Assembly: GCA_017355425.1 (NCBI GenBank)
Contig: CP070233.1
Coordinates: 3,637,501 to 3,701,500 of the forward strand
Direction: 5' to 3'
Source: Dolichospermum sp. DET69
GTDB lineage: Bacteria; Cyanobacteriota; Cyanobacteriia; Cyanobacteriales; Nostocaceae
Length of the DNA stretch: 64,000 nt
The notes below the pieces were generated by a model. That model ran no database searches. It was given only the letters and a program-made list of their open reading frames with translations, and was not told the DNA's origin. The position numbers were made by a program, and so were the translations under genes. Below are positions 1-64,000 of the stretch, in pieces (position 1 is the first letter of the stretch; every line of letters begins with the position of its first letter).

Positions 1-1
1 T

Positions 2-3000
2 GAATATGCTCGTTCTCACAATTTCTGGACAATATTAGGGACAGCTTTCGGGTCTAGTTACAATCGCTTAAAAGCAGAGTCTATTCTTGCTCAGTGGCAA
101 TCAAAAAAATTCAGTGCTTTACCAAATATTGAAGTCGTTAGTGGTACAGTGCTAGGGACTGCAAGAGCAGGCTATGCTGCAACTCAGAATAAGATTTATC
201 TGTCTGATAGTTTTCTCAATACTGCCACTGTAAATCAAATTCAGGCTATTCTTTTAGAAGAAATTGGGCATTATTTAGACGCTCAAATCAACCTCACAGA
301 CACCAGAGGAGATGAAGGTGAATATTTCTCTGCTTTAGTGCGTGGTGTACCTGTAAGTGCTACGGAAATAAATCGTATCCAAAATGAAAATGATCATCGG
401 ACTATTACCCTAAATGGCCAAAATATTGCCATTGAAGAAGCGGGGATTACCGTCTATGAGACAGTTAAGTTAGCTATTTTGGGAAGTGTTTCTTTGGGAA
501 GTGCTTCTGTTAAATCTTCCGGTAGTAATTACGTTTGGGTAGCTCGCAAGGGAGCAAATTCTGTTCTTAACCTCTACAACGGCACAACAACATTACCAAT
601 TGCCAATAGTGCCTATGATATTGATACACCCGGCAATTACAATATTTCCAATGGCAATTACAATATTTCTGGTAATACAGTTGTTTATACCAAAAAAGAT
701 GGTAGTGACACAGAGATTTATCGTTACAGTGGTGGCACAACAACCAAACTGACCAATAACACAATTAACGACTACGCACCTCAGATTGCTGGTAATACTG
801 TCCTCTGGTATGCTAATGATGGCACGGATGTGGAAATATTCCGCAATAACGGCACAACCACAACTCAACTTACCAATAACGACACAGACGAAAGGGGTTT
901 AAAACTATCAGGTAGTAATGCTGTCTGGGTTGGTTGGGATGGTAATGACTACGAAATTTATCTGAACAACGGAACTACTACAACCCAACTCACAAACAAC
1001 ACCACCGACGATTATAGTCCTGTTATTTCTGATAATGATAATAAGGTGGCTTGGTTTAACTGGAATGGTACGGCAGAAAACTTGTTTTACTACAATGGCA
1101 CAACTACTACCCAAATTACCAATAACATTGAGGTTTATAATCCACTAGTTTCTGGAGATAAGGTTGTCTACTCTAAATATGATGGCACAAATTATTCTCT
1201 TCAGCTTTACAATGGTACTACTAACACCACAACCCAACTAGCCAGTCAGTTGTCGTCACAAGAAGACTTTAAGATTGATGGTAACTGGGTTGTTTGGGTA
1301 GATAGAACAACAAATAGTAATAGTTATTATTCTAGTTCTAGTTCCACATTGAAACTCTACAATGGAACTTCAACGGTAACACTAAGTAATTCCTTCCCTT
1401 TTTATGACGATTCTCCTTATTCTGACAGCAATTTTACGGTTGCCAATAACAAGGTGGCATGGGTAGGCACTAGTAATAGTAATAATAGCAGTAATCGTGA
1501 TATCTTTCTTTACGATGGCACAACAACCACCCAAATTACCACGAGTGGTGGTTATTATTATTACTCACCTTATTACTCACCTAACTTAACCATTGTTGGC
1601 AATAATGTTCTGTCAATACAAAACAATGACTTATACATTACCCAACCTTCAACAAAGCCTGGTCTAAGTATCAATAGTGTCACAGTAATAGAAGGGCAAA
1701 CCTCCCCACAAAATGCGGTTTTAACCGTCACCCTTTCTGCGTCCAGTACAACTACTGTAACTGTCCAATATGCCACTGGCTACTCCTATTCAGGAGGCTA
1801 CACTGCTTCTCCGGGTTCTGACTACACTACCACTACAGGTGCACTGACCTTTAACGCTGGGGAAACCACAAAGACTATTAACGTCCCCATTTTGGATGAT
1901 AACTATTCAGAACCTGATAAAACCTTTAGCGTCACACTTTCCAATCCTACGGGTGCTGTGTTGATACCAGGGCAAAATATAGGCATAGTAACTATTAGTG
2001 ACACTTTACAATCTAGTGCTACTACTACTCTACCCGCAGGTGTAGAAAACCTGACCTTGACCGGAACTGGGAATATTAACGGCACTGGCAACATTAACAG
2101 TAACACTATCCGGGGCAACAGCGGCAATAATATTATTGATGGTGGAGCAGGAGGTTATGATACCTTACTTGGAGGCGCGGGTGACGATACTTACATTGTA
2201 AGTGGTAATTCTTTTATTGGCGTTAATATTACTGAAAATGCCAATGAAGGAACTGATACTGTCCAGTATTCTTCTGGTACAAGCCCTTTTGCTTTAGGTA
2301 GTTACACATTAGGAGCTAACCTAGAAAACCTCACCCTTACTGGTACGAATGGTATAAGTGGGTATGGCAATGAATTGAATAACGTTATTACAGGTAACAG
2401 TGGTAATAACTCCCTGTATGGATACGGTGGTAACGATACATTAGATGGTGGATTAGGTACATACGGTGGTAACGACTCAATAAATGGTGGATTAGGTACA
2501 GATATTTTGATTGGAGGCGCGGGTGACGATACTTATATTGTAACAGGTAGTAATATGTATACGTATGGTAATGCTACTGTTACTGAAAATGCCAATGAAG
2601 GAACTGATACTGTCCAGTATTCTTCTGGTACAAACCCTTTTGTTAGTTACAGTTACACATTAGGAGCTAACCTAGAAAACCTCACCCTCACTGGTACGAA
2701 TGGTATAAGTGGGTATGGCAATGAATTGAATAACGTTATTACAGGTAACAGTGGTAATAACTCCCTGTATGGATACGGTGGTAACGATACATTAGATGGT
2801 GGGACTGGAAGTGATTATTTGTCTGGCGGTGCAGGTAATGATACTTACATTGTTGACAATATTAGTGATTCCATTTACGAAAATGCCAACGAAGGTACAG
2901 ATACAATTCAGTCTAGTATCACCTTTAGTATTCCTAGTATTCCCACCATGTTTGGTACTGACATGTTGACAAACATCGAAAACCTGACTTTAACGGGAAC

Positions 3001-3967
3001 AACCGCAATTAACGGTACTGGCAATGCAGGTAATAACGTCATTACTGGTAATACTGGTAATAACATCCTAGATGGTGGATTAGGTACAGATACCTTGATT
3101 GGTGGTGCGGGTGATGACATTTATATTGTTGATACCAGCACTGACACGATTACCGAAAATGCCAACGAAGGTACAGATACAATTCAATCCAGTATCACCT
3201 TGAGTATTGCCACTTTGACAAACATCGAAAACCTGACTTTAACGGGAACAACCGCAATTAACGGTACTGGTAATGCAGGTAATAACGTCATTACTGGTAA
3301 TACTGGTAATAACACTCTAGATGGTGGATTAGGTATAGATACCTTGATTGGTGGTGCGGGTGATGACATTTATATTGTTGATACCACCACTGACACCATT
3401 ACCGAAAATGCCAACGCAGGTACAGATACAATTCAATCTAGTATCACCTGGAGTATTGCGACCTTGACAAACATCGAAAACCTGACTTTAACGGGAACAA
3501 CCGCAATTAACGGTACTGGTAATGCAGGTAATAACGTCATTACTGGTAATACTGGTAATAACACCATAACTGGCGGTAGAGGAAAAGATACTCTAACCGG
3601 AGGACTGGGAATAGACCGTTTTGATTACCGTAATTTAGCCGATTCTGTCTTCAGTAGTTTTGATGTGATTACAGACTTCAATGCTACTGCTAATAATGAT
3701 TTATTCCTTGTTTCCACTGCCCGCAGCGTATTTTCCAATGTGGGATCTGTGGCAACACTGAATACAACGGAAATTGCAGCTAAGTTAACCAATACTGCTT
3801 TTGTAGCTAACTCTGCTGCTCAATTTACCTTTGGTACTGGTGCTAATATCCGTAGTTTTGTCGCTATTAATGATGGAACAGCAGGATTTAGTGCTGCTAC
3901 TGATGCTATTATTGAGGTGACGGGCTTAACGGGGACTTTAGCATTAGCTAATTTTGTCACAGTTTAG
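2..3967 (+). CDS. Large RTX-type calcium-binding protein, 5' end outside window
   Basis: The frame is open from base 2, so the start codon lies upstream of the window; the stop is TAG at 3965-3967. Visible parts in order: an N-terminal stretch with LLEEIGHYLDA followed by DEGEYFS (about 255-340), which looks like a metallopeptidase HExxH helix with the first His replaced by Glu; a run of degenerate units carrying NNGTTTTQLTNN and W-rich strands (about 550-1640), propeller-like; one Calx-beta domain (about 1660-2010); then Gly/Asp-rich RTX blocks such as GGAGDDTYIV (about 2040-3600), which bind calcium in this family; and a C-terminal block beginning DRFDYRNLADS that is common in cyanobacterial RTX proteins. 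The RTX part contains near-identical DNA units, including three at 249-bp spacing (about 2970-3560). Probably exported by a type I system or cell-surface bound (family knowledge). The exact role is unknown. Confidence 0.85.
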   Translation, partial: EYARSHNFWTILGTAFGSSYNRLKAESILAQWQSKKFSALPNIEVVSGTVLGTARAGYAATQNKIYLSDSFLNTATVNQIQAILLEEIGHYLDAQINLTDTRGDEGEYFSALVRGVPVSATEINRIQNENDHRTITLNGQNIAIEEAGITVYETVKLAILGSVSLGSASVKSSGSNYVWVARKGANSVLNLYNGTTTLPIANSAYDIDTPGNYNISNGNYNISGNTVVYTKKDGSDTEIYRYSGGTTTKLTNNTINDYAPQIAGNTVLWYANDGTDVEIFRNNGTTTTQLTNNDTDERGLKLSGSNAVWVGWDGNDYEIYLNNGTTTTQLTNNTTDDYSPVISDNDNKVAWFNWNGTAENLFYYNGTTTTQITNNIEVYNPLVSGDKVVYSKYDGTNYSLQLYNGTTNTTTQLASQLSSQEDFKIDGNWVVWVDRTTNSNSYYSSSSSTLKLYNGTSTVTLSNSFPFYDDSPYSDSNFTVANNKVAWVGTSNSNNSSNRDIFLYDGTTTTQITTSGGYYYYSPYYSPNLTIVGNNVLSIQNNDLYITQPSTKPGLSINSVTVIEGQTSPQNAVLTVTLSASSTTTVTVQYATGYSYSGGYTASPGSDYTTTTGALTFNAGETTKTINVPILDDNYSEPDKTFSVTLSNPTGAVLIPGQNIGIVTISDTLQSSATTTLPAGVENLTLTGTGNINGTGNINSNTIRGNSGNNIIDGGAGGYDTLLGGAGDDTYIVSGNSFIGVNITENANEGTDTVQYSSGTSPFALGSYTLGANLENLTLTGTNGISGYGNELNNVITGNSGNNSLYGYGGNDTLDGGLGTYGGNDSINGGLGTDILIGGAGDDTYIVTGSNMYTYGNATVTENANEGTDTVQYSSGTNPFVSYSYTLGANLENLTLTGTNGISGYGNELNNVITGNSGNNSLYGYGGNDTLDGGTGSDYLSGGAGNDTYIVDNISDSIYENANEGTDTIQSSITFSIPSIPTMFGTDMLTNIENLTLTGTTAINGTGNAGNNVITGNTGNNILDGGLGTDTLIGGAGDDIYIVDTSTDTITENANEGTDTIQSSITLSIATLTNIENLTLTGTTAINGTGNAGNNVITGNTGNNTLDGGLGIDTLIGGAGDDIYIVDTTTDTITENANAGTDTIQSSITWSIATLTNIENLTLTGTTAINGTGNAGNNVITGNTGNNTITGGRGKDTLTGGLGIDRFDYRNLADSVFSSFDVITDFNATANNDLFLVSTARSVFSNVGSVATLNTTEIAAKLTNTAFVANSAAQFTFGTGANIRSFVAINDGTAGFSAATDAIIEVTGLTGTLALANFVTV

Positions 3968-4509
3968 CTAATAGACATCAGGTGAATATTTAATGTGCGT
4001 AACCTGAAACCCTTGTAGAGACGTTCCATGGAACGTCTCCACCCTTGACCGGAGATGGCGCAAAATATCTCTGAAATTCTCTTTGGTTTGTGACTTGTGC
4101 GTAAGTCCTATTATTTTCTGAAATTCCCTAATTTAATTGACTGATACTTTTAACCGAGACATTCCCCGACATCTGAGATATCGTGAATATCCAGTATAAC
4201 ATCACCAACTGAGTTAGTGAAGGTGGTATCCCACATTGCCCACAGAACATAATTCTAAGGCTCTTGATTGTCTATCAACGAGTTCAATACCCAAATTTTC
4301 TCTAGAACTACCAAGTTTTCTAAGGAAAGGTTTATTTTCTTTGTAGCCATTCAAGTCTATTCGGAACCATTACAGTTACTCAAAATATTTATTGACTTTA
4401 AATTAACTACAAAACTCTCGTATACATATATAGTATTATGAACCTATTGTCGGGAAATGTCAATAGATGCCTGAAGATTTGATGTCCTATTCTTTACTCC
4501 TAACCTAAA
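3968..4509. other. Gene-free interval before pyrD
   Basis: No convincing ORF on either strand. It holds the 22-bp palindrome at 4018-4039 and otherwise AT-rich sequence. The pyrD promoter should lie in its last 150 bases, but no clear -10/-35 pair was identified. Confidence 0.6.
4018..4039. repeat. Perfect 22-bp palindrome
   Basis: The half-site GAGACGTTCCA is followed directly by its reverse complement. It sits 50 bases after the RTX stop codon. There is no T-run, so it is not a classical terminator. It looks like one of the short palindromic repeats dispersed in Nostoc-type genomes (inference). Confidence 0.75.
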
Positions 4510-5646
4510 TTGGATATTTATAAAGCATTAGTTGGTCATTTTTTATTTACTCTGGTGAAAACAGACCCAGAGTGGTTACACAAACAAACTATTAGTAGTC
4601 TTAATTGGTTGGCAAAAACCAGCTATTATCCGGCTAATAATTGTTTAAATCATCTCCTTTACCAATCTTTATCTCTCCAGAACCCACGACTAGAACAAAC
4701 TATACTGGGAATGAAATTTCCCAATCCCTTGGGTTTAGCGGCTGGATTTGACAAAGACGGTGTTGGCGCTAGTTTGTGGCATAATTTTGGGTTTGGTTTT
4801 GCTGAATTGGGTACTGTTACTTATCACCCCCAACCGGGAAATCCCCCCCCTCGGTTATTTCGTTTACCTTTAGATCAAGCGGCACTTAACCGGATGGGTT
4901 TTAATAATTCTGGTGCAGTCGCAATGGCCGCAAGATTAACAGCGGCAAAACAACATTTGATTCACCCAATCCCAATACCGATAGGAATAAACTTAGGTAA
5001 ATCCAAGATAACACCTTTGGAATTAGCAGCCCAGGATTATCTAGAGAGTTTTCGATTACTGAAGGATTTGGGTGATTATTTTGTAGTTAATGTTTCCTCT
5101 CCCAATACACCGGGATTGCGATCGCTCCAGGATGCTACCATGCTCAGTCAAATCTTAGATATGCTACAGCAGGAAAACATCGCACAGAAACCCATATTTG
5201 TGAAGATAGCCCCGGATTTAGAATGGGAAGCAATATCTGACATTATTAATCTGGCTAAAACCTACCAAATTGCCGGTCTAATTGCTACCAATACCACCAT
5301 CAGCCGAGAAGGACTCAAAACCCAAATCATTGAAAAAACTGGTAAATCCCCCCAAGAAGAAGCGGGAGGAATTAGCGGAAAACCAGTGCGCGATCGCTCT
5401 ACGGAAATAATTCGCTACATTTACCAACAAACCCAAGGGCAAATGCCCATTATTGGTGTAGGTGGTATATTTACCGCTGAAGATGCTTGGGAAAAAATCA
5501 CAGCCGGGGCTTGTCTGGTTCAAACTTATACAGGCTGGATATATGAAGGACCAATGATGGTACGCCGTATTCTTGCCGGTTTATTAACTAAACTCGAAGA
5601 AAACGGCTTAACATCCATCAGTCAAGCGATTGGGATTAGTCCGTAG
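4510..5646 (+). CDS. pyrD: Dihydroorotate dehydrogenase (quinone), class 2
   Basis: Oxidises dihydroorotate to orotate in pyrimidine synthesis, passing electrons to membrane quinone via FMN. At 378 residues it matches class 2 enzymes, with an N-terminal hydrophobic helix region (about residues 1-40) for membrane attachment. Recognisable blocks in order: [39 protein letters not shown] (carrying the class 2 catalytic Ser), [20 protein letters not shown] and [15 protein letters not shown]. The start is TTG at 4510; the next ATG would remove the N-terminal region and the sequence MDIYK fits cyanobacterial relatives. Apparently monocistronic; the next gene is convergent. Confidence 0.96.
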
Positions 5647-5696
5647 GGGCGCAGGGACTGCGCCCAGTAGTCAGTGCTAAAACTATTCCCTATTCC

Positions 5697-6452
5697 CTAC
5701 TCCTCAATGGGGAAAAACTCCTTAGACTTACGAGAATAAGACCAAGCGATACCATCAGGATCACGGCTACGACACCAATCGGCAAAATCTGGGTCATTGC
5801 GTCGTTTGTAAACCGTACTGGAATAGACATTTAGCCGTTTGGCTAATTCAGATTGAATCAGCGAACCAAAAACTAACTGTTCTTCTAGAGGTTTTTTAAC
5901 TTCCTCATGGGTAGGGGCAGGTAAGGATTCCGATTCCGATTCAAATTTAGGTTGCGCTTCCTCCTCCTGGAGTATTACTGGAGGTGGAGCTAAAAACGAA
6001 CGGGCAATTTTAGTAACTGGTTGAGCCGGAAGTTTTTCTAGCAATTCACTACTATCAAGAATATCGCCGAGAATACTGGCATTAATAAAGTAGTACGATT
6101 GTTCCTCATTTTCAGAACCTAGTACACTAGCACCAAATTCCTGAGCCTTACCATCTAAATAGCGTTTTGCCACCTGTCCCGAAAAATTACCCTTGATTGC
6201 CAAATCCATTGGTGTAATTTTTCCCTGGTTTTCCCGAATCAAGTCATAAAAAAGCGGGTTAACTTGGTTGCACCACTTTTCCCATCTATATTGCTGCCAA
6301 AGATTGAAAACCATCAGCAGCCCTAAGATTAGCAGTAAGACTTTCCAGGTATTCACCAAGAAAACAATCACAAACGATATCGGCAAAATTAGAACGAGAA
6401 AACTTTTCCCGTAATTTTCTATGGTTTTCTCACTCATGCTCATTTTTGCCAA
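5697..6452 (-). CDS. Membrane protein with putative C-terminal DNA-binding tail
   Basis: A 251-residue protein of unknown function. Residues about 16-50 are strongly hydrophobic and could form one or two membrane segments. The middle is acidic and proline-rich. The C-terminal 60 residues contain QSELAKRLNVYSSTVYKRR, which has the look of a helix-turn-helix, followed by a W/D-rich stretch ending EEFFPIEE-like (SKEFFPIEE). The start is uncertain among ATGs at 6452, 6443 and 6437. Its upstream region carries four TTGGCAA-type iterated sites (6444-6532), so self-regulation is conceivable. No enzymatic motif is visible. Convergent with pyrD. Confidence 0.7.
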   Translation of the reverse strand: MAKMSMSEKTIENYGKSFLVLILPISFVIVFLVNTWKVLLLILGLLMVFNLWQQYRWEKWCNQVNPLFYDLIRENQGKITPMDLAIKGNFSGQVAKRYLDGKAQEFGASVLGSENEEQSYYFINASILGDILDSSELLEKLPAQPVTKIARSFLAPPPVILQEEEAQPKFESESESLPAPTHEEVKKPLEEQLVFGSLIQSELAKRLNVYSSTVYKRRNDPDFADWCRSRDPDGIAWSYSRKSKEFFPIEE

Positions 6453-6532
6453 GTGAATTTTTACAAAATAATATTTCTATATTGGCAAAAATTTGGCCAT
6501 TTGTTTGTATTTTTTGGCAAAATTTTTGGCAA
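6444..6532. promoter_or_regulatory. Iterated TTGGCAAAA sites upstream of the HTH-tailed membrane protein
   Basis: TTGGCAAAA (or a 7-base core) occurs at 6482-6490, 6514-6522 and 6526-6532, and inverted (TTTTGCCAA) at 6444-6452, overlapping the gene start. The clustering within 90 bases of AT-rich DNA suggests an operator. The binding protein is unknown. Confidence 0.45.
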
Positions 6533-6768
6533 TTATTCGACAAAACCTCCTAATTTCAGGTAAAAGTGACATATAACACTAAGAAAAAAATTTTTTCCTA
6601 GCCCTTGGTTATCAGCTACAAAAAATTAGATTTAGTCAGACTTGCTCCACAAGGATTAAAATTAAGCGATGATAGTCCATTGAATATTCTTTATTTTATT
6701 TAGTTTTGAGTAAGTTTTTTAGAGCAGCTTCAGCAGATAATAACCAATCACTAATCATTTATCAAAAT

Positions 6769-7386
6769 ATGAAGATACCTGGATTTCCTGGGAACAGAGC
6801 TAAAAAAGCAGCTTCCTCTGCCCGAAAATCCTTTTTTTTAATTCCGCCATTAGCTCTTTGGCATCCTTGGTGGCATCAATTTATGGATTCTGCGGTAACA
6901 TTTTTAACTGTAATGCTATGTTTACTAATGTTGCCAACTCGGTTTCCCGGAATGGAATTATTAGGCATAGGCCCTAACTGGCTACTCATTTGGGTAGTGG
7001 CTTGGAGTGTCAATCGCTCCGTATTTTCTGCTATGCTATCGGGAATAATTTTAGGGCTATTGCAAGACGCAATGACATCACCAGATCCAACTCATGCCTT
7101 GGGTTTGGGAATAGTCGGAATGTTAACTGCTCTGATTCAAAAGCAGCGGTTTATTCAAGAAGACTTTATTTCTATTGCTTTAATTGTATTTGGCATGGCT
7201 GTGGTCGCAGATACTATTTTTGCTGTGCAGTTATCTTTAACAGGAAATCGTCATGCAGCCAGTATTTGGACATATTACCAGCGTGCTACCTTAGCCTCGG
7301 CAATTCTGAGTAGTTTATGGGCGCCTGTGGTTTATTATCCTCTTAATCGCTGGTGGCAGCAGATGAAATTAATTCGTAATTCGTGA
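6769..7386 (+). CDS. mreD: Rod shape-determining protein MreD
   Basis: Small polytopic inner-membrane protein of the elongasome, linking cytoskeletal MreB to wall synthesis. Several hydrophobic helices are visible, with the family block PNWLLIWVVAWSVNRS and LLQDAMTSPDPTHALGLG, and length fits cyanobacterial MreD. An upstream TTG at 6706 is in frame, but the ATG at 6769 (MKIPGFPG) looks like the usual N-terminus. The stop overlaps the ribD GTG by three bases (GTGA), indicating cotranscription. mreB and mreC are not upstream, where they usually sit; instead there is a divergent gene and about 250 bp of AT-rich DNA. Confidence 0.85.
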   Translation: MKIPGFPGNRAKKAASSARKSFFLIPPLALWHPWWHQFMDSAVTFLTVMLCLLMLPTRFPGMELLGIGPNWLLIWVVAWSVNRSVFSAMLSGIILGLLQDAMTSPDPTHALGLGIVGMLTALIQKQRFIQEDFISIALIVFGMAVVADTIFAVQLSLTGNRHAASIWTYYQRATLASAILSSLWAPVVYYPLNRWWQQMKLIRNS

Positions 7387-8561
7387 GTCAAATGGATAAT
7401 TTTTCCGGAGTCTCTCCAACATCTGTATCTTTACCCCAAAACAATCAATTTGTAGTCAAAGAAATGGTCTGTAATAACTTTGACTCTCAGATGATGCTGC
7501 GGTGTGTGGAATTAGCTCGCACTGCCTTGGGACGGACTTCACCAAATCCCCTGGTGGGGGCGGTGGTTGTTCAAGATGGAAAGATTGTGGGGGAAGGGTT
7601 TCATCCCCGTGCTGGTGAACCTCACGCCGAAGTTTTTGCCCTCAGAGCAGCAGGAGAACGGGCGCGAGGAAGCACTATTTATGTGAGTCTTGAACCTTGT
7701 AACCACTATGGACGCACTCCTCCCTGTTCTGAAGGGTTGATTAATGCTGGTGTATCTAAGGTGGTAGTGGGGATGGTTGATCCTAATCCCTTGGTTGCTG
7801 GTGGTGGGATTGCGCGGCTCCGGGCTGCTGGTATAGAGGTGATAGTTGGAGTAGAGGAATCGGCTTGTCGGCGATTAAATGAAGGTTTTATTCATCGTAT
7901 TCTCTATCAACGACCTTTAGGGATTTTGAAATATGCTATGACCTTAGATGGCAAAATCGCCACTACCGCTGGTCATAGTGCTTGGGTAACAAATCAAGAT
8001 GCTCGCACTGAGGTTCATCAATTGCGAGCTGCTTGTGATGCTGTAATTGTTGGTGGGAACACGGTTAGACAAGATAATCCTTATTTAACTAGCCATCAAG
8101 TGGAGGCTCATAATCCCCTGCGAGTGGTGATGAGTCGTAGTCTGAATTTACCAGAACAAGCTCGCCTATGGGATATTCAGGAAGCTCCTACTTTGGTTGT
8201 AACGGAAGTTGGGAGTTCAGAGACTTTTCAAAAAATGCTGCGGCAGAAAGGGGTGGAAGTGGTGGTATTTAATTCACTCACACCAGAAGCAGTTATGGGT
8301 CATTTATATAAGCGGGGTTTTTGTAGCGTGCTATGGGAATGTGGTGGTATTTTAGCAGCTAGTGCGATCGCTCAAGGCGCAGTTCAAAAAATTATGGCAT
8401 TTATCGCGCCTAAAATTATTGGTGGCGATTATGCTCCTACACCTGTGGGAGACTTAGGTTTAACTAATATGACTCAAGCCTTATCTTTGGAGCGGGTAAC
8501 TTGGCGTGTTGTCGGTTCTGATTGCTTAGTGGAAGGTTATTTAACACCAAAAATTACATAA
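7383..8561 (+). CDS. ribD: Bifunctional riboflavin biosynthesis deaminase/reductase RibD
   Basis: Catalyses the second and third steps of riboflavin synthesis: deamination of the pyrimidine ring, then NADPH-dependent reduction of the ribosyl side chain. The N-terminal deaminase domain carries the zinc motif HAE followed by PCNHYGRTPPC. The C-terminal reductase domain starts around RPLGILKYAMTLDGKIA and contains GGNTVRQDNP and WECGGILAASAI. The length of 392 residues is about 20 more than usual, because of an N-terminal extension; the start could be GTG 7383 or ATG 7392. It overlaps mreD by three bases. Confidence 0.96.
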   Translation: MSQMDNFSGVSPTSVSLPQNNQFVVKEMVCNNFDSQMMLRCVELARTALGRTSPNPLVGAVVVQDGKIVGEGFHPRAGEPHAEVFALRAAGERARGSTIYVSLEPCNHYGRTPPCSEGLINAGVSKVVVGMVDPNPLVAGGGIARLRAAGIEVIVGVEESACRRLNEGFIHRILYQRPLGILKYAMTLDGKIATTAGHSAWVTNQDARTEVHQLRAACDAVIVGGNTVRQDNPYLTSHQVEAHNPLRVVMSRSLNLPEQARLWDIQEAPTLVVTEVGSSETFQKMLRQKGVEVVVFNSLTPEAVMGHLYKRGFCSVLWECGGILAASAIAQGAVQKIMAFIAPKIIGGDYAPTPVGDLGLTNMTQALSLERVTWRVVGSDCLVEGYLTPKIT

Positions 8562-8577
8562 ATAAAATAGATACCAA

Positions 8578-8796
8578 CTATGATTGTTGGCGTTCATAAG
8601 CTAAATCACGAATCAGACTCAGCCGAGATTGAATGTAGTCACAAAGAAAATTAATTTCATGGGCATCTAAGAAAGCTTGATTAGTGATTTGTTTGAGTAA
8701 CCACTGTACCAAACTAGCATCATCAAGCTGTAAGAGTGTTACTGTGTGAGTGGCTTCAACTATAGACCAAAACTGACGCATGATTGTGGGAGTCAT
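8578..8796 (-). CDS. Small conserved-looking protein, unknown function
   Basis: A 72-residue protein, acidic/hydrophobic, with no recognisable domain. The start can be the ATG at 8796 or the one at 8781 (MRQFWSIVEA). It is convergent with ribD and just 16 bases from it. Good codon-like composition and position between real genes support it being expressed, but nothing indicates a function. Confidence 0.6.
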   Translation of the reverse strand: MTPTIMRQFWSIVEATHTVTLLQLDDASLVQWLLKQITNQAFLDAHEINFLCDYIQSRLSLIRDLAYERQQS

Positions 8797-9246
8797 TAGA
8801 CCTCTATGTTAATCATTAATTTAGTTATTTCTCAGATTACACAATTTTAATATTGATTGACTGCATAAATATATAACAAGATATAACTATTATTAAAAAT
8901 TTAACAAGTGAATAAATATCTTGCTAAAAATGAAGAAATGTCAAGTTATATAAATTAACAAAAATTTACTTCATCTCCATAAAGCTTATTACAAACAGTT
9001 AGAAAATTGTGTAATGGGTAATTGGTAAAAATATTGGTTATTGCTGCTTTCGTTAAGCCTTTCACTCTTTTGACTGAAATTTATCAAGACAATAACCAAC
9101 TACTCTAGGACACAGACAAAAGTGAGGAGTAGGGGTTTGAGATGTTTTTTACCTTTCTCCTCAAGTTTATTAACTTCCAATTTGAGATTTTTTATATTAA
9201 AGTAAATGTAACCAGGTTATCTATATTTTTACAAGATGACAAAGTA
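8797..9246. other. Gene-free AT-rich interval
   Basis: No supported gene. An in-frame extension of the downstream gene from 9142 is possible but reads as low-complexity hydrophobic sequence (FFTFLLKFINF...), so the ATG at 9247 is preferred. No strong hairpins were noticed. Confidence 0.5.
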
Positions 9247-11415
9247 ATGGTTCAACCTGATAACATAAAAAATACAGTTGAGGAAAATCTCTCAACATTT
9301 CATTCTCTTGATTTGAGTAACATCATTCAATATTGCCAAAACAATTCTGTTGGCAAAATGTTACCTGATGCTTTTTACATTCATATTTTAGCATTACATA
9401 CTCTTGATCCTTGGCTTCAGGAATATGAAAGCCACGCCCGGACTTGTACTAAGCGAAGTCAAACTAGTGCTTTACCTAAAGTTCAATCGGCAACCTTAGT
9501 TAAATTTAGCACTAATAAACCAAAAATTTCTTATCTATTTTATCCTAATTTTGATACTGATGCCCATCCGACTTTACAAGTTAGTATTCAGGTTGATTTA
9601 GAAACTCTAGAAGTTGGTTATCGGGATTACAGCAACTCGGAAAATCCCCCCATTCTTCACCGTAAAGAAACCTTTGTGACTCCAGAATATCCCCTCTATG
9701 CAGAATTTGCGGCTTTAACTCGCGCTCAAGTTGCTTTAGGTTTACTTAATCATCCTCAAGGGATTGGGACTAAGTTAGGCTGGGAACAACGGTTACAAGT
9801 TTATGGTGTGGAAATTCAAGGACACCGCTTAATCAAACGGGAAAATAGTCCGATACCTACAAATATAGTTCCCAAAATAGAGCGTCACAAAGCTGCTATT
9901 ATTCGTCCTGATTTATCCCGTCCTGTGCGGTTAGCATTGGAATCAAGCTTATTTAGTCCAGAAGCCACCTTTTTTGATTATGGTTGTGGACATGGTGGAG
10001 ATGTTAACCGCATGGCTGACCAGGGTTATATAAGTTGTGGTTGGGACCCTTATTATGCGCCAGATACGCCTCGGATAGCTGCGGATATTGTGAATATTGG
10101 TTTTGTGATCAATGTGATTGAACATCAGAGCGAGCGCCGGGAAGCTTTGATACAAGCCTGGGAACTGACGCAAAAGGTGCTGTTAGTAGCCGCTCAAGTG
10201 TTGATATCTGATATTAAGCGGGGTGTAATTGCTTATGGTGATGGCATCATCACCAATCGTAACACATTCCAGAAATATTATGAACAGGAAGAATTAAAAG
10301 TTTACATTGATCAAGTGTTAGGAGTGGATGCAATTCCTGTGGCTTTGGGGGTTTATTTTGTGTTTCGAGATGAAGCGGAAGCTGAGTTATTTCGCGCTTC
10401 TCGGTTTCGTTCCCGGGCGACTACTCCGAGAATCCGTCTTTGTGTGCAGCGGTTTGAGGAATATCAGGAATTGTTAACGCCGTTGATGAATTTTCTGACG
10501 GAACGGGGACGAATGCCTATTAAGGGGGAATTGCCTCAAGAAGCGGAAATTGCTGCGGAATTTGGGAGTTTACGCAGAGCCTTTAATGTGATTATCCAGG
10601 CAACTGATTCGGAAGAATGGCAAGCGATCGCTGATAAACGCCGTCAAGATTTGATGGTATATTTAGCATTATGTAATTTTAGCCGTCGTCCGCGATTAGG
10701 ACAATTAGCTCCCGCAGTACAAGAGGATATTCTGGGTTTATATAGTAGTTATAAACAAGCTTGTATAGATGCAGATTTAATGTTAAAAAGTTTGGGAAAT
10801 ACAGAATTAATTATTAAACGTTGTCTAGAAAGTAAAGTAGGCAAAAAATTAGCTAATTCTCTTTGGGTGCATATTTCTGCATTACAAGCGGTTGATCCTT
10901 TATTACGTCTTTATGAAGGTTGCGCGAGTCGGACTATTGGACGGTTAGAAGAAGCAAATGTGATTAAGTTTCATTTGAAAACAGCGAAGATTTCCTATTT
11001 ATTTTATCCTGATTTTGATATTAATCCGCATCCAATTTTATCAAAGGTGATGACAATTGATTTGCGAGATTTGCACGTTACTTATCAAGATTATGATCTG
11101 GAAGATGACCCACCAATTTTACATCAAATTGAGGCTTTAGTTACTGCTGATTATCCTCAGTATGAGAAGTTTGTGAAGTTAAGTTATCAAGAAGAAGATA
11201 GAGGACTTTTGGATAATTGGAAAAGTATTAGTCGTCTTTCTGGCTGGAAAAAATGTTTAAAGGAAAATTATACTGTAATCAATGGTTATAAGTTAGGTTG
11301 GTGTAAGGATGTGGATGCTTATAAGTTGAAGCTGCTTAAAGCTGCTGCGAAGACTCGACAAGGAAATAGGCTGAAGTTGCTTAAGTCTAAAGAGGGTGAG
11401 GTTTTGGAGGAGTGA
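9247..11415 (+). CDS. DNA phosphorothioation-associated putative methyltransferase with duplicated flanking domain
   Basis: The centre (about bases 9890-10790) matches the family annotated next to Dnd phosphorothioation systems: SAM-binding FDYGCGHGGDV, DPYYAPD, then FVINVIEH and SDIKRG. On both sides lies a copy of another domain: the N-terminal copy has GKMLPDAFYIHILAL, KISYLFYPNFDTDAHP and NPPILHRKE; the C-terminal copy has GKKLANSLWVHISAL, KISYLFYPDFDINPHP and DPPILHQIE. The gene is thus domain A - methyltransferase - domain A'. No dndBCDE genes are present in the window, so it is an orphan here. Start chosen at ATG 9247; an upstream ATG at 9142 adds 35 unlikely residues. The substrate is unknown; a role in modification or defence is inference. 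Confidence 0.8.
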   Translation: MVQPDNIKNTVEENLSTFHSLDLSNIIQYCQNNSVGKMLPDAFYIHILALHTLDPWLQEYESHARTCTKRSQTSALPKVQSATLVKFSTNKPKISYLFYPNFDTDAHPTLQVSIQVDLETLEVGYRDYSNSENPPILHRKETFVTPEYPLYAEFAALTRAQVALGLLNHPQGIGTKLGWEQRLQVYGVEIQGHRLIKRENSPIPTNIVPKIERHKAAIIRPDLSRPVRLALESSLFSPEATFFDYGCGHGGDVNRMADQGYISCGWDPYYAPDTPRIAADIVNIGFVINVIEHQSERREALIQAWELTQKVLLVAAQVLISDIKRGVIAYGDGIITNRNTFQKYYEQEELKVYIDQVLGVDAIPVALGVYFVFRDEAEAELFRASRFRSRATTPRIRLCVQRFEEYQELLTPLMNFLTERGRMPIKGELPQEAEIAAEFGSLRRAFNVIIQATDSEEWQAIADKRRQDLMVYLALCNFSRRPRLGQLAPAVQEDILGLYSSYKQACIDADLMLKSLGNTELIIKRCLESKVGKKLANSLWVHISALQAVDPLLRLYEGCASRTIGRLEEANVIKFHLKTAKISYLFYPDFDINPHPILSKVMTIDLRDLHVTYQDYDLEDDPPILHQIEALVTADYPQYEKFVKLSYQEEDRGLLDNWKSISRLSGWKKCLKENYTVINGYKLGWCKDVDAYKLKLLKAAAKTRQGNRLKLLKSKEGEVLEE

Positions 11416-11669
11416 TCTCTTTGTCTACCGTAGCGATCGCTTCTGTGTCAATTTTCATAAAGTAGTCTTTGTTGCCTAAGTCTCATTAGTCGAATATTAG
11501 ACATATTATCCTGTTAATTACCCATATTTAAGTATATTGGAAGTAAATCTAGATAATATAATAGAACTATTGACAGTTTTAACAGTAACTTAGGTATGAA
11601 TTGAGTTTTAATAGTTACTACGTCTTACTGCCAGAAAGTTTTTATTTCCATACTTCCCTAGTACCCCCC

Positions 11670-11939
11670 ATGACCACCATTAAAGAAAAACTCATTGCGT
11701 CAATTGAAAATGCACCAGAACCTATTCTGGGACAAACCCTCGACTATCTCGAATATCTCAAAACCAAAACAAATGCTTCTGCTATTAAATCAAGCAGTAT
11801 TCCTGTACAAGATGGAGAACCAATATTACGCGGATCTAAAGCCAAAGATTTACTACAATTTGCTGGAACTTGGCAAGGTGATGACTTTGAGAAATGTCTC
11901 CAGCTTGTTTATGATACCCGATCTGAAGCTGAATTCTGA
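11670..11939 (+). CDS. Antitoxin of a PIN-domain toxin pair
   Basis: An 89-residue protein starting MTTIKEKLIASIENAPEP. The N-terminal segment with ENAPEPILGQTLDYLEYLK resembles small cyanobacterial antitoxins placed before PIN toxins. The C-terminal half (GSKAKDLLQFAGTWQGDD) probably wraps the toxin. A longer reading from TTG 11601 is possible, but the ATG at 11670 is the natural start. Its stop TGA shares its A with the ATG of the toxin (TGATG), a coupling typical of type II toxin-antitoxin operons. Confidence 0.8.
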   Translation: MTTIKEKLIASIENAPEPILGQTLDYLEYLKTKTNASAIKSSSIPVQDGEPILRGSKAKDLLQFAGTWQGDDFEKCLQLVYDTRSEAEF

Positions 11940-12382
11940 TGTATCTTTTAGACACTAATCACTGTAGTCGCATCATCTTTGGTGAAACTAATCTTATCCA
12001 ACAGCTAGAACTCCACAGCGAAGCCGGCGTTGCTACTAGCGTCATTGTCCGTGGAGAATTACTTTACATGGCAGCCAAATCTCAACAAACAGCCGCCAAT
12101 ATCCAACAGGTGAAAGCTTTTTTAAACAGCATTGATCTCTACCCTATTAATTTATCAATATCAGACATTTACGGCGATCTCAAAGGCAAACTTATTAATA
12201 CATTTGGTCCTAAAGAAAAAGCAGAACGGCGAAAATTTAATATCCAAACTCTAGGCTTTGGAGATAACGATCTTTGGATAGCGGCTACCGCCATCCACTA
12301 TAATTTAACTATAGTTTCCACAGACAATGATTTTCGACGTATTCAGCAAGTTTCCCCTTTTGTATTAGAGTCCTGGATTTAA
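11939..12382 (+). CDS. VapC-like PIN-domain toxin
   Basis: A 147-residue PIN-fold ribonuclease candidate. The acidic residues expected to bind Mg are visible: D5 in LLDTN, E40 in RGEL, then GDNDLWIAATA and STDNDF near the C-terminus. PIN toxins of VapC type cleave tRNA or rRNA when released from their antitoxin (family knowledge). The start codon overlaps the antitoxin stop by one base. It appears intact. The cellular target is not predictable from sequence. Confidence 0.88.
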   Translation: MYLLDTNHCSRIIFGETNLIQQLELHSEAGVATSVIVRGELLYMAAKSQQTAANIQQVKAFLNSIDLYPINLSISDIYGDLKGKLINTFGPKEKAERRKFNIQTLGFGDNDLWIAATAIHYNLTIVSTDNDFRRIQQVSPFVLESWI

Positions 12383-12443
12383 AATGTGTACTCAAATCAC
12401 AAAATCCTGTACATCCTCAAATCCTGGATATCCTGATTCAGAC
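12383..12443. repeat. Copy of the dispersed ATCCTG...TCCTGATTCAGAC repeat
   Basis: Short imperfect direct repeats (AAATCCTG, ACATCC, GGATATCCTGATTCAGAC) match copies near 39225-39400, 41130-41180 and (inverted) 56220-56260. Non-coding and dispersed; mechanism of spread unknown. Confidence 0.6.
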
Positions 12444-12485
12444 AAAAAAAAAGCGGGCTAACCGCTTATTAGAAGGTTAACCCGT
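12444..12485 (-). terminator. Intrinsic terminator of ycf35
   Basis: Read on the minus strand: CGGGTTAACC, an 11-base loop, GGTTAGCCCG, then nine T residues. It begins about 30 bases after the ycf35 stop. Strong GC-rich stem with one G-T pair. Confidence 0.85.
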
Positions 12486-12514
12486 TTCGCTTTGGGAATG
12501 CGCTAGAGAAATTG

Positions 12515-12865
12515 TTACTGCAAGACTAACTTAACGTTAGCGTTTTGCAGACCGCGCTGTTTTACTTCAGCCAAAGTCTTGTTAACGGCATATTTTTGAT
12601 TAATGGAGTTGATCAACTCGGTCTGGTTGTGCTTCTTAGCAACACCCCAAAGGTCAGCAATGAGGTCAAAAGAACCGTCACTGTTGCGAGACCAACCTAA
12701 ATCGTACTCGCCTTCCAATACGGCAACGATGTCGGAACGGAGACGCTGACCGTTATAACCACGAACATCAGCTTCAGTCTTTACGCTGATACCTAAATCG
12801 CGCAAAGAAGATTTGAGAATTTCGGCATCGGTGATCTTGGTACGCAGAGTGCTAAAGTGAGACAT
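12515..12865 (-). CDS. ycf35: Ycf35 (DUF1257) protein
   Basis: A 116-residue protein conserved in cyanobacteria and algal plastids; biochemical function not established. The N-terminus MSHFSTLRTKITDAEIL is characteristic. The start is ATG 12865 rather than the longer frame from 12925, because GGAGG lies 8 bases upstream of it on the minus strand. Followed by a strong intrinsic terminator. It lies downstream of ycf46 in the same direction, 142 bp away, so the two may be cotranscribed. Confidence 0.92.
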   Translation of the reverse strand: MSHFSTLRTKITDAEILKSSLRDLGISVKTEADVRGYNGQRLRSDIVAVLEGEYDLGWSRNSDGSFDLIADLWGVAKKHNQTELINSINQKYAVNKTLAEVKQRGLQNANVKLVLQ

Positions 12866-13007
12866 TTGGGTTTCCTCCAATAAGAAGATTGATGAGAAAA
12901 ACGACAACGGTTCTTTTTCAGCCAAGCCGCATGATTTGGGAACGGCTTTTTTCTATTTGTTAGCCTTATGACTAACCTTTCCCCCCTGACATGGCAGAGG
13001 AAAGCTT

Positions 13008-14519
13008 TTAAAACTCCATGCGCTGATATTCAGCAACAGAGGAGGCTGCGGGTCTAGCACGCTGTCTGGCCCAGTCTCGTAAGGCTGTGACCTGTTCTTG
13101 CATCGTTCGTGACAGCGGCAAAGTAGACTTCAATGCAGCAATAATATCTAATTGGGTGAACTCCCGATCTTGGGCAAAGGCTTCATACATAGCTGCCACT
13201 ATCGCTTGTTCAATTTCTGCCCCTGAAAAGCCATCTGACATTTTTGCTAGTTGTTGTAGATCAAATCTAGCAATATCTTCCCGGCGTTTAGTCAGGTGAA
13301 TACCAAAGATATCCTGACGTTCTTCAGGTGTGGGCAGATCCACAAAGAAAATTTCATCAAAGCGCCCTTTCCTCAAAAACTCTCCAGGTAGGCGTTCTAC
13401 GCGGTTAGCAGTTGCCATTACAAACACTGGAGATTTCTTTTCTTGCATCCAAGTCAGGAAAGAGCCGAAAATTCTGTTTGATGTCCCCCCATCAGAATCG
13501 CCTGAACCACCGCTACCCGCAAAGGATTTATCCAACTCGTCGATAAACAGAATCGTTGGGGAAATTGATTCTGCTGTTTTTAGGGCGTTCCGCAGGTTAG
13601 CTTCGCTCCGACCCACCATTGAGCCGTCGTATACCCGCCCCATGTCTAACCGCAAGATTGGTAAACCCCACAAACGGGAGGTAGTTTTGGCAATGAGTGA
13701 CTTACCACAACCGGGAACACCAAGAATCAACATTCCCTTTGGTTGGGGCAACCCATACTCTCTCGCTCTTTCTGTAAAGGCGTTAGAGCGTTGGGTAAGC
13801 CAGGTTTTTAATTCTTCCAAGCCCCCAACAGCATCAATGGTTTCATCTTCTTCGATGTACTCCAAGATACCGTTGCGACGGATGAGTTGTTTTTTCTCGG
13901 ATAAAACGATATCAACTTCATCTTCCGTCAATCGCCCAGTTGTTACCTGTGCTTTCCGGTAGACTTTCTCAGCTTCATCTTTAGTTAGACCTAAAGCGGC
14001 TCTGAGAAGCTTTTCTCGCGCCTCGGTTGTTAGCCGTCGTCCACGATTTTGCTCTTGATGGGCAGTTAAAACCTTATTTAACTCAGCCATATCAGGCAAT
14101 TGAAAATCTAAAACAACAACTTCTTTTTCTAGTTCAATCGGAACTTGCTGCATGGGAGACATTAAGATAATGTTCTTTTGCGTTCCTTTAAAACTAGCGA
14201 TCGCGTCCCGGAGCGATCTAGTTGTTGCTGGCGCATCAATAAAGGGATGTAAATCTTTAAGAATAAATATACTGGGTTCTTTTTGCCGAATAATCCAATC
14301 AATCGCTGCTTCGGGAGAAACAGTATTGTGTTGAGTAGTATTCCGGGGTTGACCGTACTCGACGATACCGTGAGTTACTGTCCAAATAAATACTCGTCTT
14401 GGGGGTTTTAACTCTTGGGAGACTTTAAAAATTGCCTGCTCTGCCCGCTCTTCCTCGGAGGTCACAAGGTAGATTAGAGGGTATTGAGCTTGAATTAAAA
14501 TATTGAGCTCTTCTTTCAT
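13008..14519 (-). CDS. ycf46: AAA+ ATPase Ycf46
   Basis: A 503-residue AAA+ protein conserved in cyanobacteria and red-algal plastids; in cyanobacteria linked to carbon use and photosynthesis regulation in published work, mechanism unclear. The N-terminal 220 residues are the family-specific region. The AAA domain has Walker A GVPGCGKSL, Walker B TILFIDELDKSF, a glycine/serine-rich insertion GSGGSGDSDGGTSN, sensor-1 ATANR and the arginine-finger region FLRKGRFDEIFFVD. Complete. Lies upstream of ycf35 on the same strand and downstream of an RHH gene. Confidence 0.93.
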   Translation of the reverse strand: MKEELNILIQAQYPLIYLVTSEEERAEQAIFKVSQELKPPRRVFIWTVTHGIVEYGQPRNTTQHNTVSPEAAIDWIIRQKEPSIFILKDLHPFIDAPATTRSLRDAIASFKGTQKNIILMSPMQQVPIELEKEVVVLDFQLPDMAELNKVLTAHQEQNRGRRLTTEAREKLLRAALGLTKDEAEKVYRKAQVTTGRLTEDEVDIVLSEKKQLIRRNGILEYIEEDETIDAVGGLEELKTWLTQRSNAFTERAREYGLPQPKGMLILGVPGCGKSLIAKTTSRLWGLPILRLDMGRVYDGSMVGRSEANLRNALKTAESISPTILFIDELDKSFAGSGGSGDSDGGTSNRIFGSFLTWMQEKKSPVFVMATANRVERLPGEFLRKGRFDEIFFVDLPTPEERQDIFGIHLTKRREDIARFDLQQLAKMSDGFSGAEIEQAIVAAMYEAFAQDREFTQLDIIAALKSTLPLSRTMQEQVTALRDWARQRARPAASSVAEYQRMEF

Positions 14520-14639
14520 ACTATCGACCTACTTGAGACCTTATAGAGACAGTACCGATTAGCGATAGCCTGGCTTTAAGCCATTCAGCCATAGCGTGGC
14601 CTTAAACCATACTATAGATTAATCATTCTTAATTCCTAT
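14520..14639. repeat. Short degenerate repeats between ycf46 and the RHH gene
   Basis: AGCGATAGCCTGGCTTTAAG and TAGCGTGGCCTTAA-type units belong to the GATAGCGTAGCGTGGCGYAAGCCAT repeat family also seen at 15115-15142, 25682-25706 and 37806-37850. Confidence 0.5.
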
Positions 14640-14987
14640 CTAGCAAGGAACTAATTCTTCCTCACCCTTGGGAGGAGTTTCATCTTTTTCTCTACTATCA
14701 ATAGATAGAGGGTTTTGACCAATTACTCCTGGTTGATTGCCCAAGTTCAGTAGTTCACCATCACGTAATACAAGTGAAGTTTCGCAAGTGGGACAGGAAT
14801 AAACCCGGTGAGTTCGACCATGTGAAGACGCTTCTATCTCTTCTACTATTTCTGAGTTCATCAGGTAGAAATTAAGCGCACGTTCAGCAAGGTCTGACAT
14901 CGGTTCTGAGTCAACAGCAGAACGAATTTTTAGTCTTCTGTGCAGTTCCGGTGATAAATATAACGTAACCTTTTGCTTAGTTTGCAT
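14640..14987 (-). CDS. Ribbon-helix-helix protein with C-terminal zinc-knuckle-like CxxC
   Basis: A 115-residue protein. The N-terminus KQKVTLYLSPELHRRLKIR is the beta strand plus helix of a ribbon-helix-helix DNA-binding domain, followed by a second helix SDLAERALNFYLM. The C-terminal part has YSCPTCETSLVLRDGE, a single CxxC that could bind metal with a partner. Conserved-looking and located just upstream of ycf46, so regulation of that gene is plausible but unproven. Confidence 0.75.
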   Translation of the reverse strand: MQTKQKVTLYLSPELHRRLKIRSAVDSEPMSDLAERALNFYLMNSEIVEEIEASSHGRTHRVYSCPTCETSLVLRDGELLNLGNQPGVIGQNPLSIDSREKDETPPKGEEELVPC

Positions 14988-15114
14988 ACAACTTTCTAGT
15001 GGTCTTACCCGGGTATGTAAACCACCTTATCGGCTTTTTTCTTAGTTGTCAAGATGGTAAAGCGTTTTAACGTTGATTTTGTTACATTTCGTAATGTAGC
15101 TAGGATTTTGTCTG

Positions 15115-15142
15115 ATAGCGTAGCGTGGCGCAAGCCATATCA
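15115..15142. repeat. GATAGCGTAGCGTGGCG... degenerate repeat
   Basis: Copy of the dispersed cyanobacterial repeat seen also at 25682-25706 and 37806-37850. The interval 14988-15293 otherwise shows only AT-rich sequence and GGATTTTGTCTGGATAT-like repeats. Confidence 0.5.
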
Positions 15143-15293
15143 GGATGTCTAGGATTTAGGGATTTTCAGGATTTTTGTGGGGATTTGGATTTTGTCTGGA
15201 TATATTTCACAAAGTGGTATGTACTCTTTGTGATAATCTGGTGAAAATATTATCTGCCGTCGTTTAGCTTCGTCCTGTGCCGTTTTAAGATTA

Positions 15294-15860
15294 TTGTTGA
15301 CGATTGTTGCTCCAACCAGTGCGGGTAAGTCTACTATTATTAATGCGATCGCTGGACAGGATTTATTACCTAGTCGTAATGATGCGATGACGGTTTTACC
15401 TACGGAGATTGTTTTTTCTCGTGAGGTAACTCGTCCTAAGTTGATTCTGGATAAGGCTTTGATGACGCTTTTGCGAGAGGTTTGGCGACAATTACATCAG
15501 AAATTGCAACGAATTGGTTTAAAAGAAGCTGTTGAACAGGCTACTAAAAATGATTTTCCCCGCGAGAATGTAATTAGGGAAATTTTGAACAGTAGTTCTG
15601 TTTCTTCTCAATCTGAGGTGGAAGAATCAAATAGTATTCAAGCTGAATTAATCAGAATAAATGATCTACTGCGGTTGTGCGGTATTTTTGGTGTAGCTAC
15701 AGATTTTTTGTCTTCCTTGTCTGAAATTCCTCGGATTGAAGTTCCTTTTCCGCGACAATTATCATCTCTAAAAGATTCGGGTTTGGGGACTTTGGCACTG
15801 GTGGATACCCCTGGACCTAGTGAGGATAAGTCTATGAACTACCCCATCTTACTTCGTTGA
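15294..15860 (+). pseudogene. Dynamin-like GTPase, truncated at both ends
   Basis: Encodes the GTPase start of a bacterial dynamin-like protein: P-loop APTSAGKST, inter-domain helices, then the G3 motif ALVDTPGPSED. Directly after G3 the frame runs into a hairpin (15842-15868) and stops. G4 and the large helical stalk are absent, and the sequence before the P-loop is open back to TAA at 15234 without an obvious start or the usual N-terminal helix. Bacterial dynamins act in membrane remodelling; this copy cannot do so. Probably a gene cut by a mobile element that left a scar. Confidence 0.75.
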
Positions 15861-15868
15861 AGATGGGG
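15842..15868. repeat. Hairpin scar, probable IS-derived end
   Basis: CCCCATCTT, 9-base loop, AAGATGGGG. It sits exactly where the dynamin-like reading frame collapses. The stem-loop style resembles subterminal hairpins of IS200/IS605-type elements, but no transposase is nearby. Confidence 0.55.
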
Positions 15869-15894
15869 TTTCTACATCCCCTTAAATTTAGTGA

Positions 15895-16332
15895 ATGTTG
15901 TCGAGGATAGACTACGAACGATTAATCACCAAAGGTAAAGACAGCCAACTGCGTCAAAGTATAAGCGATAGAATACTTGCAACGGACAACACAATCCCCG
16001 ATAACCATTTTTCATTAATCGAACTCCTCAACCTTTCATATAGCGAAACATCCCCAGAAAACCAAGAACTTGCCGGTTATTTGTTGGAAGTAGAATCTAT
16101 TTGCGAACAAAGACTAGGGAAAACTCTCTATTTATTTACCCTTGGGAAAACCCTAGAATTAGCCCAACTACCCAAACAACAACAGCCCCAAAATCTAGCC
16201 CAAACCGCCTTTGAATTATGCCGTAACTACCCCAATGTGATGATTTATCCGACTACCAGCAAAAGAGAATTTGTGGAACGCATTGTCAATGAAACTGCAA
16301 GCGATAGGCTCAATTTAATAACATTAGTCTAA
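15895..16332 (+). CDS. Hypothetical protein, possible gene fragment
   Basis: A 145-residue ORF beginning at ATG 15895 right after the hairpin and a stop codon in the same frame. No domain recognised. It has a middle section rich in E and L (SPENQELAGYLLEVESI) and a C-terminal basic end (TTSKREFVERIVNE). It is unclear whether it is a complete gene or the 3' part of one disrupted together with the dynamin-like gene. Followed by the first copy of the 53-bp repeat. Confidence 0.45.
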   Translation: MLSRIDYERLITKGKDSQLRQSISDRILATDNTIPDNHFSLIELLNLSYSETSPENQELAGYLLEVESICEQRLGKTLYLFTLGKTLELAQLPKQQQPQNLAQTAFELCRNYPNVMIYPTTSKREFVERIVNETASDRLNLITLV

Positions 16333-16337
16333 TCGCC

Positions 16338-16390
16338 CTTCGTAGGTTGGGTTGACAAAAGGAAACCCAACATTTCTAGACAAACAATAT
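16338..16390. repeat. 53-bp direct repeat, copy 1
   Basis: Starts CTTCGTAGGTTGGGTTGAC and matches 16904-16956 with two mismatches. It contains an inner inverted pair GGTTGGGTT / AACCCAAC in this copy, so it can fold. Confidence 0.85.
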
Positions 16391-16419
16391 CCCCTCTAAA
16401 ATTATTAGGAGAATAACCT

Positions 16420-16863
16420 ATGACCACGAGTCTGTATGAAACCGACTTTAATCTTTGGATAGAACAAACTGTTAACCAACTCAAAAATGGACAAATTCAA
16501 GACCTAGACCTAGAAAACCTAATTGAGGAAGTTCAATCAATGGGGAGCAATGACAAACGGGAAATTAAAAGCCGATTAATTGTTTTAATCATGCACCTAT
16601 TAAAGTATAAATATCAACCAAAAAAGAAAACAAAAAGTTGGACTTCAACTATAATAACCCAAAGAAATGAACTCGAATTAGTCTTAGAAAACAGTCCTAG
16701 CTTAAATCCATTCCTTAAAGACAATATATCCGAGTGCTATCAGAAAGCACGAAAAAACGCCGCCAGGGAAACAAAACTACCCTTAACTACCTTTCCCCTA
16801 GAATGTCCCTTCACCCCAGAGCAAATCATAGACTCCGATTATTTCCTAGACACAAACGCTTAA
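16420..16863 (+). CDS. DUF29 family protein
   Basis: A 147-residue member of the DUF29 family, abundant in cyanobacteria with unknown function. Typical features: N-terminal YETDFNLWIEQTVNQLKNGQ, LDLENLIEEVQSMG, and the C-terminal CYQKARKNAARET followed by FPLECPFTPEQI. The predicted fold is all-helical. A purine-rich AGGAG precedes the ATG by about 9 bases. The gene lies between two 53-bp direct repeats. A second DUF29 gene is at 29022-29483. Confidence 0.85.
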   Translation: MTTSLYETDFNLWIEQTVNQLKNGQIQDLDLENLIEEVQSMGSNDKREIKSRLIVLIMHLLKYKYQPKKKTKSWTSTIITQRNELELVLENSPSLNPFLKDNISECYQKARKNAARETKLPLTTFPLECPFTPEQIIDSDYFLDTNA

Positions 16864-16903
16864 TACAAAAGCAGTATTGCTGATTTCAGAGGACTAATTT
16901 TAG

Positions 16904-16956
16904 CTTCGTAGGTTGGGTTGACAAAAGGAAAACCAACATTTCTACACAAACAATAT
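16904..16956. repeat. 53-bp direct repeat, copy 2
   Basis: Second copy flanking the DUF29 gene (see 16338-16390). A related inverted version, TTGGGTTTCG...AACCCAACCTACC, follows at 17000-17028. Confidence 0.85.
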
Positions 16957-17089
16957 TCCTTTTTCAAAATGAATTAATACCATTATCATTGAATTTGTTG
17001 GGTTTCGTACCTTAACCCAACCTACCGAGTTTTGAGAAAGTTGAGTGCGATATTGTTGTTTTTAAAAATGTAATTAATCCTATTGAAAA

Positions 17090-17404
17090 TCAGGCAATTT
17101 GTTCTGAGATACGGGGCTGAATTCGTTGAATAATCTCATCACGGTTAGGTAACGTTTTTAGATCATAAATTGCTTGAAGATTAAGCCAAGAAGCCGCATC
17201 ACCCCCAAAGAACCGCGCTAATCTTTCCGCCGTATCAGCAGTAATAGAACGACGTTCTTTAACAATTTCGTGCATACGAGATGCAGGAACATTTAAGGCT
17301 AAGGCTAAAGCATTCACACTCATATTAAGAGGAGTAAGAAAATCTTCCCGTAGAATCTCGCCTGGGTGAACGGGACGCATTTGGTTAACTGGGTGATTAG
17401 TCAT
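17090..17404 (-). CDS. higA: HigA-type antitoxin (XRE helix-turn-helix)
   Basis: A 104-residue protein with MRPVHPGEILREDFL at the start, the hallmark of HigA, and an XRE helix-turn-helix around NVPASRMHEIVKERRSI. It neutralises HigB and represses the operon in known systems. The gene follows higB after 7 bases, the order usual for higBA. Complete length. Confidence 0.93.
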   Translation of the reverse strand: MTNHPVNQMRPVHPGEILREDFLTPLNMSVNALALALNVPASRMHEIVKERRSITADTAERLARFFGGDAASWLNLQAIYDLKTLPNRDEIIQRIQPRISEQIA

Positions 17405-17411
17405 GGGTTAT

Positions 17412-17693
17412 TTATGAGTGATAATCAACAATTTCAACATCAGTAGGAGCATTATTTGTCCAGATAAAACATAATCGAAACTGGGAATTAATCCGAATAC
17501 TATATTGTCCTTTTCTGTCGCCTTTTAATGCTTCAAGTTGGTTGCCTGGTGGAGAACGCAGGAATTCTAAGGTTTGAGCCGCATCCAATTGAGTCAACTT
17601 CCGAATTGCACTATCTTTAAAAGCACGAAAATGGGATGGATCACCCCCTTCAAACAGCGATCGCGTATGTTTACATCGGAAAGATTGAATCAT
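17412..17693 (-). CDS. higB: HigB-type toxin (RelE superfamily mRNA interferase)
   Basis: A 93-residue protein starting MIQSFRCKHTRSLFEGG (an ATG two codons earlier at 17699 is also possible). Contains the HigB signature PPGNQLEALKGDRKGQYSI and RLCFIW. HigB toxins cleave translated mRNA at the ribosome. Toxin-first order with higA. Confidence 0.93.
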   Translation of the reverse strand: MIQSFRCKHTRSLFEGGDPSHFRAFKDSAIRKLTQLDAAQTLEFLRSPPGNQLEALKGDRKGQYSIRINSQFRLCFIWTNNAPTDVEIVDYHS

Positions 17694-17843
17694 ATTCAAA
17701 TTCTATTCCGTTTCGCGTAATACGTCAAGCAATGTATCTCAATGTATCTCAAACATTTTCAAAAACTAATCTGGAATATTGCAATCCAACGCAATAAAAT
17801 TAATTTATCATCGAAGAAGGTAACTTTGAAGAAGGATTAGTTG

Positions 17844-17994
17844 ATACACTCATAGAGGCAGGAATCAAAAAAGAAGATATCGTCACCAGTTGACAACAAG
17901 CGATCGCAGGATCTCCAAAGTAGTGTAAATATTCTCCAAAATAGACCGCAACAACTTGCTAATAATAGCGAACTGCTTGCACCAGCACTTACTT
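17844..17994. repeat. Repeat flanking the endonuclease gene, copy 1 (decayed coding tail)
   Basis: Bases 17844-17903 match 18899-18958 with about four mismatches. Translated it reads DTLIEAGIKKEDIVTS then a stop (TGA where copy 2 has TGG). Later bases (GCGAACTGCTTGCA, about 17961) also recur after copy 2. Looks like the end of a small gene; the motif faintly resembles XisI C-termini, not enough to assign. Confidence 0.65.
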
Positions 17995-18069
17995 TATCGC
18001 CTATAATACTAACTAGATAGACAACTAAATAGCTAGAATACTTTCGAGGTTATTAGGAATAGGTTAAAA

Positions 18070-18876
18070 ATGGCAAAGCGTGGCGAAGTACTTGTAGTAA
18101 TAATGCCAGCAAAATCGGACATGAAAATTGCCTGTGAGCAAAACTGGTATCGGATTCCTGCTGATCAAGTGGAACGTCTTAAACAACGTAATGTTTGGGA
18201 ACCAAAATGGTTAGCCTTTTATCAGCCAAAAGTTTTTCGTGATGAGGCATTTGCCGTCAATTACTATGCTTCCATAAAGTCTATTAGTCAGACTTTCAGA
18301 CATGAGCTTTTTCCTGATGAATCACCAAACTCCAAAAGTCAGAAACGTTATTACAAAATAGACATACACCCTATGGAAAAACTACCGCAGTCAATCTATA
18401 GCCGTAGGCTCAGACGTATATTGTTCATTCCTACAACTTGGGAAAAGCTAATAAATGCAGCCGAAATTAACGATCTATGGGACGAAAGCCCATTAGAAGA
18501 TAAGCTTTGGGCTGAATTCAAGCGTTATTCTATAGATGCCGAGCGTCAACAGGAAGAGAAAATTAAAGATAAAACCTATCTCCTTGACTTTGCCATTTAC
18601 TGTGAAAAAGGAAAAATAGATGCAGAGACAGATGGGGATACTTGGCATTCAGCCAAAGACCGTATTGCTGAGGATAATCTCAGGGATAACGATCTTGAGA
18701 CTGTTGGTTGGCGAACTATTCGTTTCAATTCCCAAAAGATCCGAGAAGAAATGACTGAATATTGCATTCCTACAATTCTAGAAAACATCAAAAATCTAGG
18801 CGGACTGAAAGATGACCAAAAAAGGATGCCTCGCAAAATTGGCTTGGATGGTTCGGAACAATTGACTCTATTTTAG
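18070..18876 (+). CDS. Protein with C-terminal Vsr/DUF559-like endonuclease domain
   Basis: A 268-residue protein. The N-terminal 150 residues have no recognised domain. The C-terminal part (about 185-250) shows a PD-(D/E)XK-type pattern: YLLDFAIYCEKGKIDAETDG, then a basic helix with RIAEDNLRDN, and GWRTIRFNSQKI. This is the layout of DUF559/very-short-patch-repair-like nucleases, where D, E and the region before H coordinate metal. Flanked by 60-bp direct repeats, so probably acquired as a cassette. A role in restriction or repair is inference. Confidence 0.7.
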   Translation: MAKRGEVLVVIMPAKSDMKIACEQNWYRIPADQVERLKQRNVWEPKWLAFYQPKVFRDEAFAVNYYASIKSISQTFRHELFPDESPNSKSQKRYYKIDIHPMEKLPQSIYSRRLRRILFIPTTWEKLINAAEINDLWDESPLEDKLWAEFKRYSIDAERQQEEKIKDKTYLLDFAIYCEKGKIDAETDGDTWHSAKDRIAEDNLRDNDLETVGWRTIRFNSQKIREEMTEYCIPTILENIKNLGGLKDDQKRMPRKIGLDGSEQLTLF

Positions 18877-18898
18877 AAGCATATATTATCTTCAAAAT

Positions 18899-18988
18899 AT
18901 ACACTCATCGAGGCAGGAATTAAAAAAGAAGATATCGTCACCAGTTGGCAACAAGCGAACTGCTTGCAGCAGCGCTTACGCTATCGCT
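18899..18988. repeat. Repeat flanking the endonuclease gene, copy 2
   Basis: Starts 23 bases after the endonuclease stop and reads on past the copy-1 stop position (TSWQQANCLQQRL) to TAA near 18994. See copy 1 at 17844. Confidence 0.65.
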
Positions 18989-19026
18989 ACGAATAAATAA
19001 CCTTTAGTGATTTTTTAGTTACTAAC

Positions 19027-19367
19027 TTAAAATTCTTGAGAAATAATAATTAAAATTGCTGATTTTAAAGGACTAATTTTAGTTTGAATAATGTCCCAAA
19101 TAATCTCGTCCTCCAAAGAAAAATAAGCATGAACTAAAATATCTCTCAATCCAGCAATTTTGCGCCATTCAATATGCGGATATTTATTTCTTATTTCTGG
19201 AGGAATTTGTTTAACTGCTTCCCCAATCACTGATAAATTTCTAATTACCGCATCAAATCTTAATTCATCAGCAAAAAAACTATTATCATTAATCCTTGAG
19301 TATAACGGATAATTTTATCACAACTAATTAAAATATCATCACAATAAAGTTTTAAACTACGCGACAT
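19027..19367 (-). pseudogene. hepT: HepT-like toxin (HEPN) with single-base frameshift
   Basis: Starts at ATG 19367, overlapping the 3' end of mntA by 11 bases, and reads SLKLYCDDILISCDKIIRYT. Near 19290-19300 one base is missing: the frame then goes to TAA while the next frame continues FFADELRFDAVIRNLSVIGE and the HEPN motif RDILVHAY (RxxxxH). Family function is a tRNA/mRNA-targeting HEPN ribonuclease kept inactive by MntA AMPylation. Inactive unless the frameshift is a sequencing error. Confidence 0.8.
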
Positions 19368-19647
19368 AAATAGCGTCTTTTTCTACAGAACTAATAATTT
19401 GAGGTTTCAACATTTTTTTAGTGACTAAATCAACGGATAAAGATAAGTTATCTTCCAAGAAGAATTTTAAGTCCATATATTGATCAAAGGTAACTTTTCC
19501 TTGAAATTCTACGAGTAAATCAAGATCGCTAGTATTTTTTGCTTCATCTCTTGCATAAGAACCAAATAAAGCTAAGGAAGTTACACCATAACTTTTGATC
19601 GTGGTTAAGTTTTTTTTCAGGAAGTTGATTAAATATTCTCTATTCAT
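19357..19647 (-). CDS. mntA: MntA-like nucleotidyltransferase antitoxin
   Basis: A 96-residue minimal nucleotidyltransferase: ALFGSYARDEAKNTSDLDLL (the GS...DxD active site) and a third acidic residue in LSVDLV. In characterised pairs MntA attaches AMP to the HepT tyrosine and blocks the toxin. Upstream of and overlapping hepT as usual. It appears intact although its partner is frameshifted. Confidence 0.9.
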   Translation of the reverse strand: MNREYLINFLKKNLTTIKSYGVTSLALFGSYARDEAKNTSDLDLLVEFQGKVTFDQYMDLKFFLEDNLSLSVDLVTKKMLKPQIISSVEKDAIYVA

Positions 19648-19705
19648 GATTGTTACCTAATGTTTTTGGTCTGAATTAGGATTTAAGCATTCACAGCAAT
19701 GTTTC

Positions 19706-19738
19706 AGATCCCCGACTTCTCAGAGAAGTCGGGGATCT
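19706..19738. repeat. Perfect 15-bp inverted repeat
   Basis: AGATCCCCGACTTCT, loop CAG, then the exact complement. Located between the divergent mntA and the patatin gene. No strong T-run follows on either side, so it is more likely a dispersed palindromic repeat than a terminator. Confidence 0.8.
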
Positions 19739-19801
19739 TATTCTTGGAATATGTTACAATTTGCGTCATAAAATTAATAGATTAATAATTTAAATTATTA
19801 C

Positions 19802-20779
19802 ATGAAAGAAGCCAAAATCAAACTCGGATTGGTGCTGGCGGGTGGCGGTGCTAAGGGCGCGTACCAATCAGGTGTGGTCAAATACCTAGCAGAAATTGAC
19901 TTTGCACCTCTGATGATTGCAGGTACAAGTATCGGTGCGCTCAATGGTGCGATCCTTGCTTCTGGTACATCCTTTAAACAATCAAGCGATGCCTTCGGCG
20001 AGCGCAGCTATCGCCTATGGCAACTATGGAGAGAACTGGGTGAAGCCAACATTATCAACTGGCAGTTAGTTAAATATCCACTGCATTCCTTGGCACAATA
20101 TTTACATTTCTCAGGTGAAGACGCATCACTTTGCAACTCTAGACCACTGGATGAATTTTTACACAATGCAGTCAATGCCGAACAACTGCGAAATGGAATC
20201 GAACTATGGGTAGCCGCATTTCCTTCAGCCCACAATTTTCTACCATCTCCACACAAAGCAGGTCAGATTGTCCCCACAATAGGCAATGCGATCGCCTCCA
20301 ATCTTGGACAGTCCGCCGAATATATTCACGTCCAATCAGCCAAAACTGATGAAGAAATTTATCAAACATTACTCGCCAGTGCTGCTATTCCTTTAGCATT
20401 TAAATCGCGCAAAGTTGATGACAAGCATTATGTTGATGGTTGGTTAGGTGATAATGTCCCTCTCAAAGCTTTAGCAAATCGCGGTTGTACTCATGCGATC
20501 GTTATTCATTTAGGAAATGGTGAACTTTGGAATCGTCATGATTTCCCTAATCAAACAATTATTGAAATTCGTCCAACTGAAGATATGGGTGGTCTTAATA
20601 CATTATTAGATTTCAGTCCCGAACGGATTCAACTTTTGCAAAACCGAGGTTATCAAGATGCAAAACGCTGTCTTGAACCAATTTTACAAACACTGATGAT
20701 CGAGCGATCGCGCCCAGAAAGTTTTGCGCGGCTTCAGGAAACATCAAAGCGATTAAGAGACGATCCACCAATATATTAA
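19802..20779 (+). CDS. Patatin-like phospholipase
   Basis: A 325-residue patatin-domain hydrolase. The oxyanion loop GLVLAGGGAKGAYQSG, nucleophile elbow GTSIGA and catalytic DG in VDGWLGDNVPL are all present, so the Ser-Asp dyad is complete. Expected to release fatty acids from lipids; the substrate is unknown. No signal peptide, so cytosolic or membrane-peripheral. A small hypothetical gene follows 10 bases later on the same strand. Confidence 0.92.
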   Translation: MKEAKIKLGLVLAGGGAKGAYQSGVVKYLAEIDFAPLMIAGTSIGALNGAILASGTSFKQSSDAFGERSYRLWQLWRELGEANIINWQLVKYPLHSLAQYLHFSGEDASLCNSRPLDEFLHNAVNAEQLRNGIELWVAAFPSAHNFLPSPHKAGQIVPTIGNAIASNLGQSAEYIHVQSAKTDEEIYQTLLASAAIPLAFKSRKVDDKHYVDGWLGDNVPLKALANRGCTHAIVIHLGNGELWNRHDFPNQTIIEIRPTEDMGGLNTLLDFSPERIQLLQNRGYQDAKRCLEPILQTLMIERSRPESFARLQETSKRLRDDPPIY

Positions 20780-20789
20780 TTAAAACTGA

Positions 20790-21065
20790 ATGATGAAACA
20801 GCCTTGGGGTGCGGTACAAATAAACAAGGCGCTGTGCGCTATTATTTCAGGTGTGGGGATAGGGATGATCTTCTGGGGGTGTAATGCTAATAACCCCCAA
20901 ATTCAAGATTTGACACTCTCACTGGCTTTAGCCGCTGAGATTCTTGGTTCAACGAGTCCACTTAGCTCAGATCCCTTGCAGTATCTAAACCAGAGGTGGT
21001 TCTCTCCCCAAGCGTTAACTTTCCCTCTGCCCGAAGGTAGTCGCATTGCTGCAAATTTTGCTTGA
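20790..21065 (+). CDS. Small hypothetical protein with membrane/lipobox-like N-terminus
   Basis: A 91-residue ORF. The N-terminus has a hydrophobic stretch ending GMIFWGCNANN, a poor lipobox (xxGC). The rest has no recognised domain. It begins 10 bases after the patatin stop and may be cotranscribed. It could be the start of a longer decayed lipoprotein gene; no continuation was found in 21066-21300. Confidence 0.5.
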   Translation: MMKQPWGAVQINKALCAIISGVGIGMIFWGCNANNPQIQDLTLSLALAAEILGSTSPLSSDPLQYLNQRWFSPQALTFPLPEGSRIAANFA

Positions 21066-21301
21066 GTTTAAATTCTGTGTTGTCTAGCTCCCATGAAGAT
21101 TTTACCTATTCGGAGGGTAGTCACTAGAACTATGGAATAGAACCCCATATCAACAAGAGTCAAGGACCAGAAAAGCCGTTAGGCAGTTAGGTTTTTATAC
21201 AGGTTGATTACCATTCCTGTTGTGAACATTATAACACTATTAGGAACAAAGATGACAAAACTTCATGCACCTCAACCAATCTTCATGAAAAGAAAGACTC
21301 T

Positions 21302-21748
21302 ATGCGCTTTATTACCGCACGAGTCGCTTATATCTCAGGTCTAAAGACACTGAGTTTTACGCTTGCCGGATGCTCTTATAAAAATAAGCGTTATGGTTTT
21401 GAGTTTCCTTATCCGCATACTTGGCAGGTGTCAGGAAACCCAGACAATAGTGATGGTGTTGTTTTAGTTTCACCAAACCAAAAAAACGTAGAAATTCGTG
21501 CTTATGCAAGTAAGTCTGGATTAAAATCCTTAACTGAAAATTCCCAGCCAGTCCCTAATTTTCAGACTCATCAAGGTTTTCCTGGGGTATTGGCTGTAGA
21601 GGCTGGTGAAAAGGTGACTGTGATTAAATTGACTATTAGCCAAGAGAACTTGGAATATCACTGGCAAGGACAAAGCGCGAGTCAAGACTTTAAAAATTAT
21701 TACAGGCTGTTTTACTACATTGCTCAGGAGTATAAAATTAGTCAGTAG
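21302..21748 (+). CDS. Putative lipoprotein with PsbP-like C-terminal region
   Basis: A 148-residue ORF. The N-terminus has a hydrophobic stretch ending SFTLAGC, a good lipobox, followed by YGFEFPYPHTWQVSG, which resembles the first strand of PsbP-like/DUF1795-type folds found in photosynthetic lipoproteins. Short for the family. Partner and role unknown. Confidence 0.6.
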   Translation: MRFITARVAYISGLKTLSFTLAGCSYKNKRYGFEFPYPHTWQVSGNPDNSDGVVLVSPNQKNVEIRAYASKSGLKSLTENSQPVPNFQTHQGFPGVLAVEAGEKVTVIKLTISQENLEYHWQGQSASQDFKNYYRLFYYIAQEYKISQ

Positions 21749-23276
<1,528 letters not shown>

Positions 23277-23428
23277 GAAGTCAGGAGTCACAGAGTCAGG
23301 AGTCACAGAGTCAGAAGTCAGGAGTTAAGTAAGAAGAAAATTTCTTCCCTTCTCCTTTTCTTCTGTTCTTTCTCCTCTATTCTGAACTCCTGTAACTTCT
23401 GTAACTTCTGAACTTCTCATCATTTGAT
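23277..23428. repeat. Short tandem repeats between sqdB and sqdX
   Basis: GTCAGGAGTCACAGA is repeated in tandem (about 23280-23325), followed by pyrimidine-rich CTTCTCC-type sequence. Typical short tandem repeat of filamentous cyanobacteria; non-coding. Confidence 0.7.
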
Positions 23429-24553
23429 ATGCGAATAGCCTTATTTACAGAAACCTTTTTACCTAAAGTTGATGGCATTGTTACACGCCTTCGGCATACT
23501 GTTGACCATTTACAACGACATGGCAATCAAGTCTTAGTATTTGCTCCCGAAGGTGGCATAACTGAACACAAAGGTGCAAAAGTTTACGGTGTTAGTGGCT
23601 TTCCCTTACCTCTTTACCCAGAGTTAAAAATGGCACTGCCCCGCCCTGCCATTGGTCATGCCTTAGAAGATTTTCAACCAGATATTATTCATGTTGTTAA
23701 TCCCGCAGTTCTCGGACTATCAGGGATTTTTTATAGTAAAGTTCTGAAAATTCCTTTGGTGGCTTCTTATCATACCCATTTGCCCCAATATCTACAGCAT
23801 TACGGTTTGGGGATGTTAGAAGGATTACTATGGGAGTTACTTAAACTTGGTCATAATCAAGCAGAATTAAATCTTTGTACTTCTACCGCTATGGTGAAGG
23901 AGTTAACAGAACATGGGATTGAAAGGGTAGATTTGTGGCAAAGAGGAGTAGATACAGAGTTATTTTCTCCAGATTTAGCTAGTGCCAAAATGCGATCGCA
24001 TCTTTCCCAAAAGCATCCAGATAGCCCCTTGTTGCTGTATGTTGGTCGTCTTTCAGTCGAAAAAGAAATTGAGCGGATTAAACCCATTCTCGAAGCCATT
24101 CCTGATGCCAGATTAGCATTAGTTGGCGATGGACCCCACCGCCAAGCTTTGGAAAAACACTTTGCGGGTACAAATACTTATTTTGTCGGTTATCTGATGG
24201 GTCAAGAATTAGGCGCTGCTTTTGCCAGTGCTGATGCCTTTATTTTTCCTTCCCGCACTGAAACACTAGGATTGGTGCTGCTAGAAGCCATGGCTGCCGG
24301 GTGTCCAGTGGTTGCAGCCCGTTCTGGAGGCATACCTGATATTGTGACAGATGGGGTAAATGGATATCTTTTTGATCCACAAGCTGATATTCAAGAGGCT
24401 ATTAATGCTACCTTGTGTTTGTTAAAACAACGACAGGAAATAACTATTATCCGTAAAAATGCCCGTGCGGAAGCAGAGAAATGGGGATGGACATCGGCTA
24501 CACTGCAATTGGAAGACTACTATCAAAAGATAGTGTTAAAAAATAGACAATGA
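23429..24553 (+). CDS. sqdX: Sulfoquinovosyltransferase SqdX (GT4 family)
   Basis: Transfers sulfoquinovose from UDP-sulfoquinovose to diacylglycerol, the last step of SQDG synthesis. A 374-residue GT-B glycosyltransferase: N-terminal FTETFLPKVDGIVTR, the C-terminal nucleotide-sugar domain with LLYVGRLSVEKEI and the EX7E region PSRTETLGLVLLEAMAAG. Downstream of sqdB in the same direction. Confidence 0.95.
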   Translation: MRIALFTETFLPKVDGIVTRLRHTVDHLQRHGNQVLVFAPEGGITEHKGAKVYGVSGFPLPLYPELKMALPRPAIGHALEDFQPDIIHVVNPAVLGLSGIFYSKVLKIPLVASYHTHLPQYLQHYGLGMLEGLLWELLKLGHNQAELNLCTSTAMVKELTEHGIERVDLWQRGVDTELFSPDLASAKMRSHLSQKHPDSPLLLYVGRLSVEKEIERIKPILEAIPDARLALVGDGPHRQALEKHFAGTNTYFVGYLMGQELGAAFASADAFIFPSRTETLGLVLLEAMAAGCPVVAARSGGIPDIVTDGVNGYLFDPQADIQEAINATLCLLKQRQEITIIRKNARAEAEKWGWTSATLQLEDYYQKIVLKNRQ

Positions 24554-24761
24554 GGTAAAGTTTGCTTCAACCTAGTTATCTAAGCTTGTTAAGGTAAAGA
24601 CACTTTCCTTTCAGAATGTTTAATCAGTACCGACAGATCATGGAACTAGCGAATCCCAAGGTGTCATGACTTAAATAACGTTTACCCTTTGACTACACTC
24701 AGGGTGGTCTGGTTCACATCTAATCCGTATTACTACTTTTTAGAATGATCCCTAATATTAA

Positions 24762-25019
24762 TTAAGCTTCTTCAGAACCGTGACTTTGAAAAGGTTGTTC
24801 ACCAATTTTCAGTTCTTTTTTTGATTGCTTTAATTCTTTCCAAAGTAATTTAATTTGTTTGTAAGCCTCCTGTGGAGGGAGTTTTCCACCTGTTTCTAAG
24901 TTACAGATATAACTAATTTTTTGGGCAAATTCTTGTAAATTCGCGTTGAATACCAAGTTTTCTGGCTTGACATGACCATAATAGCGACCACGGGGATAGA
25001 GAAAATCTTCTTTGCTCAT
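24762..25019 (-). CDS. Small conserved cyanobacterial protein (DUF7219-like)
   Basis: An 85-residue protein starting MSKEDFLYPRGRYYG, with NLVFNANLQEFAQKISYICN and a Lys-rich helical C-terminus (LLWKELKQSKKEL). I recognise it as a small protein widespread in cyanobacteria with no known role. Start chosen at ATG 25019; an in-frame start at 25043 would add eight residues. Confidence 0.75.
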   Translation of the reverse strand: MSKEDFLYPRGRYYGHVKPENLVFNANLQEFAQKISYICNLETGGKLPPQEAYKQIKLLWKELKQSKKELKIGEQPFQSHGSEEA

Positions 25020-25043
25020 CATTTTTTTTCTCCATTTACTCAA

Positions 25044-25380
25044 CTACTATAAACCTTATATAATATTCGTAGCGCAGTTTGGCCTTAGCCAGACATTGCT
25101 GTTCGTTTCTCCTGTTGGTCTTGATAGCTCCTCTATCTATCTTTTCAGAAGGGGATGGATCAAATTATTACATCCTGCTGATAGTTTAGCGTAGCGTGAG
25201 CTACAAGTGGAGATTGAGGGGCAGTTAGTCACAGTTAGTTATTTTCTAATTGATTAACAACAGATTGTATTAAATTCAACAAGTTATTAATATATTCCTG
25301 AAGATAGGTTAATATACTCCTTTTTGCCAAACATTAAACAATTATCTTTTGGTATAATAAAACTATAGGACTTACACACT
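25044..25380. other. Gene-free interval
   Basis: AT-rich; contains one copy of TTAGCGTAGCGTGAGC (about 25185-25200). Nothing else recognised. Confidence 0.5.
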
Positions 25381-25615
25381 GTACAAGTTAATCTCAACGC
25401 CGCTAAAAACATTGACCGATGGTTTGCGGATATTTTTATCCCTGTAGCGTAGCGGTTCCTTTTAGGAACTACGGTCAGAAACGGTAAGTTCTACCGAGAT
25501 AGCCTGTGGAGCGGACAAACCTCTTAGAAGTCATTCTAAGACCGTGATTAAACAGGAAATAAGCACTAAGGTTATCGCTGTCCAGATGTGTCTAGACTTT
25601 GGTAATTTTGGGTAA
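25381..25615 (+). pseudogene. Fossil 3' end of a tnpB gene with its right-end RNA region
   Basis: Bases 25381-25452 translate as NLNAAKNIDRWFADIFIPVA then stop, matching the last RuvC block (D-x-NAAKN) and tail of cyanobacterial TnpB proteins. The following 150 bases contain CTTAGAAGTCATTCTAAG and AAACAGGAA, a pattern I associate with the right-end RNA of such elements. The rest of tnpB is gone. Different from the intact element at 26700. Confidence 0.55.
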
Positions 25616-25639
25616 GTTTTATAGAACGGTTTAGCCATT

Positions 25640-25778
25640 GGTGTCAACTTAACGTAAAATCCATAGCCCGCCTGGGAATGATAGCGTAGCGTGGCGTAAG
25701 CCATAGTTCAGGGCGGGTGTGGAAGCAAACAGATAAGTAGGGGCGTATTGCAATACGCCCTTACTTAAGTTGACACCT
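25640..25778. mobile_element. MITE-like element with GGTGTCAACTTAA termini
   Basis: The left end GGTGTCAACTTAACGTAA is mirrored at the right end (25761-25778) with one indel. Inside is the 20-bp perfect palindrome GGGCGTATTGCAATACGCCC (25741-25760) and a GATAGCGTAGCGTGGCG repeat. No coding capacity. A solo left end lies near 21817. Target duplication not resolved. Confidence 0.6.
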
Positions 25779-25965
25779 ATAATCACTGCTAAACCCCTAC
25801 GAGGAATGTGGTTTTTACAGCCATACATATTTGATATTTTTGGTCAATGCCTAAGTCCTATTATACATAAACCTCCTTAGAAATTATTAAATACCCAAGA
25901 AAACGTCAAAATTCCCGACTTCTGGCAAAAATCGGGAAAATGAAGTATTAATTGGAATTTGCTAA

Positions 25966-26658
25966 CTAAGCAGATGTCCGAGTTGCTTCTAGTAAACTGG
26001 AAAAGTAAAAGCTTGTTCGGGTCATTGCTTGTCTTTGGACTGAAAAACCATTTTTTTGCAGAATTTTGATTACATTAGCTTCACGATGCAAATAAGCGCG
26101 AGTGGCTTTACTTGGTCCAGGAAAGAAACTACCGATTTTTTTGAGGATAGTCAGAAAAAAGGTTTTAGGTGCAAAACTAAGAATAATTCTTGATTGAGCT
26201 AAAGAACATAGATGAGAAATCATTTCATCAGCTTTGTCTTGAGGGTAATGAATGAGAACATCCAAACAGATAACGGTGTGATAATTACCACCCAAAGATT
26301 CTAAATCCTGTACCGCAAAAGAGGGATTGACAGTATTGAATAAAGCGTTTACTGCCCTATCCTGGGCTTCTGATACCATTTTGGCGGAAATGTCGCTGGC
26401 GTAGACTTTAGCACCATCTATAGCCAGAGGAATACTCAAACTACCCACACCACATCCAGCATCACAAATTGATAATGATGGTAAATTGTTGTCAGCTTTT
26501 AACCAGCCGATGACATTATCCACGGTTTGCTGATGTCCAGTGCGAATATCTAGCTGGACTTTGTTAACTTCACCATCACCATAGATGCGTTGCCACCTAT
26601 CAAAACCTGTGGAGTTGAAGTATTCGCGGACTATTGTTTTATCGTCGGCTGCGTTCAT
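25966..26658 (-). CDS. chlM: Magnesium protoporphyrin IX methyltransferase
   Basis: Adds a methyl group from SAM to Mg-protoporphyrin IX in chlorophyll synthesis; membrane-associated. A 230-residue protein from ATG 26658 (MNAADDKTIVREYFNSTGF), the normal ChlM start. SAM-binding motif ICDAGCGVGSLSIPLA; later SFAPKTFF and C-terminal FYFSSLLEA. A longer frame from 26748 reads 30 extra residues, but these come from the right end of the IS200/IS605 element inserted about 40 bases upstream. The native promoter is therefore separated from the gene. Confidence 0.95.
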   Translation of the reverse strand: MNAADDKTIVREYFNSTGFDRWQRIYGDGEVNKVQLDIRTGHQQTVDNVIGWLKADNNLPSLSICDAGCGVGSLSIPLAIDGAKVYASDISAKMVSEAQDRAVNALFNTVNPSFAVQDLESLGGNYHTVICLDVLIHYPQDKADEMISHLCSLAQSRIILSFAPKTFFLTILKKIGSFFPGPSKATRAYLHREANVIKILQKNGFSVQRQAMTRTSFYFSSLLEATRTSA

Positions 26659-26699
26659 AAACTCAATTGCTAATTGTTCACAATTCTTAAAATTATCAT

Positions 26700-26850
26700 T
26701 TTTGACATACTCACCGACCTGAAGGTGCGGTGATTCTTGACGCTTCACTGACTGACGCTAACCGTTGCTAGTCTTACTCTGTCTGGAGCGCCCGTTTAGA
26801 GTCGTGGCAATGCCCTATCCCGACTTTATTTATATTTTTTGCGGCGTTCT
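26700..26850 (-). ncRNA. Putative TnpB right-end guide RNA (reRNA/omega RNA)
   Basis: In TnpB elements the guide RNA is made from the 3' end of the tnpB transcript through the right end, with the guide coming from flanking DNA. Here that would span the tnpB 3' codons and the hairpin at 26711-26733; the guide would be read from the chlM leader below 26700. Limits are inferred, not seen. Confidence 0.4.
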
Positions 26851-27901
26851 CGTCTCGGTCGTGTTCAGTCCCACAATTCAGGCACTTAACCGACCGAATT
26901 TTTAGATCAAGTTTCCCCCATTTGTAGCCACATTCAGAGCAAATTTGGCTGGTCGGTTCCCATCTACTAATGACGTGAAATGTCCTGCCAAACTTCTGTG
27001 ATTTAGCTTCACATAACGTCCGAAACTCTCTCCATCCCTGAAGACTAATCGCCCTAGCAAGTTTGCGATTTTTAACCATGCCCGATACACTCAAATCTTC
27101 TAAAACGATAACTTCATTTTCGCTAACTATTTTGGAGGATAATTTGTGCAAAAAGTCTTTTCTGGTATCAGCTATTTCGTTATGTAGTTTTGCAATTTGA
27201 ATTCGGGTTTTATTTCTTCGTTGTGAGTCTTTTGGTTGCCGTGCTAATTTCTTCTGAAGTTTGCGAATCTTCCTGTCTAATTTTGAGTAATCGGGGCTTT
27301 GGGCTTTTTCTCCATTGCTCATGACAGCAAAAGTTTTTATCCCCAAATCAATACCGATACTTTGGTTTTTAGCATCAATATTAACGGGTTCAACTTCTAC
27401 TACAAAACTGATAAAATAACGGCTAGCACAATCCTTTATTACTGTTACAGAGCTAGGAGCGGAGGGTAAATCTCTTGACCAAATCGGGCTAACGTTACCA
27501 ATTTTGGCTAGATAAACCTCATCCCCTTTGATTGAAAACCCACCGATTCTAAATCGTGCTGACTGCTGATTAGTCTTCTTTTTGAACTTAGGACGACCTA
27601 ATTTTTTACCTTTGCGTTTCCCTTTTAGAGAATCAAAAAAGTTTTTATAGGCAACTCCCAAATCTGCAACCGATTGTTGCAAAGGAATATTAGAAACATC
27701 AGACAACCATTGCCGCTCAATAGTTTTTTTTGCTTGAGTAATAACCAACTTTTGCAAGTCGTTGTTACTTGGTAGTTTTTCTGCTTGTTTACACATAGCC
27801 AGCGCATCATTCCAAACCACGCGAACACAACCAAACAATTGAGCTAAAAGCTTTTGCTGTTGGTCTGTAGGGTAGAAACGGAGTTGATATCTGGCTTTCA
27901 T
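26774..27901 (-). CDS. tnpB: TnpB RNA-guided nuclease of IS200/IS605 element
   Basis: A 375-residue TnpB, ancestor family of Cas12. RuvC acidic residues are all present: D in SIGIDLGIKTFAVMS, E in VIVLEDLSVSGM and D in HDRDENAAKNINK. The zinc finger is ICSECGYKWG / VKCLNCGTEHD. N-terminal KARYQLRFYPTDQQQKLL is standard. Known function: RNA-guided cleavage of the empty donor site to keep the element. Complete, starting at ATG 27901, divergent from tnpA. Confidence 0.96.
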   Translation of the reverse strand: MKARYQLRFYPTDQQQKLLAQLFGCVRVVWNDALAMCKQAEKLPSNNDLQKLVITQAKKTIERQWLSDVSNIPLQQSVADLGVAYKNFFDSLKGKRKGKKLGRPKFKKKTNQQSARFRIGGFSIKGDEVYLAKIGNVSPIWSRDLPSAPSSVTVIKDCASRYFISFVVEVEPVNIDAKNQSIGIDLGIKTFAVMSNGEKAQSPDYSKLDRKIRKLQKKLARQPKDSQRRNKTRIQIAKLHNEIADTRKDFLHKLSSKIVSENEVIVLEDLSVSGMVKNRKLARAISLQGWREFRTLCEAKSQKFGRTFHVISRWEPTSQICSECGYKWGKLDLKIRSVKCLNCGTEHDRDENAAKNINKVGIGHCHDSKRALQTE

Positions 27902-27952
27902 GGTTAATGCTATAATTGGGCTGTAAATTAATTATATATTGGTCTGCACAAA

Positions 27953-28351
27953 ATGGCAAGTCCCCTCAGAAGAGAAAGACACAGCGTTACAGACTTAAAG
28001 ATTCATTTGGTTTGCGTTACGAAATATCGTCGGGCTGTGTTTACTGGTGAAAGTCTTGATTTAATTGAAAAAACATTTCGTGAGGTGGCTGAAAAAATGA
28101 ATTTTAAAGTGCTTGAGTTCAACGGTGAAGGAAATCACGTTCATGCACTGATTGAATATCCTCCTAAATTATCTGTTTCTCAAATAGTAAATGCTCTAAA
28201 AGGCGTATCTAGCCGCAGATATGGACAAGCCGGATATAAAAAACCCCACAAAGAATCTCTATGGAGTCCCAGCTATTTTGCCACTTCAGTCGGTGGTGCG
28301 CCACTAGAAATATTAAAAGAGTATATTAAGAATCAAGAAAAGCCGTCCTAG
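27953..28351 (+). CDS. tnpA: TnpA Y1 transposase of IS200/IS605 element
   Basis: A 132-residue HUH single-strand transposase. The HUH motif is GNHVHALIEYPP; the catalytic tyrosine is in EYIKNQ near the C-terminus. Moves the element as single-stranded DNA through the end hairpins. Complete. The start is separated by 51 bases from divergent tnpB, so their promoters share this gap. Confidence 0.96.
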   Translation: MASPLRRERHSVTDLKIHLVCVTKYRRAVFTGESLDLIEKTFREVAEKMNFKVLEFNGEGNHVHALIEYPPKLSVSQIVNALKGVSSRRYGQAGYKKPHKESLWSPSYFATSVGGAPLEILKEYIKNQEKPS

Positions 28352-28418
28352 AAGGACGGGGCTTGTGTCCCGTCATTTCGGTCAGTGGATTCTCAGCGAC
28401 AAAAATTCTCGTCGGGGG

Positions 28419-28916
28419 TTAAATTCTTAAAAACTTACTAGCTAATTTGATCGCGTCAGCAATATCCACATCACCATCACCGTCAACATCTAGAAATTGA
28501 TTTAGTAAGGGATTCCCACCAGATTGCAAGAAACTCAAGATTAAAGGCACTAAAGTTGGTAATAATTGTTGAATCGTATTCACATCTAAGCTAGTACCCT
28601 GGGCAGCATTTTCCGCTATTTCTGCTTGAATATCGGGAGAAAATAAGGTATCTACGGCTTGGGAATCGGCTGAATTTCCAGCAAATTGATTGACAAAATC
28701 TTGCACGGCTTCACTGCCGTTAGTAGCTTGTTTTGCTTGCAAGGATGATTGTACTTGTTTACCAACTACTGATAAAATTGATTGCATGGTGGAAGAGTCT
28801 GCACCAACGCCATTACCTAATTGTTTAACTGTGGTGGCAATAGTTACTAAATTATCCAAGCCACCCGGTTGATTGGGATTACTAACCGCACCAAGAATTT
28901 GATCAAACAGTCCCAT
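28419..28916 (-). CDS. DUF937 protein with a dockerin/EF-hand-like calcium loop
   Basis: A 165-residue protein. The first ~125 residues are helical with MGLFDQILGAVSNPNQ and LDVNTIQQLLPTLVPLIL, typical of DUF937. The C-terminus has LDVDGDGDVDIADAIKLA, a calcium-binding loop (D-x-D-G-D-G-D-x-D) as in dockerin and EF-hand type repeats. No signal peptide. Function unknown. A GGAAGGAA purine stretch precedes the ATG. Confidence 0.85.
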   Translation of the reverse strand: MGLFDQILGAVSNPNQPGGLDNLVTIATTVKQLGNGVGADSSTMQSILSVVGKQVQSSLQAKQATNGSEAVQDFVNQFAGNSADSQAVDTLFSPDIQAEIAENAAQGTSLDVNTIQQLLPTLVPLILSFLQSGGNPLLNQFLDVDGDGDVDIADAIKLASKFLRI

Positions 28917-29021
28917 TAATTTCCTTCCTGTTGTTTTTGATATCTCTTATTATTAATAATATATCAGAATTGATGACTAAATTCAGCTAAAATATAAAGA
29001 TAGCAAAACCAAGGCTATTCT

Positions 29022-29483
29022 ATGAAAATATCAACACAACCAACAACTCAAACCTTATACGACCAAGATTATTACCTGTGGCTGAGAACAACCATTAACC
29101 AACTTCGCACAGGACAGTTTTCTGTGGTTGATTTAGAGAATTTATTAGAAGAATTAGAAACTATGGGTAAAAGTGAGAAACGAGCAATCGAAAGTTTATT
29201 AACTAAGCTGCTTGTACATCTACTAAAACTCAAATGTTGGGATAGTGAAAGAGAACGGAATCAAGGACATTGGCTAGGGGAAATTAGGACATTTCGCAGA
29301 CAGATTACAAAATCTCTTAAAGATAGTCCTAGTTTAAAACCTTACATTTTAGAAATATTTGATGAATGTTATCAAGATGCCAGAAAAGAAGCATCAGATC
29401 GTTCTCAACTTCCCATTGATATATTCCCTCTTATCCCCATTGCTTCTTTAGAACAAATTTTAGATGACTGGTTGCCGAGATAA
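29022..29483 (+). CDS. DUF29 family protein
   Basis: A 153-residue DUF29 protein: YDQDYYLWLRTTINQLRTGQ, DLENLLEELETMGKSEKRA and CYQDARKEASDRSQLP. Related to the gene at 16420-16863, sharing the same ordered blocks but not close enough in sequence to be a recent duplicate. Function unknown. Followed by an AT-rich GAAGGAT...ATCCTTC stem that could be a weak terminator. Confidence 0.85.
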   Translation: MKISTQPTTQTLYDQDYYLWLRTTINQLRTGQFSVVDLENLLEELETMGKSEKRAIESLLTKLLVHLLKLKCWDSERERNQGHWLGEIRTFRRQITKSLKDSPSLKPYILEIFDECYQDARKEASDRSQLPIDIFPLIPIASLEQILDDWLPR

Positions 29484-29643
29484 AAAAATGAAGGATAAAA
29501 AACTTCATCCTTCACTCTTCAAATTTGATCAGCTAAAACCCACCTAATTTAAATATTCAAAGCGGGCAGGATGCCCACCTCACAATATTTAGACTCCTAA
29601 CAGGTTATACAATTTAAATGCGGAAAAGCTTAGTTTTGATGCC

Positions 29644-31056
29644 TTATTTCTCAACACCTGTATGCACAGTTTTTACCCATTTGAGGCGTTTTGGTCGGAA
29701 GGAGATTCGCGCTGTAGTGCTGCTCATGACTACTAACCAATGCAACATATATAAACTGCCGCGTAAGGTTTGCATAAGTAACATTAAATAGGTAGATGGT
29801 TTAAATTGTTGATCTGAACGAACGTGTTTTAAACCAGCAAACATTCCGACAACTGACATCCCCAGAGATAACCCAGTTACAGAACTTAATACGGGGGGAC
29901 GATGACGAGCGATCGCCATTAATATATCTGGCACTGCTGCTGTAGGTAAGATATACATCGTTAGCATAAAGATCAGCAAATCCCAGGTTTTCTTTGTCCC
30001 CATGCGGTTTTTGAGGATGAGATCCCAGTAGTCTAAATAACGTTGATAACCACCTTCTGCCCAACGGTTACGTTGATGCCAAAGGGCTGTAGCATTGGTG
30101 ACACCTTCTTCTTCTACTGGTGGATAAAACACACATTCAATATCCCACTTATCTAGATGTAAGCGAATAGTTAAGTCGAGATCATCGGTGATAGTTTCTT
30201 CATTCCAACCACCGCAACTTGCCAACGCTTGACGACGGACAAATTGACCATTACCTCGGAGTTCACCAATACCACCCATAGCAGTGCGCTGTTGTTGAAA
30301 CCAAATATCCAACAACATTTCTGCCATTTGTCCCTTAGTCCAAAAATTTTCTTTAGCATTGGCGATCGCTTTCCGCATTTGCACCGCCCCTACCCGTTCT
30401 TTTTGGAACAACGGAACTATTTGTAATAGTAAATCCGGTGTAACTTGGGCATCAGCATCAAATACAGCAATAATGTCTCCCTTTGTCAGAGGTAATACTT
30501 GATTCAATGCCCCCGATTTTCCACCACTAGCATCCGGGGAACGTCTAAATACATTGAGTTGTTGATATTCCTGCTTGAGTTCGGCTAGTAATTGGGCTGT
30601 ATTGTCTGTGCTATTATCATCAATAATCCAGACTTCATATTGACCATTACCGTATTGTAAATTACACAGATTCTTAACTAATCTGCCAATTACCGCTTCC
30701 TCATTTTTAGCAGCCACTAACACCGAAATAAAAGGCAAATCTCCTTCTATCTCTTGGGAATGGTGACGGGGGTTAGCAAAAATAATCCCCAAGGCATGAA
30801 TACCTAGCATTGTTGTTAGTCCGAGGACAAATATCGAACCCCAAGAAACTAAATGCAGGGTAATAGTACCACTCCAGACTATAGTTAAAACTAGAGCAGC
30901 TTTGCCTCTACGCCCTTTAAATCGGGCTGGTGGTAGAGACGCGGAATCTGTCCTTACTTCTGATTCCTCATCTACTGATAGGTCAGTGAAGATAGAGTCA
31001 AGGGGATCAGAGCTTCCGTGATAAGCATCATTTTCAGGACAGGAATTCGCTGGCAT
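29644..31056 (-). CDS. Beta-monoglucosyldiacylglycerol synthase (GT2)
   Basis: A 470-residue membrane glycosyltransferase that adds glucose from UDP-glucose to diacylglycerol, the first step of galactolipid synthesis in cyanobacteria. N-terminal cytosolic segment then transmembrane segments around LVLTIVWSGTITLHL; GT2 catalytic domain with IIDDNSTDNT, VFDADAQV, the TDDLDL acidic motif and RNRWAEGGYQRY (QxxRW type); C-terminal membrane helices. I recognise close similarity to the Anabaena enzyme. Complete; ATG 31056. Confidence 0.9.
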   Translation of the reverse strand: MPANSCPENDAYHGSSDPLDSIFTDLSVDEESEVRTDSASLPPARFKGRRGKAALVLTIVWSGTITLHLVSWGSIFVLGLTTMLGIHALGIIFANPRHHSQEIEGDLPFISVLVAAKNEEAVIGRLVKNLCNLQYGNGQYEVWIIDDNSTDNTAQLLAELKQEYQQLNVFRRSPDASGGKSGALNQVLPLTKGDIIAVFDADAQVTPDLLLQIVPLFQKERVGAVQMRKAIANAKENFWTKGQMAEMLLDIWFQQQRTAMGGIGELRGNGQFVRRQALASCGGWNEETITDDLDLTIRLHLDKWDIECVFYPPVEEEGVTNATALWHQRNRWAEGGYQRYLDYWDLILKNRMGTKKTWDLLIFMLTMYILPTAAVPDILMAIARHRPPVLSSVTGLSLGMSVVGMFAGLKHVRSDQQFKPSTYLMLLMQTLRGSLYMLHWLVVMSSTTARISFRPKRLKWVKTVHTGVEK

Positions 31057-31499
31057 AGGTTACATAATTCAAAAACATCTATGCTATATAGCTTTTATTT
31101 ACAGACTAATACTCTAACAGATTCCCAGCTACCTAAGAGAATGAATGAACAAGTCCTTGATGATATATCAAATATTTATTATCCCCCTTAATCCCCCCGA
31201 TGTCTTGGGGGGGGGAAACAAGAAAATCTAGTTCCCTCCCCTGATCAAGGGGAGGGTTAGGGTGGGGTATAACTTTATAATATTTTCTAGCTGGGTTGTA
31301 GCTGTACAATAAGGCTGGGCTACAACAACTAAAGCGATAGCAATTGGCGGAATTTTGTGTAATTAATTTTGTCCTATTACCTAAGAGGATGTTTTAAAAG
31401 TTTTCAAGGTATAAATTAACCCCTCTGGTAAACCTCTCCCCTATAAGGAGAGAGGCTTTAAAATCCCCATTCCCTTGTAGGGAAGGGGGGTAGGGGGGT
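31057..31499. other. Gene-free interval with G/C-run repeats
   Basis: CCCCCTTAATCCCCC and TTCCCTCCCC...GGGGAGGGTTAGG repeat pieces (31185-31270), also present inverted at 37880-37955. No gene supported. Confidence 0.6.
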
Positions 31500-31717
31500 C
31501 TGACAGGTGTAGGTTTTTTACAATTGGGTGAGGACAGGACTTGGAAGACAAGGCAGACAAGGTGACAAGGGAGGAAAACCGGACAAGAAATGGATGATTG
31601 GTCATAAAACAAACCATAAATTGGGTATTTTATGGATAAAATCTTCCTTGTCTACTATCCCTCCTTGTCTTCCTGGTCTTGCCTTTACAGAGAATATTAA
31701 AAACCTACACCTGTCAG
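31500..31717 (+). mobile_element. MITE copy A (218 bp)
   Basis: Ends CTGACAGGTGTAGGTTTTT / AAAAACCTACACCTGTCAG form terminal inverted repeats. Flanked by GGTAGGGGGGT (31489-31499) and GGTAGGGGGGG (31718-31728), an 11-base target duplication with one mismatch. Same family as 37962-38180 and 61921-62208. Short ORFs inside are not conserved genes. Confidence 0.8.
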
Positions 31718-31801
31718 GGTAGGGGGGGGTTAGGTTTTTGGAGATTATTGGTTTTATTTAATACTTTATGGCTAACGCCACGCTTCGCTATCAAACACCC
31801 T

Positions 31802-34573
31802 CTAATGCAGATTAATTTCTGCTCTCAATACTGTTGTATCCCCTGTTGTAAGGATTTGGAAACCGAGGTTTTCACATACTCGCTGCATACCTGAGTTGTC
31901 AGCTAAAATATCAGCATAGATGCAGCAATTTTTCTCATTTTTACCTACTTCTATCAATCTGCGGAGTAATTCTGTTCCTAAACCTTGATGTTGAAATTTG
32001 TCGCTTACCAGCATCGCAAATTCTGCCGCATTACCACCATGTATTTTACTTAATCTTCCTACCGCTAAAATTTCTATTTCTTTGGTTTCTGGATTTTGGG
32101 ATTCTGCGACTAAAGCCATTTCTCGATCATAGTCAATAAAACAAATTCTGGTAAGTCGTTCATGAGTGATGCGTTGACTTAATTTAATTAGATGGAAATA
32201 GCGAAAATAAACACTTTCTTCTGATATATTTTTGTGAAATTTTACCATTAATGGTTCGTCTTCAGGACGAATGGGACGAATAGTAATCGGTATCCCGTTT
32301 TTCAATTTCCAAACACTAATATATTGATTTGGATAAGGACGAATTGCTAATTTTGGTAATTGATGTTCTTGCACATCAGGAGAATGTAAAACTATTCTGG
32401 CATCTAAAGCAATTAATCCTCTAGAATTTACAGAAGTAGGAGGAAAAGCTAACAAGGGATTAATATCAATTTCTTTAATCCAAGGTTGTTCCACAACTAA
32501 TTGACTAAATTCTACCATTAATTGTTCTAGGGCAGAAATATTAATACTTTCACGTCCTCTTACTCCTTGTAGGGCTTGATAAATTTTGGTTTGTTCCATC
32601 ATTCGTCTGGCTAAGGTAGTATTGAGAGGAGGAAGTGCAATGGAACTATCTTGAAAAACTTCTACTAATTGTCCCCCAGTCCCAAATAATAATATTGGTC
32701 CAAATTGCAGATCTAAACTACTACCAATAATCAATTCATAACCGCTAGATTTAACCATTGGTTGGACAGTTACGCCTAAAAAATCTTCAGGTTTAGCTTT
32801 TTCTAATACCGAAGTTTCAATAATTTGATAAGCACGTTTTACAGCTTCGGCATTTTGCAAATTTAACTGAACACCACCAACATCAGTTTTGTGAGTAATG
32901 GTTTGAGAATAAAGTTTTAAAACAACCGGATAACCCAGATTATCTGCACATTCAACGGCTTTATCGGCACTTTCAGCAATGCAGCCAGCCACTACAGGAA
33001 TCCCGTAAGCAGCTAATATTTCTTTAGATTCAAATTCTGTGAGAATTGTTCTTCTTGCTGCTCTTGCGGCTTGAATAATATTTTCAACCATGGCACAATT
33101 GCGAGTATTAACATCACAAGTTAGTGTGGATAAAACTGGAGTTTCATAAATACCGCGCAGGTTATAACTCGACTTCCACATATAACTAAATACCCGCGCT
33201 GCTGTATCAGGATAATCATAAGTGGGAATACCTTGACTATTAAGAATTTCTTTTCCCGCAGCCACATCAGCACCACCCATCCAACTTGCTAAAATGGGTT
33301 TATTTGACATTTGTGCGTAGGGTTTTAATTGTTCAGCAATGTGGGTTGGATCTGTCATCGCTTGGGGTGTTAAAATCACTAACAAACCATCACTATTGGG
33401 ATCTTTTGCGGCAATTTCCAAGGCTTTTGTATAACGTTGGGGATCAGCATCTCCTAAAATATCAATGGGATTATTATGACTCCATTGAGGAGGTAAAATC
33501 TCATTGAGAGAATTTATCATTTCTGGAGAAATATTTGTCAGTTCTCCCCCACTTTCAATTAATGTATCTGTGGCTAATACTCCCGGACCGCCAGCATTAG
33601 TTAAAATAGTTAATTTTGGTCCTTTTGGTCGAGGTTGTTTGGCTAATACTTCTGACATATCAAATAAATCAGAAATACTATTAACTCGTAATACTCCACA
33701 TCTGCGAAAAGCTGCATCTAAAACTATATCACTTCCAGCTAATGATCCTGTATGAGATGCGGCTGCTTTGGCTGCTGCTGCGGTGCGACCGGCTTTAATA
33801 ACAATTATCGGTTTTGTTAATGCTACTTCTCGGGCTGCGGAGAGAAAAGAACGGGCATTACCAATGGATTCCATATAAATTACAATACTTTTTGTATGGG
33901 GATCATCACCAAGATAATAAATCAAATCTCCCCAACCAACATCTAACATTGAACCAAGGGAAATAAAGGCACTAAAACCAACTTTTTCTTGTAAACTCCA
34001 GTCTAGAATTGATGTACATAAAGCTCCACTTTGACTAATTAAACCTACGTTTCCTGGTTGTGCCATTTTACTAGCAAAGGTAGCATTTAAACCGGAAATA
34101 GGATTCATTATTCCTAAACAATTAGGTCCGATAATTCTAATTTTTCCTCGCTGTGTTTGTTGGAGTATTTCTTGTTCTAAAGCTATACCTTTTTCACCAA
34201 TTTCTTTAAAGCCAGCAGAAATAATAATTGCGCCTTTAATGTCTGCATCAACGCAATCAGAAATGATTTTTGGTACGGTTTGTGCTGGTGTGGCTATCAC
34301 TGCTAAATCTATTTTTTCGGGAACATCAAATATCGTAGGATAGGCGATTATTCCTAATACACTATGATGATGAGGATTAATGGGAAAAACTGTGCCTCCA
34401 AAGGGATTAGTAATTAAGTTCCAAAGTAGATTTCTTCCCACACTTCCGGGTTTTTCAGTAGCACCAATTACAGCTACAGTTTTGGGTTGAAAGATAGCAT
34501 CTAATGGGTTTATTTTCTGTGCTTGCAAAATATCAAAAGTTTGATTACTGATACTTTCTATAGATGCTGACAT
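31802..34573 (-). CDS. ADP-forming acyl-CoA synthetase / GNAT acetyltransferase fusion
   Basis: A 923-residue protein. In order: CoA-binding domain ([19 protein letters not shown]), succinyl-CoA-ligase-like domain with the His loop region, an ATP-grasp domain ([26 protein letters not shown]) and a C-terminal GNAT domain ([15 protein letters not shown]). The family makes acetyl-CoA plus ADP from acetate, or the reverse, and the GNAT part acetylates lysines of metabolic enzymes in related bacteria. Start at ATG 34573 (MSASIES); an ATG two codons earlier is possible. Near genes of hydrogen and alcohol metabolism. Confidence 0.92.
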
Positions 34574-34639
34574 AACCACTCCTTGATCATTTATCGGTGA
34601 TTACTATGATCTATTCTCTATTTTTCGGGTAAATTACAT

Positions 34640-35092
34640 CTATAAATAGTTACATTTATGGAGAATTTCCCTAATTTTGAATATGGCAATTTGTATACCT
34701 TTTTCTGCTATGGGTGAGATGCGATCGCCTAATTCAAAGTTTACACCTGGAACTGTGACTAACCAAGCTTGAGGATAATGATCATAGAGTATTTGAGAAA
34801 GCGCAAGTAGCGATAGTGGATTACCGATATGGGTATTAATAGTATTCAACTCAGATGCTAATAATGATTGCACCTGCACTTCACTAAATTGGGAATTAAT
34901 ACAGGCATCAACAAAAATTACTAAGTCAGTATTTGCCAAAGGTTCAGTTAATTCTGGTGTTAATTGATGGACTGCAAAAGATTTTAAATTAGGTAAATCC
35001 CAGGATTTAATAGTATTTGCTATTAACTGACCAATGGCATCATCACTACGTAAATTATTACCATAACCTATAACTATTGCAGTTGCCATCAT
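34640..35092 (-). CDS. Hydrogenase maturation protease
   Basis: A 150-residue HycI/HoxW-type endopeptidase that trims the C-terminus of the nickel-iron hydrogenase large subunit once Ni is inserted. Conserved residues: GYGNNLRSDDAIG (first Asp binding Ni), VIFVDA (second Asp) and THIGNPLS (His). Whether it serves the uptake (HupL) or bidirectional (HoxH) enzyme cannot be decided; no hydrogenase genes are in the window. Four bases after the ADH stop, so probably cotranscribed with it. Confidence 0.88.
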   Translation of the reverse strand: MMATAIVIGYGNNLRSDDAIGQLIANTIKSWDLPNLKSFAVHQLTPELTEPLANTDLVIFVDACINSQFSEVQVQSLLASELNTINTHIGNPLSLLALSQILYDHYPQAWLVTVPGVNFELGDRISPIAEKGIQIAIFKIREILHKCNYL

Positions 35093-35096
35093 AATT

Positions 35097-36122
35097 TTAA
35101 TTTTCTGACACTAGCACAATTCGATAACGAGCTTTATTTGCAGCAATTTTATCCATTGCTGCATTAATATCAGATAATGGCATTGTTTCAATCATCGGTT
35201 TAATTTGATTGATTGCGGCAAATTCTAGCATTTCTCGCATAAATCTGCGTCCTCCTACCACACTACCAGCAATCACTTTTTGACCGAATACTAAAGGAAG
35301 AAGTGGAATATTTAGAGTAGATACAGGAAGACCAACTAAACAAAAAACGCCATTATTAGCAAGTAAATTAAAGGCTTTTTCCCAATCAATTGCTGATGAA
35401 CTTGTATTAATTAATAAATCCTGTTTTCCAATTGCTTGTTGCATTTGTTCAGGATTATTCCAGTGTTGGAAGTGATGCGCTCCAAATGTTTTTGCTTCTT
35501 CTTCTTTATCAATAGAAGTTGAAAAAGCCGTAACTTCTGCTCCCATTGCTCTAGCAAATTTAATTGCTAAATGTCCTAGTCCTCCAATGCCAATAACGCC
35601 CACTTTCATGCCAGGATGCTTGATATAAGTTCTCAGAGGAGTATAAACTGTAATTCCTGCACATAGTAAAGGAGCAGCACTAGCAGAATCTAAAGCATCA
35701 GGGATTTTATAAGCAAAATCTGCGGGAGCGCGTAAACGATTAGCAAATCCACCATGATTACCGACAATTAATCCTGTATAACCTCGCTGACAAACATTTT
35801 CTTCTCCTCGTAAACAAGCGTCACAAGTTCTACAGGAGTTACTAATCCAACCAAAACCAACGCGATTTCCAATTTGAAAGGAAGTCACATCTTCACCTAT
35901 TTGGGTGATTTTACCCACGACTTCATGACCTGCAACCAGAGGAAATTTACTCACGTTCCAGTCATTATCCCTCATGTGAATATCCGTATGACATAAACCA
36001 TTGTGAGTGACTTGAATTTCAATATCTTGACGGCCTAATATGGGCGGTTCATAGTCCCATTGCTGTAATTTTTCTCCTGCTTGTAAAGCTGCATAACCTT
36101 GAAATTTTTGATTTATTGCCAT
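35097..36122 (-). CDS. Zinc-dependent alcohol dehydrogenase
   Basis: A 341-residue MDR-type alcohol/aldehyde reductase. Catalytic zinc ligands: C and H in NGLCHTDIH and GHEVVG; structural zinc cysteines in CRTCDACLRGEENVC; NAD(P)-binding VGVIGIGGLGHLA. Similar to cyanobacterial AdhA/CAD-type reductases of broad aldehydes. Complete. Adjacent to an AdhE remnant and the hydrogenase protease. Confidence 0.93.
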   Translation of the reverse strand: MAINQKFQGYAALQAGEKLQQWDYEPPILGRQDIEIQVTHNGLCHTDIHMRDNDWNVSKFPLVAGHEVVGKITQIGEDVTSFQIGNRVGFGWISNSCRTCDACLRGEENVCQRGYTGLIVGNHGGFANRLRAPADFAYKIPDALDSASAAPLLCAGITVYTPLRTYIKHPGMKVGVIGIGGLGHLAIKFARAMGAEVTAFSTSIDKEEEAKTFGAHHFQHWNNPEQMQQAIGKQDLLINTSSSAIDWEKAFNLLANNGVFCLVGLPVSTLNIPLLPLVFGQKVIAGSVVGGRRFMREMLEFAAINQIKPMIETMPLSDINAAMDKIAANKARYRIVLVSEN

Positions 36123-36227
36123 AAATATTATCCTATTATTTCCAACACAAAAATTAAATTTGTTGTTTCCTATAATCCCTGTAGAGACATTACATATAAC
36201 GGCTCTATTTTTCCTAGATATGTCTAA

Positions 36228-36635
36228 TTACCTAGTTCCATGATAAGCCTGAATGTACAAATTGTGTAAATCACTAATTAGAGGATAACGGAGATTTGCA
36301 CCTGTACATTGATCATCAAAAGCTTGTTCTGACATTAATTCTAATTTATCATAAAAAGTTTGTTCATTGTCTTTAATTACATCCTTAATCGTTAGGGGAA
36401 TTTCTACATCCTGTTTAAGTTTTTCCACAGCAGCAATTAGTAATTCTACTTTCTCTTCTTCGGTGTTTCCTCCTAATTGCAAATAATCAGCAATTTTAGC
36501 ATAACGCCATTTTGCATTGGGATATTCATATTGGGGACAGCAATTCTCATTTTGAAACGAGTTTGCATCATTCCAGTAATCTCCAGATTTGTTAAGAATT
36601 GTAAACTCCTTGTACTGTAAGGGTTTAAATGTCAT
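36228..36635 (-). pseudogene. C-terminal stub of AdhE (bifunctional aldehyde/alcohol dehydrogenase)
   Basis: Most of this 135-residue ORF matches the last ~110 residues of AdhE: QYEYPNAKWRYAKIADYLQLGG, then EEEKVELLIAAVEKLK and AFDDQCTGANLRYPLI near the end. The aldehyde dehydrogenase domain and nearly all of the iron-dependent ADH domain, with its metal ligands, are missing, so it cannot be an enzyme. The first ~25 residues are unrelated. A decayed or transposed fragment. Confidence 0.85.
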
Positions 36636-36698
36636 GAAACCTTAAAATGAGAATTGTTGGTTATTAATCTTACTTCTTAATCTTTGCGAATTCTGCGG

Positions 36699-37727
36699 TT
36701 AGTTAGAATTCATCATGTCCCCGAATTCTTCCATCATTTTTTCCATCAATTCTTCCATCATATCCTGCTGCATAGAACGGAGACTTTCTGGCCCAGAAAT
36801 AAATTCCTTAATAGTGATTTTTTTATCTTTAAAATCTTTGACGAAATCACGAATCTCAGCAACTATTTTAGTTTGAGATTGGATAGTTTCTAGCATGAGT
36901 TCAACAGCATCAATCCCCTGTTTAGCTGCTTTTTTGTAATTAGCAACCATCGCTCCTTCCGGGGTATCTTTCACTAACCTTAGTTCCTGCTTCAATTTCT
37001 CATACTGATTTTTAAGAATTTGATTTTGTTGTTCTATATTTTTACATCTGCGAGTTAAATCATCTTCGCTATTATTATCAACTATTTCCCCTAGTTCATG
37101 CTGACGTTCAATTTCTAAAAGTCGTGCTAAATCTCCTTCTTGGTAAGCTTTATTAATTTCTTTCATAATTTCTGTATGGAACATTTGCGTTTCATTATCT
37201 TTAACCTTATCGGGGTGAAAAATTTCTGCTAACCGCAAAAATGTTTGCCGCACTTTTTTTGAATCATCTGCTCTACCTCCATGGGTAGATTCTGAATCTT
37301 GTTGTGCTTCCCAAAATTGCCGACGACGTTGATGATTTTCTTGATCTTCATGTTCTTCAAATAGTTCATCTTCATCAATAGCTTTATAACTAATAATTCC
37401 TCCCATTTGCAAACTTCTGTAAAGCGATTCTATATTTTTTTGGGTTTGTTTTCCCAACTTTTTTGCAGTTAAAATTTCGGCAAATAAACCATGAATTTCT
37501 TCATCTAATTCTGCCATTGTTTTCATATTAGGACTAACTTTATGAAATACCTCTGTCGCTAACGAACGCATTTTTTCAACAAAGTTATTCAGTTCTGTGC
37601 GCTTTTTTTTAATCTGCTTTAATAGAGATTGGTGTTCTTTCTCCAAACCATCTAGCTGAAGGTGTAAATCAGATAATGCTAGAGGAGTAACTGTAGTTGA
37701 GGATGTTGTTTTTGTTTTACGTGCCAT
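36699..37727 (-). CDS. J-domain-like coiled-coil protein
   Basis: A 342-residue protein. N-terminal coiled coil (about 20-70), central J-domain-like segment with FLRLAEIFHPDKVKDNE containing the HPD motif that stimulates Hsp70, then further coiled coil, and a Met-rich C-terminus (EELMEKMMEEFGDMM). Start at ATG 37727 (MARKTKTT); the longer frame to 37850 only adds a translated dispersed repeat. Probably a DnaK co-chaperone or a molecule that uses the fold for another purpose. Confidence 0.8.
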   Translation of the reverse strand: MARKTKTTSSTTVTPLALSDLHLQLDGLEKEHQSLLKQIKKKRTELNNFVEKMRSLATEVFHKVSPNMKTMAELDEEIHGLFAEILTAKKLGKQTQKNIESLYRSLQMGGIISYKAIDEDELFEEHEDQENHQRRRQFWEAQQDSESTHGGRADDSKKVRQTFLRLAEIFHPDKVKDNETQMFHTEIMKEINKAYQEGDLARLLEIERQHELGEIVDNNSEDDLTRRCKNIEQQNQILKNQYEKLKQELRLVKDTPEGAMVANYKKAAKQGIDAVELMLETIQSQTKIVAEIRDFVKDFKDKKITIKEFISGPESLRSMQQDMMEELMEKMMEEFGDMMNSN

Positions 37728-37805
37728 AGCAGATGCAATTAAGTTTGGGGTTGATAAAAGAAGACAAATGCTAAATCTTTTAGGTATCACCTTAAAGGTT
37801 ATTTG

Positions 37806-37850
37806 ATAGCGTTCACGAAGTGTGCCGAAGGCATAGCGTGGCGTAGCCAT
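37806..37850. repeat. GATAGCGTTCACGAAGTG.../GCATAGCGTGGCGTAGCC repeat
   Basis: Copy of the dispersed tag family seen at 15115 and 25682. It adds false N-terminal codons to the J-domain gene. Confidence 0.6.
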
Positions 37851-37961
37851 AAAGTTATGATAGATGTATCAAATATCTTTTTACCCCACCCTAACTCTCC
37901 CCTTTCCAAGGGGAGGGAACTTGATTTTCCAGTTTCCCCCCTTGATAAGGGGGATTAAGGG

Positions 37962-38180
37962 CTGACAGGTGTAGGTTTTTAATATTCTCTGTAAAGGCCA
38001 GACCGGGAAGACAAGGAAGGAAAGTAGACAAGGAGGATTTTATCCACAAAATACTCAATTCATGGGTTGTTTTGTTACTAATTATACATTCATTTGTCCG
38101 GTTTTTCTCCCTTGTCACCTTGTCTACCTTGTCCACCAAGTCTTGTCCTCAAGACAATGTAAAAAACCTACACTTGTCAG
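37962..38180 (-). mobile_element. MITE copy B (219 bp)
   Basis: Same family as copy A, opposite orientation. Terminal repeats CTGACAGGTGTAGGTTTTT and AAAAAACCTACACTTGTCAG. Flanked by a perfect 11-base duplication GGGATTAAGGG (37951-37961 and 38181-38191). Confidence 0.88.
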
Positions 38181-38314
38181 GGGATTAAGGGGGGTAAAAA
38201 ATTACAACTGATTACTTTTCAAACATCTTCTTAGATAGCGTTTAGTTCGGATAGACGGGAGCAATTAATATTATTATTATATTTTAAATATTGATATTTA
38301 TCCAAAATTTTCGA

Positions 38315-39151
38315 TTAAATTAACTGCTGATAATTGCTTAATTCAAAACCATTCCTAGTCAACAATTCCCGCACTCGCTGACTCAACAAAGCCGCTAATT
38401 CTACCTCACCACCGCTATTTATACCAGTATTTACTAAATCAGGATGAGCATAAATTTCTACTAATTCGGCTTCTATTTGCGGTATTAAAGCCAGTAAATA
38501 TTTTTCACTCATGTCACCAGTTTGTAACAATCCATAAACCTTATCAGCAAATTTAATATTGTGCGCTTTTAATAGACCTTCTCCATAACGACGTAATTGT
38601 CCAAAGACAATAGACCAAACTATTTTAATTAGTAAATTGCATTTATCAATTTTGAGATTTTTACTTAGTTCTTCTGAGGGTAAACGGATGAATTTAATCT
38701 TAAATTCTGCGGCAAGTTCTGTTAAAATATTTAAAATTACGGGATGTACATGAAGATGTAAATGTCCATCAACATGAGAGAGATTTAAACCAGAATCACG
38801 AAACTTTGCTAATTGAGCATATATTTCTAACCGCAATTCTGCACGAGTAGCTTGATTAAATTGATAGTTTAATCCTGCTTGGGTGGGATTATTGGAAAAA
38901 TTACCTTGCGAGTCTACTAAATGGGGAATTTGCGAAGGTGATAAAACAGATTTACCGCAAACCAAAACTAAATGTAACCCAACTGCTAAATGAGGATGAT
39001 TTTTTGCCAAAGCGATCGCCTCTTGTGCAGCATCACCACTTACCATTAAACTAGTGCTAGTTAAAATACCTTCCTCGTGCGCTTTAATAATCGCTACATT
39101 CACACTAGAAGAAAAGCCAAAATCATCAGCATTAATAATTAAATTGGGCAT
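38315..39151 (-). CDS. hpnK: HpnK / YdjC-ChbG family deacetylase
   Basis: A 278-residue carbohydrate deacetylase-like protein associated with hopanoid side-chain synthesis. Metal ligands: DD in LIINADDFGFS, and HVDGHLHLHVHP. Start at ATG 39151 (MPNLIINADD); an in-frame ATG at 39223 only translates a dispersed repeat. Lies downstream of hpnJ in the same direction. Confidence 0.88.
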   Translation of the reverse strand: MPNLIINADDFGFSSSVNVAIIKAHEEGILTSTSLMVSGDAAQEAIALAKNHPHLAVGLHLVLVCGKSVLSPSQIPHLVDSQGNFSNNPTQAGLNYQFNQATRAELRLEIYAQLAKFRDSGLNLSHVDGHLHLHVHPVILNILTELAAEFKIKFIRLPSEELSKNLKIDKCNLLIKIVWSIVFGQLRRYGEGLLKAHNIKFADKVYGLLQTGDMSEKYLLALIPQIEAELVEIYAHPDLVNTGINSGGEVELAALLSQRVRELLTRNGFELSNYQQLI

Positions 39152-39224
39152 AGGTAACAAGTGATTGGGATTAAAAATGTCTGAATCAGGATATCCACCG
39201 ATTAAAGGATTAATTAAATTCAAT

Positions 39225-39398
39225 CCTGAACATCCTTAAATCCTGTAAATCCTGATTCTTACAATTAATGAATTAAAACTGTCTGAATCAGGATATCCAC
39301 CGATTAATGGATTAACAGGATTAATTAGAAAATTCTTAGAAGATAATTAAATTAAATCCTGAACATCCTTGAATCTTGTAAATCCTGATTCAGACAAT
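39225..39398. repeat. Tandem copies of the ATCCTG...CTGATTCAGAC repeat
   Basis: Two adjacent near-identical units (AATCCTGAACATCCTTAAAT..., CTGAATCAGGATATCCACCG...) separate hpnJ from hpnK. The same family occurs at 12383, 41130 and 56220. Confidence 0.75.
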
Positions 39399-40832
39399 TT
39401 ATCTAGCTAAAGCTTGAATTCGACGTTCTTTCAAATAAGCAAAAAACTCTTTACCTTCTCGCAAACGACGCACTAACATTTGTCTATCACCAAGCATTTC
39501 CCGCACAATCGGAATAATGGCTTTCGGACGGAAGTAAAACTTGCGATACATTTGTTCAACTGAATCTTCAATTTCCGCACTCGAAAGAGTTGGATATTGC
39601 AAAGTTGAAGTTTGAATACCGGAACTTGCGACTAAAGACTCATTCGCAAACCAACCTTTTTCTCTGGCTTGGTCATACAATTCTGTACCAGGATAAGGTG
39701 CAGCGATAGAAACTTGAATTGTATGGGGACTCAATTCACAAGCAAAGCGAATTGTTTCTTCTACAGTTTCTGGAGTTTCTATTGGCAATCCAATAATAAA
39801 AGTTCCATGGACAGTGATACCGAGTTTGTGGCAATTCTTCATAAATTCTCTCGCCACTTCTAGCTTAATGCCTTTTTTGATATTATTGAGAACTTCTTGA
39901 TTACCAGATTCAAAACCTACTAATAACAACCTTAAACCGTTATCTCGTAAAGTTTTGAGAGTATCATAATCCAAATTAGCACGAGCATTGCAACTCCAAG
40001 TTAAATTGAGTCGCTTCATGTGTTTACTAATAGCGATCGCTCGATGTTTGTCAATGGTAAAAGTATCATCATCAAACATATACTCCCGCACCTTGTCCCC
40101 AAACAAAACCTTGGCTTCTTCCATTTCTCGTCCTACCGCATCAGGGCTTTTATGACGGTACAAATGTCCACCAATAGTTTGCGGCCATAAACAAAAAGTG
40201 CATTTTGCCGGACAACCGCGCCCAGTATAAAAAGAAATGTAAGGATGTTGCAAATAGCCAATAAAATATTTGCTAATATCCAAATCACGAGCATAAACTG
40301 GCAACACACTGGGCATAGCATCCCAGTCATGAATCAAAGGACGTTCCTCAGTTTGGTGGATATTCCCCAACTTATCCCGGTAACTCAAACCCTTGATTTC
40401 ATCCCAAGGTTTTCCTTCTGCCAACTCCTTACAGGTATAATCAAACTCATTGCGACAAACAAAATCAATTACCGGATTTTCCCGCAAAGTTTCCTCTGGT
40501 AAAACCGCAACGTGCGCCCCTACAAAGCCAATTTGCACATTGGGATTTTGCTCTTTGATAGTTTCAGCACACTTAACATCATTAGCCAAAGAAGGTGTAC
40601 TGGTGTGCATAATTACCAATTCGTAATCTTTAGCAATTTTCAGCACATCATCCACAGTTTGACCATGGGGGGGTGCATCAACTAACCTACTGCCTGGAAC
40701 TAACGCTGCTGGTTGTGCTAACCAGGTCGGATACCAAAAAGACGTAATTTCCCGTTTTGCTTGATACCGCGCCCCCGCACCACCATCAAACCCATCAAAA
40801 GATGGTGGACTTAGAAATAAAGTAGTTTTCAT
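39399..40832 (-). CDS. hpnJ: Hopanoid-associated radical SAM protein HpnJ
   Basis: A 477-residue B12-binding radical SAM protein. N-terminal cobalamin-binding-like domain (to about 180); Fe-S cluster motif CPAKCTFC; then FDDDTFTIDKH and LLLVGFESGNQEVL. HpnJ is linked to ring contraction in bacteriohopanetetrol cyclitol ether synthesis. Complete. Followed by hpnK and preceded, 360 bp upstream on the same strand, by a squalene synthase-like gene. Confidence 0.92.
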   Translation of the reverse strand: MKTTLFLSPPSFDGFDGGAGARYQAKREITSFWYPTWLAQPAALVPGSRLVDAPPHGQTVDDVLKIAKDYELVIMHTSTPSLANDVKCAETIKEQNPNVQIGFVGAHVAVLPEETLRENPVIDFVCRNEFDYTCKELAEGKPWDEIKGLSYRDKLGNIHQTEERPLIHDWDAMPSVLPVYARDLDISKYFIGYLQHPYISFYTGRGCPAKCTFCLWPQTIGGHLYRHKSPDAVGREMEEAKVLFGDKVREYMFDDDTFTIDKHRAIAISKHMKRLNLTWSCNARANLDYDTLKTLRDNGLRLLLVGFESGNQEVLNNIKKGIKLEVAREFMKNCHKLGITVHGTFIIGLPIETPETVEETIRFACELSPHTIQVSIAAPYPGTELYDQAREKGWFANESLVASSGIQTSTLQYPTLSSAEIEDSVEQMYRKFYFRPKAIIPIVREMLGDRQMLVRRLREGKEFFAYLKERRIQALAR

Positions 40833-41192
40833 GAATATTCCTCACACACAAATTTTTTATCTTGGTAATAGGTAATATAGCGGTTATTTTGTTGAGTGAG
40901 ATACAATAACCACACTCCGCAAACTAGGCTACCGTGTACACACAAGTGATTGCATCGCCCCCTAACCCCCAAAATTGGGGGAACAAAAACTTTCAAAGTC
41001 CCCCAAAATTGGGGGATTTAGGGGGCGAAATAGGCCGAAACGAATACAGCTAGGACTTGTGTGTACACCGTAGGCTCTTCGAGAGGGGACTATGATGTAC
41101 ATCATGTAATTGGAAAACGCTATATAATCCCAGTTTTAATCCTGTTAATCCTTAAATCGGTGGAAATCTTGATTCAGACAATTCCCCACTCC
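40833..41192. repeat. Gene-free interval with G/C-run inverted repeat
   Basis: CGCCCCCTAACCCCC (40956-40970) pairs with GGGGGATTTAGGGGGCG (41011-41027), enclosing two CCCCAAAATTGGGG palindromes. A further ATCCTG repeat copy lies at about 41135-41180. Confidence 0.75.
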
Positions 41193-42023
41193 CTAACTAG
41201 CCTTAGCATTCACACCCATGAGGTTTTCAATCAGGGAAACAACATCACTCCGACTGAGTTTTTCCTTACCATTTGCCAAAGCATCTAGAGTACCATGTGC
41301 TAAAGCTAGGGGAATTTGGCAAAATTGCAAAGCCGGTCCCTTTGGCAAAGAGTTGGTATAGGCATCTGCTAAAATCAGATTACGACGGGCATATTTTTGG
41401 AGATTATCGTTATCCCAACCTACCGGGAAAAAATTGACCCCACGGGTTAAATCTTCAGAATTGTTACGCAGAATATTTACCGCTTGCAAACCTCTACCAA
41501 ATCCTATGGCTTGAGTCCGGTTGCTTTGAGTTCCATCATACCAGTTCCATAAATCTGAGAGTAACAAGCCGACAGCACCAGCTACTCCAAAGGTATAACG
41601 GTCTAAATCCGCTTCATTTTCTATTTGCCAATTTCTATCAGCCCAATAAGCCATTCTGTCAGCCATTGCGGCCGTTGCATCCCAAATTCGCGGAGCAATG
41701 CTTTCAGGTGCTAATATTGACCATTCTCTAATCCGTAAACTGACTTCTTGTAAAGAATTTTCGTAACCTTTAAATCCTACAGCGAAAGCATCAAGAGGAA
41801 AACCATCTATTCCCGCTTGCAATGTCAGACTAATATTTTGTAACAGACGTTTTTTAGTCACATTATCCAAATTTGGATCATCTTCAATTTGGTCAATGGC
41901 GCGCATACACAAGTATGCTGATGCCACCGCTTCTTGCAATCCTGATGGTAAAATACTAATTGGGATATAAAAAGTTCTACTAGTGTCTTTAAGGATTTGC
42001 AACGCATCTCCACGTAAATCCAT
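41193..42023 (-). CDS. Squalene/phytoene synthase family protein (squalene synthase-like)
   Basis: A 276-residue prenyl-condensing enzyme. First Asp-rich motif in MRAIDQIEDDP, second in LLSDLWNWYDG (the spacing fits but the motif is not a perfect DxxxD), Tyr-rich start SRTFYIPI. The match is best with cyanobacterial squalene synthase (Sqs/HpnD-like), which makes squalene from farnesyl diphosphate for hopanoids. Start chosen at ATG 42023 (MDLRGDAL). Same strand as hpnJ and hpnK. Confidence 0.88.
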   Translation of the reverse strand: MDLRGDALQILKDTSRTFYIPISILPSGLQEAVASAYLCMRAIDQIEDDPNLDNVTKKRLLQNISLTLQAGIDGFPLDAFAVGFKGYENSLQEVSLRIREWSILAPESIAPRIWDATAAMADRMAYWADRNWQIENEADLDRYTFGVAGAVGLLLSDLWNWYDGTQSNRTQAIGFGRGLQAVNILRNNSEDLTRGVNFFPVGWDNDNLQKYARRNLILADAYTNSLPKGPALQFCQIPLALAHGTLDALANGKEKLSRSDVVSLIENLMGVNAKAS

Positions 42024-42549
42024 TTTGTTCATTCCTCTCTTGATTTGCACACCACACCACACTTAATTTCGGATTTTTCGATAATACTGAATTTAGTTTT
42101 TACTAAACCTAAAAAACTATCAACATCCTAGTATTTAATCTAGGAATTGTACAGTTTATGGTGTCGTCGTTAACACAAGTCTCAAGCTTATCAAAGTTTA
42201 ATATAGTATATAAGGTTTTGGTAACAACAACCGTGTTCATCAGGATAGATATAGCACGATTTAGAAATCATTAATAGGTAAGGGTTTAGCAGTGCTTACT
42301 GGTATTAATTTTCGATAAAAAAACATTTACCTTTAACAACATATCGGTATTGAGCCGAAACCCTCTCAAACCTGCAAGATGGTCTGGAAACTCCTGCCAT
42401 GTATAGGTAGCAGAAAATGGCGCAGGTATTGTCAGTTATAACGCCTTCAATAACCAAACCCGATAAAAATAGTCGGGTATGTTTGACGTGCATTTTACCT
42501 TGTGCTAGTATCATTCCAAAGTTGACGGATACCCAGGGAAAGCAAAATT
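42024..42549. other. Gene-free interval upstream of thrC
   Basis: AT-rich in its first half. Closer to thrC it has two small stems (CCTGC...GCAGG near 42375-42435; ACCCGA...TCGGGT near 42462-42478). It could hold a leader element; no known riboswitch pattern was recognised. Confidence 0.4.
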
Positions 42550-43854
42550 ATGACTCAGGCGATTACGAACCTCAACCAAGCGAACACTTCTATTCTCAAA
42601 GCCTTGAAGTGTAAAGAATGTGGAGCAGAATACGAACTTAAAGCCACTCATGTCTGTGAATTGTGTTTTGGACCATTGGAAGTCAAATATGATTACAATG
42701 CTTTGCGGAGCTTAGTTAGTAGAGAAACTATTGAAGCTGGTCCTAATTCCATTTGGCGTTACCGTCACTTTTTACCGGTGGCTACAGATAACTATATAGA
42801 TGTAGGCACAGGAATGACTCCCTTGGTACGTTCCCACCGTCTTGCCCGTCGCCTGGGTTTAAATAAACTTTATATTAAAAATGATGCCGTCAATATGCCC
42901 ACCCTGAGCTTTAAAGATCGGGTGGTGTCCGTTGCATTGAGCAGAGCGAGAGAATTAGGTTTTACTACGGTATCTTGTGCTAGTACAGGCAACTTAGCAA
43001 ATTCTACCGCAGCGATCGCCGCCTACGCTGGTTTAGATTGTTGTGTATTCATTCCCTCTGATTTAGAAGCTGGTAAAGTCATCGGGAGCTTGATTTATAG
43101 TCCTACCCTAATGTCTGTTAAAGGCAACTATGATCAAGTTAATCGCCTTTGTTCAGAAGTTGCAAATACACATGGTTGGGGATTTGTCAATATTAACCTC
43201 CGTCCTTACTACTCTGAAGGTTCTAAGACATTAGCTTTTGAAGTAGCAGAACAATTAGGTTGGCAATTACCAGATCATATAGTTGCACCTTTAGCGTCTG
43301 GTTCTCTGTTCACCAAAATCTATAAAGGTTTCCAAGAATTTGTAGAAGTTGGTTTAGTGGAAGGGAAAGATGTTCGTTTTAGTGGCGCTCAAGCGGAAGG
43401 TTGTTCCCCCATTGCCACAGCTTTTAAAGAAGGTAGAGACTTTATTCAACCAGTTAAACCCAATACAATTGCCAAATCCATTGCTATTGGCAACCCCGCA
43501 GATGGAGTATATGCTGTAGAAATCGCTCAAAAAACCAACGGTAATATTGAATCAGTTAATGATGCTGAAATTATCGAAGGTATCAAACTATTAGCAGAAA
43601 CCGAAGGCATTTTTACAGAAACCGCAGGTGGCACAACCGTTGCTGTTCTCAAAAAATTAGTAGAAGCTGGTAAAATTGATCCAGATGAAACTACAGTGCT
43701 TTACATCACTGGTAATGGTTTAAAAACCCAGGAAGCAATTCAAGGCTACATTGGCGAACCTTTAACAATTGAAGCTAAACTAGATAGTTTTGAACGGGCT
43801 TTAGAAAGATCCCGCACTTTGGATCGTTTAGAATGGCAGCAAGTTTTGGTTTAG
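42550..43854 (+). CDS. thrC: Threonine synthase
   Basis: PLP enzyme making threonine from O-phosphohomoserine. A 434-residue protein with an N-terminal zinc-ribbon-like pair CKECG...CELCFG, the PLP-lysine in LSFKDRVVS, the glycine loop CASTGNLANSTAA and the C-terminal TGNGLKT. Complete. A MoaD/ThiS-like gene follows 135 bp downstream, beyond a heptamer repeat array. Confidence 0.96.
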   Translation: MTQAITNLNQANTSILKALKCKECGAEYELKATHVCELCFGPLEVKYDYNALRSLVSRETIEAGPNSIWRYRHFLPVATDNYIDVGTGMTPLVRSHRLARRLGLNKLYIKNDAVNMPTLSFKDRVVSVALSRARELGFTTVSCASTGNLANSTAAIAAYAGLDCCVFIPSDLEAGKVIGSLIYSPTLMSVKGNYDQVNRLCSEVANTHGWGFVNINLRPYYSEGSKTLAFEVAEQLGWQLPDHIVAPLASGSLFTKIYKGFQEFVEVGLVEGKDVRFSGAQAEGCSPIATAFKEGRDFIQPVKPNTIAKSIAIGNPADGVYAVEIAQKTNGNIESVNDAEIIEGIKLLAETEGIFTETAGGTTVAVLKKLVEAGKIDPDETTVLYITGNGLKTQEAIQGYIGEPLTIEAKLDSFERALERSRTLDRLEWQQVLV

Positions 43855-43903
43855 TCATTAGTCAGTGGTCATTAGTCATTCGCAATGGATAAATGATCAC
43901 TAA

Positions 43904-43981
43904 CAACTGACAACTGACAACTGACAACTGACAACTGACAACTGACAACTGACAACTGACAACTAACAACTGACAACTAAC
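43904..43981. repeat. Heptamer tandem array CAACTGA
   Basis: About 11 tandem units of CAACTGA, with a few CAACTAA variants at the end. Short tandem repeated repetitive sequence typical of filamentous cyanobacteria. Confidence 0.9.
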
Positions 43982-43989
43982 AAATAATT

Positions 43990-44265
43990 ATGCCCATAAA
44001 AGTTTTAGTTCCCACTCCTCTCCAAAAGTTTACAAAAAATCAACCTTCCCTAGAATGTAGTGCTGGCACAATTGCGGAATTGTTAGACTCCTTAGAAGCA
44101 GACTGTCCTGGTATCAAAGGGAGTTTATGTGATGAATCAGGAATACCCAGACGGTTTGTGAATTTTTATCTCAACAGCGAAGATATCCGCTTTTTACAAG
44201 GGACAGCAACAGTCCTTACTGATGGTGATGAAGTAAGTATTGTCCCTGCTATTGCAGGTGGTTGA
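43990..44265 (+). CDS. MoaD/ThiS-family ubiquitin-like sulfur carrier
   Basis: A 91-residue beta-grasp protein ending VPAIAGG, with the C-terminal diglycine that is adenylated and thiocarboxylated in sulfur carriers. [16 protein letters not shown] and [13 protein letters not shown] fit MoaD/ThiS. Position after thrC rather than next to molybdopterin or thiamine genes recalls CysO-type carriers that serve cysteine or methionine synthesis; this is inference. Confidence 0.88.
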
Positions 44266-44326
44266 TAAGAGTCATGGAAGAGGAATCAGGCAGCCCCTGC
44301 GCTCCTACCTCCTGACTCCTGCTGTA

Positions 44327-44803
44327 TTACTCAGGGGATTTGAGCGCCTGATCTAAAATTTGTCTAGCTTGTTCGGCTTTTCCTCTAGCTTCCTGGTAAC
44401 GCAAATTCGCTTGAGCAAAAGTTTTGAGAACCTTAAAACCTTCTTTGAGATGGGTAATTTCTTCCTCAGTTACGGATTTATCGGAAAATAGCACATCAAT
44501 GGCTTTACGAATTTCTAAGGCTTCCGTGCGTGATTCTTGGACTTTTAATTTCAGTGAAGCTAAATTACTCAAAACTTGAACCGCTTGTGTAATTTCATCT
44601 TCACGGCTAGAAGTATCTAGAATTGGTTCTTTCACCTCAATTAATTGTTGAGGACCAAATCCTTCTTCTAGTTCCGTTGGTAATTCCCCAGCGTCCATGA
44701 GTTCCATTAGCTGATCCATTGCTTTATCACGAGCTTTAGCGGAATCTTTACCGGGAACAGTGAGGATGATTTCTGGGCTTTGAGCGAGGCTATACTGAAC
44801 CAT
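44327..44803 (-). CDS. Conserved cyanobacterial protein, unknown
   Basis: A 158-residue acidic protein. The first half contains LTVPGKDSAKARDKAMDQLM and GFGPQQLIEVKEP; the second half is a coiled coil rich in Lys/Glu/Ala (about residues 75-155). No catalytic motif. Divergent from the gene at 44911. Function unknown. Confidence 0.75.
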   Translation of the reverse strand: MVQYSLAQSPEIILTVPGKDSAKARDKAMDQLMELMDAGELPTELEEGFGPQQLIEVKEPILDTSSREDEITQAVQVLSNLASLKLKVQESRTEALEIRKAIDVLFSDKSVTEEEITHLKEGFKVLKTFAQANLRYQEARGKAEQARQILDQALKSPE

Positions 44804-44910
44804 TATCTGTATATATAAATCCTATCTAATTTGTGAAAAGTCAGAAGTAGAAAAATTAGTTCAATTATACTGAATAAAGGTAAATCAAAATATAAACAAA
44901 GGGAACAGAT

Positions 44911-46170
44911 ATGACTCCCAATCCTGCCATTATGCGTTCTGTAGAACAATTGGGCTACCGCGTCACCGTGGGTGATGTTGCTACCCAGATAGGATTAAAT
45001 ATAGCTGAAGTCAATCAAAGTTTATTAGCCCTAGCGGCTGATGCTGGGGGACATTTGCAGGTAGCAGAATCAGGTGATGTTGTTTACCAATTTCCTCGCA
45101 ACTTTCGAGATATTTTACGCAATAAATTCTTGCAAATGCGATTGCAAGAATGGTGGAAAAAAGTTTGGTCTGTGCTATTCTATCTAATTCGGATTTCCTT
45201 TGGCATCCTTTTAGTTGCTTCTATCTTGCTAATTACTCTGACTATTATTATTATCATGACTGCTAGTTCAGATCGAGATAATGACAATCGCAGTAATAAT
45301 TCTAGAGGTTTTAATTTCTTCTTTTTCCCAGATTTATTCTGGTATTTTAGCCCCAATCATCGTGATAGTTACCGAGAACAGCGGAGGGAACGGGGCGAAA
45401 ATAGTGAAATGAACTTTTTTGAAGCTGTGTTTTCCTTTCTATTTGGTGATGGTAATCCTAATGCCAATTTAGAAGAGCGCCGCTGGTCAGATATTGGGGC
45501 TGTGATTAGTAATAATCAAGGTGCAGTAGTAGCAGAACAAATTGCTCCTTATTTAGATGATATTGGCGAGAAATATCAACAAGAATATGAAGATTATATG
45601 CTACCTGTGCTGGTCAGATTTAATGGAATGCCCCAGGTAAGTTCTGAGGGGCAAATAGTCTATTATTTCCCAGAATTACAGGTAAAAGCGAGTAAAAAGC
45701 AAAGTCGCTCAATATCTGAATATCTCCATGAATTTTCCTGGCGGTTTAGCGCAGCAACTTCTGGACAACTTATGCTCAGTGCTGGTTTAGGAGGAGTGAA
45801 TTTTGTTGGGGCTTTAATCTTGGGCAACTTATTAAAAAATGGAACTGTAGCGGCTCAAATTGGGGGATTAGTCGGTTTTGTGCAAGGAATTTATGGACTA
45901 TTGTTAGCCTATGGGACAGGTTTTCTCGCCATTCCCTTAATTCGCTATTTCTGGATTAAGCGGCGTAATGATCAGATTTCTATCCGCAATCTTCACCGCC
46001 AAGAACGAGCTAGATTATTAGCAGGTGCAGATTCTTCTTTACAGAAAAAAATTACTTTTGCCCGTGAATTTGCCACAGAAAAAGTCATTGGTAAGGAAGA
46101 TGCAGTTTATTCCACAGAAACTGATTTATTAGAACAGGAATTTAAGAATAAGCAAATAGGTGACAGTTGA
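44911..46170 (+). CDS. Conserved membrane protein with N-terminal winged-helix-like domain
   Basis: A 419-residue protein found in cyanobacteria and, as far as I recognise, in plant chloroplasts. Residues 1-70 look like a winged helix (SVEQLGYRVTVGDVATQIGL); a transmembrane pair around LLVASILLITLTIIIIM; an Asn/Arg-rich loop; then LPVLVRFNGMPQVSSEGQIVYYFPE; and C-terminal membrane segments (LGNLLKNGTVAAQIGGLVGF). Role unknown; an envelope or thylakoid location is inferred. Confidence 0.8.
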   Translation: MTPNPAIMRSVEQLGYRVTVGDVATQIGLNIAEVNQSLLALAADAGGHLQVAESGDVVYQFPRNFRDILRNKFLQMRLQEWWKKVWSVLFYLIRISFGILLVASILLITLTIIIIMTASSDRDNDNRSNNSRGFNFFFFPDLFWYFSPNHRDSYREQRRERGENSEMNFFEAVFSFLFGDGNPNANLEERRWSDIGAVISNNQGAVVAEQIAPYLDDIGEKYQQEYEDYMLPVLVRFNGMPQVSSEGQIVYYFPELQVKASKKQSRSISEYLHEFSWRFSAATSGQLMLSAGLGGVNFVGALILGNLLKNGTVAAQIGGLVGFVQGIYGLLLAYGTGFLAIPLIRYFWIKRRNDQISIRNLHRQERARLLAGADSSLQKKITFAREFATEKVIGKEDAVYSTETDLLEQEFKNKQIGDS

Positions 46171-46234
46171 CCGTTGACCGTTGACCGTTAACAGGTGACA
46201 GGGAACAAGGGGGGAATAATTACCAATTATTTAT

Positions 46235-46472
46235 CAGTCAACAGTCAACAGTCAACAGTCAACAGTCAACAGTCAACAGTCAACAGTCAACAGTCAACAG
46301 TCAACAGTCAACAGTCAACAGTCAACAGTCAACAGTCAACAGTCAACAGTCAACAGTCAACAGTCAACAGTCAACAGTCAACAGTCAACAGTCAACAGTC
46401 AACAGTCAACAGTCAACAGTCAACAGTCAACAGTCAACAGTCAACAGTCAACAGTCAACAGTCAACAGTCAA
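46235..46472. repeat. Heptamer tandem array CAGTCAA, 34 units
   Basis: Exactly 238 bases of uninterrupted CAGTCAA units, preceded by a few GTTGACC units. Because 7 is not a multiple of 3, every frame reads a 7-residue repeat, creating a false ORF (46195-46533). Confidence 0.97.
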
Positions 46473-46482
46473 CTATTCCCTA

Positions 46483-47628
46483 CTATCTTGCTTGAATGGG
46501 TGTGAGGGCTACACCTTGATAGTAATAGCCTAAAATTTGTAGGTGATTTGCTCCACGTTTTGCCAGTTCATAAGCTCCCCATTGACTCATTCCTAAACCA
46601 TGGCCAAAACCTAATCCTTGCAGGACAAAACCACCATTTGCATCTTTATTAACAACAAAACGGGTACTTTTAATTCTGAGTGCAGTTCTGACTTCTTCAC
46701 CTGCGAGAATTTTAGTGCCTTTATCACCAATAATTTTGAGAGTTTTGACACTTTTAAAAGGTGAGAGAGTTTCGATAATCATGTCTTTGACATTACCAAC
46801 ACCGGAAATTCTGGCACTAATTTCTCCAGGAGTGAAAGTTTTTACCCAGTTACATTCTTTAATATTTTGATCAAAGTCAGGAACAGCCCGCAGGTAAGCT
46901 TCTTTGCTTGTCCAGACATCTTCGACATTTTCGGTGTGTCCACCAGAACAAGCGTGAAAGACAGAAAGAATGATTTGGTTGTTGTATGTTAAGACTTTAC
47001 CTGCGGTGGTATCTGTTGCGTTGTAGGTTGTGGGAGATTCACTACTGACACCTTTATAAATTTGCCACCTATCTGGACTATCTCCTAAGTCATAAACGGG
47101 ATTTTTACGTTGTCTTTCTCGTTCATAAAGGGCATAGGTACGGGCAGCAATGGCTTGGGCTTTGAGGGCTTCTTGTGGCCAGCTAGTGTCCATTTCTCCA
47201 CCAATGACGCTGTAGAGATATTCTTCTAAATCTACCCAGTTAACAGCAGTTAAACCGTTGCTTGTCGGTACTACTAAGGTTCTACCACGAAACCAGCGAT
47301 CGCCAATATAAACAAATCCTTTCCCAGTGGGTTCAATCCAAAATAACCCCGATTGCCACCTGTCTAAAGCTACTCCTCCCGGCACTGCTTGAGCTGCAAA
47401 TGCACTCATTCCTGGTAATTGTCCGAGAATCTTACCACTACTATCTTTAACAATAGCGGTTGTAGAAGCACCGACTTTTACCTGTTTAACTTCTCTTTCA
47501 ATTGCCACCCGCAGAATTACAGATGCTTGTGCAGGAGCAAGTAAAGCAAACCAAATCAGGATACCTATCCACCAATGTCTACCTTTAATCTCAGAAAACA
47601 AATTGCCTAATAACAATGGGAATTTCAT
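46483..47628 (-). CDS. SpoIID/LytB-domain protein
   Basis: A 381-residue secreted protein. Start at ATG 47628 gives a signal peptide or anchor (WWIGILIWFALLAPAQAS). The SpoIID domain carries VDLEEYLYSVIGGEM, PQEALKAQAIAARTYAL and FHACSGGHTENVEDVW, ending GFGHGLGMSQWGAYELA. The domain acts on peptidoglycan glycan strands (lytic transglycosylase in SpoIID). Probably periplasmic wall remodelling. Complete. Confidence 0.92.
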   Translation of the reverse strand: MKFPLLLGNLFSEIKGRHWWIGILIWFALLAPAQASVILRVAIEREVKQVKVGASTTAIVKDSSGKILGQLPGMSAFAAQAVPGGVALDRWQSGLFWIEPTGKGFVYIGDRWFRGRTLVVPTSNGLTAVNWVDLEEYLYSVIGGEMDTSWPQEALKAQAIAARTYALYERERQRKNPVYDLGDSPDRWQIYKGVSSESPTTYNATDTTAGKVLTYNNQIILSVFHACSGGHTENVEDVWTSKEAYLRAVPDFDQNIKECNWVKTFTPGEISARISGVGNVKDMIIETLSPFKSVKTLKIIGDKGTKILAGEEVRTALRIKSTRFVVNKDANGGFVLQGLGFGHGLGMSQWGAYELAKRGANHLQILGYYYQGVALTPIQAR

Positions 47629-48178
47629 GCTAATTTTTTGATCACAAGCGTCTACCATTCTACTCTGGCAGTTCTTGAAAACAGGAGATTGGGAACTGAA
47701 GCTTGGGTAATTTTCTTCCTTCTTCCTTGTTTCTTCTTCCTTCTTTCTCCTGATTCTCGTAGGGGCGTATTGTTATACGCCCCTACTGACTCCTATTCAC
47801 AAAAGAGAACGAACGGCACGGAAGCCACTTGGCTTCAGACAGTGGAGGAAGTGCCAACTTAGAATTTATTCGCCGAGAATATGATACAATTGAACTGCAA
47901 GTAAGAACAACCATCTACACGAAGAAGTATTTTAATAAGGAGAAACCCCTGATTTATCTCGTCTCAGCATTTGACTGTAGCCTGGGTAAACAAGTAAAGG
48001 TAAAATATGGAGTGTAATACCGCCAAAATTTGATGGACTCACAAAAGCAAAAAACATAAAAGTAAGCGCAATTGCAATACCTGTCGTACTGGTAGTTGTT
48101 TTGAGCGTGTAGCGGGATAATTGACTATTCCTTTTAAGCAAGTCTTAAAGAATCTGTGTGTCTTTAGACCGCAGAGTG
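47629..48178. other. Gene-free interval with hairpins and an IS right-end scar
   Basis: Contains the hairpin at 47759-47786, and GTGTCTTTAGACC...AGAGTGTCAA at about 48157-48174, whose pattern (T-rich mini-hairpin then GAGTGTCAA) resembles IS200/IS605 right ends and abuts the stop of the next gene. An ORF of 69 codons at 47932-48141 is not supported. Confidence 0.5.
47759..47786. repeat. Hairpin GTAGGGGCGTAT...ATACGCCCCTAC
   Basis: 12-bp perfect stem with TGTT loop. Same family as the palindrome at 25741-25760. Confidence 0.85.
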
Positions 48179-50383
48179 TCAAGGTGTCAATATTTGAGGA
48201 AAATCATAAACTTCATTACCAATAATACCAATTAAATTTAACTTGCTTAAAATTTCTGTAGCTTCCATCAATTTATTGGGGGTAACTTTACCAATGCGTC
48301 CTACCATTACAATCCCATTACACAAAGAAGCCACAATTCTACCATCAACTGTATCTAAAACAGAGGGCGCATCTATTAATACTAAATCATAATTTTGGGT
48401 AAATAAATCCATTAATTCTTGCATTCGCTCAGAACTAAGCAAATTTACCGCATCCTCTGGTACGGGACCCGCAGTCAAAATATCAATTGCTGGATGAATG
48501 GGCTGAATATAATTACGAAATGATGTATTGATATCATCAACAAGTAATAAAGATAAACCCCAATCATTGGTAAGTCCTAGAGTTTTATGTAAACTGGGAG
48601 AACGCAAATTAGCATCAATTACTAATACTCGTTGGTGCATTCGAGCCGCACTAGCTCCCAACCCTAAAGCTAAAGTTGTTTTTCCTTCTCCTGGTAGTGC
48701 AGAAGTCAACATTAATGATTTTAAATTCAGAGAATTATTTAATCTTTGAATATTCTGGTAAATAATATCTAAGGTTTCATGATTAGGTAAATTTTTGATA
48801 GTTTCCTGATTAGAAATATCTACATTTTTAGATTTATCTCTGACCATAGATTGGAGTTGTCTTTTCCAAGTATTTTGATATTTTCCTAATCTTGGTATTG
48901 ACCCTAGTAACTGAACATTGGTGAGACTTTGCAAGTCTTGAGTATAAAAAATTACATGATTACATTTTTCCCAAAATAAAGCTGTTGCTAAACCCAATAT
49001 TGGACCAATTACTACTCCTCCAATAATTAGTAACCAGCGCAAATTCCCTATATGTATTCCCAGAGCAGGTTCTTCTAAAATTTGCCAATTAAAACCTTCT
49101 TGAGAAATTTTAACACCTAATGAATGTTGCACTTGAACTAGTTGTTGTAATGTCTTGCGATAAATTTCTACATTTGCAACTAAATTGTTGTACTCTGTAA
49201 TTAAACTTGGGTATGTACGCAGCAAGGAACGAATTTCTTGTTCAGATTTTACTAAATCACGATCATGAGCAATTAGTCCTAATGCAGTCATTTTTAATTG
49301 AGTTAAATCATTCTCTGGCTTAGGTACTCTTTGTTCTGATATTTTTGATTTACTATTGATAGTAATAGCTTGAATTTGACTTTGTAATAGGGTGATAATA
49401 ATTTCCTGTTTCTGTTCCAATTGTTGAATGATTGGATGTTTTTCTGTGTAAAACATCCGAGCTTGTGTTAATGCTTTTTCTGTTTGGTTAAATTCACTAA
49501 TTAAGCTTTGATATTCGCTAGATTGAAAGGAATCATTAATATTTGCTTTATTTTGATTAGAAGAGGCAATTGCTTGTTCTAGGCTGTTATGTTGAGCCTG
49601 TACGTCTTGTAGTTGAGCGCGAGTTTTTTGCCGCTGTTTTTGAATATCTGCTAAAGACTGGACTAAAATTTGACTTTGTAAAACTGGATCAATTAAATTA
49701 TTCTGTTTACGAAAGTTTTCCAGCTTTTTCTCAGCTTTTAATACATCCTTTTGCAGTTGTGGTAGATGGTTATTAACAAAAACTAAACCTTGATTAATCC
49801 GCTGATCTTTTTGATAGCTGTTATAATCTTTATATACTTTTTCTAAAGCTTGTAATACTCTTTTAGTCCTCAGAGGATCTTTGTCTGTAAAAGAGAGCAA
49901 AAATATTTGGTTTGAATTCTGATTAACTTCTGAATCCGCTGGTAACTGAGTTGGTTGTAAAGATGAAATTTTATCAATTTGGCTGTTACTATAAATATCT
50001 TCTACAGTCATTTTCGGATAATCAGTATGGAGTAAATTTACAGCTTTCTGTACTAATTTACCATTCAGCATTAATTTCATTTGACTACTGTAGTCAATGG
50101 ATGATAACTGCGGTTTATTTAAGTCTTTTTTCGTCTTTTCTCTCTGATTAGCTGGTGATAATTCATCTGAATTATAACTTACCAATATTTGCATATAGCT
50201 TTGATAAGTTGGTTTAGTAGTGATAGCTAAAAGGCTTGTTGCTGACATGACTGCACAGGAAACCCCTAGTATAAGCCAACGATAGTAAAGTATAATTGAA
50301 GTTATTTTTTTAATATCAACTACGCTATATGTAAACTTAGTCAGCAATTTTTGCAAAATTATCGCATTTGTAGCCATAATCAT
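48179..50383 (-). CDS. Polysaccharide copolymerase / BY-kinase-like protein
   Basis: A 734-residue Wzz-kinase fusion for exopolysaccharide export. Two membrane helices (about residues 28-50, YRWLILGVSCAVMSATSLL; and about 435-455, LLIIGGVVIGPILGLATALF) bracket a long periplasmic coiled coil. The C-terminal cytosolic kinase-like domain has Walker A SALPGEGKTTLALG, A' VLVIDANLRSPS and Walker B LVLIDAPSVLD. No tyrosine cluster at the C-terminus, so kinase autophosphorylation is not evident. Start at 50383 or 50377. Confidence 0.88.
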   Translation of the reverse strand: MIMATNAIILQKLLTKFTYSVVDIKKITSIILYYRWLILGVSCAVMSATSLLAITTKPTYQSYMQILVSYNSDELSPANQREKTKKDLNKPQLSSIDYSSQMKLMLNGKLVQKAVNLLHTDYPKMTVEDIYSNSQIDKISSLQPTQLPADSEVNQNSNQIFLLSFTDKDPLRTKRVLQALEKVYKDYNSYQKDQRINQGLVFVNNHLPQLQKDVLKAEKKLENFRKQNNLIDPVLQSQILVQSLADIQKQRQKTRAQLQDVQAQHNSLEQAIASSNQNKANINDSFQSSEYQSLISEFNQTEKALTQARMFYTEKHPIIQQLEQKQEIIITLLQSQIQAITINSKSKISEQRVPKPENDLTQLKMTALGLIAHDRDLVKSEQEIRSLLRTYPSLITEYNNLVANVEIYRKTLQQLVQVQHSLGVKISQEGFNWQILEEPALGIHIGNLRWLLIIGGVVIGPILGLATALFWEKCNHVIFYTQDLQSLTNVQLLGSIPRLGKYQNTWKRQLQSMVRDKSKNVDISNQETIKNLPNHETLDIIYQNIQRLNNSLNLKSLMLTSALPGEGKTTLALGLGASAARMHQRVLVIDANLRSPSLHKTLGLTNDWGLSLLLVDDINTSFRNYIQPIHPAIDILTAGPVPEDAVNLLSSERMQELMDLFTQNYDLVLIDAPSVLDTVDGRIVASLCNGIVMVGRIGKVTPNKLMEATEILSKLNLIGIIGNEVYDFPQILTP

Positions 50384-50614
50384 ATTCCTCTCAAATTGTA
50401 AAAATATATCTGGAAGATAACAATGATTAGAAAACTTTTAGAGATATTTGATACTCAATGTTTTCTGGTTAATAATCAATACTTATTCTCCCTATGATTA
50501 CAGATATACTTAACAGAAAATATTCAGCAAGTAGTTCTTGGCTAATACCTTCAACCAGATATATGTCTAATCAGTGTGAGGAACATAAATTTTTTGCAAA
50601 CATTGTGAAAATAT

Positions 50615-51280
50615 TTATCTTGCAGATGCTAATTTATCAGCAATGCGGGTAGTTTCTGGTAAGCGATATTTTGGTGTACAGCGTAATACATATTCAATTG
50701 CTGTTGGCAAGCTAATCAGATGACCACTAGAGACATAAACTGGTTTTACTCCTGTGCGTGTTCTTAAAACTGCACCTATGGTTTCCTGTTTATGTATGAG
50801 TGGTTTCCAGCTACCTTTTGTTGGTGGTAATTCTTCATATTCACCAATAAATAAAGATTTAGCTACACCAATTGTTGGTAAATCTATTAATAAACCCAAA
50901 TGGGAAGCAATCCCCAACCGACGAGGATGAGCTATGCCTTGTCCATCACATAAAATGATATCTGGTATTGTCTTGAGCTTTTCTAAAGCATCAAGAACAG
51001 GAGGAATTTCTCGAAAAGAGAGAAAACCAGGAATGTAAGGAAAGGTGGTAGGCTGATATGCGATACTAGTTTCTACTATTTGTAAATCTGGAAAACTTAG
51101 CACTGCTACTGCTGCACGGCTGATTTTGCCATCTTCCAAAAATCCCATGTCTACTCCGGCAACATACTGAATAGTTTCTGGAAGTTGATCTGTGGTAATT
51201 ACTTGATTTCGCAGGCTTTCTTGAATCGCTTCAGCTTCTTTTATGCTAGAAGGCCAATGATGAGGCTTGTGAATTTCCAT
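50615..51280 (-). CDS. nfi: Endonuclease V (deoxyinosine repair)
   Basis: A 221-residue endonuclease V, which nicks DNA near deoxyinosine. Conserved blocks: AGVDMGF (catalytic Asp), YIPGFLSFRE, DGQGIAHPRRLGIASHLG (second Asp and downstream basic residues) and the C-terminal YVSSGHLISLPTA. Complete. Confidence 0.95.
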   Translation of the reverse strand: MEIHKPHHWPSSIKEAEAIQESLRNQVITTDQLPETIQYVAGVDMGFLEDGKISRAAVAVLSFPDLQIVETSIAYQPTTFPYIPGFLSFREIPPVLDALEKLKTIPDIILCDGQGIAHPRRLGIASHLGLLIDLPTIGVAKSLFIGEYEELPPTKGSWKPLIHKQETIGAVLRTRTGVKPVYVSSGHLISLPTAIEYVLRCTPKYRLPETTRIADKLASAR

Positions 51281-51370
51281 ATTTCTTCGGTTGGTAGTTA
51301 ATTTATTTTTACCAGAAGAAGAAGTTTTTCTAGCTTAGTACAATTATAAGATAACTCCACAAAAAAAATA

Positions 51371-51453
51371 ATCCCATCTTGTGGGATGGGCATCTGGTCT
51401 CTCCTTGGATTATTAGTAGGGCCAGATGCCTGCACCACAAGATAATTTGGGAT
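51371..51453. repeat. Nested stem-loop repeat
   Basis: Outer stem ATCCCATCTTGTG / CACAAGATAATTTGGGAT with a 5-base interruption; inner stem GGGCATCTGG (51388-51397) / CCAGATGCC (51422-51430). Looks like a small MITE-type palindrome. Confidence 0.7.
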
Positions 51454-51481
51454 ATTTTTTTATTTGGAAGTCTCTAAAAAC

Positions 51482-51512
51482 AAAAAAAGCAAGCTGTTAA
51501 AGCTTGCTTTTT
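51482..51512 (-). terminator. Intrinsic terminator after tRNA-Gln
   Basis: On the minus strand GCAAGCT, loop, AGCTTGC then a run of seven T, starting 7 bases past the tRNA 3' end. Confidence 0.85.
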
Positions 51513-51518
51513 AGATAA

Positions 51519-51590
51519 CTGGGGCGCTAGGATTCGAACCTAGGGATGGTGGTACCAAAAACCACTGCCTTACCACTTGGCGACGCCCCA
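51519..51590 (-). tRNA. trnQ: tRNA-Gln (anticodon TTG)
   Basis: A 72-nt cloverleaf on the minus strand. Acceptor stem TGGGGCG/CGCCCCA with G73; anticodon stem GTGGT/ACCAC around loop TTTTGGT, anticodon TTG; T arm CTAGG TTCGAAT CCTAG. CCA is not encoded. Confidence 0.96.
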
Positions 51591-51690
51591 ATCAATTCAC
51601 TATAGAGAATATAGCAGTTCTATGAGAATAATGTCAAGTGTTTAGGAAAAAAAGTTTTGAGGGGCAAAATTTACCAAAAATTTGGGTTTA

Positions 51691-52064
51691 AAGCCCCGTC
51701 CTTCTAGAACGGCTTTTTAATATAATGGTGAGAACAAGCAGGGCATTGTCTGTTGGGCGAGATAGTGTAAGACGGGTTATGCCCGCAACTGTTGTTTGAA
51801 AGAGAGAATCCTCACCCTTCTAGTAGTCTGTCAAATAAATTTTGACGGATAAGAAACGAACCACGAAGGCACGAAGGACACGAAGGAAGAAGGAAGAATC
51901 AAAATGGCAACAAATGAACCCGTCAATTAGTTATTGACAGACTACTAGTACAGTACGGCGTAAGTTAAGGAACCATTTCAAATCTGTGAAAAGCTTATGC
52001 TGTATTCATTCTAAATTCTAAATTCTAAATTCCGCCTTGCGGTACTAGGATGGGGAGTATGTCA
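51691..52064 (+). mobile_element. Non-coding IS200/IS605-derived remnant
   Basis: The left-end hairpin AAGCCCCGTCC...GGCTTTTT (51691-51717) matches the left end of the element at 26700-28385, and the sequence GGGGAGTATGTCAA (about 52052-52064) matches its type of right end. No tnpA or tnpB between them, so it is a MITE-like derivative, itself invaded by the element at 51820. Confidence 0.55.
51820..51948. mobile_element. MITE with CTAGTAGTCTGTCAA termini
   Basis: Left CTAGTAGTCTGTCAAATAA and right TTATTGACAGACTACTAG (51931-51948) are inverted repeats with one indel; the pairing goes on inward (TTTTGACGG / CCGTCAATT). 129 bp, no coding capacity. Confidence 0.75.
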
Positions 52065-52071
52065 ACTATTC

Positions 52072-52165
52072 TCATAGAACCTCGCGGTAAGTGGGAAACT
52101 CAGCGGCTTTAGCCCTGAGAGGAAAACGGCACGTGCGATTTTAATCGCTGTGGTTTTTGTGGTAC
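52072..52165 (-). pseudogene. Fossil 3' end of an isrB/iscB-type element
   Basis: On the minus strand the sequence reads TTAIKIARAVFLSG then LKPLSFPLTARF, aligning with the C-terminal codons of the isrB gene at 59840-60880, and ends TTTCCCACTTACCGCGAGG followed by TTCTATGA. The intact element also ends TTTCCCACTTACCGTGAGG followed by TCTTATGA. So this is a solo right end in reverse orientation with the same ATGA flank. Confidence 0.6.
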
Positions 52166-52577
52166 AATTAAATTACGAGTAGGAATAACTATCTACGTGT
52201 TGAAGCATCCTAGTATCGGAGAAATCCCGGCTCCCCTGAAACAACGGTTAGGTTTAAGTTCTAACGACAGTATGACGAGCAAGGAGCAAACAAAGGCAGG
52301 TTGCGGAGCGTACCGCGTTTTGGCTTAGTGATGGACTCTGAAAGTATTAGAAACAAAAAAGTAGATAGAAACCTAAGCTTGACTTAGAGTGACTAGGTAG
52401 ACGACGTTTGACGGTCGTAGCGAGAGTTTTACTCTGTCCGCAGAATCGAGCGTGTCTTTAGACCTGAGAGTGTCAACATCCCTGAACTGTCGGTGAGAAT
52501 TTACCACAGCAATTAATAGGTGTGATATTATGGGAGACTGCTACACAAATTTAGAAAAAATAAGCATTTAATCAATC
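52166..52577. other. Gene-free interval upstream of rpsO
   Basis: No gene. It contains CGTGTCTTTAGACCTGAGAGTGTCAAC (about 52450-52476, split here as two motifs: GTGTCTTTAGACC and GAGAGTGTCAA), like the scar at 48157, suggesting another decayed IS right end. The rpsO promoter and any S15 autoregulatory leader must be near its end; not identified. Confidence 0.45.
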
Positions 52578-52847
52578 ATGGCTCTGACGCAACAGCGCAA
52601 ACAAGAACTAATCTCTGGCTACCAAGTTCACGAAACCGACACTGGTTCGGCTGATGTTCAAGTAGCAATGCTCACTGACCGCATTAACCGCCTCAGTCAA
52701 CATTTGCAAGCTAACAAAAAAGACCACTCCTCCCGGAGAGGATTGTTGAAGATGATTGGACAAAGAAAGCGTCTTCTAGCTTATATCCAAGCAGGTAGTC
52801 AGGAAAAATACAGAGCTTTAATTACTCGTCTCGGTATTCGCGGTTAG
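52578..52847 (+). CDS. rpsO: 30S ribosomal protein S15
   Basis: An 89-residue S15, which binds the central domain of 16S rRNA early in 30S assembly. The block [18 protein letters not shown] and [18 protein letters not shown] are diagnostic. Full length. Followed 12 bases later by the PAM68 gene, probably cotranscribed. Confidence 0.98.
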
Positions 52848-52859
52848 GAATTCATACTT

Positions 52860-53330
52860 ATGGCTGGTGAAGAATCAGAACGGAGTAAATTGCCTTTTGA
52901 ACCAAGCAAAAAGCGTCCAAAACCCGCTAAAGCTATTAGTCAGCCCGTAATTAAGACCGCAGAAACTCCAGAAAAACCACAACAGCAACGCCGTTATTCT
53001 AAACAAGAAATGGCGATTCCTGAAGTAGTTAGCCAACGCATGATTCGTCGAGTGGCTGGTTTTTGCGGTATCCCCACAGTTTTAGGAATTTCTAGTTTGG
53101 TAGTCAGCTATCTGCTAGTCACCTTTGCTCATATCGAACTTCCTCCTATTGCCGTTTTATTGGTGAATATGGGATTGTTTGGTTTAGGAGTAGTGGGAAT
53201 TACCTATGGTGTTCTTTCTGCTTCTTGGGATGAAGAAAGACCGGGAACTATTCTAGGTGCTGATGAATTTAGCACTAACTGGGGCAGGATGACCGAAGTT
53301 TGGCGCGATACCCAGAAAAAGAACGTCTAA
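52860..53330 (+). CDS. PAM68 family photosystem II assembly protein
   Basis: A 156-residue thylakoid membrane protein (DUF3464/PAM68) that helps assemble photosystem II. Basic/proline-rich N-terminus, conserved IPEVVSQRMIRRVAGFCGIP, two transmembrane helices (GISSLVVSYLLVTF; LLVNMGLFGLGVVGITYGVL) and C-terminal SASWDEERPG. Cotranscription with rpsO is likely. Confidence 0.92.
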   Translation: MAGEESERSKLPFEPSKKRPKPAKAISQPVIKTAETPEKPQQQRRYSKQEMAIPEVVSQRMIRRVAGFCGIPTVLGISSLVVSYLLVTFAHIELPPIAVLLVNMGLFGLGVVGITYGVLSASWDEERPGTILGADEFSTNWGRMTEVWRDTQKKNV

Positions 53331-53576
53331 CAACCAGCGTCCAGGTAATAACTGTAATCTGGGGTAAATTGGAAAATGAGTGTTGAAGTTGCATTTTTAT
53401 GACTTTAACTGCAAATTTAAAAAACTATATTTTTCTCGTTTATACCCAATATTCAGCCAAAAATACCTGGCGCTACATTTTTATTTATTATGTTTAACTA
53501 CAGGACAAGAACCCCACCCCCAACCCCCAACCCCCACCCCGCAAGCGAGGAGAGGGCTATAATATACTCTATATGT
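53331..53576. other. Short gene-free interval, C-rich repeat
   Basis: Contains CCCCACCCCCAACCCCCAAC-type C-runs (about 53512-53540). No gene. Confidence 0.6.
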
Positions 53577-56147
53577 TTATTTCCCAGAGGGAAGCGGTAG
53601 TTCGATATTTAATTTATTCCCTATTTCCATAACATTATTTGCAAAATCTGCCATACCTGCTACCCCGGTAAAAGTTAAAGTAGCAGCAGTTCCTAAAGCT
53701 ATTAGACAGTTTTTGACGTTGCGTAAATTACGTTCTGTCTCTGGCTTTTTAATTTCTACTTCTACATCATCAATATCAATAATAATATCGTCGCGGATTT
53801 CTGGTGAAAATTGGGCAGCAGTTTGGCGCATGGTGCTGATGATTTGCATTAGTTCTGCTACGTTTGCACCGTTTGTTTGAGTTAAATCACCGACTCGTTG
53901 ACTGGCGTTGTCTTTCACTTCGCTGCCAACGTTGGCGATGCCTATTTGTGCGCCTGGAAAGTTGTTTGTGTTGTTTGTCATGGGTTTATTGTTATTGTCA
54001 ATATTGTTATTGTTGTTAATTATAACGTTAACTTCCTGTGGTTTAACTGTTTGTGATTCTCGACGAGATTCTAGTGATTCATAACCATCTAAAAGTTGAG
54101 GGATATTAATGTTTATGTTGAGTTTACCAATTGGATATTTAACAACTTTCATTTTTTCAAGTCCCAGAAGTTCTTGATAGTCAAGGGGTGGATATTTGGG
54201 ATAGCCAGGGACGGGAACCCATTCGGTGATTTCGAGATTGGGGAGAGTATTGTGGATTTTTTGGAAGTAATTGCGAAGAATACCAAGAAATAAGCGACGG
54301 ATTTTTTTAAGTCCGCTAATGGTAATAAAGATTTTTTTGTCTTCGGGGTCGGATTTGATGCGAGCAATGTTGTAAATTTCCTTGTTTTCTTGATATTGCA
54401 AAATTACGCCACTGCGCCAATAGATTTGGTTATGGATTTTGTCGTGGGTGTTAACGATGAAGCGGGAAATGATGCTTTCGGGGAGAACTTTGTAATGATA
54501 TTGAAATTCGAGAGTTTCTCCTTCTAGTTCTGTTTCCTCTGGTTGGTCTTTAGGCAGAAGTCCCGCAATCAAAAATTGTGGTGGGTAACATTCCAGTGCA
54601 AAGCAAAGCTCAAATTCCTTCATCAGATTGACCAAATAGTCATGACGCTGGGTAGGGTATCGCTTTGGATTGAGGATGCGGGTGAGATCGGCGGGGGTGA
54701 AAATGCCTTTGGTTTGAGTTTTGAGGTTTTCATCACTCAACAGGGCATAAATGCCTTCTGTCACCCAGTTGGGTTTGAGGACGTTGGTATCTTTGAGGAT
54801 GGGATGCTCACGGAAGTTGAGAACTAAGCCGAGTCTATGCAGTAGGTCAATGAGTTGTTCTTGGTTTTGTTCTTCGGGAATTTTGTTTTCGTGACAGATG
54901 CCGATGTAGCGGTTGTAGGTGATGAAGTCTTCAGTCATGGATTCGAGTTGTTGTTTAACTTCAAACCATGAGAGGGGTAGAAGGTCGTAGACTTCTTTGA
55001 GTTTGGCGACTTGCTGAAAAATGGCGGTGTGAAGTTCATCAATACCGATATTGTCTTGGCAGGAGGTTTCGATAATGGCTTGGATATTGGGATATTTTTC
55101 CCGTAATGCCTTGCGGTTGATGTCCAGGGGTTGTTCGTCTTTTTTGTTGCCAACGATAATCACAGGGGACTTTCCACCAAAGCTTTCAATTAGTTTCAGC
55201 CAATATTCGATGCGGTTTTCTTCTTCGCTGGTGCGACAATTACAAACTAGAAGATAGAGGCTACGCTTGGTTAGAAAAAACTGATGGGTGGCATGATAAA
55301 TTTCCTGTCCGCCAAAATCCCAAACATTCAGGCGGATGTCTTTGCTATCTATCTGCACGTTCCAAGTTTCTACATTCAGTCCGTGGGTTTGGGATTGATT
55401 TTTGTCATATTGATTGCGAATTAGTCGCTCGATGAGGGATGTTTTGCCGACGCTACCTTGTCCAATGAGTAAGAGTTTGGCTTCGTGTAATGGTCGAGTT
55501 TCACTTGTGCTAATTTGCCTCAAGTAACTCAAAATCTTTTTTATATCTTTTGAATTAAGAATTTCTAATGGAATTTCGGTGATTTGGTTGTTACTGAGGT
55601 CAAGCTGGGTGAGATTGGTTAATTTGGCTATCACCTCTGGTATCTCGGTGATTTGGTTGTTACTGAGGTCAAGCTGGGTGAGATTGGTTAATTTGGCTAT
55701 CACCTCTGGTATCTCGGTGATTTGGTTGTAACTGAGGTAAAGCTGGGTGAGATTGGTTAATTTGGCGATCACCTCTGGTATCTCGGTGATTTGGTTGTAA
55801 CGGAGGTAAAGTTGGGTGAGATTGGTTAATTTGGCGATCGCCTCTGGTATCTCGGTTATTTTGTTGTCACGGAGGTAAAGCTGGGTGAGATTGGTTAATT
55901 TGGCGATCGCCTCTGGTATCTCAGTTATTTTGTTGTTACTGAGGTCAAGCTGGGTGAGATTGGTTAATTTGGCGATCTCTTCTGGTATCTCGGTTATTTG
56001 GTTGTCACGGAGGTCAAGCTGGGTGAGATTGGTTAATTTGGCGATCGCCTCTGGTATCTCGGTCAACTCTTGCCGTGACAAGTCTAACTTTTCCCAACTC
56101 TCAGCCGCAGCGCGATCTATCAGTACCAACAACTCATCCTGCGTCAT
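53577..56147 (-). CDS. ROCO-family GTPase: LRR-Roc-COR with C-terminal tail
   Basis: An 856-residue protein. About nine 23-residue leucine-rich repeats (NLTQLDLSNNQITEIP type, residues ~15-215); Roc GTPase with P-loop LLIGQGSVGKTSL, switch/G3 VWDFGGQEIYHATH and G4 VGNKKD; COR dimerisation region (about 395-690); then a basic segment, an Asn-rich linker (IINNNNNIDNNN), and a C-terminal region with SEVKDNASQRVGDLTQTNGA and a hydrophobic segment (ALGTAATLTFTGVAGMADF). Prokaryotic ROCO proteins are GTP-switch proteins of mostly unknown output; some are proposed conflict or defence sensors. DNA of the repeats is almost identical every 69 bases, indicating recent expansion. Confidence 0.93.
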   Translation of the reverse strand: MTQDELLVLIDRAAAESWEKLDLSRQELTEIPEAIAKLTNLTQLDLRDNQITEIPEEIAKLTNLTQLDLSNNKITEIPEAIAKLTNLTQLYLRDNKITEIPEAIAKLTNLTQLYLRYNQITEIPEVIAKLTNLTQLYLSYNQITEIPEVIAKLTNLTQLDLSNNQITEIPEVIAKLTNLTQLDLSNNQITEIPLEILNSKDIKKILSYLRQISTSETRPLHEAKLLLIGQGSVGKTSLIERLIRNQYDKNQSQTHGLNVETWNVQIDSKDIRLNVWDFGGQEIYHATHQFFLTKRSLYLLVCNCRTSEEENRIEYWLKLIESFGGKSPVIIVGNKKDEQPLDINRKALREKYPNIQAIIETSCQDNIGIDELHTAIFQQVAKLKEVYDLLPLSWFEVKQQLESMTEDFITYNRYIGICHENKIPEEQNQEQLIDLLHRLGLVLNFREHPILKDTNVLKPNWVTEGIYALLSDENLKTQTKGIFTPADLTRILNPKRYPTQRHDYLVNLMKEFELCFALECYPPQFLIAGLLPKDQPEETELEGETLEFQYHYKVLPESIISRFIVNTHDKIHNQIYWRSGVILQYQENKEIYNIARIKSDPEDKKIFITISGLKKIRRLFLGILRNYFQKIHNTLPNLEITEWVPVPGYPKYPPLDYQELLGLEKMKVVKYPIGKLNININIPQLLDGYESLESRRESQTVKPQEVNVIINNNNNIDNNNKPMTNNTNNFPGAQIGIANVGSEVKDNASQRVGDLTQTNGANVAELMQIISTMRQTAAQFSPEIRDDIIIDIDDVEVEIKKPETERNLRNVKNCLIALGTAATLTFTGVAGMADFANNVMEIGNKLNIELPLPSGK

Positions 56148-56345
56148 AATTTCAAGGCCAAGGGTAAGAGAAAAGAAGATTGATGAAGATTATTTTATAC
56201 TGATTTGGGCAAAATTTTATGTTGTCTGAATCAGGATGTCCAGGATTAAAGGATGAACAGGATGAAAATAGGGATTTTGTTGTCTATTACCAAAGAAAAT
56301 GAATTTATGCTAAAATATAGTCAAAGTGTCTAAAATAGTCATTCT

Positions 56346-56615
56346 ATGCAAACCTATACTCTGACAGATGCGCGAAATAAACATGGTGAGGTTTTTGACA
56401 AAGCTGCTATTGAACCAGTATTACTAACCAAGCAATCACGTCCTAGTCATGTAATTATTTCCGCAGATAGCTACCAAAAATTAATTACTCGATTGGAAGA
56501 ATTAGAAAATATGCAGTTAGTTCAAAATGCTGAAACTGCTTTGAGTCAATCAAAAATGGTGGGTACAGAGGCTTTTACATCTGCATTGGAGCATTTAGCT
56601 AATGGCGCGGCTTGA
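56346..56615 (+). CDS. Phd/YefM-type antitoxin
   Basis: An 89-residue antitoxin: YTLTDARNKHGEVFDKAAIE, VLLTKQSRPSHVIISADSY, then a helical tail. Phd/YefM proteins repress their operon and bind the toxin with the C-terminus. The 3' end overlaps the toxin gene by 14 bases. Confidence 0.9.
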   Translation: MQTYTLTDARNKHGEVFDKAAIEPVLLTKQSRPSHVIISADSYQKLITRLEELENMQLVQNAETALSQSKMVGTEAFTSALEHLANGAA

Positions 56616-56883
56616 TGGTTTAGCAACTGTTCTGGATTTCCTCAATGGGTTACAACCTAAAATAGCAGCGCAAATAGCAAAAAAGGTTTTGGCTTTGAAT
56701 ATTGAACCTTTACCAAATGATAGTGAAAAACTATCTGGTTATCAGGGTTTTTATCGAGTAGATAGTGGTGAATATCGAATTGTTTATAAATACTTTCCAG
56801 ATCAAGATTTAGTAGAAGTAATTTTAGTTGGTAAGCGTAATGATGATGATGTTTACAAAAGATTAAAACGGTTATTGGAATAA
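56602..56883 (+). CDS. RelE/ParE-type toxin
   Basis: A 93-residue RelE-superfamily toxin: LSGYQGFYRVDSGEYRIVYK and ILVGKRNDDDVYKRLKRL. The C-terminal basic/aromatic residues match the RelE pattern (mRNA cleavage at the ribosome), though ParE function cannot be excluded. Coupled to the antitoxin by the overlap. Intact. Confidence 0.9.
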   Translation: MARLDGLATVLDFLNGLQPKIAAQIAKKVLALNIEPLPNDSEKLSGYQGFYRVDSGEYRIVYKYFPDQDLVEVILVGKRNDDDVYKRLKRLLE

Positions 56884-56963
56884 ACTCTTGGTTCTTCCAC
56901 CAAATCTAATCCCAACATAGATATAAGCGTAAAAAATTAAGTAATGGGATAGAATTAATTACC

Positions 56964-57009
56964 GATGAGATTGGTTAATTTAGCGATCGCTTCTGTTATC
57001 TCAGTCAAC
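56964..57009 (-). pseudogene. Fragment of the first LRR unit of the ROCO gene
   Basis: Minus-strand reading LTEITEAIAKLTNL matches the first repeat unit of the ROCO gene (LTEIPEAIAKLTNL) and the DNA shares GAGATTGGTTAATTT and GCGATCGC. About 46 bp, non-functional. Confidence 0.75.
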
Positions 57010-57127
57010 ACCACCACTTTTTATCGCCCATTGAATAAAACTTTTTATCGGATATTCTTTTGTGCTTGAAATTTTTACACCAATAAGTTAACATGAAATA
57101 TCATGAGAATTTCATGGAGAAATAATA

Positions 57128-57406
57128 ATGCTTGATGCACGGGAAATTTACCCCCTTTCAGACTTTCAGCGCAATGCTAGACAGTTCATTGAACAAATAC
57201 AGTCAAGTCACAAACCAATTATTCTCACCGTTAATGGTAAAGCATCCGTGATCATGCAGGATGCAACATCTTATCAAGAATTACTCGATGAGTTAGAATT
57301 AGCAAGGTCAGCCGCAAAAATTCGCCAAGGCATAGCTGAATCTGCTGCTGGAAAGACAAAAGATGCGGTAGAAGCATTAGAAGAATTACGGTTAAAGCGT
57401 CAATAA
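57128..57406 (+). CDS. Orphan Phd/YefM-type antitoxin
   Basis: A 92-residue antitoxin: YPLSDFQRNARQFIEQIQ, PIILTVNGKASVIMQDATSY, with a helical tail ending EALEELRLKRQ. The usual partner toxin would begin at or before its stop, but instead the stop TAA is followed at once by the 5' hairpin of the IsrB element. So the partner was probably lost or displaced. It may still act as a repressor. Confidence 0.85.
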   Translation: MLDAREIYPLSDFQRNARQFIEQIQSSHKPIILTVNGKASVIMQDATSYQELLDELELARSAAKIRQGIAESAAGKTKDAVEALEELRLKRQ

Positions 57407-57603
57407 CTCAGGGCTAAAGCCACTGAGCTTGTAAAGAACAAACTTTACGTGTTTGACTAGCCCATCTGAGACTAATCCTGATACGCACTTCCGAATACTT
57501 CCCCAGTTCGGATTATCTGCAAGACTGTTTGTTCAGTCGTTGTTTCAGACAAGACATTTTGGATTAGTTGGGCGAGGGGACTTAAACTTTACTCCAAGGA
57601 TTA
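57407..57603 (+). ncRNA. Candidate omega RNA (HEARO-type) of the IsrB element
   Basis: Starts right after the antitoxin stop. Stems visible by eye: CTCAG..CTGAG (57407-57427) with GGCT..AGCC inside; long-range GGGCTA (57411) with TAGCCC (57458); GTAAAG..CTTTAC; CCGAA..TTCGG. This is where IscB/IsrB elements encode the guide-RNA scaffold, 5' of the protein. The group II intron follows directly, so the 3' end may be lost. The guide would come from the 3' end of the antitoxin gene. Confidence 0.5.
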
Positions 57604-59815
57604 GTGCGATTCGTTGTTAGCTGAATCACGGTATCCAGCCCGTACATAAGCTAACCAACCCAATCTAGAAATAGAGAAAGGTTGAACTCTCGGTCTGATA
57701 TGGGTGCAAGTCCCATCTGCCAGACTCAGGTATGACTCCCTATCTGCCTACGATGACCCGACTCGGCTTCGGGAGGTCGAAGCTAGGAACAGGACGCAAT
57801 CAGACATCCGTTGTGGGGTGACACTGGCGTTAATGGGGAGTTCCCACGGTGAAACAGAGCCTGGAAAAGCAACTTATCGAGAGGCGGGACACAATACAAA
57901 AAACCCGACCTCATTGGAGTTAATTCCCGCCGCATCTTAGTCCCATAGCGGTACGAGTCCAGGGATTCCAGTGGTTGAAATGGCTACACCTAACGGAACT
58001 AATAATCAACCGAGGGAACGAATAAAAACGGATTGAGGGTCTAAGGGCGGTCGAACCCTACAAGTAGGCTGGACGAGCAGCGGAATTCCCTCAATTCGGG
58101 TAGGACAGACCGTAATTGGTCTGAGGTGTTCAGAATACACAAACTGGAGCAGAGCATGATTGGACACAGAGACAACTCTAGTGAATCTTGGAAGACCTTA
58201 CCCTGGAAGAAATTCCGCCGTAACTTATTCCGCCTACAAAAACGAGTGTACAAAGCGGTTCAAGTTGGAGACAAGCGCAAAGCTAAGTCCCTACAAAAGC
58301 TGATTCTGAAATCAACCGCAGCGAGATTAATGGCTATCCGTCAAGTAACACAGCTAAACGCTGGTAAAAAGACCGCAGGAATTGATGGCAAAAAGTCCCT
58401 TACCTTTAAGGAACGCTTTGAGCTTAATGAACTGCTAAAAGCATCCGTTAGCAACTGGAAACACCAGGAACTAAGAGAAATACCCATCCCCAAAAAGGAC
58501 GGTACGATGAGGATGCTGAAAATCCCTACTATTGCAGACAGAGCTTACCAATGCCTTGTCAAATACGCATTAGAACCAGCACACGAGGCAACCTTCCACG
58601 CTAGGAGCTACGGGTTTAGGACGGGACGTTCAGCGCATGACGCACAAAGACAACTGTTCAACAACTTAAACTCCAAAGCCAACGGAACAGATAAAAGAGT
58701 TATAGAACTCGATATCGAAAAATGCTTTGACAGGATAAACCACACCGCCATCATGGATGAACTCATCGCTCCTCATAGCATAAGACAAGGTATTTTCCGA
58801 TGTCTCAAAGCCGGAGTTAATCCAGAATTTCCCGAACAAGGAACACCTCAAGGTGGTGTGGTAAGCCCACTTTTAGCTAACATCGCCCTAAACGGGATTG
58901 AAAGTATTCATAGATATCACGAGAAATCTAATCGCAGAATCACAGACAGAACCCCAAAGGAAAGTATTGTTGAACCAACAATCCGTTACGCGGATGACAT
59001 GGTAATAATACTTCGACCCCAAGACGATGCGACTGAAATACTTGACAAAATCAGTCAGTTTCTAGCAGAGCGGGGAATGAAAGTCAGTGAGAAAAAGACA
59101 AAGCTAACCGCCGCGACAAATGGGTTTGATTTCCTCGGCTGGCACTTCAAAGTCCAGAAAAACGGGAAGTTTAGATGCGTTCCATCAGTGGACAACTTTA
59201 AAGCTTTTCGCAAGAAAGTAAAGCACATCGTCAACAACTCGAATTATGGTGCTACCACAAAGGCTGAGAAATTAGCCCCTGTAGTTAGAGGTTGGAGGAA
59301 TTACCACCGCTTCTGCAAGATGGACGGGTCAAGAAACTCGTTATTCCACATCGAAACAAGAGCTTTCAGGGTATTCAATAAGGAAACTAAGCAAAACCGC
59401 TACACTAGCAAGAAATTACTAGACAAGGCGTTCCCCTCAGTTCCCTGCTCCGAAAACAAACACATCAATGTCAAAGGTGAGAAATCACCTTATGACGGAG
59501 ATTTAAGTTATTGGAGCGAGCGTAACAGCAAGCTCTATAACAACGACACCTCTAAAGCCCTCAAACGGCAAAACCATAAATGTGGTCATTGTGGTCTAAA
59601 AATGCTCAGTGATGAGAAGGTGCATTTACATCATATAGATGGAAACCACCAAAACTGGAAACCAAAAAACCTTCTAGCAATTCATGAAAGCTGCCACGAT
59701 TATATTCACATGAGCAAAAGCGTAAGCTAAGAACGTCGGAAGCTGGGTGCGGTGAAAGTCGCACGCCCAGATTTAACAGAGAGGAGCGCGGGATAATACC
59801 CGCCTTCGACTCTAC
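57604..59815 (+). mobile_element. Group II intron with LtrA-type ORF
   Basis: 5' end GTGCGAT at 57604, 3' end ...GACTCTAC at 59815; 2.2 kb. Domain V: AGCTGGGTGCG, GTGA loop, AAGTCGCACGCCCAG (59741-59771) with the AGC triad; domain VI follows (GCGGGATAATACCCGCC) with candidate branch A. Domain I contains ATGGGTGCAAGTCCCAT. The ORF lies in domain IV. Boundary at 5' by motif, at 3' by codon frame of the downstream exon. Intact, so possibly active. Confidence 0.85.
58156..59730 (+). CDS. Group II intron reverse transcriptase/maturase with HNH endonuclease
   Basis: A 524-residue protein from ATG 58156 (MIGHRDNSSESWK). RT fingers-palm with AGKKTAGIDGK, ELDIEKCFDRINH, GTPQGGVVSPLLANIAL and the catalytic IRYADDMVII; domain X around VRGWRNYHRFCKMDG; C-terminal HNH with CGHCG, VHLHHIDGNHQN and ESCHDYIH. 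All active-site motifs are present. The protein promotes splicing and retrohoming of its intron. A GTG start 10 codons earlier is possible. Confidence 0.96.
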   Translation: MIGHRDNSSESWKTLPWKKFRRNLFRLQKRVYKAVQVGDKRKAKSLQKLILKSTAARLMAIRQVTQLNAGKKTAGIDGKKSLTFKERFELNELLKASVSNWKHQELREIPIPKKDGTMRMLKIPTIADRAYQCLVKYALEPAHEATFHARSYGFRTGRSAHDAQRQLFNNLNSKANGTDKRVIELDIEKCFDRINHTAIMDELIAPHSIRQGIFRCLKAGVNPEFPEQGTPQGGVVSPLLANIALNGIESIHRYHEKSNRRITDRTPKESIVEPTIRYADDMVIILRPQDDATEILDKISQFLAERGMKVSEKKTKLTAATNGFDFLGWHFKVQKNGKFRCVPSVDNFKAFRKKVKHIVNNSNYGATTKAEKLAPVVRGWRNYHRFCKMDGSRNSLFHIETRAFRVFNKETKQNRYTSKKLLDKAFPSVPCSENKHINVKGEKSPYDGDLSYWSERNSKLYNNDTSKALKRQNHKCGHCGLKMLSDEKVHLHHIDGNHQNWKPKNLLAIHESCHDYIHMSKSVS

Positions 59816-59839
59816 CAAGCAATTGGTAAATTCAATAAA

Positions 59840-60880
59840 TTGGGTATTTTTTATGTACAGCTACAAAAGTTGCCTAGTGATAATAAAACACAAGATTTAG
59901 TTATTGGTTTAGATCCAGGCAAAATGTTTTCTGGCATAGCTGTTCAATCTCAAAAATACACACTACAAATGTTGCATCTAGTTTTACCATTCAAAACAGT
60001 TAAAGACAGAATGGAAAACCGATCTATGATACGACGTTGTAGACGTGGAAGACGAATTAACCGAAAAATATCTTTCAATAAACGTAGTCATCGTCAAGCA
60101 AGATTTGATAATCGTCGGCATTCAAAATTACCGCCAAGTATTCGAGCAAACAAAGACTTGGAGTACCGGATAATTACTTTGTTGCGTGAAATCTACCCGA
60201 TTAAAACTATTGTAATTGAGGAAGTAGAAGCACGAGGAAGTAAAAGTTTCAGCCCTGTGATGGTTGGTCAAAGATACCAAATTAACCGATTGTCAGGACT
60301 AGCAGACATCGTTTTAAAGAAAGGTTGGGAAACATCAAATCTTCGTCAGCATCTAGGATTGCATAAAGAAAAATCTGACAAGTCTTTGCAAATACCAGAA
60401 ACGCACGCAGTTGACGCAGTGACATTAGCTTGCTCTGAATTTATTAAATATCAAATATGGGAAGGAGTTAAAAATCATGGTGCATCCTGGATAGGCGCAG
60501 TTGATGTTACAGAGTCTCGATTCACCATTGTGCGTCGTCCTCCCATTAGTCGCAGGCAATTACATTTGATGACTTTTAGCAAAGGTGGTAATCGTCGGAA
60601 ATATGGTGGATCTACAACCCGTCATGGATTTAGAAAAGGTGACTTTGTGGAAGCCACTCAAGGAAGTAAAACATTCTTTGGTTGGGTTAGCGGAGACACT
60701 GAAAAACAAGTTTCAGTTAGTGATGCTAATTGGAAAAGGCTTGGACAATGTTCCATTAAAAAAGTTAAGTTGATACGACGCTCAACAGGATTAATTGCCA
60801 CTGCGGTTAAAACCGCTCGCGTCGCTTCCCTCTCAGCACGCTTTTTGACTGAGTTTCCCACTTACCGTGAGGTCTTATGA
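59840..60880 (+). CDS. isrB: IsrB-like nickase (HNH-less IscB relative), N-terminal domain missing
   Basis: A 346-residue protein. RuvC-I VIGLDPGKMFSGIAVQSQ; arginine-rich bridge helix RRCRRGRRINRKISFNKRSH; RuvC-II IVIEEVEARGS; no HNH insertion; RuvC-III ETHAVDAVTLA; then the wedge/PAM-side domain RRPPISRRQLHLMTFS and KYGGSTTRHGFRKGDF. Reading upstream stays open as QAIGKFNK to the intron end at 59816; relatives have the RRXRR/PLMP domain before this point, and it was not found 5' of the intron. Start TTG 59840 is a guess. The IsrB family gives RNA-guided nicking. The stop TGA is inside ATGA shared with the aroF start. Confidence 0.8.
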   Translation: MGIFYVQLQKLPSDNKTQDLVIGLDPGKMFSGIAVQSQKYTLQMLHLVLPFKTVKDRMENRSMIRRCRRGRRINRKISFNKRSHRQARFDNRRHSKLPPSIRANKDLEYRIITLLREIYPIKTIVIEEVEARGSKSFSPVMVGQRYQINRLSGLADIVLKKGWETSNLRQHLGLHKEKSDKSLQIPETHAVDAVTLACSEFIKYQIWEGVKNHGASWIGAVDVTESRFTIVRRPPISRRQLHLMTFSKGGNRRKYGGSTTRHGFRKGDFVEATQGSKTFFGWVSGDTEKQVSVSDANWKRLGQCSIKKVKLIRRSTGLIATAVKTARVASLSARFLTEFPTYREVL

Positions 60881-61917
60881 TTATTGTCATGAAAGTTGGT
60901 TCCCCACAGGAAGAAATAACTCGCATTACAACAGAACTATCTAGCTGGGGATTAACACCAGAAAAAATCATTGGAGAACATAAAGTAGTAATTGGTTTAG
61001 TTGGTGAAACTGCGGCGTTAGACTTACCCCGCATTCAAGAATTGAGTTCATGGATTGAGCAAGTATTACGAGTAGAAGTACCCTACAAACGAGCTAGTCG
61101 CCAGTTTCGTCATGGTGAAGCTTCTGAAGTGGTGGTGAATACTCCTCAAGGAGAGGTGGTGTTTAGTGAACATCATCCTTTGGTAGTTGTGGCTGGACCC
61201 TGTTCGGTGGAAAATGAAGAAATGATTGTAGAAACTGCACTGCGGGTAAAGGCGGCTGGAGCTAAGTTTTTACGAGGTGGGGCGTATAAACCCCGAACTT
61301 CACCTTATGCTTTTCAAGGTCATGGTGAAAGTGCTTTAGGATTGTTGGCTAAAGCGCGGGCAGTGAGTGGACTTGGTATTATTACAGAAGTAATGGATAC
61401 TGAAGACTTGGAGAAAATTGGCGAAGTTGCCGATGTGATTCAGGTAGGGGCGAGAAATATGCAGAATTTCTCCATGCTGAAAAAAGTGGGAGCGCAACCG
61501 AAACCAGTGCTGTTAAAACGCGGTATGGCGGCGACTATTGAAGATTGGTTAATGGCGGCGGAGTATATTTTAGCTGCGGGTAATCCTAATGTGATTTTAT
61601 GTGAACGGGGAATTAGAACTTTTGACCGTCAATATACCCGGAATACTCTAGATTTATCGGTTGTGCCAGTGTTGCGGAAACTGACCCATTTACCAATCAT
61701 GATTGATCCTAGTCATGGGCTAGGTTGGTCTGAGTTTGTCCCTTCTATGGCTATGGCGGCGATCGCTGCGGGTACAGATTCGCTGATGATTGAAGTCCAT
61801 CCTTACCCTGCGAAAGCCTTATCTGATGGGACCCAATCCTTAACCCCAGACCGTTTTGATAAATTAATGTCAGAATTAACCGTGATTGGTAAAGCCGTTG
61901 GCCGCTGGCCACAATAG
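60877..61917 (+). CDS. aroF: 3-deoxy-7-phosphoheptulonate (DAHP) synthase, AroF/type I-beta
   Basis: First step of the shikimate pathway: phosphoenolpyruvate + erythrose 4-phosphate to DAHP. A 346-residue protein with an N-terminal regulatory ferredoxin-like domain (about 1-75) and a TIM-barrel: VAGPCSVENEEM, LRGGAYKPRTSPY, QVGARNMQNF, IMIDPSHGLG. The start ATG at 60877 overlaps the isrB stop (ATGA), because the mobile element ends exactly at this codon. Complete. Native upstream sequence has been displaced. Confidence 0.97.
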   Translation: MIIVMKVGSPQEEITRITTELSSWGLTPEKIIGEHKVVIGLVGETAALDLPRIQELSSWIEQVLRVEVPYKRASRQFRHGEASEVVVNTPQGEVVFSEHHPLVVVAGPCSVENEEMIVETALRVKAAGAKFLRGGAYKPRTSPYAFQGHGESALGLLAKARAVSGLGIITEVMDTEDLEKIGEVADVIQVGARNMQNFSMLKKVGAQPKPVLLKRGMAATIEDWLMAAEYILAAGNPNVILCERGIRTFDRQYTRNTLDLSVVPVLRKLTHLPIMIDPSHGLGWSEFVPSMAMAAIAAGTDSLMIEVHPYPAKALSDGTQSLTPDRFDKLMSELTVIGKAVGRWPQ

Positions 61918-61920
61918 ACT

Positions 61921-62208
61921 CAAAATTGTCTTGAGGACAAGACTTGGGAAGGCAGACAAGGTGACAAGGGAGGAAAACCGGACACAGGAATATATGATTG
62001 GTAATAAAACGTAGTTATTCACTCCCCCCCCTCTAAAATTATCGAAACCCTTGATCTCTCGTTAAAGATAAGGGGGGGTGTGAACAGTTACAATAAAACA
62101 ACCCATAGACCGAGTATTTTGTGGATAAAATCCTCCTTGTCTACTATCCTTCCTTGTCATCAGTTGGTCTTGCCTTTACAGAAAATATTAAAAACCTACA
62201 CCTGTCAG
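61921..62208 (+). mobile_element. MITE copy C, left end truncated, carrying a nested insertion
   Basis: Same family as 31500-31717 and 37962-38180 (GACAAGACTTGG, GACAAGGTGACAAGGGAGG, right end AAAAACCTACACCTGTCAG at 62190-62208). The left terminal repeat next to the aroF stop is missing. Carries the 81-bp insertion at 62011-62091. Confidence 0.85.
62011..62091. mobile_element. 81-bp nested MITE with 8-bp target duplication
   Basis: Flanked by AATAAAAC on both sides (62003-62010, 62092-62099). Ends GTAGTTATTCACTCCCCCC and the complement of GTAACTGTTCACACCCCCC match at 16 of 20 positions. Copies A and B lack this insertion, so the boundaries are certain. Confidence 0.88.
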
Positions 62209-62321
62209 GGCATCCTGCCTGCCCATATTATATTTAATTGTCCCTATCTACTATGGTCAAATCACAAACCAAAAATTGTGAATTAAATTAAAATACAACC
62301 CAAGTCCCAGACCCTGGGACA

Positions 62322-62627
62322 TTACAGTAAAATATCACTGTTTTCTAATACTGTTTCATCTAAGCTTTCCTTGACCCTACGGATTGGTAAATTAGCTATT
62401 AAAGCCGTTGTCCGTTGGCTGCTTTCTAGGGAAAACTCCAAACCATCTGTTTCTATTTCGACATAGCGACAAACGATTTCCAGGATTTCCTGACGCATTT
62501 TTTCTAAGGTTTGGGGGTCTAAGTCTGTACGGTCATGGGAGATTACCACTTGCAGACGACGTTTAACATCATCGCGGCTGTTATCGGGACTACGAGCAAA
62601 AAATTTTTCTAAAATTTCAAGAATCAT
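62322..62627 (-). CDS. minE: Cell division topological specificity factor MinE
   Basis: A 101-residue MinE that binds MinD and drives its release from the membrane. [17 protein letters not shown] and [19 protein letters not shown] are diagnostic. Start chosen at ATG 62627 ([10 protein letters not shown], the membrane-targeting sequence); an ATG at 62672 would overlap minD. Last gene of a minC-minD-minE operon. Confidence 0.95.
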
Positions 62628-62664
62628 TGCGGGTATGTGTAAGGCAGAAACACTGGTAAGTAAA

Positions 62665-63471
62665 TTAAACAATCTTTGACCACAACATCTTTCTCAAGCG
62701 GGAGAAGATATTTTTATTAGATGAGTCAAGCTCAAGAAATTCTACAGTTTCCCCTTCCAATCTCCGAGCAATATTCTCAAAAGCTGTGGCAGCTAAAGAG
62801 GGAGTGTCTGATAATACTAAAGGTTCGCCACGGTTGGTAGAGACAATCACCCGCTCATCGTCGGGGATCACTCCAATTATGGGGATAGCGAGAAGTTCCT
62901 GAACGTCCTGTACAGACATCATATCATTTGCCTGTACCATTGCTGGTCTAATCCTGTTAACTATTAAGTTAATCTTTTTTACACCTTGGGCTTCAAGTAA
63001 TCCCACTACTCGGTCGGCATCACGGACTGCGGAAATTTCGGGAGTGGTGACAATCAAGGCTTCTTTTGCTGGTGCAGTCGCATTTTTAAACCCCATTTCA
63101 ATCCCTGCCGGGCAGTCAATCATCACATACTCATACTTTTGTGCCAGTGCATTTACTAGTAACTTCATTTGGTCAGGTGTAACTGATTCTTTGTTACGGT
63201 GTTGGGTAGCTGGGAGCAGTACCAAATTCGGTTGCCGCTTATCTCTAACTAAAGCTTGTTCTAAACGACACTCTCTAGCCAAGACTTCCACCGCTGTATA
63301 AACAATGCGATTTTCTAGTCCCAGGAGTAAATCTAAATTTCGCAGCCCAAAATCTGCGTCAATTAAGGCCACTTGCTTGCCTATTTTGGCTAAAGCCATC
63401 CCTAAATTAGCTGAAACTGTGGTTTTACCCACTCCCCCTTTACCGGAGGTAATGACAATAATGCGAGTCAT
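62665..63471 (-). CDS. minD: Septum site-determining ATPase MinD
   Basis: A 268-residue MinD. Deviant Walker [38 protein letters not shown], and an amphipathic C-terminus ([12 protein letters not shown]) for membrane binding. With MinC blocks Z-ring formation away from midcell. Start at ATG 63471 ([10 protein letters not shown]); the upstream in-frame ATG at 63501 adds ten unlikely residues. Confidence 0.97.
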
Positions 63472-63599
63472 GATAATGCTGTATGAAAGTTCAGGGAACA
63501 ACTATAAAATATTTAAAGCTATTGATTAATTCTAATTACCTTTTGTCAGTTGTCATTAGTTATTAGTCATTAGTTATTGGTAAAACTATTGCCTATTAC

Positions 63600-64000
<401 letters not shown>

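Follow-up and report, generated by a model that had tools for sequence, protein, structure and literature searches.

The window analysed here is a 64,000-nt stretch of DNA from Dolichospermum sp. DET69. Positions 57399–60876 hold an IsrB (OMEGA nickase) element, in which an omega RNA (HEARO), a 2213-nt group II intron and isrB follow one another from 5' to 3'. The features of the locus are listed here, and intron sites A and B are defined below.

57379–57398, + strand: left flank, 20 nt, the predicted omega guide and also the end of the antitoxin frame; left of the conserved element start GTCAATAAC
57399–57603, + strand: omega RNA (HEARO), 5' exon of the chimeric intron; RF02033 and covariation
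57596–57600, + strand: Shine-Dalgarno-like AAGGA of isrB, adjoining the last omega hairpin; read from the sequence
57598–57603, + strand: IBS1, GGATTA (site A 5' exon); pairs with TAGTCC at 57938–57943
57604–59816, + strand: group II intron, chimeric, 2213 nt, ends GTGCG ... CTCTACC; bounds from the intron-free orthologues L083 and L084
57877–57881, + strand: EBS2, alignment column 279; pairs with exon positions -12 to -8
57938–57943, + strand: EBS1, TAGTCC, column ~343, the best for exon positions -6 to -1
57980, + strand: EBS3 (A), column 385; mispaired with exon +1 A in the window copy
58126–59730, + strand: intron-encoded RT-maturase (Pfam), frame intact, spanning the crossover, with a C-terminal HNH-like motif read by eye
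58528–58580, + strand: crossover interval between site-A and site-B introns; last B-difference at intron nt 924, next A-difference at nt 978
59817–60880, + strand: headless isrB, beginning inside codon 29, stop codon 60878–60880; RRXRR 3.8e-35, 8DMB 4.4e-41, ORF
60877–60880, + strand: ATGA at the right end; target-adjacent motif (NTGA) on the flank, isrB stop overlapping the aroF start

An omega RNA stands directly upstream, as in IsrB elements, and had been proposed as a candidate in the first-pass annotation, made from the letters without database searches. We found that the HEARO model RF02033 matches 57399–57587 over its full length at a score (50.9 bits, E 4.4e-8) below the Rfam gathering score of 83, and covariation supports the assignment. 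In an alignment of 17 sequences of this omega subfamily, from which the structure itself was derived, 25 of 59 pairs showed compensatory changes and 98.1% of cells were paired versus 84.4% in shuffles, with 0 of 500 shuffles reaching the observed value; when partners were slid by 1–3 columns, paired cells came to at most 48.9%. Further pair types in this alignment were not above shuffles (485 of 500 reached the observed value). The motif AGGATTA is invariant in all 17 sequences, and where relatives lack the intron, as at L083 and L084, an ATG lies 10 nt beyond AAGGA. HEARO was found in five of the six isrB elements; the sixth, C2:68, fell short of the threshold used there but gave 31.5 bits in a separate scan.

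Is the gene downstream a complete IsrB? It had been described as an HNH-less IscB-type gene, and the searches bear this out as RRXRR/IsrB: its RuvC-type core is akin to solved IsrB, the best solved relative being DtIsrB (8DMB, E 4.4e-41; 1.1e-48 for a full-length sister), and no HNH domain is present, with RRXRR as the only Pfam match and the 8DMB alignment covering 2–327 of 354. With the NCBIfam IscB model NF040563 the window protein scores 66.3 bits and the sister 95.1, both short of the cutoff of 175. The N-terminal PLMP domain, present in five sisters (L070–L074), is missing from the window copy: the first 28 codons of isrB, start codon included, are deleted, the RRXRR match begins at profile position 29 of 174, and the first common start codon is TTG 59840. 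By these alignments, the window copy is a truncated derivative and not a complete IsrB. Truncation of PLMP abolished nicking by DtIsrB (PMC9581776); since the PLMP motif is gone, the headless protein is predicted to be inactive, and the omega RNA and element ends would still be usable in trans. The locus resembles described IsrB systems, among whose tested nickases is DsIsrB from Dolichospermum, in its upstream omega RNA, a Shine-Dalgarno in the last hairpin region, a RuvC without HNH and an NTG(A) TAM (PMC9581776), but in the window copy the PLMP domain has lost its first half and an intron separates the omega RNA from isrB.

The IsrB omega guide is 20 nt long and the TAM is NTGA (PMC9581776). 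In the window and three sisters the right end is followed by ATGA, two of the six elements having no aligned right end; the left flank is different in each of the six copies of the genome, and its letters in the window, then followed by ATGA, are also present in G049. The antitoxin stop codon (57404–57406) lies inside the element. At the other end, the isrB stop and the aroF start do share ATGA (60877–60880), and an insertion "on the aroF start codon" fits the junction as it now stands but probably not the entry site: a 420-nt loss adjoins the element and takes in the toxin gene and the aroF leader, and the left flank matches the intact antitoxin-toxin locus of a relative. Judging by this match, entry was probably at the ATGA of the toxin, with loss of the 420 nt up to aroF's ATGA.

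Group II introns have the 5' end consensus GUGYG. As expected of a mobile group II intron, the window intron has GTGCG at 57604, a domain V/VI match at 59738–59815 (RF00029, 51.3 bits) and an RT-maturase ORF, the last with RVT_1 (1.7e-39), RVT_N and GIIM domains (Pfam) and a TIGR04416 score of 298.2 bits, just under the cutoff of 300. An earlier description as a complete intron with an RT-HNH ORF therefore holds for the intron and for the RT-maturase, whose frame is intact; the HNH-like motif was seen by eye and matched no HNH family.

Sister elements in the same genome carry the intron at one of two isrB sites. Site A lies between the isrB Shine-Dalgarno and the ATG and is occupied in three of them (C1:704, C1:4390 and C2:68), the last being a tandem of two directly abutting site-A introns (C2:68991–73356); site B lies inside codon 29 and is occupied in one (C1:1610). 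Empty, single-site, tandem and fused copies are all found in this genome. For each of the two sites there is an orthologous locus without the intron: L083, from Dolichospermum sp. ST_sed8, is the orthologue of C1:1610 (98.8% over 2788 nt, intron cut out), and L084, from Dolichospermum sp. UHCC 0259, that of C2:68 (flanks 95.4 and 97.5%). Comparison with intron-less loci, as recommended in the first-pass annotation, fixed the intron bounds; exon 1, with its ATG and PLMP, is present in the five other isrB copies and absent from the window copy. Removal of the codon-29 intron restores the isrB frame.

How did the window copy lose exon 1? Its left junction, AAGGATTA followed by GTGCG, is common to C1:704, C1:4390 and C2:68 (site A type), and its right junction, CTCTACC followed by AAG, is common to C1:1610 (site B type). 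The intron is a single-crossover mosaic, with nt 1–977 of the site-A lineage and nt 925–2213 of the site-B lineage. Against the site-A intron of C1:4390 it differs at 161 positions, 1 at nt 493 and 160 at nt 978 or beyond; against the site-B intron of C1:1610 it shows 67 differences, all at nt 924 or before, and its 3' 1289 nt are identical.

The pairings between intron and exons are as follows. (i) EBS1 at column ~343 reached a mean of 4.55 of 6 pairs (permutation z 7.0; 9 of 20 introns pair fully), and EBS2 at column 279 a mean of 4.3 of 5 (z 7.8; 20 introns). In the window both pair with the A-type 5' exon, partly by hand: IBS1-EBS1 forms 6/6 pairs (one G-U) after a hand shift of the alignment gap and 3/6 at the unshifted column, and EBS2 forms 4/5 by hand. 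The C1:1610 intron forms 1/6 pairs at the fixed EBS1 column, better pairing again needing a hand shift. (ii) EBS3 at column 385, the best of the columns screened, pairs with exon position +1 in 21/21 other introns (next best column 16/21), whereas in the window the two form an unpaired A-A. The 3' splicing of the window intron would be expected to be weakened.

Recombination of a site-A with a site-B intron best accounts for the missing exon 1, a reading to which we give a probability of roughly 0.86. An IsrB/omega RNA transposon would have been entered by two related, differently targeted group II introns, one in the Shine-Dalgarno/start codon gap and the other inside codon 29; homologous recombination between these direct 2.2-kb copies would have deleted one intron's worth of DNA together with ~92 nt of intervening exon, and with that exon the PLMP motif and the isrB start codon. 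What remained would be the omega RNA, a single chimeric intron and isrB without its head. Both introns, we infer, once sat in this same element. Several of the intermediate stages are represented among sister copies and relatives. A two-intron intermediate with A plus B was not seen at any locus examined, C2:68 being a site-A tandem only, and the stop-free isrB frame counts against the fusion, as a long-dead gene might have stops; so does the EBS1 pairing at the fixed column, 3/6 in the window intron and 1/6 in that of C1:1610.

Alternatively, the mosaic could have arisen by gene conversion or template switching that involved two elements, one with a site-A copy and C1:1610, and not by a loop-out within one. 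The 1289 nt identical to the C1:1610 intron fit such an exchange, but exon 2 diverges from C1:1610 at the fourth base past the intron, so that the site-B intron was not simply imported with its flank; any conversion tract must then have ended nearly at the boundary and yet deleted exon 1, which makes this unlikely. Slightly less probable still is that the true locus reads site-A intron, exon 1, site-B intron and that the assembler merged the repeats: collapsed repeats would give identical letters, and the genome holds 23 similar 2.2-kb introns, but its assembly comprises 2 contigs and kept the two abutting introns of C2:68 apart. A functional split gene, with exon 1 before the intron rejoined to isrB by splicing, is hardly credible: the isrB frame does continue stop-free to the intron 3' end, as the first-pass annotation had seen, and, intron omitted, back into the omega RNA, but the omega RNA alone precedes the intron, and, with the first 28 codons deleted, splicing would leave the isrB frame without any ATG. 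The expected N-terminal domain is indeed absent before the intron; it is deleted, and we rejected an exon 1 hidden upstream of the intron. The proposal that splicing rejoins guide RNA and a working mRNA is not supported in the window and better fits the sister copies, with the intron at site A or in codon 29.

The locus links two RNA-based mobile systems, and the fused copy illustrates how two introns together can remove the N-terminal part of a protein. Site A is where omega RNA, Shine-Dalgarno and start codon come together; production of the nickase could therefore hinge on splicing, whereas the guide RNA would be made either way. We offer as a tentative and somewhat doubtful proposal that this intron lineage is specialised on OMEGA elements and homes to the invariant omega RNA/Shine-Dalgarno site; nickase translation, and not the omega RNA, would need splicing, the intron acting as a transposon brake and a group II counterpart of the IStron, with fusions keeping omega RNA and ends and losing the nickase. 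Because empty, single-site, tandem and fused copies occur in one genome and two of them have intron-free orthologues, intron control of the nickase is directly testable.

IStrons carry a TnpB-type gene. As group I introns joined to IS elements, they likewise combine a self-splicing intron with a DNA transposon, but there the intron belongs to the mobile unit itself and insertions splice out (PMC4227781), whereas the window intron is group II, lies inside the element and would not remove the whole unit. The case is of the same kind as RmInt1, in which group II introns home into transposons, with OMEGA elements as the target here. Trichodesmium reportedly has a group II twintron, likewise stacked group II introns in a cyanobacterium, but nested ones, whereas the window shows a fusion of neighbours. 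In Sinorhizobium meliloti, RmInt1 and RmInt2 home into ISRm2011-2 and ISRm17; insertion sequences are their regular targets, which they are proposed to curb, and recombination of intron copies is mentioned as a possible cause of deletions (PMC5894124). The present case differs, judged from sequence alone, in that its target is an RNA-guided OMEGA element, that introns of two EBS types use two sites separated by 92 nt, and that a fused product is present. In searches of open-licence PMC papers, no title listed described group II introns within IscB or IsrB elements.

How widespread is the intron site? Across 217 genomes of the family, exact matches to the site-A junction pattern occurred only in DET69; with up to 2 mismatches, 68 of 217 genomes (its own included) matched by pattern alone, and a reversed control also matched often. 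Generality of this site is thus not supported. Among 23 related loci taken from named genomes, blastn gave no match to the intron; three of them (L101–L103) are truncated relatives, and as drafts often break at repeats, its absence there weighs little. A search for omega DNA on plasmids gave one 36-nt partial match. We also scanned 30 intron loci outside isrB elements for HEARO (all 17 such full-length copies of the genome itself and 13 of those found in other genomes of the genus; fetched flanks of up to 1.5 kb) and found it at one, L020; this is an IscB locus, whose C-terminal IscB piece matched no Pfam family and was placed by blastp.

The window belongs to a genome of 6.04 Mb in two contigs (C1 and C2); among named organisms, Dolichospermum and other Nostocales are its closest relatives. 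The composite of omega RNA, group II intron and IsrB gene proposed by the first-pass annotation lies as follows:

57399–60876: IsrB element, flanked by a Phd/YefM antitoxin gene and aroF
57399–57587: omega RNA (RF02033, E 4.4e-8; 50.9 bits, below the gathering score of 83)
57604–59816: group II intron, containing an RT-maturase ORF
from 59817: isrB reading frame, the third part, after the omega RNA and the intron

The genome contains six isrB genes of this subfamily. Among the sister elements, C1:3372 has a full-length isrB frame and no intron. At C1:4390 and C1:704, an intron occupies site A, between AAGGATTA and TCTCTT(T/A)ATG, with a Shine-Dalgarno-like AAGGA on one side and the start codon on the other; the C1:704 gene has an internal stop in addition. 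The sister at C2:68 (L073, C2:68991–73356) carries two complete site-A introns head to tail with zero bases between them. At C1:1610, the intron sits at site B, inside codon 29 after GACGGCA; without it the gene is one open frame, MRVPVISVDNTPLMPTKPSRARRWIKDGKGIGKF... At this locus, 92 nt separate site A from site B. An intron-free isrB of Dolichospermum sp. FACHB-1091 (L101 5001) shows a short deletion close to where site B would lie. In the window, the left junction is of type A, the right junction is of type B and the A-to-B stretch is absent.

Aligned to the C1:4390 intron, the window intron differs at 161 positions, one at nt 493 and the others from nt 978 on; aligned to the C1:1610 intron, it differs at 67 positions, all at nt 924 or before. 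On these alignments the window intron is a mosaic with one crossover, which the pattern of differences places in nt 925–977 (window 58528–58580). We also searched for the exon-binding sites (EBS) without preset positions, testing intron columns for pairing with the exon that the respective copy adjoins. Among 20 introns whose exons differ, the best columns gave a mean of 4.55 of 6 pairs for EBS1 (z 7.0; full pairing in 9 of 20 copies) and 4.3 of 5 pairs for EBS2 (z 7.8). The window EBS1 makes 3 of 6 pairs as aligned; moving it by hand at a gap raises this to 6 of 6. For EBS3, a single column pairs with the +1 base of the exon in 21/21 introns other than that of the window (next best column, 16/21). 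The window combines the EBS3 base of the A lineage with the +1 base of the B exon; both are A, and this mispair is as expected of a fusion.

Two intron-free loci bear on the sister copies: (i) L083, from Dolichospermum sp. ST_sed8, is the C1:1610 chromosomal locus without the intron (98.8% identity over 2788 nt with the intron left out; flanks 97.3 and 97.7%); and (ii) L084, from Dolichospermum sp. UHCC 0259, is the C2:68 locus without intron (flanks 95.4 and 97.5%). These loci fix the intron ends, and the introns at C1:1610 and C2:68 are most simply read as gained. The 3' end so fixed at two loci, CTCTACC, is found in 23 of 23 full-length copies (window 59810–59816). Group II introns usually end in A-Y, unlike this family.

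What becomes of the fused element? In PMC9581776, DtIsrB lost its nicking activity when PLMP was truncated, and a Dolichospermum IsrB is described as active when tested, with an NTG target-adjacent motif. Without the segment bearing the PLMP motif, and with no ATG in the spliced frame, the window protein is predicted to be inactive. The omega RNA and the element ends are intact, and therefore could possibly be used in trans by sister nickases and Y1 transposases (16 PF01797 matches in this genome, some partial).

The insertion locus can be compared with a genome of the same genus (G049), in which the antitoxin gene (99% identity across 271 of 273 nt) precedes a ParE-type toxin gene (PF05016, E 7.6e-10), with aroF coming next. 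From this antitoxin-to-aroF stretch exactly 420 nt (L136 1081–1500), comprising the toxin gene and the aroF leader, are missing in the window, and ATGA borders both edges of the lost segment, one being the start of the toxin gene and the other that of aroF. In the simplest history, the element would have inserted at the toxin's ATGA, followed by loss up to the next ATGA. The aroF gene's own leader (AAGGAACTTGTAA in G049) is absent from the window, where its start coincides with the isrB stop and a GAGG stands shortly before it; aroF may now be read through coupling to the element.

The omega RNAs of all six isrB elements score 31.5–54.1 bits against HEARO (RF02033), so the low score is a subfamily trait and not peculiar to the window. 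In a 17-sequence alignment of these RNAs and relatives, from which the structure itself was derived, 98.1% of cells are paired (0 of 500 shuffles reach that) and 25 of 59 pairs show compensatory change; the count of further pair types is not above that of shuffles (485 of 500 reach it). The genome has 70 HEARO matches against 13 RRXRR genes (split matches merged; one fragment besides), so by count most omega RNA copies cannot own a nuclease gene. Several have beside them just the right-hand end of an IsrB gene (e.g., L030, L032 and L037).

How widely does the intron family use such genes? We assigned sites by the reading frame across each of its 23 full-length copies in this genome. Six are borne by isrB, spread over five elements; two interrupt iscB sequences within one and the same codon, that for Tyr in QGISYKYC (L020, C1:665374–667588; L018, C1:2118213–2120427), and these sequences share 97.5% identity with a relative's IscB across 202 and 157 aa; one further copy lies in tnpB (L017) and one in a relaxase gene. 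By count, OMEGA genes look over-represented among the sites, because TnpB-type (53 matches, 51 over cutoff) and RRXRR genes make up little of the 6-Mb genome; copies that share an EBS are not independent. Outside the window, site A holds four of the five copies with A-type EBS, including the stacked pair of one element; the fifth is at C2:177898 (exon AGAAGGACTC). Against a broad rule, the intron was found in 0 of 23 related loci of named genomes, and of 217 genomes none but the present one had the exact site-A junction.

Like RmInt1 in ISRm2011-2 (PMC5894124), this group II intron has a transposon for its home. Unlike that case, the host here is an RNA-guided element, the isrB site lies at the junction of omega RNA and translation start, and one gene has been entered by two EBS types, their fusion being caught. 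We rejected an IStron identity, since IStrons rest on a group I intron (PMC4227781). Another copy of the intron adjoins seven consecutive matches to the sRNA NsiR1 (L010 144–1214).
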